58,841 bases of DNA from Phycisphaerae bacterium (GTDB lineage Bacteria > Planctomycetota > Phycisphaerae > Sedimentisphaerales > SM23-30), in contig JAEIOG010000023.1 in the NCBI GenBank assembly GCA_016342495.1, forward strand, positions 1-58,841, read 5' to 3'. Position 1 is the stretch's first letter. Every line of letters starts with the position of its first letter. Of this stretch, positions 1 to 58,841 are shown piece after piece. Under the pieces are notes generated by a model. That model was not told where the DNA came from. It did no database searches and saw nothing but the letters and a program-made list of their open reading frames with translations. The position numbers and the translations under genes were made by a program.

Positions 1-71
1 TCAAATAACAGTTATCTTCATATGGAGATGTATCGGCAATATTGACCCAAACCTTTAATTATGACTAAGCA

Positions 72-1709
72 CTAGTGCCCGGCCATCATTGCGGCGATAT
101 CTGCCTCTACCTGGCCGGTTGGCTTGATATCGAAGTTCTCTACCAGCACCTTAGCGACATTCGCTGACAGGAATGCTGGCAGTGTAGGGCCTAAGCGAAT
201 CCCTTTGACACCCAAAAACAGTAAAGCCAGTAATACCGCGACGGCTTTCTGCTCATACCAGCCGATATCATAAGAAATTGGCAGGTCATTGATATCATCA
301 AGGCCAAATACCTCTTTGAGTTTCAGGGCTATGACAGCTAATGAATAAGAATCATTGCACTGACCGGCATCCAGAACCCGGGGGATCCCGCCGATATCGC
401 CCAATTGAAGTTTATTATAGCGATACTTGGCACAGCCGGCCGTTAAGATAATAGTATCATCGGGCAAACCATTAGCTACATCGGTGAAATATTGCCTATC
501 ACTGTGGCGACCATCACAGCCGGCCATTACGACAAATCTTTTGACCGCACCGCTCTTGACGGCATCGACAACTTTGTCAGCTAAGGCCATCACCTGATTG
601 TGAGCGAAGCCGCCAACGATTTCGCCGGTTTCGATTTCAACTGGTGCCGGGCAGGTTTTAGCTTGTGCAATAACAGCAGAGAAATCTTTCTTGCCATTTT
701 CCGGTGCATCGGCGATATGTTTGACACCGGGATAGCCAGCCACGCCAGTTGTATACATGCGATCTTTATAAGCATCCTTAACCGGAACGATACAGTTTGT
801 GGTCATCAGGATCGGGCCGTTAAAGCTGGTGAACTCTTCGTTTTGTTTCCACCAGGCATTGCCATAGTTGCCGACAAAGTGATCATATTTCTTAAATGCC
901 GGGTAATAATTAGCTGGCAGCATTTCGCTATGGGTATAGACATCCACGCCGGTGCCTGCGGTCTGTTCCAGCAGCTCTGCCATGTCACGCAGATCATGGC
1001 CGGAGATCAAAATACCAGGATTAGCCCTTACTCCGAGATTAACGGTCGACAATTCTGGATGACCATAGCTGGTTGTGTTGGCTTCATCCAGCAAAGCCAT
1101 GGTTTTAACGGCAAATTCTCCGGTTTCCAACACCAATGCGGTAAATTCATCAGCGCCGAGATCTTTTGTGGTGGCAGCTAAGGCCTTGACATAGAAGGCA
1201 TAAATCTCCGGATTGGTATAACCCAGCACGGAAGCGTGGTCGGCATAGGCAGCGATGCCTTTGAGACCATAAATGATCAGCGAAATCAGCGAACGGAGGT
1301 CTTCATTGGCATTATAGTTCATTACCCCGACCTTAGCGGCCTGAGCATCATAGTCGGCGCTGCCAGCTGGGCTCCAGGTGAAGCATTCAGGCGGGCAACA
1401 GCTGCTGCAACAACTGCCTTGAGCTTTGATTGCGTCCCGAATCGCCAAACCTTCGGTGACAAAGGCAGCTATATCATCTTGCTTAAAGTTTGCATTGGTA
1501 ATTGTAGCGAAAAGAGCCTTGGAAATGAACTCGCCATGGGCCTGAGTGAAAGTCTCAGGAGCTTTTTCTGCGGCAACCGCTATCCCCTGACAGACATTAA
1601 CCAGCAAATCCTGCATATTAGATGTAACATCATCTTTACCGCAGGCACCTCTGACACTACAACCGACATTTTTGGCCGCTTCCTGACATTGATAACAAAA
1701 CATTGACAT
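72..1709 (-). CDS. hcp: Hydroxylamine reductase / hybrid cluster protein
   Basis: Hybrid cluster protein, a cytoplasmic Fe-S enzyme known to reduce hydroxylamine and, in vivo, NO. The N-terminus shows a Cx2Cx8Cx5C cysteine set (residues 5-23), the spacing of the [4Fe-4S] form found in strict anaerobes rather than the Cx2Cx11Cx6C form of enterobacteria. Later Cys-rich strings such as GCDGRHSD and TAGCAKYRY match the hybrid-cluster domain. At 545 residues the length is normal. I chose the ATG at 1709 because an AAAGGA ribosome site sits about 6 bases upstream. An upstream in-frame ATG at 1736 would run back into the preceding gene. It is the last gene of an operon with a 4Fe-4S protein and an Rrf2 regulator, 13 bases after the former. 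Family assignment is very secure; the exact substrate in this organism is inferred. Confidence 0.96.
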
Positions 1710-1722
1710 GATTGTTCCTTTC

Positions 1723-2562
1723 TTAGAGAGTTTCACCTTTTAGGGATATGATAAATTCCTTAACTGGAATGTTTTTTCCGGATTGAGCCAGCGCTTTCTG
1801 CAGCACGGCATTGGTTCCGCCACAGCATGGCACTTCCATGCGAACAGTTGTGATGGATTTTATATTATTGTTAGAGAGAATCGCTGTTAGTTTTTCGACA
1901 TAGCTGTTCAGATCGGCATCCAGCTTGGGACAAAAGATCACTACAACCTTATCCTTTAACAGTTTGCGATGAAAATCACCCATGGCAAAAGGTACACAGT
2001 CTGCTGCCACCAGCAAATCCGCATCAGCAAAATAAGGAGCTGACGGATTGACTAATGTAAGCTGTACCGGCCATTGCTTTAATTGCGAAGGTGTTATGGT
2101 ATTGTCGATACTGTCATCAATCTGAGATGGATCAGAGAAATTATTGATCATCATACTACCGGGACAGCCGCCCGAACAGCTGCCAGCTGGTTTATCCTTC
2201 GGTTTACGAAACTGGGGGATGGCAATACCTTTGGCCTTTAAGACATCAATCGCCTGAGCGAGGTATTCACCCTGATTATGATCATCAAGATGTTTCAGGT
2301 GAGCCAGAATTGTAGCTGGCCCGGCTTTAATAATATTTTCCATCACCACTACTTCATTATAGGCAACTGCTTCCTTTTGGACCACTTTCATCGCCCCGGT
2401 CGGGCAATGGCCAATGCAAGCCCCTAAACCATCGCAAGCCAGGTCGCTTACCACTCGAGCTTTGCCATCGATAACCTGCAAGGCCCCTTCAGGACAATTC
2501 GGAATGCAATTGCCACAGCCATCGCAAAGTTCTTCATTGATTTCGATTATTTTCCTTAGCAT
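1723..2562 (-). CDS. 4Fe-4S ferredoxin-domain protein linked to hcp
   Basis: Iron-sulfur protein of 279 residues with an N-terminal bacterial-ferredoxin domain (residues ~5-65). The first cluster motif, [12 protein letters not shown], is complete. The second reads [12 protein letters not shown], so one of the four expected Cys is replaced by Leu. A further CSGGCPG motif lies near residue 135, and CCGG near residue 258. Proteins of this type commonly neighbour hcp in anaerobes and probably feed electrons to it; this role is inferred from context. The ATG at 2562 overlaps the stop of the Rrf2 gene (TAATG) and has a GGGG-type ribosome site 8 bases upstream, so translation is probably coupled. 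An earlier in-frame start at 2583 lies inside the upstream gene and is less likely. Confidence 0.88.
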
Positions 2563-2993
2563 TAAATAAGCCCCTTTGGACAAATATTCTCATCCAATCT
2601 ATCAATTAAAGTTTGAATTGTGATATTGCTTAATTCATCATTAACGATTTTTTCGATTCGCAATAATTCGGTCCGCAAAACACATGTGGGTCGGTTTTGG
2701 CAGACTTTATCTCTGAAAAGACATTCGGCAAATTCAATACCTTCCTGAAAAATTTCGACCAGGTCGAGAAGTTTAACGGTATCTGCTTCGACAATCATTT
2801 TGACCCCGCCGGTAGGTCCAAGTTTGGATTCAACCAGGCCATGATGAACCATCTGCTGGAGTAAACCTCTTAAAAATTGGTGCGGAATGCCCTGCTTTTC
2901 AGAAATTTCCTTGGCTGGAATATATAATTTTTGTCCGGCAAGAGCCATCAAAGCCCGCACTGCGTAGTCTGTATGCTTTGTTAATAATTTCAT
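2562..2993 (-). CDS. Rrf2-family Fe-S transcriptional regulator (NsrR/IscR type)
   Basis: Small winged-helix repressor of 143 residues. The N-terminus (KHTDYAVRALMALAGQ) and the HTH region around residues 25-55 (IPAKEISEKQGIPHQFLRGLL) are typical of Rrf2 proteins. Three cysteines, spaced Cx6Cx5C near residues 90-104, form the expected Fe-S ligand set. In NsrR and IscR this cluster senses NO or Fe-S status. As first gene of an operon ending in hcp, it probably responds to NO or oxidative damage and controls its own operon; this is inferred. A clear AAGGAG ribosome site precedes the ATG. A palindrome overlaps the predicted promoter just upstream. Confidence 0.92.
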   Translation of the reverse strand: MKLLTKHTDYAVRALMALAGQKLYIPAKEISEKQGIPHQFLRGLLQQMVHHGLVESKLGPTGGVKMIVEADTVKLLDLVEIFQEGIEFAECLFRDKVCQNRPTCVLRTELLRIEKIVNDELSNITIQTLIDRLDENICPKGLI

Positions 2994-3023
2994 AATGTCT
3001 CCTTTATTAAATTCACACTGGTA

Positions 3024-3046
3024 TTTGATATTAGTTTAGTATCAAA
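3024..3046. promoter_or_regulatory. Palindromic operator upstream of the rrf2-hcp operon
   Basis: A 23-bp imperfect palindrome with arms TTTGATA and TATCAAA, 18 of 23 positions symmetric. It lies 31-53 bases upstream of the Rrf2 start and covers the predicted -10 box. Size and position fit an Rrf2-family operator; the binding protein is inferred. Confidence 0.55.
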
Positions 3047-3061
3047 TCTAATTAAAATCAA
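3033..3061 (-). promoter_or_regulatory. Predicted sigma-70-type promoter of the rrf2-hcp operon
   Basis: On the minus strand a TTGATT -35 box is followed after 17 bases by a TAAACT -10 box. The start site would fall about 30 bases before the Rrf2 ATG. The -10 box lies inside the palindrome, as expected for autorepression. Confidence 0.4.
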
Positions 3062-3484
3062 TACTAAAATAATGAAAAATGCCAAAAAATATTTTCATAG
3101 CTATTTTTAAGCCAAAAACAAGGGTTATTGCAACAAAGTTATGTGAAAAAATTAACAGGCTACCAGTGATTCAGGTAGTCATATTCCCAAATTGATTAGT
3201 TCTATACCGGCTAACTCATCTTGTAGAAAAAAATATTTTAAAAAATAAATTGTTCTTATTGCCAAAAACCTCTCTAAATGCTTTAATACAGAGCTAACAA
3301 TAAATCGCAGCAATCAAGCCCACCTTAAATACCCCTAGAGTAGCTTACAATATCTCAAAAGGAAAATTAACGAGCTGATTTTGCATACTGATACGATTAG
3401 CACCTAATGCACGAACTTTGCCATCCGACAAATGTCCGCGACATCATCTGCCAACCGTTTTTAACAAAAAAAGGTAAAACGCAA
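3062..3484. other. Intergenic region before the antiporter gene
   Basis: About 420 AT-rich bases. The only structure seen is an imperfect hairpin near 3163-3186 (GGCTACC against GGTAGTC) with no T-run. No convincing promoter or RNA gene was found; the antiporter promoter must lie here but could not be placed. Confidence 0.3.
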
Positions 3485-5155
3485 ATGACCGCAATAATTG
3501 AACCGAACATTCACCATCTCAATATAATTCTCATAATGGGAATCGTAATCTTTGGCGGAATCGCCGGGGCTAAAATTTTCCAAAAACTTCGCATCCCCCA
3601 AGTCATAGGCTATCTGGCAATTGGCCTGCTCATTGGCGAAACGGGGATGAAAATCATCAGTACCGAAACCATCGGAACTTTGAAGCCACTGAACTACCTT
3701 GCCCTGGGTATAATAGGCTTTATGATCGGGGGGGAACTGAAATTTGAGCTTTTCAAAAAATATGGCAAACAGTTCACCCTGATTTTGCTGGCTGAGGGTT
3801 TGGCAGCATTTGTGCTTGTTGGTGGTCTGGTCACCGCCGCCCTGCTGCTATTTAATTTTGATCTTAAAATCGCTATTGCACTGGGACTGGTTTTAGGCGC
3901 TATCGCTTCTGCAACCGATCCGGCCTCGACAATCCAGGTTTTATGGGAATATAAAACCCGGGGAATACTTACTACCGCAGTTACCGCTGTGGTCGCTCTT
4001 GATGATGCATTAGCTTTGACTCTCTATGGTTTGGGAACCAGCATTGCTGGCATTCTAACCGGCAATGGCGATACTGGAATTGCTATGTCATTATTACATG
4101 CAGGATATGAGATGGGCGGGGCAATCGTCTTAGGTGTGGTCGGTGGACTTATCCTGTTTCAGATTCTTAAACGCACAGATGACAATGATGCTGTTTTAAC
4201 CTTTGCCCTGGGAGCAGTATTACTGATCAATGGCTTGGCTGTTGCACTTGATCTGGATATCATACTGGCTTCGATGGCCCTGGGAATGACTCTGGTTAAT
4301 GTCGCACCCAAACGATCAACAAAAGCATTTGAACAGGTTAAAAAATTCTCTCCCCCAATTTATATATTATTTTTCGTTTTAGTCGGAGCCAGTATTAACA
4401 TAAGTAACCTGACCACGGTCACTTGTTGGCTCGTAGGGATATACGTCATAGGCAGAAGCGCCGGTAAGGTTGTAGGATCGTATTTTGGGGCCAAATGGTC
4501 GGGTTCTTGTCCGGCTGTCCGTAAAAACCTGGGGCTTTGTCTTTTTGCCCAGGGAGGTGTTGCGGTAGGTCTGAGTATTCTGGCCAGCCAAAAATTCGAT
4601 GCTGAAATCAGTAAAACCGTTGTTATGGTTGTAGCTACGACTACTTTAATTGTGCAAATTATAGGGCCATTATTTGTCAAAGTGGGTGTCAAAAACGCTG
4701 GTGAAATTGGCCTTAATATTACTGAAGAAGACCTGCTGAAAAGTTATAGCGTCGCCGATGTAATGAATAGCCAGTGTATCACAATTAACCAAAGTCAGCA
4801 TCTAAAAGAAATCCTTAACACTTTTGGTTCAAATGAAAGTATGTACTACCCGGTCATTGACAATGACAATCATCTATCCGGGATAATTACAATTTCCAGG
4901 ATCAAAGAAATGTTCGCACATCACGAGACAACCCCCTGGTTATTAGCCTGTGATATCATGGGCACCCGTGTCGAAACCACTACGCCTAAAACTCCTCTAA
5001 GCGAAGCCATGCATAAGATGAAAAACCTGGGTGATGATTTCATCTGCGTCATACAGAATGACAAACTCATAGGTACCCTGGACTTTAAGCATGTCAACCG
5101 ACATATAACCGCTGAAGTTCTAAAACGCCGCGAAGAAGCCGATAATGCCGCCTGA
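3485..5155 (+). CDS. CPA2-type cation:proton antiporter with C-terminal CBS pair
   Basis: Integral membrane exchanger of the Na+/H+ (Kef/CPA2-like) family. About a dozen hydrophobic segments span residues ~12-410, including an IPQVIGYLAIGLLIGETG string typical of the first conserved region and an ATDPAST motif in the ion-binding part. The C-terminal ~115 residues form a pair of CBS domains (SVADVMNSQCITINQS and ACDIMGTRVETTTPK), which usually bind adenosine nucleotides and gate transport. It should exchange Na+ or K+ for protons across the inner membrane. The ATG at 3485 is preceded by AAGGT; an in-frame ATG at 3407 lacks a ribosome site and would add 26 polar residues. It converges on the next gene with an 18-base gap. 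Confidence 0.88.
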   Translation: MTAIIEPNIHHLNIILIMGIVIFGGIAGAKIFQKLRIPQVIGYLAIGLLIGETGMKIISTETIGTLKPLNYLALGIIGFMIGGELKFELFKKYGKQFTLILLAEGLAAFVLVGGLVTAALLLFNFDLKIAIALGLVLGAIASATDPASTIQVLWEYKTRGILTTAVTAVVALDDALALTLYGLGTSIAGILTGNGDTGIAMSLLHAGYEMGGAIVLGVVGGLILFQILKRTDDNDAVLTFALGAVLLINGLAVALDLDIILASMALGMTLVNVAPKRSTKAFEQVKKFSPPIYILFFVLVGASINISNLTTVTCWLVGIYVIGRSAGKVVGSYFGAKWSGSCPAVRKNLGLCLFAQGGVAVGLSILASQKFDAEISKTVVMVVATTTLIVQIIGPLFVKVGVKNAGEIGLNITEEDLLKSYSVADVMNSQCITINQSQHLKEILNTFGSNESMYYPVIDNDNHLSGIITISRIKEMFAHHETTPWLLACDIMGTRVETTTPKTPLSEAMHKMKNLGDDFICVIQNDKLIGTLDFKHVNRHITAEVLKRREEADNAA

Positions 5156-5173
5156 TATCTGCACTTTAATAAT

Positions 5174-6061
5174 CTATAATTTGAAATAGTCATTATAATT
5201 CAGTTTAATCAGAGCAGCCATTTGACGTGGGGTCAATTTCTGCCCTCTTGCTATAGGCCAAGTCACTTCGTAAAGCATTGGACCTTTATAGCCTGCCTGA
5301 CACATAACCTTGAACCAGCCATGCCAATCATTAATACCCTGACCGGGAAACCAGTGGCGTTCATCTTTTGCATCGTAGTCAGAGATATGAACAGTAACGA
5401 TGCGTTTAGCGGTTTTCTGAGAGAAGGTTATTAAATCTTCCTGGAGCATATGATTAGTGTCCAGACAAATACCTATGCGGTCAGGACAAGTATCTGCGAT
5501 AAGGCCATTGAGTTCATCAGCGGTATTACCCAGACAGGTACGAGGCAGGTCTTCCATCGCAATAATCATACCAGGGTATTCCTTCATTATCTCATTTAGT
5601 TCCAGAATACTTTTGCGACAAGCTTTAAGTCGCCGCACCCTTTCTATAGCAGGGACAGGTTCGAAACTGGGATGAACAATAAGGTATTTACCATCAAGCT
5701 CAGCTAGTCTGCCAAGATAGAACTCGATTTCCTTTAGTGCCCCGAGACGGATAGCTTCATCAAGATTGGAAATGTCAAACATAGGCCCATATGGATAATG
5801 AATGGAGTTCATTTGCATGCCTGCCGATTGCAGAACGACTTTCATTTTATAAAAATCAGCATCGTTATGGATCACATTATGAACGCCGGTAAGCTCAACA
5901 ATTCTTACCCCCGCAGATATAAATTCATCCAGAGCCACCTTATCGGATGCGACTTCCGGGCTAATCGAAAGAGCCAGCGGATTGCTATTTGTTCTGCTAC
6001 AACCAGCAAAGGTCATAAATATTAATAACAAAATAAGATTAAATTTCAGAAAATCTTTCAT
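5174..6061 (-). CDS. Lipoprotein TIM-barrel sugar isomerase/epimerase-like protein
   Basis: Member of the xylose isomerase-like TIM-barrel superfamily (AP endonuclease 2 fold) of 295 residues. Motifs seen include YLIVHPSFEP, MIIAMEDLPRT, IGICLDTNHM and VTVHISDYD, giving the His/Glu/Asp metal ligands expected for sugar epimerases. The N-terminus is a lipoprotein signal ending in a FAGC lipobox, so the protein is probably membrane-anchored outside the cytoplasm, unusual for a family that mostly works inside the cell. The ATG at 6061 fits the AAAGG ribosome site 9 bases upstream; a GTG at 6070 abuts that site and is rejected. It is the last gene of the minus-strand run headed by lacI. The substrate is unknown. 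Confidence 0.8.
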   Translation of the reverse strand: MKDFLKFNLILLLIFMTFAGCSRTNSNPLALSISPEVASDKVALDEFISAGVRIVELTGVHNVIHNDADFYKMKVVLQSAGMQMNSIHYPYGPMFDISNLDEAIRLGALKEIEFYLGRLAELDGKYLIVHPSFEPVPAIERVRRLKACRKSILELNEIMKEYPGMIIAMEDLPRTCLGNTADELNGLIADTCPDRIGICLDTNHMLQEDLITFSQKTAKRIVTVHISDYDAKDERHWFPGQGINDWHGWFKVMCQAGYKGPMLYEVTWPIARGQKLTPRQMAALIKLNYNDYFKL

Positions 6062-6173
6062 TGCTTTCACCCTTTCTATGCGTAAGGATCGATACTTTTA
6101 TCAGATATTATGCATATATATCTTTTAGATGATTCTATACTACATCAAAATCAGAACAGCCAATATTAATCTA

Positions 6174-7967
6174 TTAAAGCGACATTATGTATTCTACCAG
6201 GTCAGTTAACTGATCTTCGGTTAACTGAGAAGTTGCGCCATGAGCATCACCTTGATTATATGTGGTTAGCACATCACTAATTGTGGCGGCACGACCATCA
6301 TAGAGATATGGAGCGGTACGCCAGATTTCCTTGAGTGTTGGAGTATCAAATTTAGTCCCAGCATGTCGACCAGAACCGGTTCCCACATTATGAAGTTTCA
6401 TATCGGTAAGATATGGGCCATTATGACAAACAGCGCAATTGGCTGAACCGTCGTAGATGGCTTTACCACGCAAAGCCGAAGCTGACAGTTGGCCATTTAC
6501 CAATCGCGGAGATGGAACAGGCCTTAGAGCTTTTAGATATTCATCAATTGCGACAGCTTCATCAGCTGGCCGGATCTGGAAATATGCATAAAGCAAACCA
6601 GCGCGAACAGAAGTTTCAGCATTTGGACGACAGCCAGTAATGGTCGTTGGCGGAGTCTGATGACTATAAAGATGAGACTTGGTTTGCTTGGCATTACCGA
6701 AGCCATCATTAAGTTCGTCCCAGTTAAGAGCATCGTTGCGGCCATCGGGATGGCAGCTGGCACATGATAACCATTTCTGGAAACAAATATCGGCATCATT
6801 ATAAAGCAAATATCCACGACGGGCATCAGTCATAGCCGGTTCTGTACCTAAAGAATAGGTCTTAACCTGATCTTTACCTTTTACTGCCAGATCAATAGAG
6901 GAGATATCAGTTGAAAAATAACCAGTAACCCATACTTTGCCATCGGCAATGGCAACACCACGAGGGCCTTTAACTTTGGTGGCGATACGTTGGCGGGCGA
7001 CTTTGGCCATAAAACCTAAATCACGTTCAGGATTAGTTGAAGTTGACAGTTTTTGATGGATCCCCTGGCGGTTAATGATTGAGATTTCATGAGTACCAGC
7101 ATGAGTAATGTAAAGGTTTAATCCATCAGCATCTGTCGTTATATCCCAAGGATTAGCTGCACCAAGATCAACATCATCAAGTAAAATGGTGCCAATTAAA
7201 TTATCAGTTTGAAGGTCAATGATAGACATTGCATTGGTAATAATCCAGCCTCGTTCAATTTGATTGGTAGGCAACTGATATCGTCCCAGCAGATGAGTGA
7301 TATAAGCAAAGTTACCATCAGGACTAATGCATGTGCCACAAACCAGAGTTGAGCCATTTGGCAATGCGATGTTGGTAACGGCTTTGCTAACGGTATTGAT
7401 TAATGAAACCTTGGCAGAAATATAGCTGGCGTTCACAGCTGAGCCATCCGGCAAAAAATTTGCCACAACAAGCTTGGAAGAATCTGGAGTTATTGCCAGG
7501 TCGAAAGGTTCGCGGATAACACTAACAGTTTCGATGGCATTAGCTGATGTATCATAGATACTTATGGTATTGCCGAAACGGTTGGCAATGTATACTTTCT
7601 GACCATCAGGAGAAGCTACAATCGCCGTGGGCGTATGGCCAACGGGATAAGTAGCTGTGATAGTATTTGTAGCAATATTAATTTTACACAGTTTACCATC
7701 AGCAGAAGCTATAGCGACATATAATGTGCTACCATCAGGTGAAAGTGCCAGACCCGAAGGCGAACCCGGAGTAGCAATATTTACAACCTGCTTTGTAGCA
7801 ATGTCAAAAACAGCAACCTGATTTGCGCTTTGTTCGGAAATATAAAGTTTTTGGCCAGCAGAACCAGAAATAATCTGCGTTGGCGAAAGAAAATTATCAG
7901 CGGCATAAGCGGTTGTCGCCAAAGCCATTATTGTTAAAAAATAAATTTTCAAGGTGTTGTTAATCAT
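6174..7967 (-). CDS. Secreted YVTN beta-propeller fused to a diheme cytochrome c peroxidase-like domain
   Basis: Exported protein of 597 residues. After a signal peptide (ends near TTAYAAD, residue 22) comes a YVTN/SMP-30-like beta-propeller (~residues 30-370) with repeated blades such as VAVFDIATKQVVNIATPGSPSGLALSPDG. The C-terminal ~200 residues carry two heme-binding CxxCH motifs, CASCH at 402-406 and CAVCH at 511-515, in a layout like MauG/cytochrome c peroxidase proteins (ANCAVCHNGPYLTD, then DTPTLKEIWRTAPYLYDGR). It probably transfers electrons or oxidises a periplasmic substrate; the substrate is unknown. It lies 85 bases after the HzsA-like gene on the same strand, so two c-type cytochromes may be co-expressed. 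Not predicted to be a classical detoxifying peroxidase, because of the propeller. Confidence 0.85.
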   Translation of the reverse strand: MINNTLKIYFLTIMALATTAYAADNFLSPTQIISGSAGQKLYISEQSANQVAVFDIATKQVVNIATPGSPSGLALSPDGSTLYVAIASADGKLCKINIATNTITATYPVGHTPTAIVASPDGQKVYIANRFGNTISIYDTSANAIETVSVIREPFDLAITPDSSKLVVANFLPDGSAVNASYISAKVSLINTVSKAVTNIALPNGSTLVCGTCISPDGNFAYITHLLGRYQLPTNQIERGWIITNAMSIIDLQTDNLIGTILLDDVDLGAANPWDITTDADGLNLYITHAGTHEISIINRQGIHQKLSTSTNPERDLGFMAKVARQRIATKVKGPRGVAIADGKVWVTGYFSTDISSIDLAVKGKDQVKTYSLGTEPAMTDARRGYLLYNDADICFQKWLSCASCHPDGRNDALNWDELNDGFGNAKQTKSHLYSHQTPPTTITGCRPNAETSVRAGLLYAYFQIRPADEAVAIDEYLKALRPVPSPRLVNGQLSASALRGKAIYDGSANCAVCHNGPYLTDMKLHNVGTGSGRHAGTKFDTPTLKEIWRTAPYLYDGRAATISDVLTTYNQGDAHGATSQLTEDQLTDLVEYIMSL

Positions 7968-8052
7968 GTTTTTTTACCTTCAATTAATATTCACTTATTA
8001 TATATCTTAATTACCCCGTCACTTGCGATTCGGGCTTCTGTTTTAAATAAAA

Positions 8053-11000
8053 CTATTCATCATATTTCTTTAAACCATCAATTATTGCCTGGCGGTTTTC
8101 TTGTTCAATTATAAGCCGCTGCTGATACCAGGAAAGTCGGTCCAGGTCGTCAGCAGAACCTGTATGACCATCCATATCCGCACGCGGTTTAGCAGTTAAG
8201 TTGTCTTTACCCTGCTGAATAATAGCTAAAGCTTCATCATAGCCTGCTCCTGAAAGATTAGCCAGACAGGCACTAAGAGCAGGTCTATCGAAACTTATCA
8301 GCGGTCCGCGATTGGAACCAAAACCAGCATAACCACGGAAATTAAAGCCGGTCAGCTGAGCCAGACGATCAAGCTGGGAATTAGTCAGCGGGCTACGTCC
8401 TGCAAGGTTATTTGGATAAGCACTTGTATATTCAGCATAATAAGGAGCATTTATATCCAACCATGTTACAATACGTTCAAATTGCTCAGTAGTCAAATTA
8501 ATATTTTGATGAGATTCACTTTTTAGTGTCTGAATAAGTTTGCTCTTGTGTGAGCCCCATGCATAAGCCTGTTGGATGGCAGCTGGACCTGCTCCAATAC
8601 CACCAGTATAGCCTTTACGCCAAAGTTCATTATAGGCAGTATTAAAAGTATTAGACTTATCTGCAGCCAGTTTAAGCCCGGCTTTAGGCCCACCTGGAGT
8701 ATCCAGATCATGACAAGATGCACATTTGGCAGTAAAAACAGGCTGAACTTCTGTAAGGAAATTAAACATCCGGGTCGGCCCATACCACTCTTGAAGTTGG
8801 GATGGATCACGCTGAATAGCAGAAGGTAAATCATGCCCAACAGCAACCGAAGGAGCATCGGTACGATTTTCATGACAGCCTATGCACCCCTTGATTTCTC
8901 CTGACTGGATAATAGTTCCAGATCGCATTGACTGTATCATTTGTTTGTTTTCATCAAGCAATTGGAAATATACAAATTTATCCGCAGGCACTTCAAAGTA
9001 AGCTGAACCATCTTCATCAACGGGAACGGTGCCAAGAATTCGTTTGTTATTAAAGTCATGCCAACCCATTGCAGGCCATTCAGTACCCTGGCCAGACCAT
9101 GCAGTTAAGGTGCGGGTACGTTTTTCAGGTGATTCTACGATACGAAGATATTTCACCGAACCAGGTTCTACCCCTTGCATGTGAGTGCCTTCGTAAACAT
9201 TGTAGATATAGAATTTACCAGTTGGGTTTTCAGTAGTGTATTTACGTAAATTAGTTTTTATGCCTGGTCGAAATCTTGCGACAAGAGGCATAGGATCAAA
9301 ACATCCTGGTGCTTCAGAATGAAGCTGAATTTCATTGCCAAAAATATCAATTAAGAATATCCCCATTTGTTCACCAGAAACAGTTCTTGAACAAAGGAAA
9401 TACTTATCATTAAGTGGATAAGGATCTTCATATTTAGGATTTACAGATTTGAACGTATCATAATTGCCAACGCCAACAAGATTTATAGCTGATTCTGGCC
9501 AGGTGCGAATTACCGATTCTCTGCCATCAACGCCAAATCTGCGATCAACAAGAGCAATCGCACCCCATGGTCGGTCATGACAAGAGCTAAATGTAGATAT
9601 AAACATTTCAGTCCCTGGCACAACACGAGGATCAAGAACACCGCCAGGAGAATTGGTATTATTACCCCAATAAACAGCGTGATCTGTCCCATCAGGATTC
9701 ACTGTCCATAAACCCTGTGCATCGCCAAAGTTACGGTCGACATATTCCCAGCGATAATAAACAATACGGCCATCAGGAAGTAAAGAGCTATGCCCTTCGA
9801 ACAGTGTGGATTTCCCGATCTGATGGATATTTGCGCCATCGGCTTCCATTTTGAAAAGATTACACATAATATGTTTATTGCACATACAATATTTCGGTTC
9901 TCTTGTTGATGAGAAAACAATAGAATCATCGGGAAGATAAATTGGGTCAATATCATCAACACCATAGGTATTAGTAAGCTGAGTCAAGCCAGAACCATCA
10001 ATATTAATCTCATAAATATGGTAACTATCACTAAGGTTATTACGCCCAGAGAAGATGATCTTGGTACCGTCAAAATGGACTTCAGGATCACGAATAACAC
10101 CTGTAGGTGATTCCAGTAATGTCGTAACTGTACCAGTAGCAATGTCGATTTTTTTCAGAGCAGAGCCACCCTGAAAATAGCCATCATTATATTCATTATT
10201 GTAACTTGGGAAAAATGTTGCGGTATTGTGATGGTCTCCACGATATTGAGTATGAGTCACAAAAATAATTGGATGATTAGTAAGCAAAGGATTAGATAGC
10301 AAAACTTCCTGCTTCATTGCATCGATAGCAGTTTTAAGCTGTTCGTAACGTGCCTGGGCAGTTGGTTCCCCACTGGCTAAATCAGCTAGTATTTGAACAA
10401 GATCCTGCTGATATTGATCAAGCTGTTGGAGATATTGAGACCCGAAAGAATAATCATCGCCAAAAGTATCAATAAGGTCATTAACAACTTCGCGGACACC
10501 ATCTAAACCAATTTGTTTCTCATAGGCAGCGGCACGGCGTTTTGCGGTGGCTACCTGATCGATAACACCAACGGCACGAAAGTTGTCCATAGTTATATGG
10601 CCCCAGCTTGAAGTCGACTGGTCGATAACTCTTATAATAATTCTCTGATTAATCAATTCGGGCTTGTCCCAATCAATAGCTTGCATAATTTCACTATTTA
10701 TGCCATGGGCAGCATCGACTTCAGTCAGCTCACCATTATCATCGACTGTGCAGATAGCAACTCTGGTAGCATATACGCTGCCGCCACCGACTAAAAACGA
10801 AATCTGAGGTTCGGTGAGGATCAATACAGGAGATTCCACGATACCGGTATGGCTATCTGTTGGTGTATATAAAGTCGTTTCGAGAGTAGACAGGTAATAA
10901 GTACCCTCTTTATTATAAGGTTCGCCACCATTATGGAAAGTAGCACGATCACAGACTAATAATCCAAAAGCCCCTTCAAATATAACCCAATCTCCCAGAT

Positions 11001-12144
11001 CTCCAGTTTCAAAGTTGAAAATAATATCTTCAGCAAAAACCGTATTATAATGTTGACTAAAAATAGCAAAATCAGCAGCATCAACCTTACCGCTAAAATT
11101 GAGATCTGCACCATAGCACCATTGAGTATTAACGCAATCAGATTCAAGCCAGTGATTAAATAACATTTCTAAGTCAGTAAGGTCAATAGCACTATCATCA
11201 TTAAGATTAGAATTGCCGGGCTCTCGGGTAGTAAAAGACCAAAACGGCCCAGAATAAACTTCAGAATTTTTGATGCTGTCAATACGCCAAAAATATTGTT
11301 TTGAAAGTGCAAGATCATTAAGTTGATAAGATTGTTCCTGAGAGGTCAGATCAGTAATTAGCTGCATGGAATCAGCATCTTTACCAAAATATAATTTTTG
11401 ACTGTCAACATTGTCACCATGATTCCACCCTAACGTGATATTCGGCATTATATGTTGATCATTATTTTCGGGGGAAGGATTTGAAGCAGGATAATTTTCA
11501 TGTACAGAATCAAAAGCAAAACCTGTAGCATTAAAATTATTATTATCAGCATCAACAGTAATAACTAAATCACTGTCTCCACTCGAAATATCATAAACAT
11601 GATAAACCAGACCATTCTCAGTATGGGTATAATTTTGAGTTACTGACCCACTACCATCATCAACAGTAGAGATAAAATTAACCCTGGCATTATCACCATC
11701 TGCAAGCATAATAGTCAAACGAAAAGCACCAGAAGTGCGAATGATATTAAATGTCATTGCAGGGACACCAGCAACAAGCGGTGTATTCTCAGGGACATTG
11801 GTGGCAGGATTCTGGATTGTACCAAAATTGCCATTGCCAGACCACATATTGATGTCAGCATCAACGGTAATATTTGTGATATAATCAGGTAATGCGGCCT
11901 GATTATCGGGATTTGCAACAGTAGTGTCAAACGGAGCAATATACCTGCCATCGACAGTATTAAGACCATAGATTAAATAACCATCGGTACCATATTGATT
12001 GTCTGATTCAAATTCAGCTGCAGTTCTCCAGTTAGCCTTGGCAACAGTATCTATACCAACTAAAGTTACCTCTGCTTTAACAGAACCAGTAAATACAACA
12101 AGAACAGCAACAAATAAAATCATCATTATTTTATTATTTATCAT
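8053..12144 (-). CDS. HzsA-like diheme propeller protein with dockerin-like insert
   Basis: Exported mosaic of 1363 residues. In order: signal peptide (1-24); a ~190-residue N-terminal module shared with the LamG protein at 13998-16043; a fibronectin-III-like stretch (~225-305); a dockerin-like EF-hand pair (~313-370, DDSAIDLTDLEMLFNHWL and ADLNFSGKVDAADFAIF); a beta-sandwich (~375-535); a helical linker; a TolB/PD40-like beta-propeller (~630-950); and two c-type heme motifs, CIGCH at 1087-1091 and CASCH at 1141-1145. The propeller-heme-heme order matches the alpha subunit of anammox hydrazine synthase. No HzsB or HzsC partner is visible, so hydrazine synthesis is not claimed. Conserved YCMCNKHIM (Cys753) and CHDRPWG (Cys855) strings could bind a metal. 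Its paralogue is at 23760-27557. Start is supported by an AGAGGA ribosome site. Confidence 0.82.
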   Translation of the reverse strand: MINNKIMMILFVAVLVVFTGSVKAEVTLVGIDTVAKANWRTAAEFESDNQYGTDGYLIYGLNTVDGRYIAPFDTTVANPDNQAALPDYITNITVDADINMWSGNGNFGTIQNPATNVPENTPLVAGVPAMTFNIIRTSGAFRLTIMLADGDNARVNFISTVDDGSGSVTQNYTHTENGLVYHVYDISSGDSDLVITVDADNNNFNATGFAFDSVHENYPASNPSPENNDQHIMPNITLGWNHGDNVDSQKLYFGKDADSMQLITDLTSQEQSYQLNDLALSKQYFWRIDSIKNSEVYSGPFWSFTTREPGNSNLNDDSAIDLTDLEMLFNHWLESDCVNTQWCYGADLNFSGKVDAADFAIFSQHYNTVFAEDIIFNFETGDLGDWVIFEGAFGLLVCDRATFHNGGEPYNKEGTYYLSTLETTLYTPTDSHTGIVESPVLILTEPQISFLVGGGSVYATRVAICTVDDNGELTEVDAAHGINSEIMQAIDWDKPELINQRIIIRVIDQSTSSWGHITMDNFRAVGVIDQVATAKRRAAAYEKQIGLDGVREVVNDLIDTFGDDYSFGSQYLQQLDQYQQDLVQILADLASGEPTAQARYEQLKTAIDAMKQEVLLSNPLLTNHPIIFVTHTQYRGDHHNTATFFPSYNNEYNDGYFQGGSALKKIDIATGTVTTLLESPTGVIRDPEVHFDGTKIIFSGRNNLSDSYHIYEINIDGSGLTQLTNTYGVDDIDPIYLPDDSIVFSSTREPKYCMCNKHIMCNLFKMEADGANIHQIGKSTLFEGHSSLLPDGRIVYYRWEYVDRNFGDAQGLWTVNPDGTDHAVYWGNNTNSPGGVLDPRVVPGTEMFISTFSSCHDRPWGAIALVDRRFGVDGRESVIRTWPESAINLVGVGNYDTFKSVNPKYEDPYPLNDKYFLCSRTVSGEQMGIFLIDIFGNEIQLHSEAPGCFDPMPLVARFRPGIKTNLRKYTTENPTGKFYIYNVYEGTHMQGVEPGSVKYLRIVESPEKRTRTLTAWSGQGTEWPAMGWHDFNNKRILGTVPVDEDGSAYFEVPADKFVYFQLLDENKQMIQSMRSGTIIQSGEIKGCIGCHENRTDAPSVAVGHDLPSAIQRDPSQLQEWYGPTRMFNFLTEVQPVFTAKCASCHDLDTPGGPKAGLKLAADKSNTFNTAYNELWRKGYTGGIGAGPAAIQQAYAWGSHKSKLIQTLKSESHQNINLTTEQFERIVTWLDINAPYYAEYTSAYPNNLAGRSPLTNSQLDRLAQLTGFNFRGYAGFGSNRGPLISFDRPALSACLANLSGAGYDEALAIIQQGKDNLTAKPRADMDGHTGSADDLDRLSWYQQRLIIEQENRQAIIDGLKKYDE

Positions 12145-12261
12145 TCTCTTTTTCCTCTGCTATGATGCTTTTCATAAATAGAATCTACACAACAAGCGGC
12201 TCACCTGTGTTTGCCGCTATTATGTGATATATCGATTAAAATAGCCATGATCAAGCCCTCA

Positions 12262-13092
12262 TTATAACCATGGAATTTCCACATTATCTGCTCTTTTATA
12301 TTTTTTGTGCCAACGCAGGGTCCACAAATCTTCCAGTTGCACTTTGCGTCCTGAACCATCCATAAAACCCCAGTTAACTGCCCGGCTATGGCGGTCAAGA
12401 CAAATTCTATCCATATATCTTTGAAAAGAACCGGTACCTACGTTTGGTTTATGATTTTTAAAGTAATCTTTTTCAGCTGATACAACACCTTTAGGGTCAC
12501 CAGACTGATAATCAAAAGGTTCAACACCAAACCAGACACAATCGCCTATAACAGGAATATCGGTGCTATTCTTGGCACTGGTTTTACCCCAATGATATGC
12601 TTTATTTGTCGCAACATCGCCAGGAAAACCCCAGCCTGGTCTCTGAGTATTAATAACCGGACTCAGCCAGAGATTGGTCCCGTAGCTGCCAGACGAATAT
12701 TCAGAATCAATCCCTGGCACATGCGGAGCAGCATTCCAGGCTTCAAAAGTTGCTCCATTGCAGGCATTATTAATTGGTGATATTTTTATCGCCATCGGGC
12801 AAAAACGTAATTCCTGAACATCACTGGCATATTTAGATAACAACTTCATCCAGAAAGCCTGTTGCTGGGAAGCACCGGGGCTACTATCAGGGCCATCATA
12901 CCAAAATGTATCATCATTATCACCAGTATACATAACGCTGATTGTAGCCCATTGTTTCAAATTAGACATGCAAACAACTGATTTGGCGGATTTTCTGGCC
13001 TTACTTAATGCTGGCATAAGAATGGATACCAGCAAAGCAATAATAGAAATAACTACCAATAATTCAATAAGAGTAAACGCTTTCTTCTTCAT
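12262..13092 (-). CDS. Type II secretion pseudopilin-like protein
   Basis: Protein of 276 residues opening with a type IV prepilin-like N-terminus, [24 protein letters not shown]: a short basic leader, the cleavage/methylation site and one hydrophobic helix. The rest is the globular domain common in planctomycetes (DUF1559-like class), with a late [14 protein letters not shown] stretch resembling the HX9DG region. Proteins of this class are numerous in planctomycetes and their function is mostly unproven; a pseudopilus or cell-surface role is inferred. The ATG at 13092 follows an AGGAA ribosome site; an in-frame ATG at 13110 is less likely. The start lies 24 bases after the stop of a sibling gene whose first ~66 bases are almost identical. 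Confidence 0.85.
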
Positions 13093-13116
13093 AATATTAT
13101 TCCTATACAATGAATA

Positions 13117-13914
13117 TTATTTTTTAGGATCACCCCAAACATTTTTCGGGCCATTATTATAGTAAACTTCACATCGATCGTAGCTATACCATGCAACTGC
13201 GCCATCGACACTGCCACAATTCATCCCTTCGGGAACATCTTCAGATACCAGGATTTTCTCCCTGAAACCACCATCAAAATGGTTGCCAAGTCGTACAGTT
13301 GAAGCTGGATCATAAATATCTAAAGTACTGCCATATAACTCAATAATATCCCCCCAAACAGGGGTAGAGCCATAGCTAGCCATATTTTCAGCCATCTTAG
13401 TTTTTGAAACCCACCCCGCAGGATTTTTAGCTTTTCCCATATTAAAGTATGCATAAGAAGTTATAAATGGCTTCCATGCTCCGCTTTCCATATTAGGCCA
13501 TTGCTTGCCAAAGCCAAACCAATGACTTTTCTTTACAAATGGACAGTACATAACTTCCGGAGCATAGTCCGATTGAGGATTAGTAGGATCCCACTGATGA
13601 ATACCGCTCATTTTGAAACCATCGAGGTATCCATCAAAGAAAACACGATTATCAGCTACATTTTTGCCACTACTTACTTCCCACCAAATATGTGGATAGG
13701 TCAATGAATTAGCAGGCTTGGTTGGCAATTTACCATCAAAATCCTGAGCGTATACCAGTGAGGTTAAAGTAAGCTGTCGAATATTACTTTTACACATAGT
13801 ATTTTTGGCTTTTTCCCTGGCCTTACTAAGAGCAGGCATCAAGATGGATACCAGCAAAGCAATAATAGAAATAACTACCAATAACTCAATAAGAGTAAAC
13901 GCTTTCTTCTTCAT
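13117..13914 (-). CDS. Type II secretion pseudopilin-like protein
   Basis: Protein of 265 residues with the same prepilin-like start ([21 protein letters not shown]) as the following gene. The globular part differs, although both keep the ALSKAR[EK]KAK linker and a late DGAVAWY stretch of the HX9DG type. The ATG at 13914 has an AAGGAA ribosome site 8 bases upstream; a TTG three bases earlier is not needed. A terminator-like hairpin lies between it and the upstream LamG gene, so expression may be partly uncoupled from that gene. The near-identical 5' ends of the two siblings suggest recent duplication or gene conversion of the signal/helix part. The function is inferred only from the family. 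Confidence 0.85.
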
Positions 13915-13951
13915 CAAAAATTCCTTTTTTTTTATTTGCTGAGGCAGAAAA

Positions 13952-13979
13952 CGCCCTTTGGCACAAAAGCCAAAGGACG
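13952..13979 (-). terminator. Rho-independent terminator or attenuator
   Basis: An 11-bp stem with one mismatch (CGTCCTTTGGC / GCCAAAGGGCG on the minus strand), a 6-base loop and a following TTTT. It lies just after the stop of the LamG/Ig gene and before the pseudopilin-like gene, so it probably ends or attenuates the upstream transcript. Confidence 0.65.
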
Positions 13980-13997
13980 TAAAAATTAAATCAAAAA

Positions 13998-16043
13998 TCA
14001 GTTACAAGCTGAAGCAGGTATTAAGCCACATTCTAACCATACACCAGCCATCATTGCAAGGTCCTGAACATCAACAACACAATCTTTGTTGAAATCATTA
14101 GCTGGGAATTCAGTACAAACCCAACCACCTGCCACATCAGTATATGCAGTTGCGATTTCTACAGCGTTTAATGAATAATCATATAGTTTCAGATCATCAA
14201 TTTGTCCATTGAATGGCTGAGAGCCACTGCGACAATTACCTACAAAGAGGGGCTCGCCAGCAAAACCGGTAAAATCAACAGCATTAGCAGTCATATATGC
14301 AACACCATCGATATACCATGTCCAGGTTTTAGCTTCAGCATCATAGCTAAGAGCTTCCATAATCCATTGCTCACGAGTTGCCTGACCGGATACACCGGCA
14401 ACATCAACCCTGGGAGTACCAAAACCTACAAACCAGCGGAGTCCGCCTTCATAGCGGCTCAATTCCATAATCTCAAAACCAGAAATCACACCAGCAGCAA
14501 CCGTAGATTCCCATCCGGAAGGAGCAGCTACTGTAGCTCTTGCTTGTTCCCAGTATGTTATCGTGAAGCTGTTTTCTTTCAATGCAGTTGTTGGCACAGA
14601 TACGGCATAGTCATTTGCATGATAGTCGGCATCAGTATCGGTATCAGCAGGGAAATCTACAGAAGCAGTTCCAATTTTACCTGCTGGATATGATGGTGTA
14701 CCAGTTCCGGTATAGCTACCAGCATTACCGCTAACAACATCATTTAGATTAGAATCAAAAGGCCAGTGACCAACTAATACGCCGGCTCTCAAAGAAGCCT
14801 TATCAGTTTCAATGGTTTGTCCATTAGAAACCACGCAATAATACAAACCTTCAACATCCTCAGAAATATTGGTAATTGTAAGGTTTGCAGTATCAACTCC
14901 ACTGAAATTATCAACATTTTCAAGTTCAATATCATCACCTTCAACAACAGCATTAGGATCACGGAACCATTGATAAGTTAATGTACCACCAAGAGGATCG
15001 GTAGCTTCAACAGTAAAATTAACATCAGCACCTGCGCCTTTAACAACATCTTGTGGCTGCACATCAATCTGCGGAAGAGTCAATTCAGTTTCAAATGACC
15101 AGGCAAGACCCGTAATAACAGCGGCTGAACCACCATTTTCGAGTTCTTCATCAATACGCCAGAAATAGGTTTTGTCTTTTGCTAAAGTAACGGTTGTTGA
15201 AGTTGTGCCAACAGCAAGCTTGCTACCCTGCAAAACCATGTCTTCAAGAGATTCACCCAGATAGAAAAAATGACCAGTAACATCAGGATTAGCTGTGCCT
15301 GGTTCATTCGGGTCAACAGCTGTCTCCCAGGAAAATTCAACTGGAGCAGCTACAACTACATCGACAGCATCTTTTTCAGGAGCGATATAAGCGGCTCTGG
15401 GAGCAGCAGCATCAAAAGCCATGCCGGTTAAGTTAAAATTATCATTGTCAGCATCCACTTTAACTGTAATATCGCTGTCACCGGCGGTAATATTGTAAAC
15501 ATGATAGACTAAACCATTTTCGGTATGCTTGTGAGTCTGGGATACTGAATCGGTACCGTCACTAACAGTTGTTTTATATTCAACCTGTGAACTATCACCA
15601 TCGGCCAGCAACAATACCAAACGGAAATCCGCATTCGCACGAGTGATAACAAAAGTATTATCAACAACACCAGCTAAAACTGGAACGTTTTCAATTGCTT
15701 CAGTAACAGGATTCTGAATTGTGCCGAAATTACCATTGCCAGACCACATATTTGTAGGATTCTGAGCAATTACAGATTTAATATAAGATGGAAGTAAAAC
15801 TTCATTTTGAACATTAGTGGTTGCAGTATCAAAAGGAGTGACATATGATCCATCACCTACATTAAGACCATATATTACAAAACCTTCTGTACCATATTGA
15901 TTGTCATTTTCAAATTCAGCAGCTGTACGCCACTGAGCCTTAGCTGTAGTGTCTACTCCTACAGCACTAACACCAGCATTAGCTATTGCAACTGAGCATA
16001 GCATAACTGCTAAAACGGTTAATGATGAAATAATTTTCCTCAT
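13998..16043 (-). CDS. Secreted Ig-like/LamG/dockerin-like protein
   Basis: Exported surface protein of 681 residues. In order: signal peptide (1-23); a ~190-residue module closely similar to the N-terminus of the HzsA-like protein at 8053-12144 (shared strings include [28 protein letters not shown] and [11 protein letters not shown]); a fibronectin-like region with [10 protein letters not shown]; an Ig-like domain (~335-420, [10 protein letters not shown] and [10 protein letters not shown]); a LamG/concanavalin-like domain (~425-625); and a C-terminal dockerin-like EF-hand ([20 protein letters not shown]). These parts suggest glycan binding and attachment. No catalytic domain is visible. An AAGGAT ribosome site supports the start. 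It follows the 563-residue LamG protein by 56 bases, so the two are probably co-transcribed. Confidence 0.83.
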
Positions 16044-16099
16044 TGCTATATATCCTTTCTTAAGAATTTAATTTAATTAAAAAATATGCTTAGTTACAA

Positions 16100-17791
16100 T
16101 TAATCACAGAACGAAGCTGGAACACGATTACAATCATACCAGGATGCAGCTATAATCGAGAAGTCCTGAAGATCTACTTTGCAATCATCATTTAGGTCAT
16201 ATTGTGGTTTTTCAGCACAAACAATTGCATCAGTCACTACAGCTACATACATTTCAGCAGCTTCAACTGAAGATAGAGCATAATTAAAGACACGAACATC
16301 GTCGATAAGGCCATCAAACCAGTTGTTGCCAGCAGGAACCTGCCCGAACAACAAATCGCCATCAAGGACAGGTAGAGGGGCATTGAATGTGGCAGAAGCA
16401 ACTAATTCACCATTAGCATAAGTCTTCTGAGCCTTGCCATCATACATACAAACAAAATGAGTCCATGTGTCATTTTCCAAAACACCCGCGGGAGTATTAC
16501 GACTTTCACCAGGGAGATATGTAGAATAATTCAAAGTGCCATATCCACTGTGTTGACCTATCCAGAAAGTATTAGAAGAACCTTCATAACCATTGGACCA
16601 TTTTGAAATCATTCCTTTCCAAGCCAGAGAAATATTACGAGGTTTGGCCCAAAATGATATCGACATCTGCCCGGAAGCCATTACTGGTACATTGCCACAA
16701 TTAATATACGAAGCTGTGCCATCGAAATCAGCTGCCTGATCTTCAGGCACATCAGTAATACCATCAGCCCATAAAACATTGTCAACAAGAGATCCGTTGA
16801 ATGTACCAGAAACTATTTCATCAGCATTACCATCCAGAGGCCAATGATACATTAAACGGCCAAGTGTCAATGATGCAGAATCAGATTGAACTGATACAGT
16901 ATTTGAGACTTCGCAATAATATGCACCTTCATCATCTTCATCAATTGCCATAACTGTCAATTCATTTGTTGTTGCGCCAATATGGCCTGCATCATCAGTT
17001 AATGCATAATGATCACCCTCAACGACAACATTTGGGTCATGGAACCATTGATAGGTAAGATCACTTTCAAGCGGATTAATAGCTTCAATATTAAAAGTAA
17101 TATCATTGCCAGCTATAGCTCCCTGACTTCCAGGTTGAATTGTAATAACCGGGAATTCAGCTTTAGAAATTTCCAATCCAGCCCAGTTAAATTCACCGGT
17201 AGTAGAGTACGCTTTTCCAACAAATGCACCATTGCTGTCAGTTGAAACTACAGCAACAAGCGTATCAGTTACACCCTGATTAAGCACAAAATCTTCACCA
17301 TTGACTTCAAAACCACCGGCACGGCTACCGATGAGTATTGAATGGAATTTCAATACATATTTTGCATCAGCTTCCAGGCCAGTAACAGACCAATCATATG
17401 AAGTAACTGCAGGACTGACAAAACCAGCGGTACCAATAAATAAATAATCAATACGCAAATTAGTCATATCAGATGAACCCTGCATACCAAATTGGCCGCC
17501 AGTTACATCTCCAGTAATTGAAAATACAACATCATTAGGATCGCCAGTTCCATCGCTTTGTTTGAGACCAACCGAAGGATCAGTAGTAAAAGCAGTCGAA
17601 GGTACAGCAGAAATGGTTTCCAGCCTTAGATAATTCCACGTTTCACCATCGACTGTGTAATCCGCCGCCGCACCGCTAGCCCAGACAGCCTCTTTGTTTT
17701 GAATGTCAAGTTTGTATGTGTTAGTTTCTGCATTAACAACAGAACCTCTACAAACTGCTAACAAACATATTAACGCCAGTAATTTTTTCAT
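16100..17791 (-). CDS. Secreted Ig-like/LamG/dockerin-like protein
   Basis: Exported protein of 563 residues. A signal peptide (1-21) is followed by a beta-rich N-terminal domain of unknown family (~22-205), an Ig-like domain (~208-305, TYQWFHDPNVVVEGD and EGAYYCEVSN), a LamG domain (~310-515, HWPLDGNADEIVSG and NWFDGLIDDVRVFNYAL) and a C-terminal dockerin-like EF-hand pair (YDLNDDCKVDLQDFSIIAASW). The Ig and LamG parts match those of the next gene, while the N-terminal module is different, so the two look like module-swapped siblings. Probable role: carbohydrate binding or adhesion at the cell surface (inferred). It has a strong AAAGGAG ribosome site and is the first gene after lacI on the same strand. 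Confidence 0.82.
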   Translation of the reverse strand: MKKLLALICLLAVCRGSVVNAETNTYKLDIQNKEAVWASGAAADYTVDGETWNYLRLETISAVPSTAFTTDPSVGLKQSDGTGDPNDVVFSITGDVTGGQFGMQGSSDMTNLRIDYLFIGTAGFVSPAVTSYDWSVTGLEADAKYVLKFHSILIGSRAGGFEVNGEDFVLNQGVTDTLVAVVSTDSNGAFVGKAYSTTGEFNWAGLEISKAEFPVITIQPGSQGAIAGNDITFNIEAINPLESDLTYQWFHDPNVVVEGDHYALTDDAGHIGATTNELTVMAIDEDDEGAYYCEVSNTVSVQSDSASLTLGRLMYHWPLDGNADEIVSGTFNGSLVDNVLWADGITDVPEDQAADFDGTASYINCGNVPVMASGQMSISFWAKPRNISLAWKGMISKWSNGYEGSSNTFWIGQHSGYGTLNYSTYLPGESRNTPAGVLENDTWTHFVCMYDGKAQKTYANGELVASATFNAPLPVLDGDLLFGQVPAGNNWFDGLIDDVRVFNYALSSVEAAEMYVAVVTDAIVCAEKPQYDLNDDCKVDLQDFSIIAASWYDCNRVPASFCD

Positions 17792-17885
17792 TGCGTTTCT
17801 CCTTTGTAATGAAAAACAAACCCAAAATTTCAGGACAACATAGCCCTGTTCACTATCATTTTTTATTAATTCAAATCAATCAATT

Positions 17886-18941
17886 TTATCTGGGCATAAC
17901 AAGCTTAGGCGGAATCAATAAACGCGCCCCAACTGGAGCCTTGGGATTTGCGATTCTACTAAGTAGCTTCTCGGTCGCTCTACGCCCTATTTCATCTGCG
18001 TTAAGGTCTACTGTCGCTGGCCGGGGATTCATCTGAGAAAGATAAATCTCCTGATTACGACGTGAAACAACTTCAATATCGATACCTGGCTTGATGCCCA
18101 GATCAGATAATACTTCATAAGCTAAAACAGTAAAATCATCCGCCGGAACATGAAGTCCGGTTGGCTGCTGTTCAACTGGCAATTCAGTGATTTTCTTAAA
18201 TTGATGATACATAGCTTCCTGCGATTGCTTACGATCCCATATACCTGTATTGCGTGAATAAAAATCCGACGTTAACATAAGACATTTAATATCATTATGT
18301 TTTGCAACAGCGCTAAAAGTCCATCCTATTTCCTGAAACCCGCCATGATTAAAAATTGGATTTAGGAAAGCAATATTTTTATGGCCTCTATCTATAAGAT
18401 ATCGAGCCGCTAGATACCCACAGGCCGGGTAATCAGAACCAATGCCATCAGCCCAATAATCATCGCCGGTGTGCCTTGGCCCACCAAGCATCAATACAAC
18501 ATTATGTCCTTTTAAGGCTTTTCGCAATTTATGTGAGCACTGACCCATCAACAACAAACCATCAAGTCTATCCGGGGCAATCATTGCTGGTAATATATCC
18601 GGTTCACCCAGTTGTGTGAAAACCATCTGCATATTTTGAGCGGTAAGATGTTTTTCGGTAGCGGCCATGATTTCGGCCATCAGGGGCTGAGCTAAATAAT
18701 CTGGAGCCCATTGAGCCAGTAGAAATCCAACCAAACCAGTTTTAGGCTTTATACTGGCAAATGATTCACTGTTTCTGGCAGAACGTTTTTTACGATTTGG
18801 CACATATCCAAGCTCTTGGATCGCTTGATTTACTCTTTCGACAATATCATACGAAATATGCGGATATCCATCAAGGACTCGGGCCACAGTTGTGTCCGAC
18901 ACCTTTGCCCTGGAAGCCACTTGTTTCATTGTCACTGCCAT
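17886..18941 (-). CDS. LacI-family transcriptional regulator
   Basis: Repressor-type regulator of 351 residues. The N-terminal HTH and hinge are clear (MKQVASRAKVSDTTVARVLDG, then VERVNQAIQELGYVPN). They are followed by a periplasmic-binding-protein-like sensor domain (residues ~70-345) ending in the usual IGRRATEKLLSRI and LLIPPKLV strings. LacI proteins mostly bind a sugar or sugar phosphate. It is transcribed divergently from the kinase/DeoC/alcohol dehydrogenase operon, 278 bases away, and heads the minus-strand run of surface and cytochrome genes, so it may control both sides (inferred). A GGAG ribosome site precedes the ATG. No operator could be identified with confidence. Confidence 0.93.
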   Translation of the reverse strand: MAVTMKQVASRAKVSDTTVARVLDGYPHISYDIVERVNQAIQELGYVPNRKKRSARNSESFASIKPKTGLVGFLLAQWAPDYLAQPLMAEIMAATEKHLTAQNMQMVFTQLGEPDILPAMIAPDRLDGLLLMGQCSHKLRKALKGHNVVLMLGGPRHTGDDYWADGIGSDYPACGYLAARYLIDRGHKNIAFLNPIFNHGGFQEIGWTFSAVAKHNDIKCLMLTSDFYSRNTGIWDRKQSQEAMYHQFKKITELPVEQQPTGLHVPADDFTVLAYEVLSDLGIKPGIDIEVVSRRNQEIYLSQMNPRPATVDLNADEIGRRATEKLLSRIANPKAPVGARLLIPPKLVMPR

Positions 18942-19142
18942 TTATAACTCCGATTTAATGCCTGATTAAAATACTCTACACCTTAATATATCGATTCTAG
19001 ACAATGGGGTCAATAGAAAAAAAGTCAAAAAAACCTAATATTTTAACAAAAAGACAAACAGAGACAACATAGATAGAACGCCTATTTGGAAATACAGAAT
19101 AGATAAAACTGTTAAATAAAGACAAAAAAGACGAAAACGCTC

Positions 19143-19170
19143 TTGACATAATCTGTAAGTTCTGTAAAAT
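19143..19170 (+). promoter_or_regulatory. Sigma-70-type promoter of the kinase/DeoC/ADH operon
   Basis: A perfect TTGACA -35 box, a 16-base spacer and a TAAAAT -10 box (5 of 6 consensus). The transcript would start about 43 bases before the membrane-protein ATG. The surrounding lacI/operon intergenic region (18942-19219) has several AAGAC[AG]A-type repeats that could be regulator contacts, but no clean palindrome. Confidence 0.7.
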
Positions 19171-19219
19171 AGAAACAAGTCAAAGACGCAAAGACAACAA
19201 TTACAACAGGAATAATAAC

Positions 19220-20251
19220 ATGGTAGATACAATGACAATTGCAGTATCATTTGCCGCAGGAATATTTGGAGCCGCTTTCGGTGCCCTGCCTGCATTTATT
19301 TTGTGTGGCCTTTTTGGGATTATCGGAGCTACCGCCAGAATGTGCGGCATTGCTGAAGGTATGCCTGACACCCTAACCTGGGGATTACTGGTAATAGGTT
19401 GCCAGACTTCATTTGGTGGTGGAATCGCAGCAGCAGCTTATGCTGCCAAAAAAGGTTATATCCCCAGTGGCAGAGATATCTGCTCGGGACTTATGGGACT
19501 AAATAAATCTGATGTACTGTTCGTAGGGGGGATTTTTGGCATTGTAGGCCAACTACTTTTCTTACTATTCAATATGGTCCCCAACATTAATGGCATCGCA
19601 TGGACAAATACCATCGCATTAGCCGTTGTCATCTCTGGCTGTATCGCCAGGGTTATTTTCCGCAGCCAAAGCCCCTTTGGAAAGGTTAAAGCCGGTACCA
19701 GCCGTTGGAAACCAACCGATCAGGCCTGTTGGTTACCATGGCAATCCAAACCATCACAACTGCTATTAATTGGCCTTGGCATGGGCATATCATCAGCATA
19801 CATCATAACAACCACCCCCGATATGATATATATGATGTTTGGAATTGGTGCTTTTGGGCTTATTTTTATGCAAATGGGTGGAAAAATACCTGTGACACAC
19901 CATATTGGATTAGCCGCCGGGTATTTTGCCATCATAACAGGTAATTTTTGGTGGGCCCTAACGATGGGGATCATGGCATCCTATCTAGCTGAATTTTTCG
20001 CCTGCATATTTCTCATCCATGGTGACAGCCATATTGACCCGCCAACATGGTCGCTGGTTGCAGTTTTCACATTGCACCCATTAATTTCTTTGACAGGCGT
20101 CTTAGACAAAAACCCCGAAGGGGTTCTTACCGCTCCTGCCTGGATTCCTGTCGCCTGTTGTATGGTTGTTGCAGCCAGCGGATATGGAGCCCTGACATTA
20201 CTTAGAAAAGAACCAATAGCAGACAAATTAGCCGAAAAACAAGCTGCTTAA
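19220..20251 (+). CDS. Polytopic membrane protein of unknown family, candidate sugar permease
   Basis: Membrane protein of 343 residues with roughly nine or ten hydrophobic segments separated by short loops. The N-terminal half is rich in Gly/Ala (GIFGAAFGALPAFILCGLFGIIG). A hydrophilic loop around residues 150-180 (SRWKPTDQACWLPWQ) and a charged C-terminal tail are visible. I do not recognise the family. It is the first gene of an operon with an alcohol dehydrogenase, DeoC and a FGGY kinase, and no ABC or MFS transporter is nearby. A role in substrate entry is therefore plausible but is inference from context only. The AGGAA ribosome site lies 7 bases before the ATG. Confidence 0.7.
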   Translation: MVDTMTIAVSFAAGIFGAAFGALPAFILCGLFGIIGATARMCGIAEGMPDTLTWGLLVIGCQTSFGGGIAAAAYAAKKGYIPSGRDICSGLMGLNKSDVLFVGGIFGIVGQLLFLLFNMVPNINGIAWTNTIALAVVISGCIARVIFRSQSPFGKVKAGTSRWKPTDQACWLPWQSKPSQLLLIGLGMGISSAYIITTTPDMIYMMFGIGAFGLIFMQMGGKIPVTHHIGLAAGYFAIITGNFWWALTMGIMASYLAEFFACIFLIHGDSHIDPPTWSLVAVFTLHPLISLTGVLDKNPEGVLTAPAWIPVACCMVVAASGYGALTLLRKEPIADKLAEKQAA

Positions 20252-20304
20252 AGAATAAATTTGTACATTTTAATCAATAACGTTAATATAAACGGAATAA
20301 ACTT

Positions 20305-21498
20305 ATGAATAATTTTGAATTTTATAATCCAGTTAAAGTAGTTTTTGGCCCTGGCCAAATCAACAATGTCGGTGCTGAAGCCGCTAAAATTGGCAAAAAA
20401 GCTTTGCTTGTCACTTATCAAGAGCACGTTTTTTTCGATGAATTGATTGAAAAAATCACCAAACAATGCAAAGATAATGATGTCGAGATAGTGCCCTTCT
20501 ATGGTATAACCGCCAATCCATTAATTGCTCAGGCCAAAAAAGGCGTCGATCTCTGCAATGAAAACAATATTGATTTCATAATCGGATTAGGCGGCGGCAG
20601 TGCAATGGATGCAGCTAAGGCAATCGCCGCTGGCGTTAAATATGACAAACCTTTATGGAATATGGTCGCAGCCAGACATGATGGAAGTGAAGTCAATTTT
20701 CCACATGAAGCATTGCCAATGATGATGATCCCAACGCTGCCGGCAACCGGAAGCGAAATGAATTGCTGTGGCGTCATAACCAACGAAGTCACTACCGAAA
20801 AATCATATTTCTGGGACCCTTGCCTTTATCCGCTGGTATCAATTGTCGACCCTGAGCTGACATGCTCATTGCCTGCATACCAAAGTGCCTGCGGCGTAGC
20901 TGACACAATATCGCATGTCTTGGAATTTTATGTCAATGGCCTGAAAGACACTTATTTGAATAATCGCATACAGGAAAGCGTAATGCTGACTTGCATTGAA
21001 TATGGTCCGAAAGTTCTGAAAAACCCAAATGACATTTCTGCTCGCAGTCAATTGCAATGGGCTTCAATAATGGCTCAAAATGGCATAAGTCAACCAGGCA
21101 ATGGCTGGACACCAATGCATCAGATTGGCCATGTACTTTCAGCTAGATATAATGTGGCCCATGGCGCATCTTTATCGATTATCATGCCAAATTGGATGAA
21201 AGTCTTAAATCACAAACGCCCTGAACGATATGTGACATTTGCGACAAATGTTTGTAAAATAAAACCTGACGGAAAAACTCAACAGCAATTAATTGACGCT
21301 GGTATCGAATTTTTTGAAAACTTCATTAAAAACCTTGGAGTACCTACAACTTTGGGTGAAGTCAACATCCCGGCAAGCGAAATTAATGATATAATTGCCG
21401 ATTCTGTCAGGATCAGCTTTGGTCCGGACAAAATGCTTAGCTGCGTACCGCCAGTAAGCCCACAAGAAGCAACAACCGTTTTAGAGACCGCAGTTTAA
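20305..21498 (+). CDS. Iron-containing (group III) alcohol dehydrogenase
   Basis: Cytoplasmic NAD(P)-dependent alcohol dehydrogenase of 397 residues, similar to butanol dehydrogenase, YqhD and lactaldehyde reductase. The nucleotide-binding GGGS motif is at residues 96-99. The metal ligands expected for the family are present as Asp200, His204, His276 and His286 (in DTISHVLE and GHVLSARYNVAHG). It would reduce an aldehyde and regenerate NAD(P)+. The next gene, deoC, releases acetaldehyde from deoxyribose 5-phosphate, so reduction of acetaldehyde to ethanol is an attractive role, though inferred. It lies 53 bases after the membrane protein and 20 before deoC. Confidence 0.93.
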   Translation: MNNFEFYNPVKVVFGPGQINNVGAEAAKIGKKALLVTYQEHVFFDELIEKITKQCKDNDVEIVPFYGITANPLIAQAKKGVDLCNENNIDFIIGLGGGSAMDAAKAIAAGVKYDKPLWNMVAARHDGSEVNFPHEALPMMMIPTLPATGSEMNCCGVITNEVTTEKSYFWDPCLYPLVSIVDPELTCSLPAYQSACGVADTISHVLEFYVNGLKDTYLNNRIQESVMLTCIEYGPKVLKNPNDISARSQLQWASIMAQNGISQPGNGWTPMHQIGHVLSARYNVAHGASLSIIMPNWMKVLNHKRPERYVTFATNVCKIKPDGKTQQQLIDAGIEFFENFIKNLGVPTTLGEVNIPASEINDIIADSVRISFGPDKMLSCVPPVSPQEATTVLETAV

Positions 21499-21518
21499 GA
21501 AAAGGAGAAGAACCAGAT

Positions 21519-22223
21519 ATGGAACTTACAGTGAACAACATCGCAAGAATGCTGGATATTAGCGAAGTAAAAGCTGACAGCACCGAAAACGACATTCGCA
21601 AGATGGCTAAGTTGGCCATAAAATATAATTGCATAGCATGTTTTGCCATGCCTTCATATACAACTTTAATAGTAGACCTGCTGAAAAACAGCCCACAGAT
21701 CAATGTGGGTGGCGTAGTAGGATTCCCATCAGGAGCAAATACAACACTAGCTAAAGTCGCAGAAGCCCATGAAATGATTGAAATGGGTTGCAACGAACTT
21801 GACATGGTAATCAATATTGGCAGGCTTAAATCCGGTGATCTTAGCTATGTATATGAAGATATAGCCGCCGTTGTCAAAGCAGCTGGTAATCTGCCAGTCA
21901 AGGTTATCCTTGAATGTCACTATCTGACTAATGATGAAATCAAAACCGCTTGCCAACTGGGCGCAAAAGCTGGGGTTTCATTCATCAAAACCGGTACCGG
22001 ATGGGCTTCGACCGGAGCAACATCTGATAATATCGAATTAATCAATAGCTGCGTGGGCGCTGAAGTTGAAATCAAAGCCGCTGGTGGCGTGCGAGACCTT
22101 GACACCCTGCTTGATCTACACAAATTAGGTGCAACAAGATTTGGCGTTGGACAAAAATCTGCCACATTAATTCTACAGGAAATGGAGCAGCGTGAGAATG
22201 AATTCATACATCATAGCCTATGA
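21519..22223 (+). CDS. deoC: Deoxyribose-phosphate aldolase
   Basis: Class I aldolase that cleaves 2-deoxy-D-ribose 5-phosphate to glyceraldehyde 3-phosphate and acetaldehyde. All three key residues are in place: Asp95 in ELDMVINIG, the Schiff-base Lys157 in FIKTGTGW, and Lys186 in EIKAAGGVRD. Its 234 residues are a normal length. A strong AAAGGAG ribosome site precedes the ATG. The 3' end overlaps the start of the FGGY kinase, so the two are probably translationally coupled. The family also contains enzymes for other sugar phosphates, so the physiological substrate could be a related deoxy sugar phosphate. Confidence 0.93.
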   Translation: MELTVNNIARMLDISEVKADSTENDIRKMAKLAIKYNCIACFAMPSYTTLIVDLLKNSPQINVGGVVGFPSGANTTLAKVAEAHEMIEMGCNELDMVINIGRLKSGDLSYVYEDIAAVVKAAGNLPVKVILECHYLTNDEIKTACQLGAKAGVSFIKTGTGWASTGATSDNIELINSCVGAEVEIKAAGGVRDLDTLLDLHKLGATRFGVGQKSATLILQEMEQRENEFIHHSL

Positions 22224-23733
22224 CCTTGGCACTGGCGGCAACAAAGCATCGCTTTATGACACAGAAGGTAAATGCCTGGCCGAAAATTTCGTTTCCTATG
22301 AAACGCTTTACCCCAGAAGTGGTTTTCACGAGCAAAGACCTCAAGACTGGTGGAAAGCTATCGTTGAAAGCACACATAAATTATTGGCTGACACTAATGT
22401 CCCTGCCGAAAAGATAAGCTGTTGTGGCATATCTGGCCATAGCCTGGGCGTTGTCCCCATGGACGAAGATAATAAATTATTGCGGGAATCAACACCTATC
22501 TGGTCTGACTCTCGCAGTGAAACCCGGCAGATAGAGCCCTTCTTCGAAAAAATTTCGGAAGAAAAATGGTATAATATTACCGGAAATGGTTTCCCAGCGG
22601 GTTTATATTCTATATTCAAGATTTTGTGGTATCGCGATAATGAACCTGAAATTTATAACAAAATAAATAAAGTAATTGGCACAAAAGATTATATTAATTT
22701 TAAACTTACCGGGGTAATTGCCACAGATTTTTCCTATGCATCTGGCAGTGGTGTTTATGATCTGGTGAATTGGAAATACAGTGACGAATTAATAGAAGCC
22801 GCCGGGATAAATCCAGATATTTTACCTAAAATTGTCCCTTCGACCGAAATTTTAGGTAATTTAACACCCGCAGCCGCCCGCGAATTGGGCCTTCCTCTAA
22901 CGGTCAAAGTAGTTGCAGGCGGGGTCGATAATTCCTGCATGGCCCTGGGAGCAAGAGCATTCAAGGAAGGCCGCTCCTACAATTCACTTGGTTCATCCAG
23001 CTGGATAGCTATTTCATCGAGCAAGCCTCTACTGAACAACAATTCAAGACCTTACGTATTTACCCATGTGGTACCCGGAATGTTTGCCAGCGCAACAGCG
23101 ATTTTTTCCGCTGGTAGCAGTTTTCGCTGGGTAAAAGAGCAGTTTTGTGCTAATCTGATAGCTCAAGCGAGTAAAGAAAATAAAGATGTTTATGAACTAA
23201 TGTGTGATTTGGCTCAAGAATCGCCAGCTGGGGCAAGGGCTTTGATATTTAACCCATCCTTAGCTGGTGGTTCATCATTAGATTCGAGCCCGGAAATTCG
23301 TGGCGCTTATATTGGCCTTGACCTTGGACATAATATTAGCGATATTCTTCGTGCGACTATGGAAGGAATTTCCATGGGATTACGAATTGCGTTGAATGAA
23401 TTAAAAGCACTAACAGAGCTGACTGATGAAATGATTGTCGTCGGCGGCGGCAGCAAAAGTGCTTTCTGGCGACAGATATTCGCAGATATTTATAATATGA
23501 AAATAGTAAAGACCTCCGTCGACCAACAGGCAGCAGCACTTGGGGCAGCAGCCCTAGCAGCGGTTGGCACTGGACTTTGGGCTGACTTTGATATTATTGA
23601 CAAAATACACGAAATCCAAAGCATTGTTGAACCTGACAGTCAAGCCCACTCTGTTTATGAAAATATATTGCCCGTTTACCAAAAAGCTTCTGGCTACCTT
23701 GGGAATATCGGAAAAGATATCTCTGCATTATAA
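22198..23733 (+). CDS. FGGY-family carbohydrate kinase (xylulokinase-like)
   Basis: Sugar kinase of 511 residues with the ASKHA fold. The N-terminal phosphate loop reads YDLGTGGNKASLYD, the central substrate part includes FHEQRPQDWW and CGISGHSLG, and the C-terminal ATP site shows the EMIVVGGGSKSAFWRQIFADI signature. FGGY kinases phosphorylate ketoses or polyols; the substrate here is not deducible. Its place after deoC suggests it makes the phosphorylated sugar that enters the aldolase branch. The ATG at 22198, inside the deoC 3' end, gives the usual short lead before DLGTGG; a GTG at 22192 is the alternative. It ends 26 bases before the second HzsA-like gene. Confidence 0.9.
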   Translation: MNSYIIAYDLGTGGNKASLYDTEGKCLAENFVSYETLYPRSGFHEQRPQDWWKAIVESTHKLLADTNVPAEKISCCGISGHSLGVVPMDEDNKLLRESTPIWSDSRSETRQIEPFFEKISEEKWYNITGNGFPAGLYSIFKILWYRDNEPEIYNKINKVIGTKDYINFKLTGVIATDFSYASGSGVYDLVNWKYSDELIEAAGINPDILPKIVPSTEILGNLTPAAARELGLPLTVKVVAGGVDNSCMALGARAFKEGRSYNSLGSSSWIAISSSKPLLNNNSRPYVFTHVVPGMFASATAIFSAGSSFRWVKEQFCANLIAQASKENKDVYELMCDLAQESPAGARALIFNPSLAGGSSLDSSPEIRGAYIGLDLGHNISDILRATMEGISMGLRIALNELKALTELTDEMIVVGGGSKSAFWRQIFADIYNMKIVKTSVDQQAAALGAAALAAVGTGLWADFDIIDKIHEIQSIVEPDSQAHSVYENILPVYQKASGYLGNIGKDISAL

Positions 23734-23759
23734 AGTTAAAGTTAAGGAAGACAAAAGAA

Positions 23760-26700
23760 ATGAAAAATATTGTGAATTTTTTACCGCTTTACATTGTTTT
23801 AGCCTTTAGCTCCTCAATCTTTGGGCAGGAGGCTTTCATTTTATCTGATAGTGATATTCATCGAGTAGCTGTCTTCAACATGAAAAATGAACTATTGTGG
23901 GAATACCCCGCCGGCTCAACTCATGATGTTGAAATGCTAGCCAATGGCAATGTGATATTCAGCACCGCCAAGTCAGTTTGCGAAGTAACACCTGACAAAA
24001 AACTGGTTTGGGAATATAAAGCTAAAGGTGAAGTCTTCTCTGTTCAAAAACTTAAAAATGGCAATACCCTAACTGCTGATGCTCATACGCTTTCAATTAT
24101 TGAAATTGATAGCAAAGGCAAAGTTGTCAAAGAATTGAAATTAGATGGTCAGACAGGCCATGGCTCCCTCCGTTTAGTGCGTGAAACAGACAAAGGATAT
24201 CTATTAGCCCTTTCAAACAGCACAATAATTCGAGAATATAGCTTCAATGGCAAAATTCTTGCCGAACTTAAAATGCCTGGCTTCACATTTCAGGCCATTA
24301 AATTAAGCAATGGCCATTTTCTTGCCAGTCACCCCAGCGGCATAATTGAATTTGATGGTTCAGGAAAAAAGATACGCGAATTTAAAGCAGCAGATCACCC
24401 GAAATTAGGTATCAGATTTGTAACAGGTTTTGAAGTTCAGGCAAATGGCGATATCCTTGTGGCCAACTGGCTGGGACATGGCCATGATAGAGAAGGTGAT
24501 TGCGCATTTTTACTTGATAAAAATCTAAGGCCAACCTGGAGATTCGCCGACTATGAACAGGCAAGCCATGTAACACAAATTCATTTTATTGACAAGCTCC
24601 CAGCTAGATTTAAACAGGCATTGCCAAAAAAAGATGATGTAATATTATTTGATTTTGAAGATGGCATGCAGGGTTGGGAAACTGTAGCGGGTAATTTCGG
24701 AAAAATACGCAATGACCGTGATATTTTTCATGGCAATAAAGAAAAATACAATAAAAAAGGTAAATATTTCCTCAATACTTTAGACAATAAAGATGGGGCT
24801 TCAACTGACAACCAAACAGGTCAGGTTGAGTCTCCGGTTTTCACTTTACTTGACCCGACAATAAGTTTGATAATTGGTGGCGGCAATTCTAACGCTACAT
24901 ACGCGGCTATTTGCGATGCTATTACCGGTAAAGAATATGCTCGCTGTGCCGGTCTAAATAAAGAATTAATGCGAACCATTCAGTGGCATGTGCCTGAACT
25001 TCTTGGCAAAAAAGTCTTTGTCAAGTTAGTTGACGAAAATACCGGCGGATGGGGCCATATCACAATGGATAATTTGCGAGCTATCGGTAAAATCGATATG
25101 ACTTTGACAAATAAGCTTAGAAAACAACGAAAACGCATAGATGCAACTAAGAATATCTCACCTATTTTGGATTCAACCTTAGCTGCTATTAACGATCTGG
25201 AAAATGCATATCCCGACACTTACCCCGCTGGTAAATTCCGCAACAAAATTACAGAATTGCAAACAATACTTTCAGCTCCTGATAATATTGATGTCACTGA
25301 ACTGGAAGCAACTGCTAAAGACATTCAACGTCAGGCATTGCTGGCAAATCCTTTAATTACTGACCAGCCTTTGCTATTTGTTACCCGTAAGCAATACAAA
25401 ACTGATCATCACAATACCGCAACGCTTTTTCAAACTGATGAGGTAAATACCAGCAGCTTTGAAGGTGGCGGAGCATTGAAAACTCTTGATGTCCGATCAG
25501 GCAAGGTCACAACGCTGATTGATGTTCCTGAAGGTATCGCACGTGACCCGGAAGTCAACTTTGATGGTAAAAAAATAATTCTCTCAATGCGACACAATAT
25601 TAAAGATGATTATAGCATTTATGAAATCAATAATGATGGAACCGGATTAAGACAGCTTACCAGTACACCTGGAGTATCTGACATTGATCCGATCTACCTG
25701 CCAGATGGAAATATTGTTTTTTCATCAACAAGACAGCCTAAATATTGTATGTGTAATAAACACATAATGGCTAACATGTTTAGGATGGATGGCAACGGCG
25801 ATAAAATCCATCAACTGGGCAAAAGCACATTATTTGAAGGCCATAGCGCCCTACTCAATGATGGACGTATTATTTATGATCGTTGGGAATATGTTGATCG
25901 TAATTTTGGCGATGCCCAGGGACTTTGGACAGTACACGCCGATGGCACAAATCATGCTATATACTGGGGCAATAATACAAATTCTCCCGGTGGAGTTATT
26001 GACCCAAGAGCCATACCAGACAGTCAACAGATTTTATGTATTTTTGGCAGTTGCCATGATCGGCCCTGGGGGACACTCACCCTGCTGGACCGTCGCGAAG
26101 GTATAGATAATAAGGCTGGCGTAATTCGTACCTGGCCTGCCGAAGCCATTAAACAAGTTGGTATTGGCAACTGGGATGCTTTTTTGAGATTCAGGCCCAG
26201 ATATGAAGATCCATTTCCATTAAATGACAAATATTTTCTTTGTTCACGCAGTACCGGTCAGGGCGAACAAATGGGAATTTATTTAGTTGATATTTTTGGC
26301 AATGAAATACAAATACACGTTGAAAATAATGGTTGCTTTGACCCGATGCCAATCAGAACCAGTAAAGCTCCTCCGACAAAGCCTTCCCGTCGTGACTTTG
26401 AAAGTTCAAAAGGTCAATTCTATGTGGTAAATGTTTATGACGGAACACACATGCAAGGCGTAAAACCCGGAAGCGTTAAATATCTGCGTGTAATTGAGTC
26501 TCCGGAAAAACGCTATTGGAATCCTCATGCCTGGTCTGGCCAGGGAACCATGTGGCCGGCAATGAACTGGCATAGCTTTGAAAATAAAAAAATCCTCGGG
26601 ACTGTTCCTGTTGAAAATGACGGCAGTGCATACTTTGAAGTGCCAGCTGAAAAATTTGTTTTCTTCCAATTACTGGATAAAGACATGAAAATGATTCAGT

Positions 26701-27557
26701 CGATGCGTAGTGGCTCAATGGTCCAACCAGGTGAATTCACCGGTTGTGTAGGCTGCCATGATGACCGTCACAGTGCCCCGGAAATTGCTTCCAATAAAGC
26801 ACCGATTGCTTTGACAAAAGATATTCAAAAGTTAAATGGCTTCATGGATCATACACGTGAAATGAGTTTCATGCGTGACGTCCAGCCAATTTTCAACAAA
26901 CATTGTATGGATTGCCATGACTATGGCAAAAAAGCCGCCGGAAAGCTTCTGCTGGCACCAGATAGAACTATTGCCTACAACGCTGCCTATAATGATCTTT
27001 GGCGCAAAGGCTATACAGGTGGTATCGGTGCAGGCCCAGCAGAGATACAGCAGGCCTATTCGTGGGGCTCGCATAAGAGTAAACTTATCGAAAATCTGGA
27101 AAAAGGTCACAATAATGTAAAACTCTCGAAAGAAGAAATGCAGACACTTTATACCTGGCTGGATATGAATGCTGTTTATTACCCAACTTATGCATGTGCA
27201 TACCCAAATAATCCCGCTGGTCGTAGCCCATTGACTTTCCAACAGTCTAATGAACTTGGTAAATTAACGGGAATTAACTTTACTGGCGGAAGCCAGCTTA
27301 GCCATAGTGGCAATAAGGGTGCAATGATAAGCTTTGACAGGCCTGAACTTAGCCGTTGCCTGGAACAATGCAAAAATGATGCTGATCGCAGTAAAGCATT
27401 AGCAATTATCATCGCCGGTCAGACTCAATTAGCTAAACAACCTAGAGCTGATATGGAAAACTTTATTATGAGTCCTGAACATCAAAAGCGCGAAGATAAA
27501 TATCAAAAACTGCAAAAACAGGAACTACAATATCGTAAAGCTTTGAGTCGCTATTAA
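23760..27557 (+). CDS. HzsA-like diheme protein with two propeller regions
   Basis: Exported protein of 1265 residues. After a signal peptide (1-22, ends SIFGQ) comes a PQQ/arylsulfotransferase-like propeller (~23-280), then a beta-sandwich (~290-440), a helical linker, a TolB-like propeller (~545-860) and two c-type heme motifs, CVGCH at 996-1000 and CMDCH at 1049-1053. From the beta-sandwich onward it aligns closely with the protein at 8053-12144. The conserved YCMCNKHIM (Cys663) and CHDRPWG (Cys765) strings are 102 residues apart in both. The N-terminal modules are unrelated. Domain order from the TolB-like propeller on resembles hydrazine synthase alpha, but no other subunit is present and the reaction is unknown. 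It starts 26 bases after the FGGY kinase with an AAGGAAG ribosome site, so it is probably part of that sugar operon. Confidence 0.83.
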   Translation: MKNIVNFLPLYIVLAFSSSIFGQEAFILSDSDIHRVAVFNMKNELLWEYPAGSTHDVEMLANGNVIFSTAKSVCEVTPDKKLVWEYKAKGEVFSVQKLKNGNTLTADAHTLSIIEIDSKGKVVKELKLDGQTGHGSLRLVRETDKGYLLALSNSTIIREYSFNGKILAELKMPGFTFQAIKLSNGHFLASHPSGIIEFDGSGKKIREFKAADHPKLGIRFVTGFEVQANGDILVANWLGHGHDREGDCAFLLDKNLRPTWRFADYEQASHVTQIHFIDKLPARFKQALPKKDDVILFDFEDGMQGWETVAGNFGKIRNDRDIFHGNKEKYNKKGKYFLNTLDNKDGASTDNQTGQVESPVFTLLDPTISLIIGGGNSNATYAAICDAITGKEYARCAGLNKELMRTIQWHVPELLGKKVFVKLVDENTGGWGHITMDNLRAIGKIDMTLTNKLRKQRKRIDATKNISPILDSTLAAINDLENAYPDTYPAGKFRNKITELQTILSAPDNIDVTELEATAKDIQRQALLANPLITDQPLLFVTRKQYKTDHHNTATLFQTDEVNTSSFEGGGALKTLDVRSGKVTTLIDVPEGIARDPEVNFDGKKIILSMRHNIKDDYSIYEINNDGTGLRQLTSTPGVSDIDPIYLPDGNIVFSSTRQPKYCMCNKHIMANMFRMDGNGDKIHQLGKSTLFEGHSALLNDGRIIYDRWEYVDRNFGDAQGLWTVHADGTNHAIYWGNNTNSPGGVIDPRAIPDSQQILCIFGSCHDRPWGTLTLLDRREGIDNKAGVIRTWPAEAIKQVGIGNWDAFLRFRPRYEDPFPLNDKYFLCSRSTGQGEQMGIYLVDIFGNEIQIHVENNGCFDPMPIRTSKAPPTKPSRRDFESSKGQFYVVNVYDGTHMQGVKPGSVKYLRVIESPEKRYWNPHAWSGQGTMWPAMNWHSFENKKILGTVPVENDGSAYFEVPAEKFVFFQLLDKDMKMIQSMRSGSMVQPGEFTGCVGCHDDRHSAPEIASNKAPIALTKDIQKLNGFMDHTREMSFMRDVQPIFNKHCMDCHDYGKKAAGKLLLAPDRTIAYNAAYNDLWRKGYTGGIGAGPAEIQQAYSWGSHKSKLIENLEKGHNNVKLSKEEMQTLYTWLDMNAVYYPTYACAYPNNPAGRSPLTFQQSNELGKLTGINFTGGSQLSHSGNKGAMISFDRPELSRCLEQCKNDADRSKALAIIIAGQTQLAKQPRADMENFIMSPEHQKREDKYQKLQKQELQYRKALSRY

Positions 27558-27750
27558 AAAATATAAAAAGTACTTATAATATTCATTCTCCGATTGGCCA
27601 TAAAATACCTGAATTAACGATTGAAATGTGTTGGTAAATATTAGACGACAAATAAATAGCATATTTGATCTTTTTATGGTATATTATATCTTAGGTAGCA
27701 AAGTCATATAATTCTAAGAATATTTCTACAATATGTGCAAAGGAAAGAGA

Positions 27751-30700
27751 ATGAAATCAACAAGATTTTTTCTGTTGTTGATGTTGATGTTGATGTCTAT
27801 CTACATTTCGGCTTTGGAATTATTTGGGGCCCAGCGACCTGCCGGTGATATCAATAATGACTATAGTGTTAACCTGGAAGATTTACAAATCTTTACTAAT
27901 CAATGGCTTAGCGGCTTTGACCAGTCTGATATTAATGGTGATGATCAAATTAATATGCTTGATTTAGCTTTTATTGCTGAAAATTGGCAACAAAGCGTAT
28001 GTCCTGTTGTGATTAATGAATTTCTCGCAGACAACGATTCTGGAATACAGAACTCCCACGGTGAACGAAATGACTGGATTGAACTCTATAATCCTTCAGA
28101 TAAGCCTTATGACCTTTCAGGGATGTTTCTTAGCGACAATGATGATAATGATGAAAAATGGCAATTTCCAACCGACAACCCGGAAGCCACTACGATACCA
28201 GCAAAAGGATATTTAGGCGTTTGGGCAGATAATGACACTGGAGATTTCCTGCACGCAGATTTTAAACTTAGCAAATCTGGTGAAAAAATCCTTCTGATCG
28301 ATGCAGACGGTACAACCGTTATAGATGAAATTGAATTTGATGACCAGCAAACAGATATTTCCTACAGCCGTGTACCCGACGGAGGCGATAGCTGGTTTTT
28401 AACCAATCCAACTCCACTGCGAACTAATAATAATGCTTATTACAATGCAGTAGCAGATACAAAATTCAATTATAAAAGAGGATTCTATAGTTCGCCGATT
28501 AATGTTTCAATTCGCACCGAAACTGATAATGCTCAAATATATTATACTTTAGATGGCTCAGAACCAGACAAAAACAGTATTTTTTACGTAGCACCAATTT
28601 CTATTAATTCAACCACTACTTTACGAACACGAGCATATAAGCTTAACTATAAAGAAACTGACATTGACACTCAAACTTATATATTCCTTGATGATGTTAT
28701 AAGCCAATCTTCTTATGGGCAAAGACCTGATTCAAGCTGGCCAAACTCAAATATTAATGGGCAAATTATCAACTATGGAATGGACCCGGATATTGTTAAT
28801 AGTGCTGAATACTCAGAACTGATGGATGATGCTCTTAAGGCAATACCGACAATTTCTATCGTAACTAATACGGTTAATCTATTCAATCCTGCAATGGGTA
28901 TATATGTTAATGCCGGCTATCATGGCTATGACTGGGAGAGGCCCTGCTCGATTGAACTTATCAACCCTGACGGCAGCGAAGGCTTTCAATCCAATGCCGG
29001 AATCCGTATACGCGGTGGCTTTAGCCGCTCAAATTCTAACCCTAAACATGCTTTTAGATTATTTTTCAGAGATGAATATGGAAATTCTAAATTAAACTAT
29101 CCATTATTTGGCGATGAAGGGGCTGACGAATTCCAAAAACTGGATTTGAGAACTGCCCAGAATTATTCATGGAGTTTCCAAAATGATAATAGAAACACAT
29201 TCCTGCGCGAAATATTTTCACGAGACATTCAACGAGATATGGGACAGCCCTATACTCGCAGCCGCTATTATCATCTATATATAAACGGTCAATATTGGGG
29301 CTTATATATGAGTCAGGAACGCAGCGAAGCACGTTATGCTGAATCTTATTTTGGTGGCGATACCGAAGACTATGATGTCGTAAAAGTTAATGCCGGCCCA
29401 TACGTAATTGAAGCAACCGATGGTACACTTGACGCCTGGCGAAGGTTGTGGGATGCAACAAATATTGATTTTGTCAGCAATGATGTTTACTATAGCCTGC
29501 AAGGCCTAAATACAGATGGAAGTAAAAATCCTGAATATGAAGTCCTTCTTGATCCTGACAATCTCATTGATTATATGATCTGCACAATGTTCGTAGGTGA
29601 TTTTGATGGCCCAATTTCAAAATTCCTTGGAAACAGTTCGCCAAATAACTTTTATGGTATTTACAATCGCAATACTAATGAAGGATTCAAGTTCTTTCGA
29701 CATGATGCCGAGCATAGCATGTTTGATATAAATGAAAATCGGACCGGACCATTTTCTGCTGGTTCACAATTTAGTAAATCAAACCCACATTGGCTCCATC
29801 AAAAATTAATTACAAATAATAATTATAAAATGCTATTTGCTGATCGTGCTTATGAGTATTTGTTTAATAATGGAATTCTAACCCCTGAAGCAAATAAAGG
29901 TCGCATGCAACAGCGGAGAGATAACATTGATTTGGCAATCATAGCTGAATCTGCACGCTGGGGTGATGTTCAACGCTCCACACCTTATACTCGTAATGAC
30001 TGGATAAATGCGACTAACTATCTAATGACAAGTTATTTCAATCAACGAACAGATAAAATAATTGAACAGTTCAAAAATCAGGGCTGGTATCCACAACTTG
30101 AACCGCCGCAATTCAACCAAAACGGTGGCCAGGTAGATTCTGATTTTCAGTTAATCATGACTAGTTCGCAAAGTGATATTTATTATACAACCGATGGCAG
30201 TGATCCAAGAGGAAACGCCAATTCTCAAAGCATTAATATCACTTTCTTTGATGAGAACGCGACCAAGCATGCAATTGTTCCGGAGAACTCCAGCCAGGCA
30301 TCTACATTGTTTAATGCCACTGGCGAATTTCTGGTTAAGTATTTCAAAGCAACTTCAATAGTAAGTAATATTGAACAGGCTAAAAACATCATTTCTAACA
30401 GCCAACCTGACTCGACAGAATATACAGATGTTATCAATTACTTTAATACTGGTGAAAATGGCAATCTGGGTTCTGACAATCCATTTCCAAGCCTGGATTT
30501 CTTGTCAGACATCGATGATTTTGTCATTGAAGCCACAGCCTCTGTTTATATCCCAGAAACCGGGGAATGGACATTTTGTGTCAATAGTGATGATGGTTTT
30601 GCCTTAGAACTTGACAATGGCATGGAATTATTTGAGATGGATTTTTCAGAACCTCGCGGGCCTCTTGATACACTGGAAACTTTCACTTTTACCGAAACTG

Positions 30701-32922
30701 GTTATTATAATCTCAAACTCACTTATTTCGAAAGAGGCGGCGGTGCTGAGCTGGAATTATTTGCTGCCCAAGGCGAACATTTTGCGTTCAATGATGATTT
30801 TGAATTAATCGGCAATCCCAGCTCTGATGAAAGCTTAAAAACTTATTCGACATGGTACAGTCCTAATTTTGACACATCTAACTGGACTACCGGCACCGGC
30901 GGTATTGGCTACGAGACAGATATAAATGGGAATTATGATGATTATTTCAGAATGAATTCCGTCGATCATATGTATAACAAAAACACTACCTGCTTAATAC
31001 GTATTCCATTTGTTGCATCAGAAACAACTGTTCAGAACCTGACAATGCATGTCCAATATGATGATGGCTTTGTCGCGTACTTAAATGGCAACGAAGTTGC
31101 CCGCCGAAATTATACTGGAGATAACCTTACCTGGAACACCAATGCCGATAGTTCTCATTCCGATACTGACGCGATACAATTTGAGGCTATCTCTATAGAC
31201 CAATACAGTAATCTATTGGAATCTGGTGAAAACATTCTGGCTATCCACGCTCTAAATATCAGCACTGGCAGTACCGATTTCCTTATCAATGCCCAGCTTA
31301 CAGCTTCGATAAATGGCGATTCTGGGCCAACAGAAAATTCAAAACTGTATAATGCTCCTATCACACTGGGCAAAAGTAGCCACATCAAAGCCAGGAGCTA
31401 TCGCAATGGAAGCTGGTCACCTCTAATAAATGAAAGTTTTTCTGTTGGACCAATAGCCAATAATTTACGTATTACTGAAATTATGTATAATTCAGCTGAT
31501 GTGCCAGTAAGTGATCCTAATGTCGAATATATCGAATTACAAAATATTGGTGATGACACTATTAATTTACAATCTGTAAAATTCACAGAAGGTATTGATT
31601 TTACATTTGGTGATATTGAATTAGCTGCTGGTGAATTTATTCTGGTTGTTAATAATCAATCTTATTTTGAAAACCTTTATGGTTCAGATTTTAAAATTGC
31701 CGGTGAATTTACGGGCAGTCTAGACAATGCTGGCGAACACCTTCGTTTAATAGATGCGTCAAATCAGTTCATACATGACTTTGAATATAATGACAGCTGG
31801 TGGGATATCACCGACGGGGATGGTTTTTCATTAACCATTATCGACCCAGGTAACAGCGATATATCCAGCTGGGACAACAAAAACTCCTGGCGCCCCAGTG
31901 CAAACATTAAAGGTTCCCCGGGCGCAAGTGATAATGGAATTGTACCTGAACCGGATATTATCGTGATTAATGAAATTTTGTCTCATTCACATGCATCAGC
32001 ACCAGATTGGATTGAACTATACAATACCGGCTCCGAAGCTATCAATATTGGTGGATGGTTCTTAAGTGACAGCAAAGAAAATCCAAGGAAATATGAAATA
32101 CCTCTCAATACAATAATACCCGGCAAACAATTTATTGTTTTTTATCAGGATCAGCATTTTGGTATTGATACGGCAATACCCTACACCGATGCTTTTGGAC
32201 TAAGTGAAAATGGTGAAACTCTTTATCTACAATCTGGTAATGCCGGCGAACTTACAGGTTATTATACCAAAGAATCATTTGGAGCATCAGCAACAGGCAT
32301 TGCCTTTGGCCGTTATAAAAAAAGCCAATTAGCAGGCGAAGTATACAATTTCGTACCTATGTCGGTTAATACTCCTGGCTCAACAAATGCCGCACCAAAG
32401 GTTGGCCCTGTCGTCATCAGCGAAATCATGTACCACCCGGCTGTAGGTGGCAGTTTCCCACAAGATGAATATGAATATATCGAAATTTATAATAATTCTG
32501 CAACTGCGGTAACCTTACAGGAATATGACCCCGGTACAGCGATGACCGTTTCATGGAAATTCACATCCGGCATTTATTATGAATTCCCCGCCGGGATAAC
32601 AATTCCAGCTGATAGTTATATTGTCATTGCAAAAAATCCAGCTGCATTTATTGAAAGATATACCCCACTGGGAGTAACAATACTAGGCCCTTACAGTGGC
32701 AGCCTAAACAATAGTGGCGAAAAAATTCAATTATCCATGCCTGGAGAAATGGTCGAACAGGAAAGATATTATATCAGAATTGACCGGGTAATATACGAAA
32801 ATGGTTCACCCTGGCCTTTAAATGCTGATGGACTAGGAGATTCACTCCAAAGAATTTATAAGGACAACTATGGAAACGATCCTGTAAACTGGCATAGCGC
32901 CCCTGCAAATCCTGGCAGTTAA
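27751..32922 (+). CDS. Giant secreted CotH-kinase/lamin-tail/dockerin-like protein
   Basis: Exported protein of 1723 residues. Domains in order: signal peptide; dockerin-like EF-hand pair (~31-82); lamin-tail domain (~85-190); a chitobiase C-terminal-like repeat (~220-290, YYTLDGSEPD); a CotH-type kinase region (~360-740, including FFRHDAEHSMFD near 647); a second YYTTDGSDPRG repeat (~805); a PA14-like domain (~930-1005); a jelly-roll stretch (~1045-1180); and three more lamin-tail domains (~1239-1340, ~1403-1500, ~1554-1690). CotH proteins are protein kinases in spore coats; in planctomycetes their targets are unknown. Lamin-tail and PA14 parts suggest surface attachment. The ATG at 27751 matches an AAAGGAAAG ribosome site; an ATG at 27733 is upstream of it. 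The 193-base gap from the HzsA-like gene and its own terminator suggest a separate transcript. Confidence 0.82.
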   Translation: MKSTRFFLLLMLMLMSIYISALELFGAQRPAGDINNDYSVNLEDLQIFTNQWLSGFDQSDINGDDQINMLDLAFIAENWQQSVCPVVINEFLADNDSGIQNSHGERNDWIELYNPSDKPYDLSGMFLSDNDDNDEKWQFPTDNPEATTIPAKGYLGVWADNDTGDFLHADFKLSKSGEKILLIDADGTTVIDEIEFDDQQTDISYSRVPDGGDSWFLTNPTPLRTNNNAYYNAVADTKFNYKRGFYSSPINVSIRTETDNAQIYYTLDGSEPDKNSIFYVAPISINSTTTLRTRAYKLNYKETDIDTQTYIFLDDVISQSSYGQRPDSSWPNSNINGQIINYGMDPDIVNSAEYSELMDDALKAIPTISIVTNTVNLFNPAMGIYVNAGYHGYDWERPCSIELINPDGSEGFQSNAGIRIRGGFSRSNSNPKHAFRLFFRDEYGNSKLNYPLFGDEGADEFQKLDLRTAQNYSWSFQNDNRNTFLREIFSRDIQRDMGQPYTRSRYYHLYINGQYWGLYMSQERSEARYAESYFGGDTEDYDVVKVNAGPYVIEATDGTLDAWRRLWDATNIDFVSNDVYYSLQGLNTDGSKNPEYEVLLDPDNLIDYMICTMFVGDFDGPISKFLGNSSPNNFYGIYNRNTNEGFKFFRHDAEHSMFDINENRTGPFSAGSQFSKSNPHWLHQKLITNNNYKMLFADRAYEYLFNNGILTPEANKGRMQQRRDNIDLAIIAESARWGDVQRSTPYTRNDWINATNYLMTSYFNQRTDKIIEQFKNQGWYPQLEPPQFNQNGGQVDSDFQLIMTSSQSDIYYTTDGSDPRGNANSQSINITFFDENATKHAIVPENSSQASTLFNATGEFLVKYFKATSIVSNIEQAKNIISNSQPDSTEYTDVINYFNTGENGNLGSDNPFPSLDFLSDIDDFVIEATASVYIPETGEWTFCVNSDDGFALELDNGMELFEMDFSEPRGPLDTLETFTFTETGYYNLKLTYFERGGGAELELFAAQGEHFAFNDDFELIGNPSSDESLKTYSTWYSPNFDTSNWTTGTGGIGYETDINGNYDDYFRMNSVDHMYNKNTTCLIRIPFVASETTVQNLTMHVQYDDGFVAYLNGNEVARRNYTGDNLTWNTNADSSHSDTDAIQFEAISIDQYSNLLESGENILAIHALNISTGSTDFLINAQLTASINGDSGPTENSKLYNAPITLGKSSHIKARSYRNGSWSPLINESFSVGPIANNLRITEIMYNSADVPVSDPNVEYIELQNIGDDTINLQSVKFTEGIDFTFGDIELAAGEFILVVNNQSYFENLYGSDFKIAGEFTGSLDNAGEHLRLIDASNQFIHDFEYNDSWWDITDGDGFSLTIIDPGNSDISSWDNKNSWRPSANIKGSPGASDNGIVPEPDIIVINEILSHSHASAPDWIELYNTGSEAINIGGWFLSDSKENPRKYEIPLNTIIPGKQFIVFYQDQHFGIDTAIPYTDAFGLSENGETLYLQSGNAGELTGYYTKESFGASATGIAFGRYKKSQLAGEVYNFVPMSVNTPGSTNAAPKVGPVVISEIMYHPAVGGSFPQDEYEYIEIYNNSATAVTLQEYDPGTAMTVSWKFTSGIYYEFPAGITIPADSYIVIAKNPAAFIERYTPLGVTILGPYSGSLNNSGEKIQLSMPGEMVEQERYYIRIDRVIYENGSPWPLNADGLGDSLQRIYKDNYGNDPVNWHSAPANPGS

Positions 32923-32943
32923 TCTACTTATTAAACCACATTC

Positions 32944-32975
32944 AAGGTTCTGCAACATTAGCTGAACCTTTTTTA
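32944..32975 (+). terminator. Rho-independent terminator after the CotH gene
   Basis: Stem AAGGTTC / GAACCTT around a 13-base loop, with a run of six or more T residues formed by the end of the stem and the tail. It lies 22 bases after the CotH-protein stop codon. Confidence 0.65.
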
Positions 32976-33085
32976 CATCCTGGCTAAATGTTTAAAATTC
33001 TATTATTTAATATCAAAAGCATCTGGAAATCAAATATGATATATTGAAAATTCAACAATATTATATTTATAGGATTTTGAATCTA

Positions 33086-34162
33086 ATGCCAACAATTACG
33101 CCCCTGACCCATCGTCAAAACATCTTAAAAACCGTTTTCTTTGACAAACCTGATTATATCCCTATGGTTTTTCATATTAATGAATCCTGCTGGGATCATT
33201 ATCCAAATAATGCTTTAAATGACCTGATGGCTGAGCATAAATTTCTGTTTCCTGATTACCAAAAAGGCCCTGGCAGAGCCGAACTCGATTATCAAATTAT
33301 TGAAAGAATTGGAAAGCCATTTATTGATGGCTGGGGGTGTACCTGGGAAACCGCCATGAATGGCATTGTAGGAACTGTTACCAAACACCCATTAGCCAAC
33401 TGGGATAATTTTGGCAGCTATATTGCCCCCAACCCCGAAACCGACTCAGGAAAAGGTCCACATGATTGGAATGAAATCTCTAAAAATCTTGCCAGCGCCA
33501 AAGCTAATGGACAATTAACAATGGGTGGCCTCAGGCATGGCCATACATTCATGCAATTGGCAGACATTCGGGGCTATGAAGCTTTGATGTTCGACATGTT
33601 TGATGATAAACCTGAATTGGCAAAACTAATCAAAATGGTCGAAGAATTTAATATGGCCATCGTAAAAAAATATATCGAATTAGGCGTAGAATGGATCAGC
33701 TATGCCGAAGATCTTGGCATGCAAAACGGTCCTATGCTTCAGCCTAAACATTTCCGCAAATATATCAAGCCCAGCTATGAAAGATTAATCGCACCCGCCA
33801 AAAAGGCTGGATGCATTATCCACATGCATTCCGATGGCCATCTGCACGCATTAATTGATGATATTATTGATGGCGGTGTCAATGCTGTCAATCTTCAGGA
33901 TTTAGTCAATGGTATCGACTGGATCAAAAATAAATTAGCCGGCAAGATTTGCATTGATCTGGATATTGACCGACAAAGTATCACACCTTACGGCACACCT
34001 GAGCAAATCGATGCTTTGATCAAAGAAGAAGTCAAAAAGCTCGGCAGTAAAGAAGGCGGGCTAATGATGATCTACGGGCTTTACCCCGGCGTTCCTTTGG
34101 ACAATGTCAAAGCTTTGATGGACGCAATGGAAAAATACGCTTTTTATTATTCATCACTATAG
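33086..34162 (+). CDS. Uroporphyrinogen decarboxylase (URO-D) family protein
   Basis: Cytoplasmic TIM-barrel protein of 358 residues from the URO-D/MtaA-like superfamily. Recognisable parts are the opening THRQNILKTVFFDKPDYIPM, the YAEDLGMQNGPMLQPKHFRKYIKPSYERLI block, and IIHMHSDGHLHALIDDIIDGGVNAVN. Heme-pathway URO-D enzymes keep other N-terminal motifs, so this is more likely one of the many paralogues related to corrinoid methyltransferases or of unknown function. The ATG at 33086 has an AGGA site about 11 bases upstream; the in-frame ATG at 33044 lies in AT-rich sequence and would add an unlikely leader. It is followed after 12 bases by a GH20 gene and probably shares a transcript. Confidence 0.82.
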   Translation: MPTITPLTHRQNILKTVFFDKPDYIPMVFHINESCWDHYPNNALNDLMAEHKFLFPDYQKGPGRAELDYQIIERIGKPFIDGWGCTWETAMNGIVGTVTKHPLANWDNFGSYIAPNPETDSGKGPHDWNEISKNLASAKANGQLTMGGLRHGHTFMQLADIRGYEALMFDMFDDKPELAKLIKMVEEFNMAIVKKYIELGVEWISYAEDLGMQNGPMLQPKHFRKYIKPSYERLIAPAKKAGCIIHMHSDGHLHALIDDIIDGGVNAVNLQDLVNGIDWIKNKLAGKICIDLDIDRQSITPYGTPEQIDALIKEEVKKLGSKEGGLMMIYGLYPGVPLDNVKALMDAMEKYAFYYSSL

Positions 34163-34174
34163 AAAAGGATTACA

Positions 34175-36088
34175 ATGGCGCGAAACATTATTAAATTAAT
34201 TGTTGTATTAATACTTTTTACTAATTGCGATGGCCTTGTCATCGCACAGGATAGCAACGATACAATTTCGATTATTCCAATACCCGCTTCGATGGAAATC
34301 CGTGACGGATATTTCACATTGGACAGCGATACCTGCATTATCGCAAATAACAGCCTGCAATGCTATAAAGAGCTATTGAGGCAATATTGCCGGGCCGAAT
34401 TAAAAGACACAAAAGATACTACAAAATCTAACAAGATTGTTTTTGAGCTGGATGAATCTTTAAAACACCTCGGCCAGGAAGGTTATATTCTTGATATCAA
34501 TACTAACGCTATCACTATCAATGCTTATGACCATAAAGGAATCTTTTACGGGATACAAAGCCTGAGACAGCTTCTGCCCACTGACGTCTTTTCCAGTTCA
34601 GCATCTGAGAATATCCCCCTAAAAATTCCATGTGCAATTATTACCGATAAACCACAACTTCAATGGCGCGGACTGATGATTGATTGCTCCAGAACATTCT
34701 GGTCCACAGAATTCTTGAAACGCTATATCGACCTGTTGGCCTTACATAAAATGAATACCTTACACTTACATTTAACCGATGATCAGGGTTGGCGACTGGA
34801 AATTAAAAGCCATCCAGAATTAACTGAAAAATGTGCAACTTTTGCAAAAAAATATAATGAACCCCCAGAAAGACAAGGTTTTTATAGTCAAACCGAAATG
34901 AAAGAGCTCATCAAATATGCCGCGATGCGAAATGTCACCATTATCCCGGAAATCGAAATGCCCGGCCACAGCTCCGAAGTTTTTGTCGCTTATCCACAAT
35001 TATCCTGTTCAGGACAAAGGTCAGAAATATTCCCATTCTTTAAAGGCCCTAATATTACCGATCAGATTTTTTGTGCGGGTAATGATGCGACTTTTGAATT
35101 TCTGGAAGATGTATTATCTGAAGTGGCGGATTTATTCCCTTCAGAATTTATCCATATTGGTGGGGATGAAGCTCCCAAAACTGCCTGGAAATCATGTGCC
35201 AAATGTCAAGGTATAATCAAAGAATTAGACTTGAAAAATGAGCATGAACTCCAAAGCTATTTCATCAAACGAATTGAAAAATTCTTAAATTCCAAAGGTA
35301 AAAGATTAATAGGATGGGACGAGATACTCGAAGGTGGATTAGCAGAAAATGCTACGGTTATGAGCTGGCGTGGTATCAATGGCGGCATAGCAGCTGCCAC
35401 AAGTGGCCACGATGCAGTAATGTCACCTACATCTCATTGCTATTTTGACTACAGCTATAATTCAATTTCAACCGAAAAGGCTTATTCTTACCAGCCAATC
35501 CCTGCCCAGTTGACATCTGCTCAGCAAAAACATATTCTTGGTTTGCAGGCCAACTTCTGGTCTCATATTGACCGCACTGAAGTAGCTTTCGACCGCCAGA
35601 TATTTCCCCGGCTTTGCGCCCTGGCTGAAGTTGGCTGGTCTCCGAAGGAAACCCGCAACTGGCAGAATTTCAGCCAAAGATTAAAACCTCACCTTAAACG
35701 GCTTGAATATCTTGGTGTCAATTATCATCATGAAATATCTAAAGGCACTGTTATAGGAATGTGGCATCCTGCAGATATGAGTGAAACCTATAAAACTTTG
35801 GAATTAGACATAACTGAATATCTCAAGCAAAGTGGTAAGTATCATGTTACTTTCCAATACAGCCAAGGCCTCCATCGTCTTGGTATCAAATCCGTCGCCT
35901 TGCTAATTGACGGCAAAGAAATCTCCCGCGACAACCATCGAGGCGAAACTGGTGCTTCACATAAGGACAATATCTATAAATTTGAAATTGATAAGCAGCA
36001 TAACGATGTAAAATATAGCATAAAAGCTGAAATTCGCAGCGAAGGGGGCTGCGACTCTACGGGCAACATTTATTTAATCCATGAATAA
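34175..36088 (+). CDS. Secreted beta-N-acetylhexosaminidase (GH20)
   Basis: Exported glycoside hydrolase of 637 residues that removes terminal N-acetylglucosamine or N-acetylgalactosamine. After a signal peptide (1-25) comes the GH20b-like domain (~30-150), then the catalytic barrel, beginning WRGLMIDCSRTFWSTEFLKRYIDLLALHKMN. The catalytic pair lies in HIGGDE (residues 327-332, Asp331-Glu332). The TLHLHLTDDQGWRLEIK string is typical of the family. A beta-rich C-terminal extension of about 100 residues contains LLIDGKEISRDNHRGE. It is 12 bases after the URO-D gene with an AAAGGA ribosome site. Chitin, peptidoglycan, or animal or algal glycans are all possible substrates. Confidence 0.93.
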   Translation: MARNIIKLIVVLILFTNCDGLVIAQDSNDTISIIPIPASMEIRDGYFTLDSDTCIIANNSLQCYKELLRQYCRAELKDTKDTTKSNKIVFELDESLKHLGQEGYILDINTNAITINAYDHKGIFYGIQSLRQLLPTDVFSSSASENIPLKIPCAIITDKPQLQWRGLMIDCSRTFWSTEFLKRYIDLLALHKMNTLHLHLTDDQGWRLEIKSHPELTEKCATFAKKYNEPPERQGFYSQTEMKELIKYAAMRNVTIIPEIEMPGHSSEVFVAYPQLSCSGQRSEIFPFFKGPNITDQIFCAGNDATFEFLEDVLSEVADLFPSEFIHIGGDEAPKTAWKSCAKCQGIIKELDLKNEHELQSYFIKRIEKFLNSKGKRLIGWDEILEGGLAENATVMSWRGINGGIAAATSGHDAVMSPTSHCYFDYSYNSISTEKAYSYQPIPAQLTSAQQKHILGLQANFWSHIDRTEVAFDRQIFPRLCALAEVGWSPKETRNWQNFSQRLKPHLKRLEYLGVNYHHEISKGTVIGMWHPADMSETYKTLELDITEYLKQSGKYHVTFQYSQGLHRLGIKSVALLIDGKEISRDNHRGETGASHKDNIYKFEIDKQHNDVKYSIKAEIRSEGGCDSTGNIYLIHE

Positions 36089-36094
36089 TTATTC

Positions 36095-36122
36095 TTGAAA
36101 TAAGGCATCGGTCTATTATAAT
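36095..36122 (+). promoter_or_regulatory. Predicted promoter of the AraC-family gene
   Basis: TTGAAA -35 box, 16-base spacer and a perfect TATAAT -10 box, placing the transcript start about 36 bases before the AraC ATG. The regulator may therefore be transcribed separately from the hexosaminidase gene. Confidence 0.6.
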
Positions 36123-36164
36123 CATAATTAAATCTTTCACAGTCATTTAAAGAGATCATTGATT

Positions 36165-37052
36165 ATGCCCGACAACAGCACCTTACGTTATAAATTTGAT
36201 AAAGAAGCATGCCTGGTGCCTGTTCTCCAGCAAGCTGGATGGGCGGTTTTTTCTCAGGCTATCCACGATGATGAAAATCTACCTGAACATATCCATGAAA
36301 AAGCTTATGAAATCTGCTATGTCGCCCATGGCACGGTCGAATGGTTTGTCGAAGGTGAAACATTTGAAATCAATGCCGGAAATGCTTTTATCACCTGCCC
36401 GGGTGAAAAACATGGCGGGCAATTTGGCGTAATGAATCCATGTGAGTTATTCTGGGCCCAGATTATTTTTCCCATAGACAATCATTTCCCAGGCCTGACT
36501 GAATCGGAATGTCGTTGGCTGTCAGATCAATACTCAAATGTGCAACAACGAGTTTTCACGGCATCGTCAGAAATCGCATTTTATTTCAAACAGCTCATTG
36601 ACGAGCATCGCAGCCCAAAGGAATCCAGTAAAATAGTTGCAAGAATTGCTTTAATCCAGATACTCATCGCAGCTCTGCGTATTTTTAAGACGCAAGAACT
36701 GGCCAATTCCCAACTTAGTCAGGAAATCAAGCGGGCATGTGATTTTATCGATGCAAATTTCCAATTCGACCTTAAAAATGAAGAAATCGCTAAAAAAGCA
36801 AATCTGAGTGTATCTTCCTTTTATCTGCGTTTTTCAGAGGAAGTTGGTGTCACGCCACGCGAATACATTACTCAAAAAAGAATCCACAAAGCTCGCCAGC
36901 TTCTGCGTAATTCATCTATAAGCATTACCAAAATAGCTCAATCGGTCGGCTTTTCTTCCAGCCAGTATTTTGCGACTTTCTTCAAAAAAATCACCGGAGT
37001 TTCTCCCCGCCAATACCAACGAGGCAATTCCCCTAATCCACTAGACGAATAA
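36165..37052 (+). CDS. AraC-family transcriptional regulator with cupin sensor
   Basis: Regulator of 295 residues. The N-terminal half is a cupin-like sensor (LPEHIHEKAYEICYVAHGTVEWFVEGE, then HGGQFGVMNPCELFW). The C-terminal ~100 residues hold two AraC helix-turn-helix motifs (NEEIAKKANLSVSSFYLRF and ITKIAQSVGFSSSQYFATFFKK), ending in the usual GVSPRQYQRG. AraC/cupin proteins usually activate carbohydrate genes when a sugar binds. Its neighbour, the GH20 gene, is a likely target (inferred). The ATG at 36165 is chosen over an in-frame TTG at 36159; the AAAGAGA ribosome site is weak. Confidence 0.9.
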   Translation: MPDNSTLRYKFDKEACLVPVLQQAGWAVFSQAIHDDENLPEHIHEKAYEICYVAHGTVEWFVEGETFEINAGNAFITCPGEKHGGQFGVMNPCELFWAQIIFPIDNHFPGLTESECRWLSDQYSNVQQRVFTASSEIAFYFKQLIDEHRSPKESSKIVARIALIQILIAALRIFKTQELANSQLSQEIKRACDFIDANFQFDLKNEEIAKKANLSVSSFYLRFSEEVGVTPREYITQKRIHKARQLLRNSSISITKIAQSVGFSSSQYFATFFKKITGVSPRQYQRGNSPNPLDE

Positions 37053-37100
37053 AATCCAAAAACCCGAAGATATACCATACCTTGACCGACCTGCCCAAAT

Positions 37101-38003
37101 CTACTGGGGAAGATAATAGATTCCAGGGCCCAGGCCATCGATATAGGGGATAGTGCCATCGGCAGATAGGGAAACCTTCATTTGGATTGTTTCTTTAGAA
37201 TTGTAAGATTTGACACAGCCATCGATATAGCCGGCATTCAGCTTCATTTCTGGAACAGCATCACTATCTTGTCTGCTCGAACCGGCCCAATAAGAAGAAA
37301 GTAACCAGGTTTCAGGAACTCTGGCAGAAGATTCAAATTTCTCACAACTGCCAAAAGCCCCTGGGCTGCGCCAATGGTCATAGCCAAGATAATCGCTGAC
37401 GAGTAATTTGCTATATTTGTTATTACCAGACAATCTGCGCGGACCATAATATGGCCTCTGCCGATCTACCTGATAACCAATATAGCCCCAATAATAGCAG
37501 AAAGTCCCGCCCAGCGGGTCAAAACCCATTATCGTATCAGGATTATCCCATTGGTCACCAGCATCCCATGCCTCCTGTAGATAAGGATATGGCGGCCTGG
37601 GTGCATTAGCACAATTCATTACATCGGCTTTGGAGATATATTGACCTAAATATTCACTCACAGCACGATGGTCACCAGGTCCTTGAAAATTATTACCAAT
37701 GAGTTTTGTTGGTTCAGCCCAATTAAAGCTATTGCCAAAGCCAACCGTTGCGACAGAATCCGGGCAACGGTCTCTATTATCACCAGCATACATAGTTACA
37801 GAGCTGGAAATGCTCCGTTGATTGGCTATATTAATAACCGAACGGGCTCTATAACGCATATAGGAATAAGTGGGAAGAATAATACTAAAAAGAACAGTGA
37901 TAATTGCTAAAGTAACAAGTAACTCGACCAGGGTAAATGCAGATGGGGAAACCCTGACCCGCCTGAATTTACGTAAAACTATTGTAATCAAAAGTTTATG
38001 CAT
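37101..38003 (-). CDS. Pseudopilin-like protein with prepilin N-terminal methylation site
   Basis: Protein of 300 residues with a 21-residue basic leader (ending RVRVSPS) followed by AFTLVELLVTLAIITVLFSI, the prepilin-type cleavage and helix region. The globular part contains TMYAGDNRDRCPDS, close to the [10 protein letters not shown] of the pseudopilin-like protein at 12262, so the three are distant relatives. The leader is longer than usual and the ribosome site before the ATG at 38003 is poor; no closer start codon fits. It is transcribed towards the AraC gene with a 48-base convergent gap. The exact function is unknown; a pseudopilus or envelope role is inferred from the family. Confidence 0.8.
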   Translation of the reverse strand: MHKLLITIVLRKFRRVRVSPSAFTLVELLVTLAIITVLFSIILPTYSYMRYRARSVINIANQRSISSSVTMYAGDNRDRCPDSVATVGFGNSFNWAEPTKLIGNNFQGPGDHRAVSEYLGQYISKADVMNCANAPRPPYPYLQEAWDAGDQWDNPDTIMGFDPLGGTFCYYWGYIGYQVDRQRPYYGPRRLSGNNKYSKLLVSDYLGYDHWRSPGAFGSCEKFESSARVPETWLLSSYWAGSSRQDSDAVPEMKLNAGYIDGCVKSYNSKETIQMKVSLSADGTIPYIDGLGPGIYYLPQ

Positions 38004-38124
38004 TATTTCACGAAAAAGTACAGAAATATGATTTACAAATTTGCTTTATAATAATTATACCCTCAAAATTTAATAAAACCCAGAGTTTGTTGAATAATTT
38101 GTAAGATTTTAGCTATCTGAAGCA

Positions 38125-38152
38125 AAACAGCACGAAGCGGCAGCGCCGTGCT
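38125..38152 (-). repeat. Hairpin repeat family A, copy 1
   Basis: 28 bases that on the minus strand read stem AGCACG, core GCGCTGCCGCTT, stem CGTGCT, then GTTT. The same layout recurs at 38220-38247 (+) and 52913-52940 (+). It faces copy 2 in inverted orientation with a 67-base spacer, like REP/BIME elements. Confidence 0.7.
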
Positions 38153-38219
38153 AAGGCATTATGCCATATTCAATGATGATTAAAGCAATTTTAGCGTTAA
38201 ACCACAATTTACGTTTTTT

Positions 38220-38247
38220 AGCTGGGCGCTGCCGCTTCCAGCTGTTT
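38220..38247 (+). repeat. Hairpin repeat family A, copy 2 (covarying stem)
   Basis: Stem AGCTGG, the identical core GCGCTGCCGCTT, stem CCAGCT, then GTTT. Compared with copies 1 and 3, two stem base pairs have changed on both sides so pairing is kept, while the core is untouched. Confidence 0.7.
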
Positions 38248-38321
38248 GTTAGCCCTATATTGGCTTATTATCGCCATTTATTTCAAGTCGCTAAAGTGTT
38301 ACAATAATATCAAAAAAAACT

Positions 38322-41120
38322 TTAGTCCAATACATTAATATTTGGATTTAAAGCCCATGGCAAAGTTCCGAGCCAGTTTTCAGCAAAAATAATGATGTCA
38401 CCAAAATCAATATCACCATCAAGATTTACATCGGCTGAATTTAATGATTGAGATTCAAGCCAGCAATTGGAGATATTCGCAAAATCATGCAGATCAACTA
38501 TACCATCATAATCATTATCCCCCTTCAACAGCCATAGACTGCGACTGGCAAAAATCGTCCCGCCACAGGCACCCATATTCAGTCGACCGCCATTAGGCAT
38601 AGTCTCACGGATGGGATTTATATCTGGTTGACCAGCATCCACGCATGGGCTGGTAATATTATCCGATACCCATTGCACAGGATAACTGGAAACACTATTG
38701 GGGTCATTAAAACCTGTGAATCGTCCAAACTTACTAGCTAAATAGAAAGAATTATCATCTTCGGCCCCAAAAAAGGCTGGCCCAGAAATATTGTCATGAA
38801 GAATAACCCGCCCTGAATCCATTGATGGCAATTGTATATTATCCTTATCATATCTGGAATATATCATTTCGCAGCCTGAAGCCTGATCACAGAAAAAATC
38901 ACCACTGTCATTTCCGGAAAAAATCGTATTAGCAATCAATGGCTGAGAATCACCCTGAACTACCATCCCTGTCCGGTTATTTACGATAGTAAGATTAGAC
39001 AATGTTGGCGATGTATGAACACAACTGACCGCCCAGAAGCAATCCCGAAAAATCATATTTCTGATTACAGTCTCGCGGGTTTCAGCATTATGGCAAACCA
39101 GACCATAACCATTAAGTGGTTGGATAACAGCCGGGACCGAAGCGCTTTGGATAAGAATTTTTTTACCCAATGGATCGATAGTCTCAGGATATACCCCCGG
39201 CCAGACAAGAATAACATTAGTATCAACCGCGACATTGACAGCCTGGACGATAGTCTTAAATGCGCTCTGGCGAATATAACCTTCATTGCTGTCACCACCA
39301 AGAAAGCCATCGACATGCAAAAGACGATACCGAATGCTTTTGCTGGCCTGGAAGCTTTGGCCATAAGCTCCGATATTAATTCTCCTGCCACTAGGCCATG
39401 GCTCAGCCGCTGTTAATTTATAAGGAATCCCTGCGTCTATACAAGGACTATGGCTAGAATCGCTCACCCATTGCTGACTGCGAGGATTATAACGCCCTGC
39501 TGTTGATTGCAAATGATAATCAGGATTCACCGCAGAGCCAATATTAGCGAACAAAGGGTCAACATCAATATTATACAGACCTGCAAAGCCACCTTTAACA
39601 TTACAATATTGCACGGGAGCAATATTTGCGATATTGTCAAATTTAATTTGGTTATTATCCTTATTCCAGATAATTGAATTACTGATTTTTACGCTGGCAT
39701 CTGATATTTCGACAACAGCGCATGCATTTGGGTCTGATATTGGTTTACAATCATTATCCGCAATTGTACAGTTTGTAATTTCAAACACATCAGTATCACT
39801 ACGTTTACCATTAACATATATCCCAGATCCCCCCTGGGCAATATTTTGATATACCAAGCATTGTTTGATTAAAACATTGCCAGAGTCCTCAAAACACAAC
39901 CCTGCTCCTGTCAGATTACCCGATGCAAAATTACCTGAAATAATAGTTTCAAAAATAGCCGGACTGCTTTTATAACAATAAATCCCAGCTCCCATGCTGT
40001 TACCATTGCATTTATTATTTTTGATTATACATTTAATGATTTGTGTTTTATTGTTGTGAAACATCGCTATCGCGCCGCCCATAGCTTTGTATTGTGCTAA
40101 ATCGGAATTGCCCGCCACACAATTTTGAATTTCACAATCATATATAACCGGCCCACCGCCAACAACCCCGATGGCACCGCCGATATGGGCCTGGCTATTG
40201 ATAATCTTACATTTCGAAATTATGGGGCTGGAAAATTCACAATAAATAGAACCACCAACAGAATGACTCGATGATTTTACCCATGGAATATCAGCATCGG
40301 CAGTTTCAATGCCTGAAACATAGCCATTGATGATTGTAAAACCTTGTATGATTGAATTATTATTTTCGCCATTGTGAAAATAAAATGCTCGGTGGCTGTT
40401 CTGACAATTAATAATTGTTTCTTCAGGACCATTTGCACTTCTCAGGCTTATGGCTTTACCCAGAAAATCAATATCGCAATTGCCCTCGCCAGTATAGACT
40501 CCGGGTAGAACTTCAATTATTTGACCCGTCACAGCATTATCAATAGCTTCCTGAATTGTATCAAAATGATAAGGCACAATAATGTCAGCCGTATCGCTGA
40601 TGAAATTAACTGAAAGATTATCAATAGAAGCCCCCTGACCTATAAATTGTACGAATAACTGACCTGTCAAAGAAAATACAGGCACCCGATTATAACCAGT
40701 TTCCAAATCAATAGGAACTGACCATATATGCCCAGTTGACGACAACCGGCATTTTAATGAAGTATTAACATAATTCTCAAAAGGAAATTCTACATCAAAT
40801 GTGATGCTGCCTTTTATGGTTTTATGATCAGTATCATCAGGCTTCAGCGGAAACCGGTATAAAATATCAGCAGGGATATTCTTATGCCCCATAAAAACCA
40901 GGGTTCGCGGCGAATCTGTCAAATAAGTGTTATAAAACAAATAAGGCTGGGCTGGCGGATAGGCAGTTTCGGGCCACTGAACACAATGGGCTACGCTGTC
41001 ATTGATAGCTTTATCGGAATTGAAATTATCATAATATTCATAAGCCCAGACAAACTGGTTTTGCCACAATGCCAGCGAGCATAAAATAAATAATAAGATT
41101 TTACGGTTTAGATAAAACAC
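38322..41120 (-). CDS. Secreted right-handed beta-helix protein with dockerin-like C-terminus
   Basis: Exported protein of 932 residues. A signal peptide (1-26) is followed by a beta-sandwich domain (~27-185). Two parallel beta-helix regions follow (~190-580 and ~600-830) with DUF1565-type openings such as IQEAIDNAVTGQIIEVLPGVYTGEG and FKTIVQAVNVAVDTNVILVWPGVYPETI. The C-terminus has a dockerin-like EF-hand pair (DNDYDGIVDLHDFANISNCW and DVNLDGDIDFGDIIIFAENW). Such helices often bind or cleave polysaccharides, but no lyase residues could be assigned. The start codon is GTG with an AGGAA ribosome site lying over the end of the sigma-factor gene 4 bases upstream, so the two are almost certainly coupled. 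This protein is the likely partner or output of that regulator (inferred). Confidence 0.84.
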   Translation of the reverse strand: MFYLNRKILLFILCSLALWQNQFVWAYEYYDNFNSDKAINDSVAHCVQWPETAYPPAQPYLFYNTYLTDSPRTLVFMGHKNIPADILYRFPLKPDDTDHKTIKGSITFDVEFPFENYVNTSLKCRLSSTGHIWSVPIDLETGYNRVPVFSLTGQLFVQFIGQGASIDNLSVNFISDTADIIVPYHFDTIQEAIDNAVTGQIIEVLPGVYTGEGNCDIDFLGKAISLRSANGPEETIINCQNSHRAFYFHNGENNNSIIQGFTIINGYVSGIETADADIPWVKSSSHSVGGSIYCEFSSPIISKCKIINSQAHIGGAIGVVGGGPVIYDCEIQNCVAGNSDLAQYKAMGGAIAMFHNNKTQIIKCIIKNNKCNGNSMGAGIYCYKSSPAIFETIISGNFASGNLTGAGLCFEDSGNVLIKQCLVYQNIAQGGSGIYVNGKRSDTDVFEITNCTIADNDCKPISDPNACAVVEISDASVKISNSIIWNKDNNQIKFDNIANIAPVQYCNVKGGFAGLYNIDVDPLFANIGSAVNPDYHLQSTAGRYNPRSQQWVSDSSHSPCIDAGIPYKLTAAEPWPSGRRINIGAYGQSFQASKSIRYRLLHVDGFLGGDSNEGYIRQSAFKTIVQAVNVAVDTNVILVWPGVYPETIDPLGKKILIQSASVPAVIQPLNGYGLVCHNAETRETVIRNMIFRDCFWAVSCVHTSPTLSNLTIVNNRTGMVVQGDSQPLIANTIFSGNDSGDFFCDQASGCEMIYSRYDKDNIQLPSMDSGRVILHDNISGPAFFGAEDDNSFYLASKFGRFTGFNDPNSVSSYPVQWVSDNITSPCVDAGQPDINPIRETMPNGGRLNMGACGGTIFASRSLWLLKGDNDYDGIVDLHDFANISNCWLESQSLNSADVNLDGDIDFGDIIIFAENWLGTLPWALNPNINVLD

Positions 41121-41124
41121 TGGT

Positions 41125-42978
41125 TTATTCCTGAACTTCCTCGCAAAGATTCATCAGCCAAAATATCCCCGGGCTCTTCCTGGTTTCCGAAGTTGGCAAG
41201 TTATTACCGGGTATTTGATTTTCAATATCTCTGTAATACTCAAATTTCATGTAGCCAACAGTTTGGCTGTTTTCAAACACAATCTCTTTAATCAAGTCCT
41301 GATATAAATCAATGGTATAAATCAGTTTATTATCATTATTGGTGATAATAATCCTGACATTTTGTTTATCGGGCAATAATTCTGTGGTAAATTGCATTTT
41401 TTGGGCAATCGCGTCTCGTCTGATAATATCAATTGTATGCAAACCCAGCCATGGCCTTTGCAAACCTGCCAGGAAACTTCCCGCCGGATATTTTACTGCT
41501 ACATCATTGCCAACCTTTAATACAGCCTGATTTGCATTATCAACAATTTCATAATCCGAGCCGATTTGCATTTGCACCCAGGGTCCATGCTCCGCATACT
41601 TATCACAATAAAAAGGAATCTGCCCCTTACCTGAAACCTGCTGGCGATTAATATGCCCTGATATCGCAAAATAAGCCCAGCCCTGTTTATGAATGTCGTC
41701 ACGGTTATCGACCAAAGTCGCCTTACTGGGCCAGTCACATTTAAAATAATCTTCCCCCAAAAGATTGTGGTGCCTGATGAGTTTCCAATTATCGTTAATA
41801 CTTGAACCATCCTTTTCAGTTACAATCAACAAACCATTACCACGCGACTGAGATTGAACCATTTTATTAGAAAAACCCTGTACCCGCTCTAAATAAGCGG
41901 TAAATTCAGCAGAATCAGTGGGTAATTGCATAACGGATAAATCAGGATTAAAATAATGATAATTTTGCGAATAAATCTTATTGCCAGAATACGGATAATA
42001 AAAACTTCCCTGATGATTCTGAAGCAGAAGGCATTGCGAAATATGATTATCCGGGTCTACAGCAATCCTTTTAGTCATCACCATAGCTCCGGGCCCCTTA
42101 GGGTAATAATACCAATGCTGCACCGGAACATTATCATTATTTATAAGCTGCTGGGCATGTATTATCTCTAACCGTTGTTGGCTGATACCAGGCAATAAAT
42201 TAGAATCATTTCCTCCCCGAAGGGCGATACTACCAGAATAAATCAAGGCAACAGCCATATAGCACATTATTGCCAGCTTGCTGGTCATAAAACCAACAGT
42301 AGCAACTGAACTGCCAACACTAATAGTCGAAGAACCGATAATAACATTTGCCGCAGCAGCTTCACTGACAGCTGTAATTTTCCCAAATATTGTTAAAGCC
42401 AAAATAATTGATAAACCCGAATAGCCAGTATTCGCTAATTGTTTGGCCAGAGATTTTTTCGCACGCAGGAAAAGCATCCGTACCGCGAATTTATTGCTTT
42501 CCAGCGATTTAGCAATATCGCCGTAATCCATTTGTTCATAGCATCGCATACTAAGAATAGCTCGATGTTCCGGTTTGAGCTTGCTGATTGCACAAGAGAC
42601 GGCATTGGTAAGCTCATCACTGATAACAGCAGCTAAACCATCGTGATTGTCAGTGTGCTTATCCTGAGGGTCCATCTCTGATAAGGAAACCGTTTTATGC
42701 CGTATTGCCGACCTTTGCTGATGCCTGATTTTATTAAAAGCAATGCCGCAAAGCCAGGGCCAAAAACGCCCCGGTTCATGAAGTTTGCTGATAACCTGAC
42801 ACATTTCCATCAAGGATTCCTGAACGATGTCAGCAGCTAACTCATCCCGTAGCACAATACGATAAACATGCCTGTGCAAAGGGGCAATAGCCAACTGGGA
42901 CAGCTGATCAAGGCTCTGCTTATCTCCCAGGCGAGCCCGGTTGACAAGATTGATTGTATTTTCATTATTTAAAAACAT
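41125..42978 (-). CDS. ECF sigma factor fused to membrane segments and a large C-terminal domain
   Basis: Protein of 617 residues. Residues ~10-180 are an ECF sigma factor: region 2 with DELAADIVQESLMEMCQ and WPWLCGIAFNKIR, region 4 with LKPEHRAILSMRCYEQMDYGDIAKSL. Two hydrophobic stretches follow (~187-205 and ~233-253). The remaining ~360 residues are soluble, beta-rich and of no family I recognise (for example YYYPKGPGAMVMTKRIAVDPDN and PWLGLHTIDIIRRDAI). If the second stretch spans the membrane, the C-terminal part is extracytoplasmic, so one polypeptide would join signal receiver and sigma factor. ECF factors normally use separate anti-sigma proteins. It is the first gene of an operon with the beta-helix protein. 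Confidence 0.85.
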   Translation of the reverse strand: MFLNNENTINLVNRARLGDKQSLDQLSQLAIAPLHRHVYRIVLRDELAADIVQESLMEMCQVISKLHEPGRFWPWLCGIAFNKIRHQQRSAIRHKTVSLSEMDPQDKHTDNHDGLAAVISDELTNAVSCAISKLKPEHRAILSMRCYEQMDYGDIAKSLESNKFAVRMLFLRAKKSLAKQLANTGYSGLSIILALTIFGKITAVSEAAAANVIIGSSTISVGSSVATVGFMTSKLAIMCYMAVALIYSGSIALRGGNDSNLLPGISQQRLEIIHAQQLINNDNVPVQHWYYYPKGPGAMVMTKRIAVDPDNHISQCLLLQNHQGSFYYPYSGNKIYSQNYHYFNPDLSVMQLPTDSAEFTAYLERVQGFSNKMVQSQSRGNGLLIVTEKDGSSINDNWKLIRHHNLLGEDYFKCDWPSKATLVDNRDDIHKQGWAYFAISGHINRQQVSGKGQIPFYCDKYAEHGPWVQMQIGSDYEIVDNANQAVLKVGNDVAVKYPAGSFLAGLQRPWLGLHTIDIIRRDAIAQKMQFTTELLPDKQNVRIIITNNDNKLIYTIDLYQDLIKEIVFENSQTVGYMKFEYYRDIENQIPGNNLPTSETRKSPGIFWLMNLCEEVQE

Positions 42979-43573
42979 AACTATATATATGTGCCATCGA
43001 ATTAAGAAATATAACGGTTATTTTTCGAAAAATTACAAAATATATAAAATTTCAACCGTAGAAACAAATTTATGCCCATATAGTAAATTATACAGGATTT
43101 GGAGCTAAATTCTGAAAAAAAATATATTTTTACCGTTATATCCTGCTTTGTCCGGGAACTATTATTATGAACAGACGCCTCAGAGTGACTTCAAACGTTC
43201 TTTTTTCATTAAGCTAACCTCTAATAATTGCTTTTATTGCGAAAATGTTCTTTTATTTGCAGACAAGAGACAAAAAACGCCAAATTTTTTAAGGGTACCT
43301 CTAATAATTGCTTTTGAGCTGAGAGTAGAAGGTTTTTTTGGCTGACAAGGAACAAAGAATCGTGCATATTTGTAGATATTCACGTTTTTTGATCCGCAGT
43401 TCAGCCGGAAAAAAATTCGCTATCAGGCAAAATTGAATTTTTAGAGGTTCCCTATAATCTTAAAAGTTTTTTGTTCGGCAGTTCAGTTGACAAAAGATTC
43501 ATCAAAGCAAGATTTAATTATTGGAGGTTACCTTCTATTACTTAGACTAATATTTTTTATGGAGGCTAAAGCT
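42979..43573. other. Intergenic region between the sigma-fusion and GEVED genes
   Basis: About 595 bases between divergent genes. A 10-bp inverted repeat ATATAACGGT / ACCGTTATAT lies at 43009-43018 and 43132-43141. From 43197 to about 43500 there are repeated short units, described separately. A TTGACA box at 43487 has no good -10 partner. Start signals for both flanking genes must lie here but were not located. Confidence 0.4.
43197..43500. repeat. Cluster of degenerate repeats, possible remnants of mobile-element ends
   Basis: A 19-bp perfect direct repeat ACCTCTAATAATTGCTTTT occurs at 43217-43235 and 43297-43315, with its first eight bases inverted at 43441-43448. A second unit, GTTTTTTG-T-C-GCAGTTCAG (19 of 21 bases shared), is at 43384-43404 and 43466-43486. 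Weaker relatives begin at 43197, 43247 and 43332. AGGGTACCTCTAA (43292-43304) and TTAGAGGTTCCCT (43441-43453) form near-perfect inverted ends about 160 bases apart, as in a small MITE-like element. No transposase is present. Confidence 0.5.
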
Positions 43574-46500
43574 ATGGCTATTAGAAAATTATTGTTTGTG
43601 GCATTAGTATTGTCACTGTCGTTTACCCCGGTATTTGCCCATTGGAACCCCGATGATGGCCATAAAATGCATTTCCCACAAATGCCTGACCCAGATGGCT
43701 GGGATGTTGCATTGCACCCGGTTATGTTGGCTGACGATTTCAAGTGTAGCCAAACCGGCCCTGTTACTGATATCCATTTCTGGATTTCATGGAAAGATGA
43801 TGTCGTTGGCGAAATCCTCGATTGGCATATGGCAATCCACGAAGACCTCAATGGCCGCCCCGGCCAGGCTTTATGGAAATTCCAAGATGGTAAAATTGCC
43901 ATGCGCCATGAAGAACCATCCAAACAAGGTTGGCTGTGGCCTTATGGCGCAACTGATGCAGACAGATTCATCCCTGACAATCATACAAAATACACTCAGA
44001 TAAACGTTACAGAAATTGAAAAACCTTTCATTCAAAAAGAAGGTACTGTTTATTGGCTGGTGATTTATTCTTATAACACTTTTGGCCCCGATGGTGATAC
44101 CAGAGTCCAGATTGGTTGGAAAACTTCTCTGGATACCTATGGCCAATCTGCTATGTGGGCCCCAGGACCAATGTCAGCCAGCCCATTAGGGTTTCAGCCT
44201 ATACCAAGCCCTTCATCAGATCAAATCGATTTAGCTTTTGTTATTAATCGTGTTGATCAGCCCCAGAGACCAATGGATTTTGGCGATGCCGATGAAACAA
44301 AATCCAATTCTTACCCGACGACCCTGCTGCGTAACGGTGCCAGACATCTTATTGTTCCTGGCGTATTTATGGGCTCACCACTATTAACGGTCATTCAAAT
44401 TGATCCAGAACTGGATGGCCAACCCACCCCCGGTTGTAATGGTGATGATAATAATGGCATTGATGATGAACAGGCTGTCGTCTTGCCTTCGTTATTGGTA
44501 CCAAACACCGTCGCTACTGTTGAAATTATGGTTTCAACCAAAGGCTATATTGATGCCTGGATTGACTTTAATGGTGATGGCGACTGGGATGACATTGGTG
44601 AGAAAATCTGCAATAGCACACCTGTAGAAACTGGCTTGAATGCTTTGACATTTAGTGTTCCAGCCACAACATCAGACCTCGAACAGGGCAATCGTTTAAC
44701 ATCATCACGTTTCCGCTTTAGTACACAAGGTGATCTGAACTATTTCGGCTTTGCCCCTGACGGCGAAGTAGAAGATTATCCAGTGAGGATTGGCCCTAAT
44801 CCTCAGCCTTTACTTGATTATGGCGATGCACCCGATGGCGACTTTGCACCCGGTGGCTACCCCACCTTGCGTATTCACAATGGGGCAAGACATACACTGG
44901 TCAGAGGCGTTCGCTTAGGTCGATATATTGACCCCGAAATCGATGGGCAGCCTTCAAATGGAGCCGATGGCGATGATCTTTCAGCTTTAGATGATGAAGA
45001 TGGTGTTTCTTTCGGTGGGCCATTTATTCCCGGTCAGGAAACGGAAATCAAGGTAATGGCCACATGTAATGGTTTACTCTATGGCTGGATTGACTTTAAT
45101 GCCAACAGCAGCTGGGCTGATAACATTGATCAGGTATTCATCGCCGAACCATTATTAGCCGGAGTAAACTACCTCAAAATACCAGTTCCATTATTAACTC
45201 AGACTGAACCATTTAAAACTTATGCAAGATTTAGATTTGTCACCCAGGATACCGCAATCGCACCGCTTAGCTTTGATGGCCCTGCCAGTGATGGAGAAGT
45301 GGAAGATTATGTCGTTGAAGTTGTCCCAAGACCATTATTCGACTTTGGTGATGCCCCTGAGCTGCGCTGTGATAATACCGACCTGGTTCGCTGCAACAGT
45401 TATCCAACAACCCTGAGCCGTAATGGAGCAAGACACATCGTCGACCGCAGCATTTTCCTGGGTCACCCATTCGCTGATTGTATTCAGATCGATGCCGAGC
45501 TTGATGGCCAGCCAACCATGGCTGCCGATGGCGATGATTTAGCTGACCTTGATGATGAACAAGGTGTCAATTTCCTCAGCCCGATAGTTCCAGGTATGCC
45601 CGCTAAGGTACAGGTATTTGCCTCAGTCGATGGCTTCCTTGATGCCTGGATTGATTTTAATCATGATGGTGACTGGGACGACTTTGGTGAACAGATTTTT
45701 GCCAGCGAACCTTTGACTATGGGTGAAAATGGTTTATTATTTAATACTCCAGCTCATCCACATGCGATTGTCACCAATGCAAGAACCTATGGGCGATTCC
45801 GATTCAGTACCTATGGTGGCTTAAACTACAAAGGCCCCGCCCGTAATGGTGAAGTGGAAGATTATGCTGTCAAAATTGAAGAACCGCAAAAAACTCCCGA
45901 TCTGGGCGATGCACCTGATAGTACAAACAGTTTCAATATTGACATGACAGCCTACCGCAGTGTTGGACCTTTGGATGTTGTAATCAAAGCAAATTATCCA
46001 ACGGTATATCGCATTGGTTCGCCGCCTTATGGACCTATTCACTGGAATCCAATGCTGGTTGCCCATCTGGGTAGTAATATTTCACGTGAATTTGAAGCGG
46101 ATTATGGTTTCGATGAAGATCCACTTAATAATCTTATTCCACCTTTAGATAGAGCCAATCTGGACAAAGCCGACAATGGCATCAAAATGCCTTTGAATCT
46201 GCCTCATTGCAACTGGACTAGCTTTGAATATATTGTACGGGTATATCAGCCTACAAGGAGATTATATGTCAACGCATGGTTCGACTGGAACCGCGATGGT
46301 GACTGGGACGATACCATTCCAGCTACGTCAAATGATTTGCCTTGCCGAGTAAAGGAATGGGCTGTACGCAATCAGATGCTGACTGGACTGAATCAGGGAA
46401 TTCACAGCATAAAATCTGAACCATTTTTACCATGGCATCCCAAATTCTCTCAGCAGCAAATGCCGAAAATCTGGATGCGTATTATGATATCTGAAAAACC

Positions 46501-46711
46501 ATGGGAACCGGCCCTGACCGATACCGCTGATGCTATAGGCTATGGCGGATCAGGACCTGAAGATGGATACTGGATTGGCGAGACCGAAGATTATTTCTTC
46601 TGCCCTACCGCCCACCTCAGAAGATCTGCTGACCTGAATGGTAATAGAAAAGTCGATCTGGATGACCTGGCAATCCTGTCATCACAATGGCTAACCGACA
46701 CTGAAGAATAA
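43574..46711 (+). CDS. Secreted GEVED-repeat surface protein with dockerin-like C-terminus
   Basis: Exported protein of 1045 residues. A signal peptide (ends near TPVFAHW) is followed by an N-terminal beta domain (~23-235; WDVALHPVMLADDFKCSQTG). Three GEVED repeats of about 170 residues come next, each running from a DFGDA[DP] opening through DAWIDFN.DGDWDD to a DGEVEDY or NGEVEDY end. A fourth, diverged unit (~775-1005) follows, then a C-terminal dockerin-like motif (ADLNGNRKVDLDDLAILSSQW). The acidic repeats look like calcium-binding adhesin modules; no enzyme part is visible. I chose the ATG at 43574, preceded by GGAGG at 8 bases, over in-frame starts at 43487 and 43559. Repeat modules 1 and 3 are the most alike, so internal duplication is likely. 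Confidence 0.85.
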   Translation: MAIRKLLFVALVLSLSFTPVFAHWNPDDGHKMHFPQMPDPDGWDVALHPVMLADDFKCSQTGPVTDIHFWISWKDDVVGEILDWHMAIHEDLNGRPGQALWKFQDGKIAMRHEEPSKQGWLWPYGATDADRFIPDNHTKYTQINVTEIEKPFIQKEGTVYWLVIYSYNTFGPDGDTRVQIGWKTSLDTYGQSAMWAPGPMSASPLGFQPIPSPSSDQIDLAFVINRVDQPQRPMDFGDADETKSNSYPTTLLRNGARHLIVPGVFMGSPLLTVIQIDPELDGQPTPGCNGDDNNGIDDEQAVVLPSLLVPNTVATVEIMVSTKGYIDAWIDFNGDGDWDDIGEKICNSTPVETGLNALTFSVPATTSDLEQGNRLTSSRFRFSTQGDLNYFGFAPDGEVEDYPVRIGPNPQPLLDYGDAPDGDFAPGGYPTLRIHNGARHTLVRGVRLGRYIDPEIDGQPSNGADGDDLSALDDEDGVSFGGPFIPGQETEIKVMATCNGLLYGWIDFNANSSWADNIDQVFIAEPLLAGVNYLKIPVPLLTQTEPFKTYARFRFVTQDTAIAPLSFDGPASDGEVEDYVVEVVPRPLFDFGDAPELRCDNTDLVRCNSYPTTLSRNGARHIVDRSIFLGHPFADCIQIDAELDGQPTMAADGDDLADLDDEQGVNFLSPIVPGMPAKVQVFASVDGFLDAWIDFNHDGDWDDFGEQIFASEPLTMGENGLLFNTPAHPHAIVTNARTYGRFRFSTYGGLNYKGPARNGEVEDYAVKIEEPQKTPDLGDAPDSTNSFNIDMTAYRSVGPLDVVIKANYPTVYRIGSPPYGPIHWNPMLVAHLGSNISREFEADYGFDEDPLNNLIPPLDRANLDKADNGIKMPLNLPHCNWTSFEYIVRVYQPTRRLYVNAWFDWNRDGDWDDTIPATSNDLPCRVKEWAVRNQMLTGLNQGIHSIKSEPFLPWHPKFSQQQMPKIWMRIMISEKPWEPALTDTADAIGYGGSGPEDGYWIGETEDYFFCPTAHLRRSADLNGNRKVDLDDLAILSSQWLTDTEE

Positions 46712-46746
46712 TTCTTCAACTGCATTAACCATTGTTTATCATATAA

Positions 46747-46776
46747 CCGGGCGAGCATAAGCTCGCCCGGTATTTT
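46747..46776 (+). terminator. Strong Rho-independent terminator
   Basis: A perfect 10-bp GC-rich stem CCGGGCGAGC / GCTCGCCCGG with an ATAA loop and a TATTTT tail on the plus strand. It separates the convergent GEVED and beta-galactosidase genes and could also slow transcription from the other side. Confidence 0.85.
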
Positions 46777-46789
46777 ATATTTAAACGGT

Positions 46790-50377
<3,588 letters not shown>

Positions 50378-52849
50378 ATGAAAAATATATCCCTTTTATT
50401 GGCATTAGTCATGCTTTTTGGTATCCCGGCATTAGCAGAGGATTCCAGCGATTGGCCATTAGTTGAGCCCAGTCTTACTGGTAATCATTCCAGTTATGAA
50501 TTTGGCTCTGCGGTAGCTACCGATGGCAAGACCATTGTTGTAAGTGACCCTACGTCTATCGTTGCAGGGGAAGATTTTGCTGGGCGTATCTTTATATTTG
50601 ATAATTATAATGGCTTTGCCTGGGACAAAATGGTATTCAGTTCTATTGAGCCAATTGATTCGGGTAAGTTTGGTGCCAGTATTCATATCGATGGTAATTA
50701 TATTGTCGTAGGTGAATATAATGGTCAGCTGGCCTATATCTTTGAAAAAATCGATAGCGATGATGATGGTGAAACTGATCAATGGACCAGTCCTAAGTTA
50801 ATTCAACGAAAAACTACAGATGATCATCAAGTTGATGGCTGTGACTTTGGTCAGATAGTGGCTATTTATAATCCTGCCGATGACTCTCCAGCTGGCGATA
50901 AGGCTGATACTCTGGTTGCTATCGGTGATACTGATTATATACAAACAAATGTAACCAACAGTGATGGCGCTGTATTTATTTTCAAGAAAGATGAAGAGCA
51001 AAGCGATGTTCATCTACAATGGCAGCAACAGATAATGGTAGTTCCATCCGATAGCGATGAAGGTGGTGCTGAAACTAATTTTGGGGCGGCTATTGATATT
51101 GATGGAGATTATCTGATTGTCGGCAGGCCAAACTTTGACAGCACGGTAGATAAATATGATGAAAAACTGGCGGTTGGCCGAGCTTATATTTATGAAAGAC
51201 AAAGTGATGACAGTTGGGAAGAAACCATTTTGATTAGTCCTAATCTTGGCAATGACCCGAATGACACTTTGTATTATGAAGAATTTGATTATTTTGATTA
51301 TGGTGATGACCCTGAAGGAAATATTGGTGAGAATGAATTTTTTGGGGCAGCGGTAGCTATCGCTGGCGATATAGCTGCTGTCAGCGCCTATAATGATGGG
51401 ATATATGGCGCAGTTTATATTTATAAACGGCAAAGTGGTGGTTCATGGCAATTAGTTGATCAGGATGACACAGTCGAGGAGGTGCAGGTTGTTCGGGGCA
51501 CGGAAACTCAGACAAATCTGGGTAAATCACTGGATCTGGCTAAAAATGAGGATGGCACTTATACGCTGATCGCCGGCCATTTCCGCGGTGTCAATGTCTA
51601 TAACTTAGATGCAGATGGTGTGGCATCGGAACCTGAAGCCCTGGATGATTCTGGCAGCTCATCTTATTTTGGCAACTACAATGGTATGATCGCCGTCGAA
51701 GATAAGATTATCGTTGTAGGCGATTATAATGTACAGAAGGCCTTTGTTTTTGGTATGGTGCCTCTGGCTTATACTATCGATGCTGACTTTAACAGCAGTA
51801 TAGACCCTAATGAATATCTCCCGGATGGCAATGTGGACCTCTATGACTTTTACGCATTGTCTAATGAATGGCTTATTGAGAGTGGTTTCGATGAAAAAGC
51901 AGACCTGAATAATGATGGAACTATTGACGTTGATGATCTTGTAATCCTTGTTTCCAACTGGCTGTTTAAGGCCGAACCGCCGGCTTATCAGGATTTTACT
52001 GAAAGCTTTGAATCGCAGGATTTCACCAGCAATAAATGGTCGCTGGAAGGCACCGAGCTTTGGACTATCGAAAGTGATGGCTCGGCGGGCAGTTATTCGG
52101 CCAAATCTCCTGCAAAGGGGAAATTGACTGACAGTCAGGGAAGCCGCATATCTATTATGCTAGATGTTCAGGCCAACCGTATATCATTTGATTATAAAGT
52201 ATCCAGCGAGCTGAACTACGATGGGCTGGCTTTTTATGTAGATGGCATCCTGAAAGGATTTTTCACCGGCGATGTGGATGAATGGACGGAGCAGAAATAT
52301 GAAATTGAACCGGGCGAGCATATCTTCTGCTGGCAATATCTCAAAGATGAAGTTGATATTGATGATGTTGGCGATGACTGTGCCTGGGTTGATAATATAC
52401 AATTTTCTACCATCGAATATCCTGAACACTTATTTGAAGATTTTGAAACAGGCGATTTCACTAAATATGCCTGGGATTTAAGTGGTGATAAAAACTGGAC
52501 TATAGTCGATATCTCCAGCGAAAACAAAGCAGCCAGATCTGGTCTGGTTCCCGGTGACGATGAGCAAGAATCAGTTATTACAATTACCACAACGGTTCCT
52601 GAAGGATATAATAAGATAACTTTTGACTATAAAGTCGCCAGCGAATATGACTTTGATGAATTAATCTTTTATGTCGATGATACTCCCAAAGCAATATATT
52701 CCGGCGTTCAGGGCTGGAGTAATGCCACCTTTGATATCACCGAAGGTACGCACACTTTCAGCTGGAAATATATAAAAGATGAAAGTGAATACTATAGCGA
52801 CGATGCCGCCTGGATCGACAATGTCAAAATCTATAAATGGGAGCTGTGA
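50378..52849 (+). CDS. Secreted FG-GAP-like propeller/dockerin/jelly-roll protein
   Basis: Exported protein of 823 residues. A signal peptide (1-20) leads into FG-GAP-like blades (~25-460) with recurring FG[SA]A[VI]..DG..[IL]VVG strings, as in integrin-type propellers. A dockerin-like EF-hand pair follows (~485-535; PDGNVDLYDFYALSNEWL and ADLNNDGTIDVDDLVILVSNW). Two related C-terminal jelly-roll domains of about 130 residues each end the protein (~540-680 and ~690-823), sharing FDYKVASE, LKGFF/PKAIYSG and CAWVDN/AAWIDN strings typical of MAM-like sandwich modules. No catalytic residues are visible; a cell-surface or matrix role is likely. The ribosome site CAGGAGAG is good. Confidence 0.82.
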   Translation: MKNISLLLALVMLFGIPALAEDSSDWPLVEPSLTGNHSSYEFGSAVATDGKTIVVSDPTSIVAGEDFAGRIFIFDNYNGFAWDKMVFSSIEPIDSGKFGASIHIDGNYIVVGEYNGQLAYIFEKIDSDDDGETDQWTSPKLIQRKTTDDHQVDGCDFGQIVAIYNPADDSPAGDKADTLVAIGDTDYIQTNVTNSDGAVFIFKKDEEQSDVHLQWQQQIMVVPSDSDEGGAETNFGAAIDIDGDYLIVGRPNFDSTVDKYDEKLAVGRAYIYERQSDDSWEETILISPNLGNDPNDTLYYEEFDYFDYGDDPEGNIGENEFFGAAVAIAGDIAAVSAYNDGIYGAVYIYKRQSGGSWQLVDQDDTVEEVQVVRGTETQTNLGKSLDLAKNEDGTYTLIAGHFRGVNVYNLDADGVASEPEALDDSGSSSYFGNYNGMIAVEDKIIVVGDYNVQKAFVFGMVPLAYTIDADFNSSIDPNEYLPDGNVDLYDFYALSNEWLIESGFDEKADLNNDGTIDVDDLVILVSNWLFKAEPPAYQDFTESFESQDFTSNKWSLEGTELWTIESDGSAGSYSAKSPAKGKLTDSQGSRISIMLDVQANRISFDYKVSSELNYDGLAFYVDGILKGFFTGDVDEWTEQKYEIEPGEHIFCWQYLKDEVDIDDVGDDCAWVDNIQFSTIEYPEHLFEDFETGDFTKYAWDLSGDKNWTIVDISSENKAARSGLVPGDDEQESVITITTTVPEGYNKITFDYKVASEYDFDELIFYVDDTPKAIYSGVQGWSNATFDITEGTHTFSWKYIKDESEYYSDDAAWIDNVKIYKWEL

Positions 52850-52912
52850 TATAATTGAGAATTGATGTCCGGTCCTGTGGTAGGTTGACACATTGGTTAG
52901 CTGGTAAGTTTT

Positions 52913-52940
52913 AGCACGGCGTTGCCGCTTCGTGCTGTTT
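52913..52940 (+). repeat. Hairpin repeat family A, copy 3
   Basis: Stem AGCACG, core GCGTTGCCGCTT (one base from the other copies), stem CGTGCT, then GTTT. It lies 63 bases after the stop of the FG-GAP-like gene, about 14.7 kb from copies 1 and 2. Confidence 0.7.
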
Positions 52941-52971
52941 CGGTATCGCTATCGCGATATAATTTTTATCA

Positions 52972-52998
52972 GCATGGGCAGAGCCCATCCTACTTGTT
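52972..52998 (+). repeat. Hairpin repeat family B, copy 2
   Basis: A 5-bp stem TGGGC / GCCCA around AGA, extendable by one pair, followed by TCCTACTTGTT. It sits 31 bases after family A copy 3, between two convergent genes. Confidence 0.55.
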
Positions 52999-53015
52999 GT
53001 TGGTAATCGTCCGTA

Positions 53016-55913
53016 TCAATTTTCTGTTAATGTCTCTACTGTACTGCTCAGGATTTTGCCCTGCTCATCGTTTAGTTGATATATCCAGCGGCGGTGATAG
53101 GTATTGAATGCCTGAGTGGCAGCTTCCATTTGCTCACGCTGTCCCTGAGTAATATCAGGGTCAATCGGTTCAAAGCGGCCTGAACAACGCATATAAACTT
53201 TGCCTTGCCTTTGAGCCAGATCAATTTTAAGGACCATCTGGTCAACTAAACAATATTCAACACTGCGATTGAAATCCAGGTCTTTGATGCTGGTATCATC
53301 AGTTGGCCAAACATCAATAAAGGCCATCTCTATTGGCAGGTAAAGCAGCTTTCGACAAGCGATAAAATTGACTTTTGCCTCGGATGCGAAACCGCGTGGA
53401 GTGATATTGCCCTGAATATCGCTGAAAAGTCGGATATGGTTTTCTCCTTCTTTAAATTCAGCGGAAATGATATCCTTTTCGGTTACATATAAAATATGCC
53501 TTTCCATAAAGCTTTGGGCTTTGGCGAACGAGGTCGGGACATCATTGGCGACATAAACATTATTATCCTGAGAGCCATCTGGGTTTAATAGGCGTACAAA
53601 AACCCCGCCAGCCTTTTCAGATGTTTTGCCAGTTAGAACGCCGGCGATTAATTTCTTATCACCCTTTTCATCGAGATTATAAAATTTAATGGACTGCACG
53701 GGATTATTATCACTTAAACTCATTGCTTCATGAGCCTGAGGATCATCGGTAATAAAACTGACAGTTTGAATTCCCAGCCAACCGGCCAGCATTTCATTAA
53801 CCTTTTTCGCATCTGCGGGGTAATTCCCTTTATTTTTTAGATAGGGGTTGCCATCAGCATCAAAGACAATGGTTGAACTAATGCCTTGATTGCTTACCTG
53901 GACAAGGGTAACATTATCGATATCAAGGCCTTGCAGCAGCAGACCTTTGGCGACGTAATTGTCGCCTTTGGTATTAGAAATATTATCGAAAAACACCAAA
54001 GATGACATCGCCATTGCCACAACTGTTAAAATTGCCAGGTCACGATATTGCCGGGGACTAAGCTTAAAAGCGGCAAAGCTCAGGTAGCTGTTGACCTGCC
54101 GCATATAAAGGATGCGCCGATAGAACACTAGCATAATCGCAATTAACAAAATAAATGCAGGCGCGATAAACATATTGGCATTTCGCCATTTAAGGCCAAT
54201 AGTTTCGATTTGTTGGTTTTTATCAAGTTCGATCTGTCTTATCAGACGAATCACCTCGGCTTCCTTAACACGATACTGATTGAGCTTTTGGGCATAATCC
54301 TTGGGAGTCACATCAGGTGAATTTGCTAAAGTTTTCCTTTTGATGGCCCGGAGTTCATCGGCGATAGGGATCAATTGTGCTTTGATATTTTCGATGTCAT
54401 TAATGGCCTGCTGCTGGGCTTGAGCCTGCAGTTCCTGAATCTTAATAAATGGGCGGGTAAAGCTACCCCGGTTACGGGCAGCGATCAGGGAATCGCTATC
54501 CAGCAAAAAATCAATTGTGCTTTCGATAAGATTAATATTACTCAAGGGCTGACCCTGGCTATCAAAATGGGCCACTTCATTGCTTAACATATCGACATCA
54601 GCAAAGACCGCCAGTCGGGATTCCTTATCCGGAGGGGTTGCTTTAACAGCATTGTTATTGTCGGGGAAATTTGAAGGGAACTGGCCATGGAGATAATAAG
54701 CCATCGGCACTGGCTTGGAACCGCGGGCCAAGACCCGTTGAAAATCTTCCAGCTGATAACCGGAAAGCTTTAGATAGTCGATTTTTTGTAGTTGCCTTGG
54801 ATCAGAAACTTTCCAAGGGCTACCCTGCGGGGTAGTTTGCAGCAAAGGCTCGATTTTGATAGACTCCGGCTTGGGATCCAGTTTGCGTAGCACTCCTGGA
54901 AATAAAAGATTAATCTGGGCCATATTAGCCGTTGCCGCCAGCGATTGATTGAAACAATCACCATTAAGGCCAACCAGCGGTATAAGCTGGCCATAGTTTG
55001 TGCCCCGGTCAACAGTTACTTCCTGAGCCAGCTGCCTGTCACCGGCAAAAAAATCGGTTAATAGTTCGACCCCCCAGGGCCCAGTGAGCCTATTAATCTG
55101 CGAATAACCTATATTTAGTTTCCTGCCCTGTTCATCTGCGACACAAAATGGATCGACAAACATCATACAGGGATTACCCTTGACAATGAACTGGTCGATA
55201 GCAAAGATAGTTTCAGGTGCCAGCCGCCGCGGGTGAATAAGCATTAATAAATCAACATCTTTTATTTCAGTGACCCGTGGAGAAATTTGAACGATATCAT
55301 ATCTTTTATTCAGCAGAGAAAGGAAAACCCAGCCTTTTTCACGTGAGAAAATTGGCATAGATGTGATAACACCTATGCGTTTACGCTGACTGCCAATTAG
55401 ACGGCTGATAAGAGAACTTATATCATATTCAACATGGCGCTGACGGGCCGGATGGAAATGGGCGATAGTGTCAATACGGCCTAATGAGCTTTGAGCGACA
55501 AGCCCGAAATAAAAGCCTTCATCCTGATTGATAGGGGCACGATAGATGCCAAAACGAATGGCATCTTCTTCTTCAGGGGAAAAACGCTGTGGGTCGATTT
55601 CTTCCAGTTTGATCATGCCATTGCTTTTGGAAGCATATTCGGCAAGCAGGGAATGGATATAATAATAGTAATCGGTATAGCTGCGGTCCTGGTCGCGCAG
55701 TTTTGTCGATGCTTTTTGGGAATAATAAAATTTAAGGGTTATGGGTTTGTTTATATTTTTAATTATTTCAGTGGTGCCATCGGTTAAGGTGTAGATTTTC
55801 TCTTCGGTGGCATCAAATTTTATATTACTGGTATACTTTTGGCTGAGCTGGATCAGGGAAGCTGCTATGATGCCAATCAATACAAATAAAAGGATTAAAC
55901 GGATATTTTTCAT
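53016..55913 (-). CDS. GldG-like ABC transporter protein fused to a DUF4340 domain
   Basis: Membrane-anchored protein of 965 residues. An N-terminal transmembrane helix (~7-25) precedes a GldG/IFT52-like extracytoplasmic domain (~30-480; TDGTTEIIKNINKPITLKFYYS, VTEIKDVDLLMLIHPRRLAPETIFAIDQF). Then come a coiled helical stretch (~490-575), two more membrane helices (~585-606 and ~625-645) and a C-terminal DUF4340-like region (~660-945; VFDADGNPYLKNKGNYPADAKKVNEMLAGWL). GldG and DUF4340 proteins are usually separate neighbours; here they are one polypeptide. Its ATG overlaps the stop of the permease gene by one base (TAATG). It probably belongs to an ABC exporter of unknown cargo. No ATPase subunit is in the window. 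Confidence 0.82.
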   Translation of the reverse strand: MKNIRLILLFVLIGIIAASLIQLSQKYTSNIKFDATEEKIYTLTDGTTEIIKNINKPITLKFYYSQKASTKLRDQDRSYTDYYYYIHSLLAEYASKSNGMIKLEEIDPQRFSPEEEDAIRFGIYRAPINQDEGFYFGLVAQSSLGRIDTIAHFHPARQRHVEYDISSLISRLIGSQRKRIGVITSMPIFSREKGWVFLSLLNKRYDIVQISPRVTEIKDVDLLMLIHPRRLAPETIFAIDQFIVKGNPCMMFVDPFCVADEQGRKLNIGYSQINRLTGPWGVELLTDFFAGDRQLAQEVTVDRGTNYGQLIPLVGLNGDCFNQSLAATANMAQINLLFPGVLRKLDPKPESIKIEPLLQTTPQGSPWKVSDPRQLQKIDYLKLSGYQLEDFQRVLARGSKPVPMAYYLHGQFPSNFPDNNNAVKATPPDKESRLAVFADVDMLSNEVAHFDSQGQPLSNINLIESTIDFLLDSDSLIAARNRGSFTRPFIKIQELQAQAQQQAINDIENIKAQLIPIADELRAIKRKTLANSPDVTPKDYAQKLNQYRVKEAEVIRLIRQIELDKNQQIETIGLKWRNANMFIAPAFILLIAIMLVFYRRILYMRQVNSYLSFAAFKLSPRQYRDLAILTVVAMAMSSLVFFDNISNTKGDNYVAKGLLLQGLDIDNVTLVQVSNQGISSTIVFDADGNPYLKNKGNYPADAKKVNEMLAGWLGIQTVSFITDDPQAHEAMSLSDNNPVQSIKFYNLDEKGDKKLIAGVLTGKTSEKAGGVFVRLLNPDGSQDNNVYVANDVPTSFAKAQSFMERHILYVTEKDIISAEFKEGENHIRLFSDIQGNITPRGFASEAKVNFIACRKLLYLPIEMAFIDVWPTDDTSIKDLDFNRSVEYCLVDQMVLKIDLAQRQGKVYMRCSGRFEPIDPDITQGQREQMEAATQAFNTYHRRWIYQLNDEQGKILSSTVETLTEN

Positions 55914-56647
55914 TATGCGGCCTTCCTTTCTTTAATAATAATTGAGGTACAGCAAAGCCAACTGGCAATCATAATAAAGAAATAGCTAAGGTCCGACATC
56001 CTTATCACGCCCCGCTTGATAGAATCAAAATGCCTTTCAAAACTCAGGGAAGCGAAAATTTCAGCGAAATTATTACCAAGAATTGAACTTAAAAAACCCT
56101 GGGAAGTTGGCAAAGCTATCGAATAAAAAACCGCACAACCGACCACCGCAAGAATAAAGCTTATCACCTGGCTGCGGGTAATTGCCGAGCAGAACCCGCC
56201 AATAGCCAGATAGCCGCCACAAAGCAGAAAACTGCCAATATAGCCACATATTATCTGGCCCATGTCAGGTTTGCCCAGGTCAAGTAAGGTGACAGGAAAG
56301 ACACATGTTAAAACAAGTCCCAAAGCCATAAAGCACCAGGCCGCTGCAAATTTGCCCAATACAGCGGCCATTGTGTCAATCGGTAAAGTAAAAAGCAACT
56401 CGATAGTGCCGGATTTTTTTTCTTCGGCCCATAAACGCATAGAAATACCTGGAACCATAAAAATAAAAAGAATGGGCAGCCATTTAAAGAATGCCTGCAT
56501 GTCAGCCTGACCAACATTGAAAAAATCTTCTTTTTCAAATGGGAGATAGCCGGCGAAAAATAAGAATATCACCAGGAAAACATAAGCAACTGGCGTGGCG
56601 AAATAGCCCTTAAGCTCACGTTTGAAGATTGTCATAAATCCATTCAT
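55913..56647 (-). CDS. ABC transporter permease, GldF-like (ABC-2 type)
   Basis: Integral membrane protein of 244 residues with about six transmembrane segments. The opening (TIFKRELKGYFATPVAYVFLVIFLFFAGY) and the internal MRLWAEEKKSGTIELLFTLPI motif are characteristic of GldF-type ABC-2 permeases. It works with the GldG-like protein encoded immediately downstream, coupled through a one-base overlap. The expected GldA-like ATPase is not adjacent on either side; upstream lies a methyltransferase gene 60 bases away. The cargo is unknown; in Bacteroidetes the Gld set supports gliding and secretion, but that role should not be carried over. A GGAG element lies about 12 bases before the chosen ATG; MTIF at 56635 is an alternative start. 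Confidence 0.87.
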   Translation of the reverse strand: MNGFMTIFKRELKGYFATPVAYVFLVIFLFFAGYLPFEKEDFFNVGQADMQAFFKWLPILFIFMVPGISMRLWAEEKKSGTIELLFTLPIDTMAAVLGKFAAAWCFMALGLVLTCVFPVTLLDLGKPDMGQIICGYIGSFLLCGGYLAIGGFCSAITRSQVISFILAVVGCAVFYSIALPTSQGFLSSILGNNFAEIFASLSFERHFDSIKRGVIRMSDLSYFFIMIASWLCCTSIIIKERKAA

Positions 56648-56707
56648 TTTATTATTCTACTCCAAAATTATTACAGGGATAGAAAACTGGGTGGCAAATA
56701 GTCTGAG

Positions 56708-57472
56708 CTACTTTGAAGAATCTGGTTCAGCGATTTTTCTGGCCTGGATAAGGACACGCCTGTCACGCGCAGTGAGCGGATTGCCTTCAAGTGAGCCAAA
56801 GGTAGCAACTACTTCCATACCGGCTTTACGCAGGCACTTACGCAGTTCACGGCCATAATAATGACGCAGAGTGAATCCTGTGCGATGCCGGAGATTATCT
56901 TTGGTAATATACAGGACTTTATTGACAATTTCCTGGTCAAAGACATTGTGAATCATTTCATGCAGCATGACCGTGCCATCTTCATATTCAAAAAATTCCT
57001 GATTTTGCCAGGGGCCCATCCGCCCTTCCAGCAATGGATAATCCAAAAGGAAATAGCCACCGGGCTTTAAAGCTCTGCCAACTGCGTCAAGGACAGCCTG
57101 ATTTTCTTCATCTTTTTCAAAATAACCAAAGGCAGTATAGAAATTGAAAATGCCATCATAAAGGCTGGCCGGAATGTCACGCATATCGCCCTGAATGAAA
57201 TTGATAGCGAGATTTTCTTTTTTGGCAGACTCTTTAGAAAAACCCAATAAAGTTTCGCTGAGATCAAGGCCATTTACATTTTTGAAGCCACGGCGGGCCA
57301 GTTCCAAGCTATGGCGACCCTGGCCACAGCACAAATCGAGGATATTGCTATCGTTATTGATTTTGAGATAGTCTATTATCGCATCAACTTCATTATTGGT
57401 TCTTTGCTGAGTTATTGGCTGAATCCAGTATTTCAGATACCAGTCATCAAAAAAGTTTTCATACCAGGCCAT
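56708..57472 (-). CDS. Class I SAM-dependent methyltransferase
   Basis: Cytoplasmic methyltransferase of 254 residues. The SAM-binding motif I reads ILDLCCGQGRHSLELARRG (residues ~43-61). Motif II (VNGLDLSETLL), an FIQGDMRDIP stretch and the ALKPGGYFLLDYP post-motif follow. The C-terminal half carries DLCCGQ-independent beta strands with HRTGFTLRHYYGRELRKCLRKAGM. Family members act on many small molecules, so the substrate is not deducible. The GGAG ribosome site is 8 bases upstream of the ATG. It is 60 bases upstream of the ABC permease and probably co-transcribed. Confidence 0.87.
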   Translation of the reverse strand: MAWYENFFDDWYLKYWIQPITQQRTNNEVDAIIDYLKINNDSNILDLCCGQGRHSLELARRGFKNVNGLDLSETLLGFSKESAKKENLAINFIQGDMRDIPASLYDGIFNFYTAFGYFEKDEENQAVLDAVGRALKPGGYFLLDYPLLEGRMGPWQNQEFFEYEDGTVMLHEMIHNVFDQEIVNKVLYITKDNLRHRTGFTLRHYYGRELRKCLRKAGMEVVATFGSLEGNPLTARDRRVLIQARKIAEPDSSK

Positions 57473-57511
57473 CAGTTAAACTCCATTTTGGTTTGCGTCT
57501 ACTTTGATTAA

Positions 57512-57533
57512 ATATCATAAAATTTGATGATAT
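57512..57533. promoter_or_regulatory. Palindrome upstream of the methyltransferase gene
   Basis: Perfect 7-bp arms ATATCAT / ATGATAT around an 8-base AT centre, 40-61 bases before the methyltransferase start, with a further ATATCAT half-site at 57541. It could be an operator; the factor is unknown. Confidence 0.35.
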
Positions 57534-57552
57534 ACTAAAAATATCATTTAGT

Positions 57553-57590
57553 AAAATAAAAAAAGCCTTCGGATTTGACTCCGAAGGCTT
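57553..57590 (-). terminator. Rho-independent terminator after the foldase gene
   Basis: A perfect 11-bp stem AAGCCTTCGGA / TCCGAAGGCTT with a 6-base loop, followed on the minus strand by a T-rich run. It ends the parvulin transcript and separates it from the methyltransferase/ABC genes. Confidence 0.88.
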
Positions 57591-57611
57591 AATATAGCTA
57601 ATTTATTAAGA

Positions 57612-58799
57612 CTATTCAGTCTTAGGTGCAGATTCTTCTTTGGCAGGTTCTGCTTTTTTAGGTGCTATGTTCATAACGCGTGGCTGTGGTTTAAGTGAAA
57701 GATCATCATAAACAATCTGATCCTTTTCGCGTTCCAGCAGATCTTTGTAGTATTTCTTGTCTGCTTCAGCAAATCTGACCCTTGTGAGAATTTCTTTTGG
57801 ATCGGTCTTAGCTGTTACTTTAATGATATGGAAGCCAAAATCAGACTTAACAATATCACTAACCTGGCCTACCTCTAAAGCATAAGCAGCAGCAGCAAAT
57901 TCTTCTACCATTGCGCCCTGACGAGGGAAAAAGCCCAGATCGCCACCTTTGTCTTTAGATGGGCACTCAGAATACTCTTTAGCCAGTTCAGCAAAATCTT
58001 TTTTGCCTGCCTTAAGTTCTGCCTGAACTTTTTCGATAGTCTTGCGAGCTTCAGCGATTTTTTCTTCTGAACGAGGTACCATCCCTGTTTCGCCTCTATC
58101 AGCGGTAAGCAGCAATATATGGCTGGCTTGAACTTCTTCAAGAGCTGGTTCGCGTTTTTCAACTGGCCAGGAATAATATTCTTTTACTTCTTTATCAGAA
58201 ACAGCTAAATCTTTAGCATACAATTTACTGAGCACGGTTCTGTGAAGCGCTGCGGTTTGAAAAGCTTCATTTGAAGCTAATTGCTTAGTAAAGAAATCAG
58301 TGAGAGAATCGCCCATTTTTCTTTCAATAACCATTTTTTCCATGTCTTCACGTGACATACGGGCCATTTTTGACTGCTGGTCGATAACTTCATCAATCAT
58401 TTCACCGATGACTTTCTTATCAACTTTTATGGCTTTTTTGTCGGCATCGTATTTTGCCAGAGTTTCTCGAACAAAGACTTCAGCAACCTGTGGTGCTACC
58501 TGAGCGACAAACTGTGGGCGATTCTGGTCAATAATCTGTTTTAGCTGTTCAGGTGGAATATTAGCTGCCTGGGCACCAAAAGACTGCATAATCGCCTGGT
58601 CAACCCTCTTATCAAAATCAGCCTGAGTCATTTTTATGCCCGCAACAGTCAAAAGAACCTTGTCTGGATCAACTTTAACTTCTATTTTTTTAGATTCAGG
58701 CTCTGTAGCTTCAGGGGCAGCGGTAGTTTGGATTTCAGCGGCCAAAGCAATAGTTGCACCCATAAAAACAGCACAAATAGCCAGGAATAGTTTTTTCAT
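57612..58799 (-). CDS. Exported parvulin-type peptidyl-prolyl isomerase (SurA/PpiC-like)
   Basis: Envelope foldase of about 395 residues. A signal peptide (ends near ATIALAAE) precedes a SurA-like N-terminal helical domain (~60-200). The parvulin rotamase domain follows (~residues 220-330; ASHILLLTADRG, FAELAKEYSECPSKDKGGDLGFFPRQGAMVEEF and FGFHIIKV), then a Lys/Glu-rich tail ending PKKAEPAKEESAPKTE. It helps exported proteins fold, which fits a region full of large secreted proteins. Of the ATG triplets at 58802 and 58799, the latter sits 7 bases from an AAAGG site; an ATG at 58814 contains that site and is unlikely. It is followed by a strong terminator. Confidence 0.92.
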   Translation of the reverse strand: MKKLFLAICAVFMGATIALAAEIQTTAAPEATEPESKKIEVKVDPDKVLLTVAGIKMTQADFDKRVDQAIMQSFGAQAANIPPEQLKQIIDQNRPQFVAQVAPQVAEVFVRETLAKYDADKKAIKVDKKVIGEMIDEVIDQQSKMARMSREDMEKMVIERKMGDSLTDFFTKQLASNEAFQTAALHRTVLSKLYAKDLAVSDKEVKEYYSWPVEKREPALEEVQASHILLLTADRGETGMVPRSEEKIAEARKTIEKVQAELKAGKKDFAELAKEYSECPSKDKGGDLGFFPRQGAMVEEFAAAAYALEVGQVSDIVKSDFGFHIIKVTAKTDPKEILTRVRFAEADKKYYKDLLEREKDQIVYDDLSLKPQPRVMNIAPKKAEPAKEESAPKTE

Positions 58800-58841
58800 C
58801 ATATAACCTTTCATTTCATAGTAATTCAGGAATTAAACAGT

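Follow-up and report, generated by a model that had tools for sequence, protein, structure and literature searches.

Can a single protein both sense a signal outside the cell and switch genes inside it? The question is raised by a locus in a stretch of 58,841 nucleotides from a Phycisphaerae bacterium of the order Sedimentisphaerales (contig JAEIOG010000023.1 of assembly GCA_016342495.1), here called the window. At this locus, an ECF sigma factor continues in one reading frame through hydrophobic stretches into a long C-terminal part, so that signal sensing and gene switching may be united in one chain. We propose, with a probability of about 0.6, that the protein is a membrane-anchored ECF sigma factor with its own outside sensor, which regulates itself, controls surface proteins and is probably freed by proteolysis. 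The protein and its parts are located as follows:

41125..42978, minus strand: ECF sigma factor, membrane linker and LolA/RseB-like domain in one protein, 617 aa, aligned to 36 full-length homologues
42427..42966, minus strand: sigma2-linker-sigma4 domain, residues 5-184 (Pfam r2 and r4_2; SigW superposition)
42289..42417, minus strand: conserved hydrophobic linker, residues 188-230, consensus LLTALVVFGKMTAPSEAAAA...VTAATxKVG (alignment and hydropathy; not clearly membrane-spanning)
42220..42276, minus strand: most consistent transmembrane segment, residues 235-253 (KD 2.00; octanol-scale sum -6.3 in the window)
41128..42123, minus strand: C-terminal domain, residues 286-617 (predicted LolA/RseB fold over residues 346-601; AlphaFold2 and PDB structure matches)

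The open reading frame at 41125-42978 on the minus strand is intact and encodes 617 residues from an ATG start. The original prediction had placed a sigma factor at residues ~10-180, which is borne out by Pfam matches to Sigma70_r2 (residues 34-90, E 2e-6) and Sigma70_r4_2 (residues 126-177, E 8e-7), both above the gathering cut-off and both present in all 37 aligned family members. The window protein has sigma2 and sigma4 without sigma3, as expected of an ECF (sigma70 group 4) factor. When the whole protein of 617 aa was modelled from 37 sequences, its sigma part aligned structurally with SigW taken from the SigW-RsiW complex (Z 17.4, 158 residues, 2.8 Å). It matched SigW held by the anti-sigma factor RsiW rather than the RNA-polymerase-bound forms, a compact state that AlphaFold2 may prefer in any case.

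A protein search of 59 related genomes gave about 40 nearly full-length relatives, and identity between the aligned ones and the window protein is 28-38% across roughly 600 residues. Counting similar fusions and their neighbours in Phycisphaerae had been proposed as a check. A search with an alignment of the C-terminal domain located it in 92 of 161 Sedimentisphaerales genomes, often in several copies and mostly in open frames of 600-670 residues, and in all 100 loci read it lies behind a sigma part. A sample of 392 genomes from the phylum contained the domain in three genomes only, all of them Sedimentisphaerales, and a single-sequence scan of genome contigs returned two matching records, from Sedimentisphaerales/Phycisphaerae MAGs. 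The mean pairwise identity is 35% for the C-terminal domain and 40% for the sigma part, and an invariant W-G-H-D-RR block (W510, G512, H514, D517, R520, R521) is present in the former. The C-terminal part is thus conserved rather than a dispensable tail; a lack of conservation would have spoken against the original prediction. The domain architecture and its conservation are established by these data.

Two hydrophobic segments had been predicted between the sigma part and the C-terminal domain, giving two membrane crossings with a sensor outside. Instead, there are three hydrophobic stretches, at residues about 191-209, 212-230 and 235-253. The first (consensus LLTALVVFGKMTAPSEAAAA) is highly conserved, short and broken by a lysine, the middle one is weak, and according to hydropathy the last alone is a convincing span across the 37 relatives. 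Lysine or arginine is found directly ahead of this span in 84% of the aligned sequences, with nearly none within it and few after it, which by the positive-inside rule predicts that the sigma part lies inside and the C-terminal domain outside. Exactly two spans would return the C-terminal domain to the cytoplasm, contrary to the sensing model with which they had been proposed, and the charge pattern favours one span (or three) with the C-terminal domain outside.

A second span is conceivable in the first hydrophobic segment (FGKMTAPSEAAAA), which would bring the C-terminal domain inside. A domain that is cytoplasmic behind two spans, or peripheral, would act as an intramolecular conformational switch as in ECF41 and ECF238, with no transmembrane signal, and C-terminal extensions working by conformational change have precedent (PMC8999054). 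The first and third of the three stretches might pair as a hairpin, and unpaired cysteines are scattered in the C-terminal domain. Such a switch is nevertheless unlikely, considering the positive charges ahead of the last span and their near absence behind it, the extracytoplasmic location of the leading solved fold relatives (LolA, RseB, MucB and LprG), and the downstream genes, which code for secreted and pilin-like proteins.

The motif LLxALxxFGKxTAPSEAAAA (42358-42417, residues 188-207) is common, with variations, to these tethered sigma factors; candidate roles are a membrane hairpin, a signal-peptidase-like site or an inhibitory helix. An AxA site of the SPase I type is possible in the EAAAA after the first hydrophobic segment, but the alanine runs make it uninformative. 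The idea is modelled on RsiP, which is cut by signal peptidase according to one report (PMC8844934).

The sequence beyond the span had been described as ~360 residues of unknown fold. It indeed belongs to no named family: the domain of about 330 residues had no match in Pfam, NCBIfam or PDB sequence searches, and the MucB_RseB family of Pfam matched none of the 37 members at E 0.05. However, a fold is given by a confident AlphaFold2 model of the domain alone (mean pLDDT 89.5, pTM 0.90). Its top Foldseek match is RseB of E. coli (2p4b, E 2e-5), and the first 40 matches consist almost entirely of LolA, RseB, MucB, LprG and LppX. A second structure aligner gave Z up to 9.3 for LolA (131-151 residues, 3.8-4.3 Å) and 8.0 for RseB 3m4w (148 residues, 4.2 Å), with LolA equally close and with about equal Z for VioE and ependymin-related proteins, which have the same half-barrel; a Z around 9 is moderate, and a common fold is no proof of common function. 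LolA, RseB, MucB and LprG are extracytoplasmic proteins. Proteins with the LolA fold carry lipids or lipoproteins, and RseB and MucB act in the periplasm to regulate the sigmaE pathway and the AlgU pathway, respectively. With the Pfam model PF03548, LolA as a separate gene was not found in the window's genome and was found in one of 26 genomes of the order.

Based on the LolA/RseB fold of the model (pTM 0.90), the window protein appears to resemble a fusion of sigmaE with RseB in which no anti-sigma domain can be recognised. The sigmaE-RseA-RseB system of E. coli and the AlgU-MucA-MucB system of Pseudomonas consist of three proteins, in which RseA and MucA bear the anti-sigma domain and RseB is separate and soluble, with an extra small domain. 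Shared with them are the cytoplasmic ECF sigma factor, the single span, the outside domain of LolA fold and the autoregulated operon, topology and autoregulation being predictions here. The window protein differs in being a single chain without a recognisable anti-sigma domain, and in its operon with beta-helix and pilin-like genes. Neither is the C-terminal domain a separate secreted protein with a small anti-sigma-binding domain, as RseB and MucB are: in the copies read through it is always fused to the sigma part, and the chain stops soon after the LolA-like portion.

No Pfam match to the anti-sigma domains zf-HC2, RskA or FecR was obtained for the window protein. The anti-sigma matches among the 37 relatives amount to one stray RskA_C at E 0.039 in one member, with FecR matching none of them, and the HxxxCxxC zinc-finger anti-sigma motif is absent from residues 184-285. 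Together with the conserved C-terminal domain and the operon with a secreted gene, this supports the earlier proposal of a single chain without a separate anti-sigma factor. Since no anti-sigma domain was recognised, the silencing of the tethered sigma part is left unexplained, and the sigma factor may not be silenced. The conserved FGKMTA linker is a candidate, and the first place to seek a substitute for the anti-sigma domain.

The general kind of protein is already known, since IutY, ECF52, ECF48 and ECF53 are also fusions of sigma factor, span and ectodomain. IutY (ECF243) of Pseudomonas putida is a sigma factor with a membrane-crossing C-terminal part and is activated by Prc and RseP proteolysis (PMC8999054). 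The window protein likewise combines a sigma factor and a membrane-crossing C-terminal part in one chain, whereas the fused membrane-bound anti-sigma part and the cell-surface iron signalling of IutY were not found here; where IutY/ECF243 has a FecR-like part and a TonB-dependent partner, the neighbours in the window are beta-helix and pilin-like genes. ECF52 (SCO4117), ECF48 and ECF53 of Actinobacteria also have a C-terminal extension with a span and an extracytoplasmic domain, theirs having one or two spans and a proposed proteolytic activation, but they differ in their zinc-finger anti-sigma region and in their ectodomains (e.g. carbohydrate binding). Descent from such a sigma/anti-sigma fusion (ECF48, ECF52, ECF53 or IutY/ECF243), after loss of the recognisable anti-sigma motif, would explain the same overall order of sigma factor, span and ectodomain, and activation by proteolysis has been demonstrated for IutY and suggested for ECF52 (PMC8999054). 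Yet neither an HxxxCxxC zinc finger nor a FecR-like region lies between the sigma part and the span, the linker has only about 50 residues, and the phylum and the ectodomain fold are others, which makes this origin very improbable.

ECF57 of Planctomycetes has a C-terminal extension rich in WD40-like repeats (PMC8999054). It is similar to the window protein in phylum and in the length of the extension, but none of the 37 sigma proteins gave a WD40/PD40 match in Pfam, and a LolA-like half-barrel is predicted instead of the repeats. For cellulosome-forming clostridia, two reports describe SigI/RsgI, in which genes for dockerin-bearing surface proteins are under the control of a membrane regulator that has an outside domain (PMC6056542, PMC12203970). 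This system differs in its separate anti-sigma factor RsgI, in its sigma family and in its polysaccharide sensing. As far as the searched open-licence literature shows, the new elements are the predicted LolA/RseB-fold ectodomain on a sigma factor, the lack of an anti-sigma domain, the constant operon in which beta-helix and pilin-like genes accompany the sigma gene, and the predicted promoter.

Two genes follow the sigma gene on the same strand:

38322..41120, minus strand: secreted protein of 932 aa with beta-helix and dockerin-like parts (begins with GTG, 4 nt beyond the sigma stop)
37101..38003, minus strand: type IV pilin-like protein, third gene of the cassette (Pfam N_methyl above cut-off)

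The sigma gene ends with TAA (41127-41125), followed by ACCA and the GTG (41120-41118) of the 932-aa gene, whose likely Shine-Dalgarno sequence (CAGGAA / GAGGAAG) lies within the sigma reading frame, exactly as had been claimed. The description of this neighbour as a secreted beta-helix dockerin protein holds for the signal peptide and, through weak DUF1565/NosD matches, for the beta-helix, whereas the dockerin-like repeat scores slightly below the Pfam cut-off (20.0 vs 22.9 bits). The span given for the system, 38322-42978, contains the sigma and secreted genes but leaves out the third gene of the cassette at 37101-38003, the pilin-like product of which has the N-methylation motif AFTLVELL and the C-terminal end GPGIYYLPQ.

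Downstream sequence of 6 kb or more was available for 78 copies. In 61 of these, a same-strand pilin-like gene, always from one family, is located no more than 7.6 kb downstream, and in 17 none was found; an upstream control (5 kb) gave 7 of 75. Usually one secreted-protein gene lies between the sigma and pilin genes, at a median distance of 49 nt from the former. Of the proteins encoded by these middle genes, 38 of 48 match Beta_helix (Pfam) and 39 match Disaggr_assoc, while some have Laminin_G, dockerin or PD40. In a divergent clade (e.g. L075, L079, L083, L085, L087, L088), the pilin gene directly follows the sigma gene. The cassette is a conserved operon of sigma, secreted beta-helix and pilin-like genes.

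The sigma gene of the window is preceded by a putative promoter:

42982..43024, minus strand: predicted autoregulatory ECF-type promoter, AAAATAACCGTTAT-N14-TGGCACATATATATA (PWM score; 12 nt from TGGCAC to the ATG)

In 95 regions upstream of the sigma genes, an unbiased search for spaced word pairs yielded a single dominant motif, CGTTA(C/T)-N15-TGGCACTTA, preceded by an A-tract. Its six-letter cores occur with at most one mismatch in 24 of the 95 regions, against 0 or 1 per shuffle in 20 shuffles, and among the 28 best sites, 26 keep a spacer of precisely 15. By the strict pattern, the motif is clear ahead of only about 30% of the copies, the rest having variants or nothing; a subclade has CGTCA...TTGRACTTA in place of the main pattern, which would fit a specificity that changes together with the sigma factor. 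Scored with a PWM derived from 29 sites that do not include its own, the window site (spacer 14) reaches 22.8 bits, compared with 6.5 for the second-best window site and 11.3 for the best in five shuffled windows. The sole exact match to ACCGTTAT-N14-TGGCACNTA in the 5.4-Mb genome is the sigma factor's own promoter site.

The motif and the fusion occur together across genomes. The longer pattern was found at 88 sites in 30 fusion-bearing genomes, where the reversed control gave 9, and at 2 sites in 30 fusion-free genomes of the order, where this control also gave 9; the latter genomes are smaller, with equal control counts. Sites that are not ahead of sigma genes often stand before genes for signal-peptide secreted proteins (beta-helix, GEVED or similar). 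At L261, L263, L266, L274, L277, L278, L288 and L300, the motif, mostly with the A-tract, precedes other secreted-protein genes (beta-helix, GEVED, pre-peptidase-like), which, being away from the sigma operon, are candidate regulon members. A wide regulon was rejected for the window's genome, where sites with three mismatches are no commoner than those of the reversed-pattern control and the self site alone is exact; with this single exact site, the regulon may be little more than the sigma factor's own operon. A sigma site oriented towards the divergent GEVED/DUF7901 gene (about 43131, plus strand) seemed plausible on inspection and was rejected, since it is not among the top PWM sites of the window.

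The window's genome encodes two further tethered sigma factors (C216 and C49, 427-435 aa), which have the same sigma-linker-span part and an unrelated ectodomain of about 190 residues. Their genes (L089, 5428-6735, and L090, 5422-6705, both minus strand) have a pilin-like gene next, at -11 or 0 nt. Sigma factors of about 283 aa (L091, L092, L093, L094, L098, L099) occur in other genomes of the order; they have the same linker and extra spans at the end but no ectodomain, and no pilin gene was seen directly after them. The occurrence of one tether with different ectodomains or none suggests that the ectodomain has been exchanged while the tether was kept.

These siblings bear on the idea that the sigma factor is active while bound to the membrane, the tether serving transcription near the membrane and the C-terminal domain, instead of sensing, helping the co-expressed secreted proteins as their chaperone or lipid carrier. 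The missing anti-sigma domain, the lipid and lipoprotein carriage of LolA-fold proteins and the strict operon linkage to exported proteins agree with it. Unrelated or absent ectodomains on the same tether, however, fit a changeable sensor better than a shared chaperone, and IutY, the membrane-bound ECF fusion studied so far, requires cleavage (PMC8999054). We therefore regard activity in the tethered state as quite improbable.

For the preferred reading, a membrane-anchored sigma factor with an outside sensor, the following sequence of events can be envisaged. The sigma2-sigma4 part in the cytoplasm would be joined by one span to the predicted LolA/RseB half-barrel in the periplasm and be kept inactive while tethered. 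The half-barrel may detect a change outside, which could involve a ligand of lipid or lipoprotein-like nature or else the condition of the exported beta-helix and pilin products; for MucB, one study describes lipid signals that loosen it from MucA (PMC7400510). Sensing would lead to cleavage in or near the membrane by an RseP-like site-2 protease and set the sigma part free. We infer this proteolytic release from the precedent of IutY (PMC8999054) and from an RseP-like M50 protease of 724 aa encoded in the window's genome. The free sigma part would read CGTTAC-N15-TGGCACTTA and its variants. As the motif stands before the sigma factor's own gene, the operon of sigma, beta-helix/dockerin and pilin-like genes would be under positive self-control, and in some relatives other secreted-protein genes behind the same motif would respond as well.

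A more specific version, a one-protein sigmaE-RseA-RseB pathway, is possible but tentative: the ectodomain would monitor export or lipidation of the beta-helix and pilin products, silencing would be by the tether alone and release by cleavage, and ectodomains would be swapped between siblings as sensor cassettes. A transmembrane pathway of three proteins would thereby be reduced to one chain, and the family could reveal whether tethering silences an ECF sigma factor that has no anti-sigma domain. It also offers a concrete promoter and likely targets (surface beta-helix, dockerin and pilin-like proteins) in a mostly uncultured planctomycete order whose surface biology is almost unstudied, and since motif and fusion go together across genomes, a reporter assay in a heterologous host would be simple to set up.

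A palindromic repeat of about 144 bp (38110-38253, arms AGCGGCAGCGCC), which folds as ssDNA (z -5.5), separates the beta-helix gene from the pilin gene; Rfam gave no match over the region. About 23 other near-full-length copies (76-96% identical) and several fragments are present in the genome, and the repeat is similar to an element of the MITE/REPIN type.
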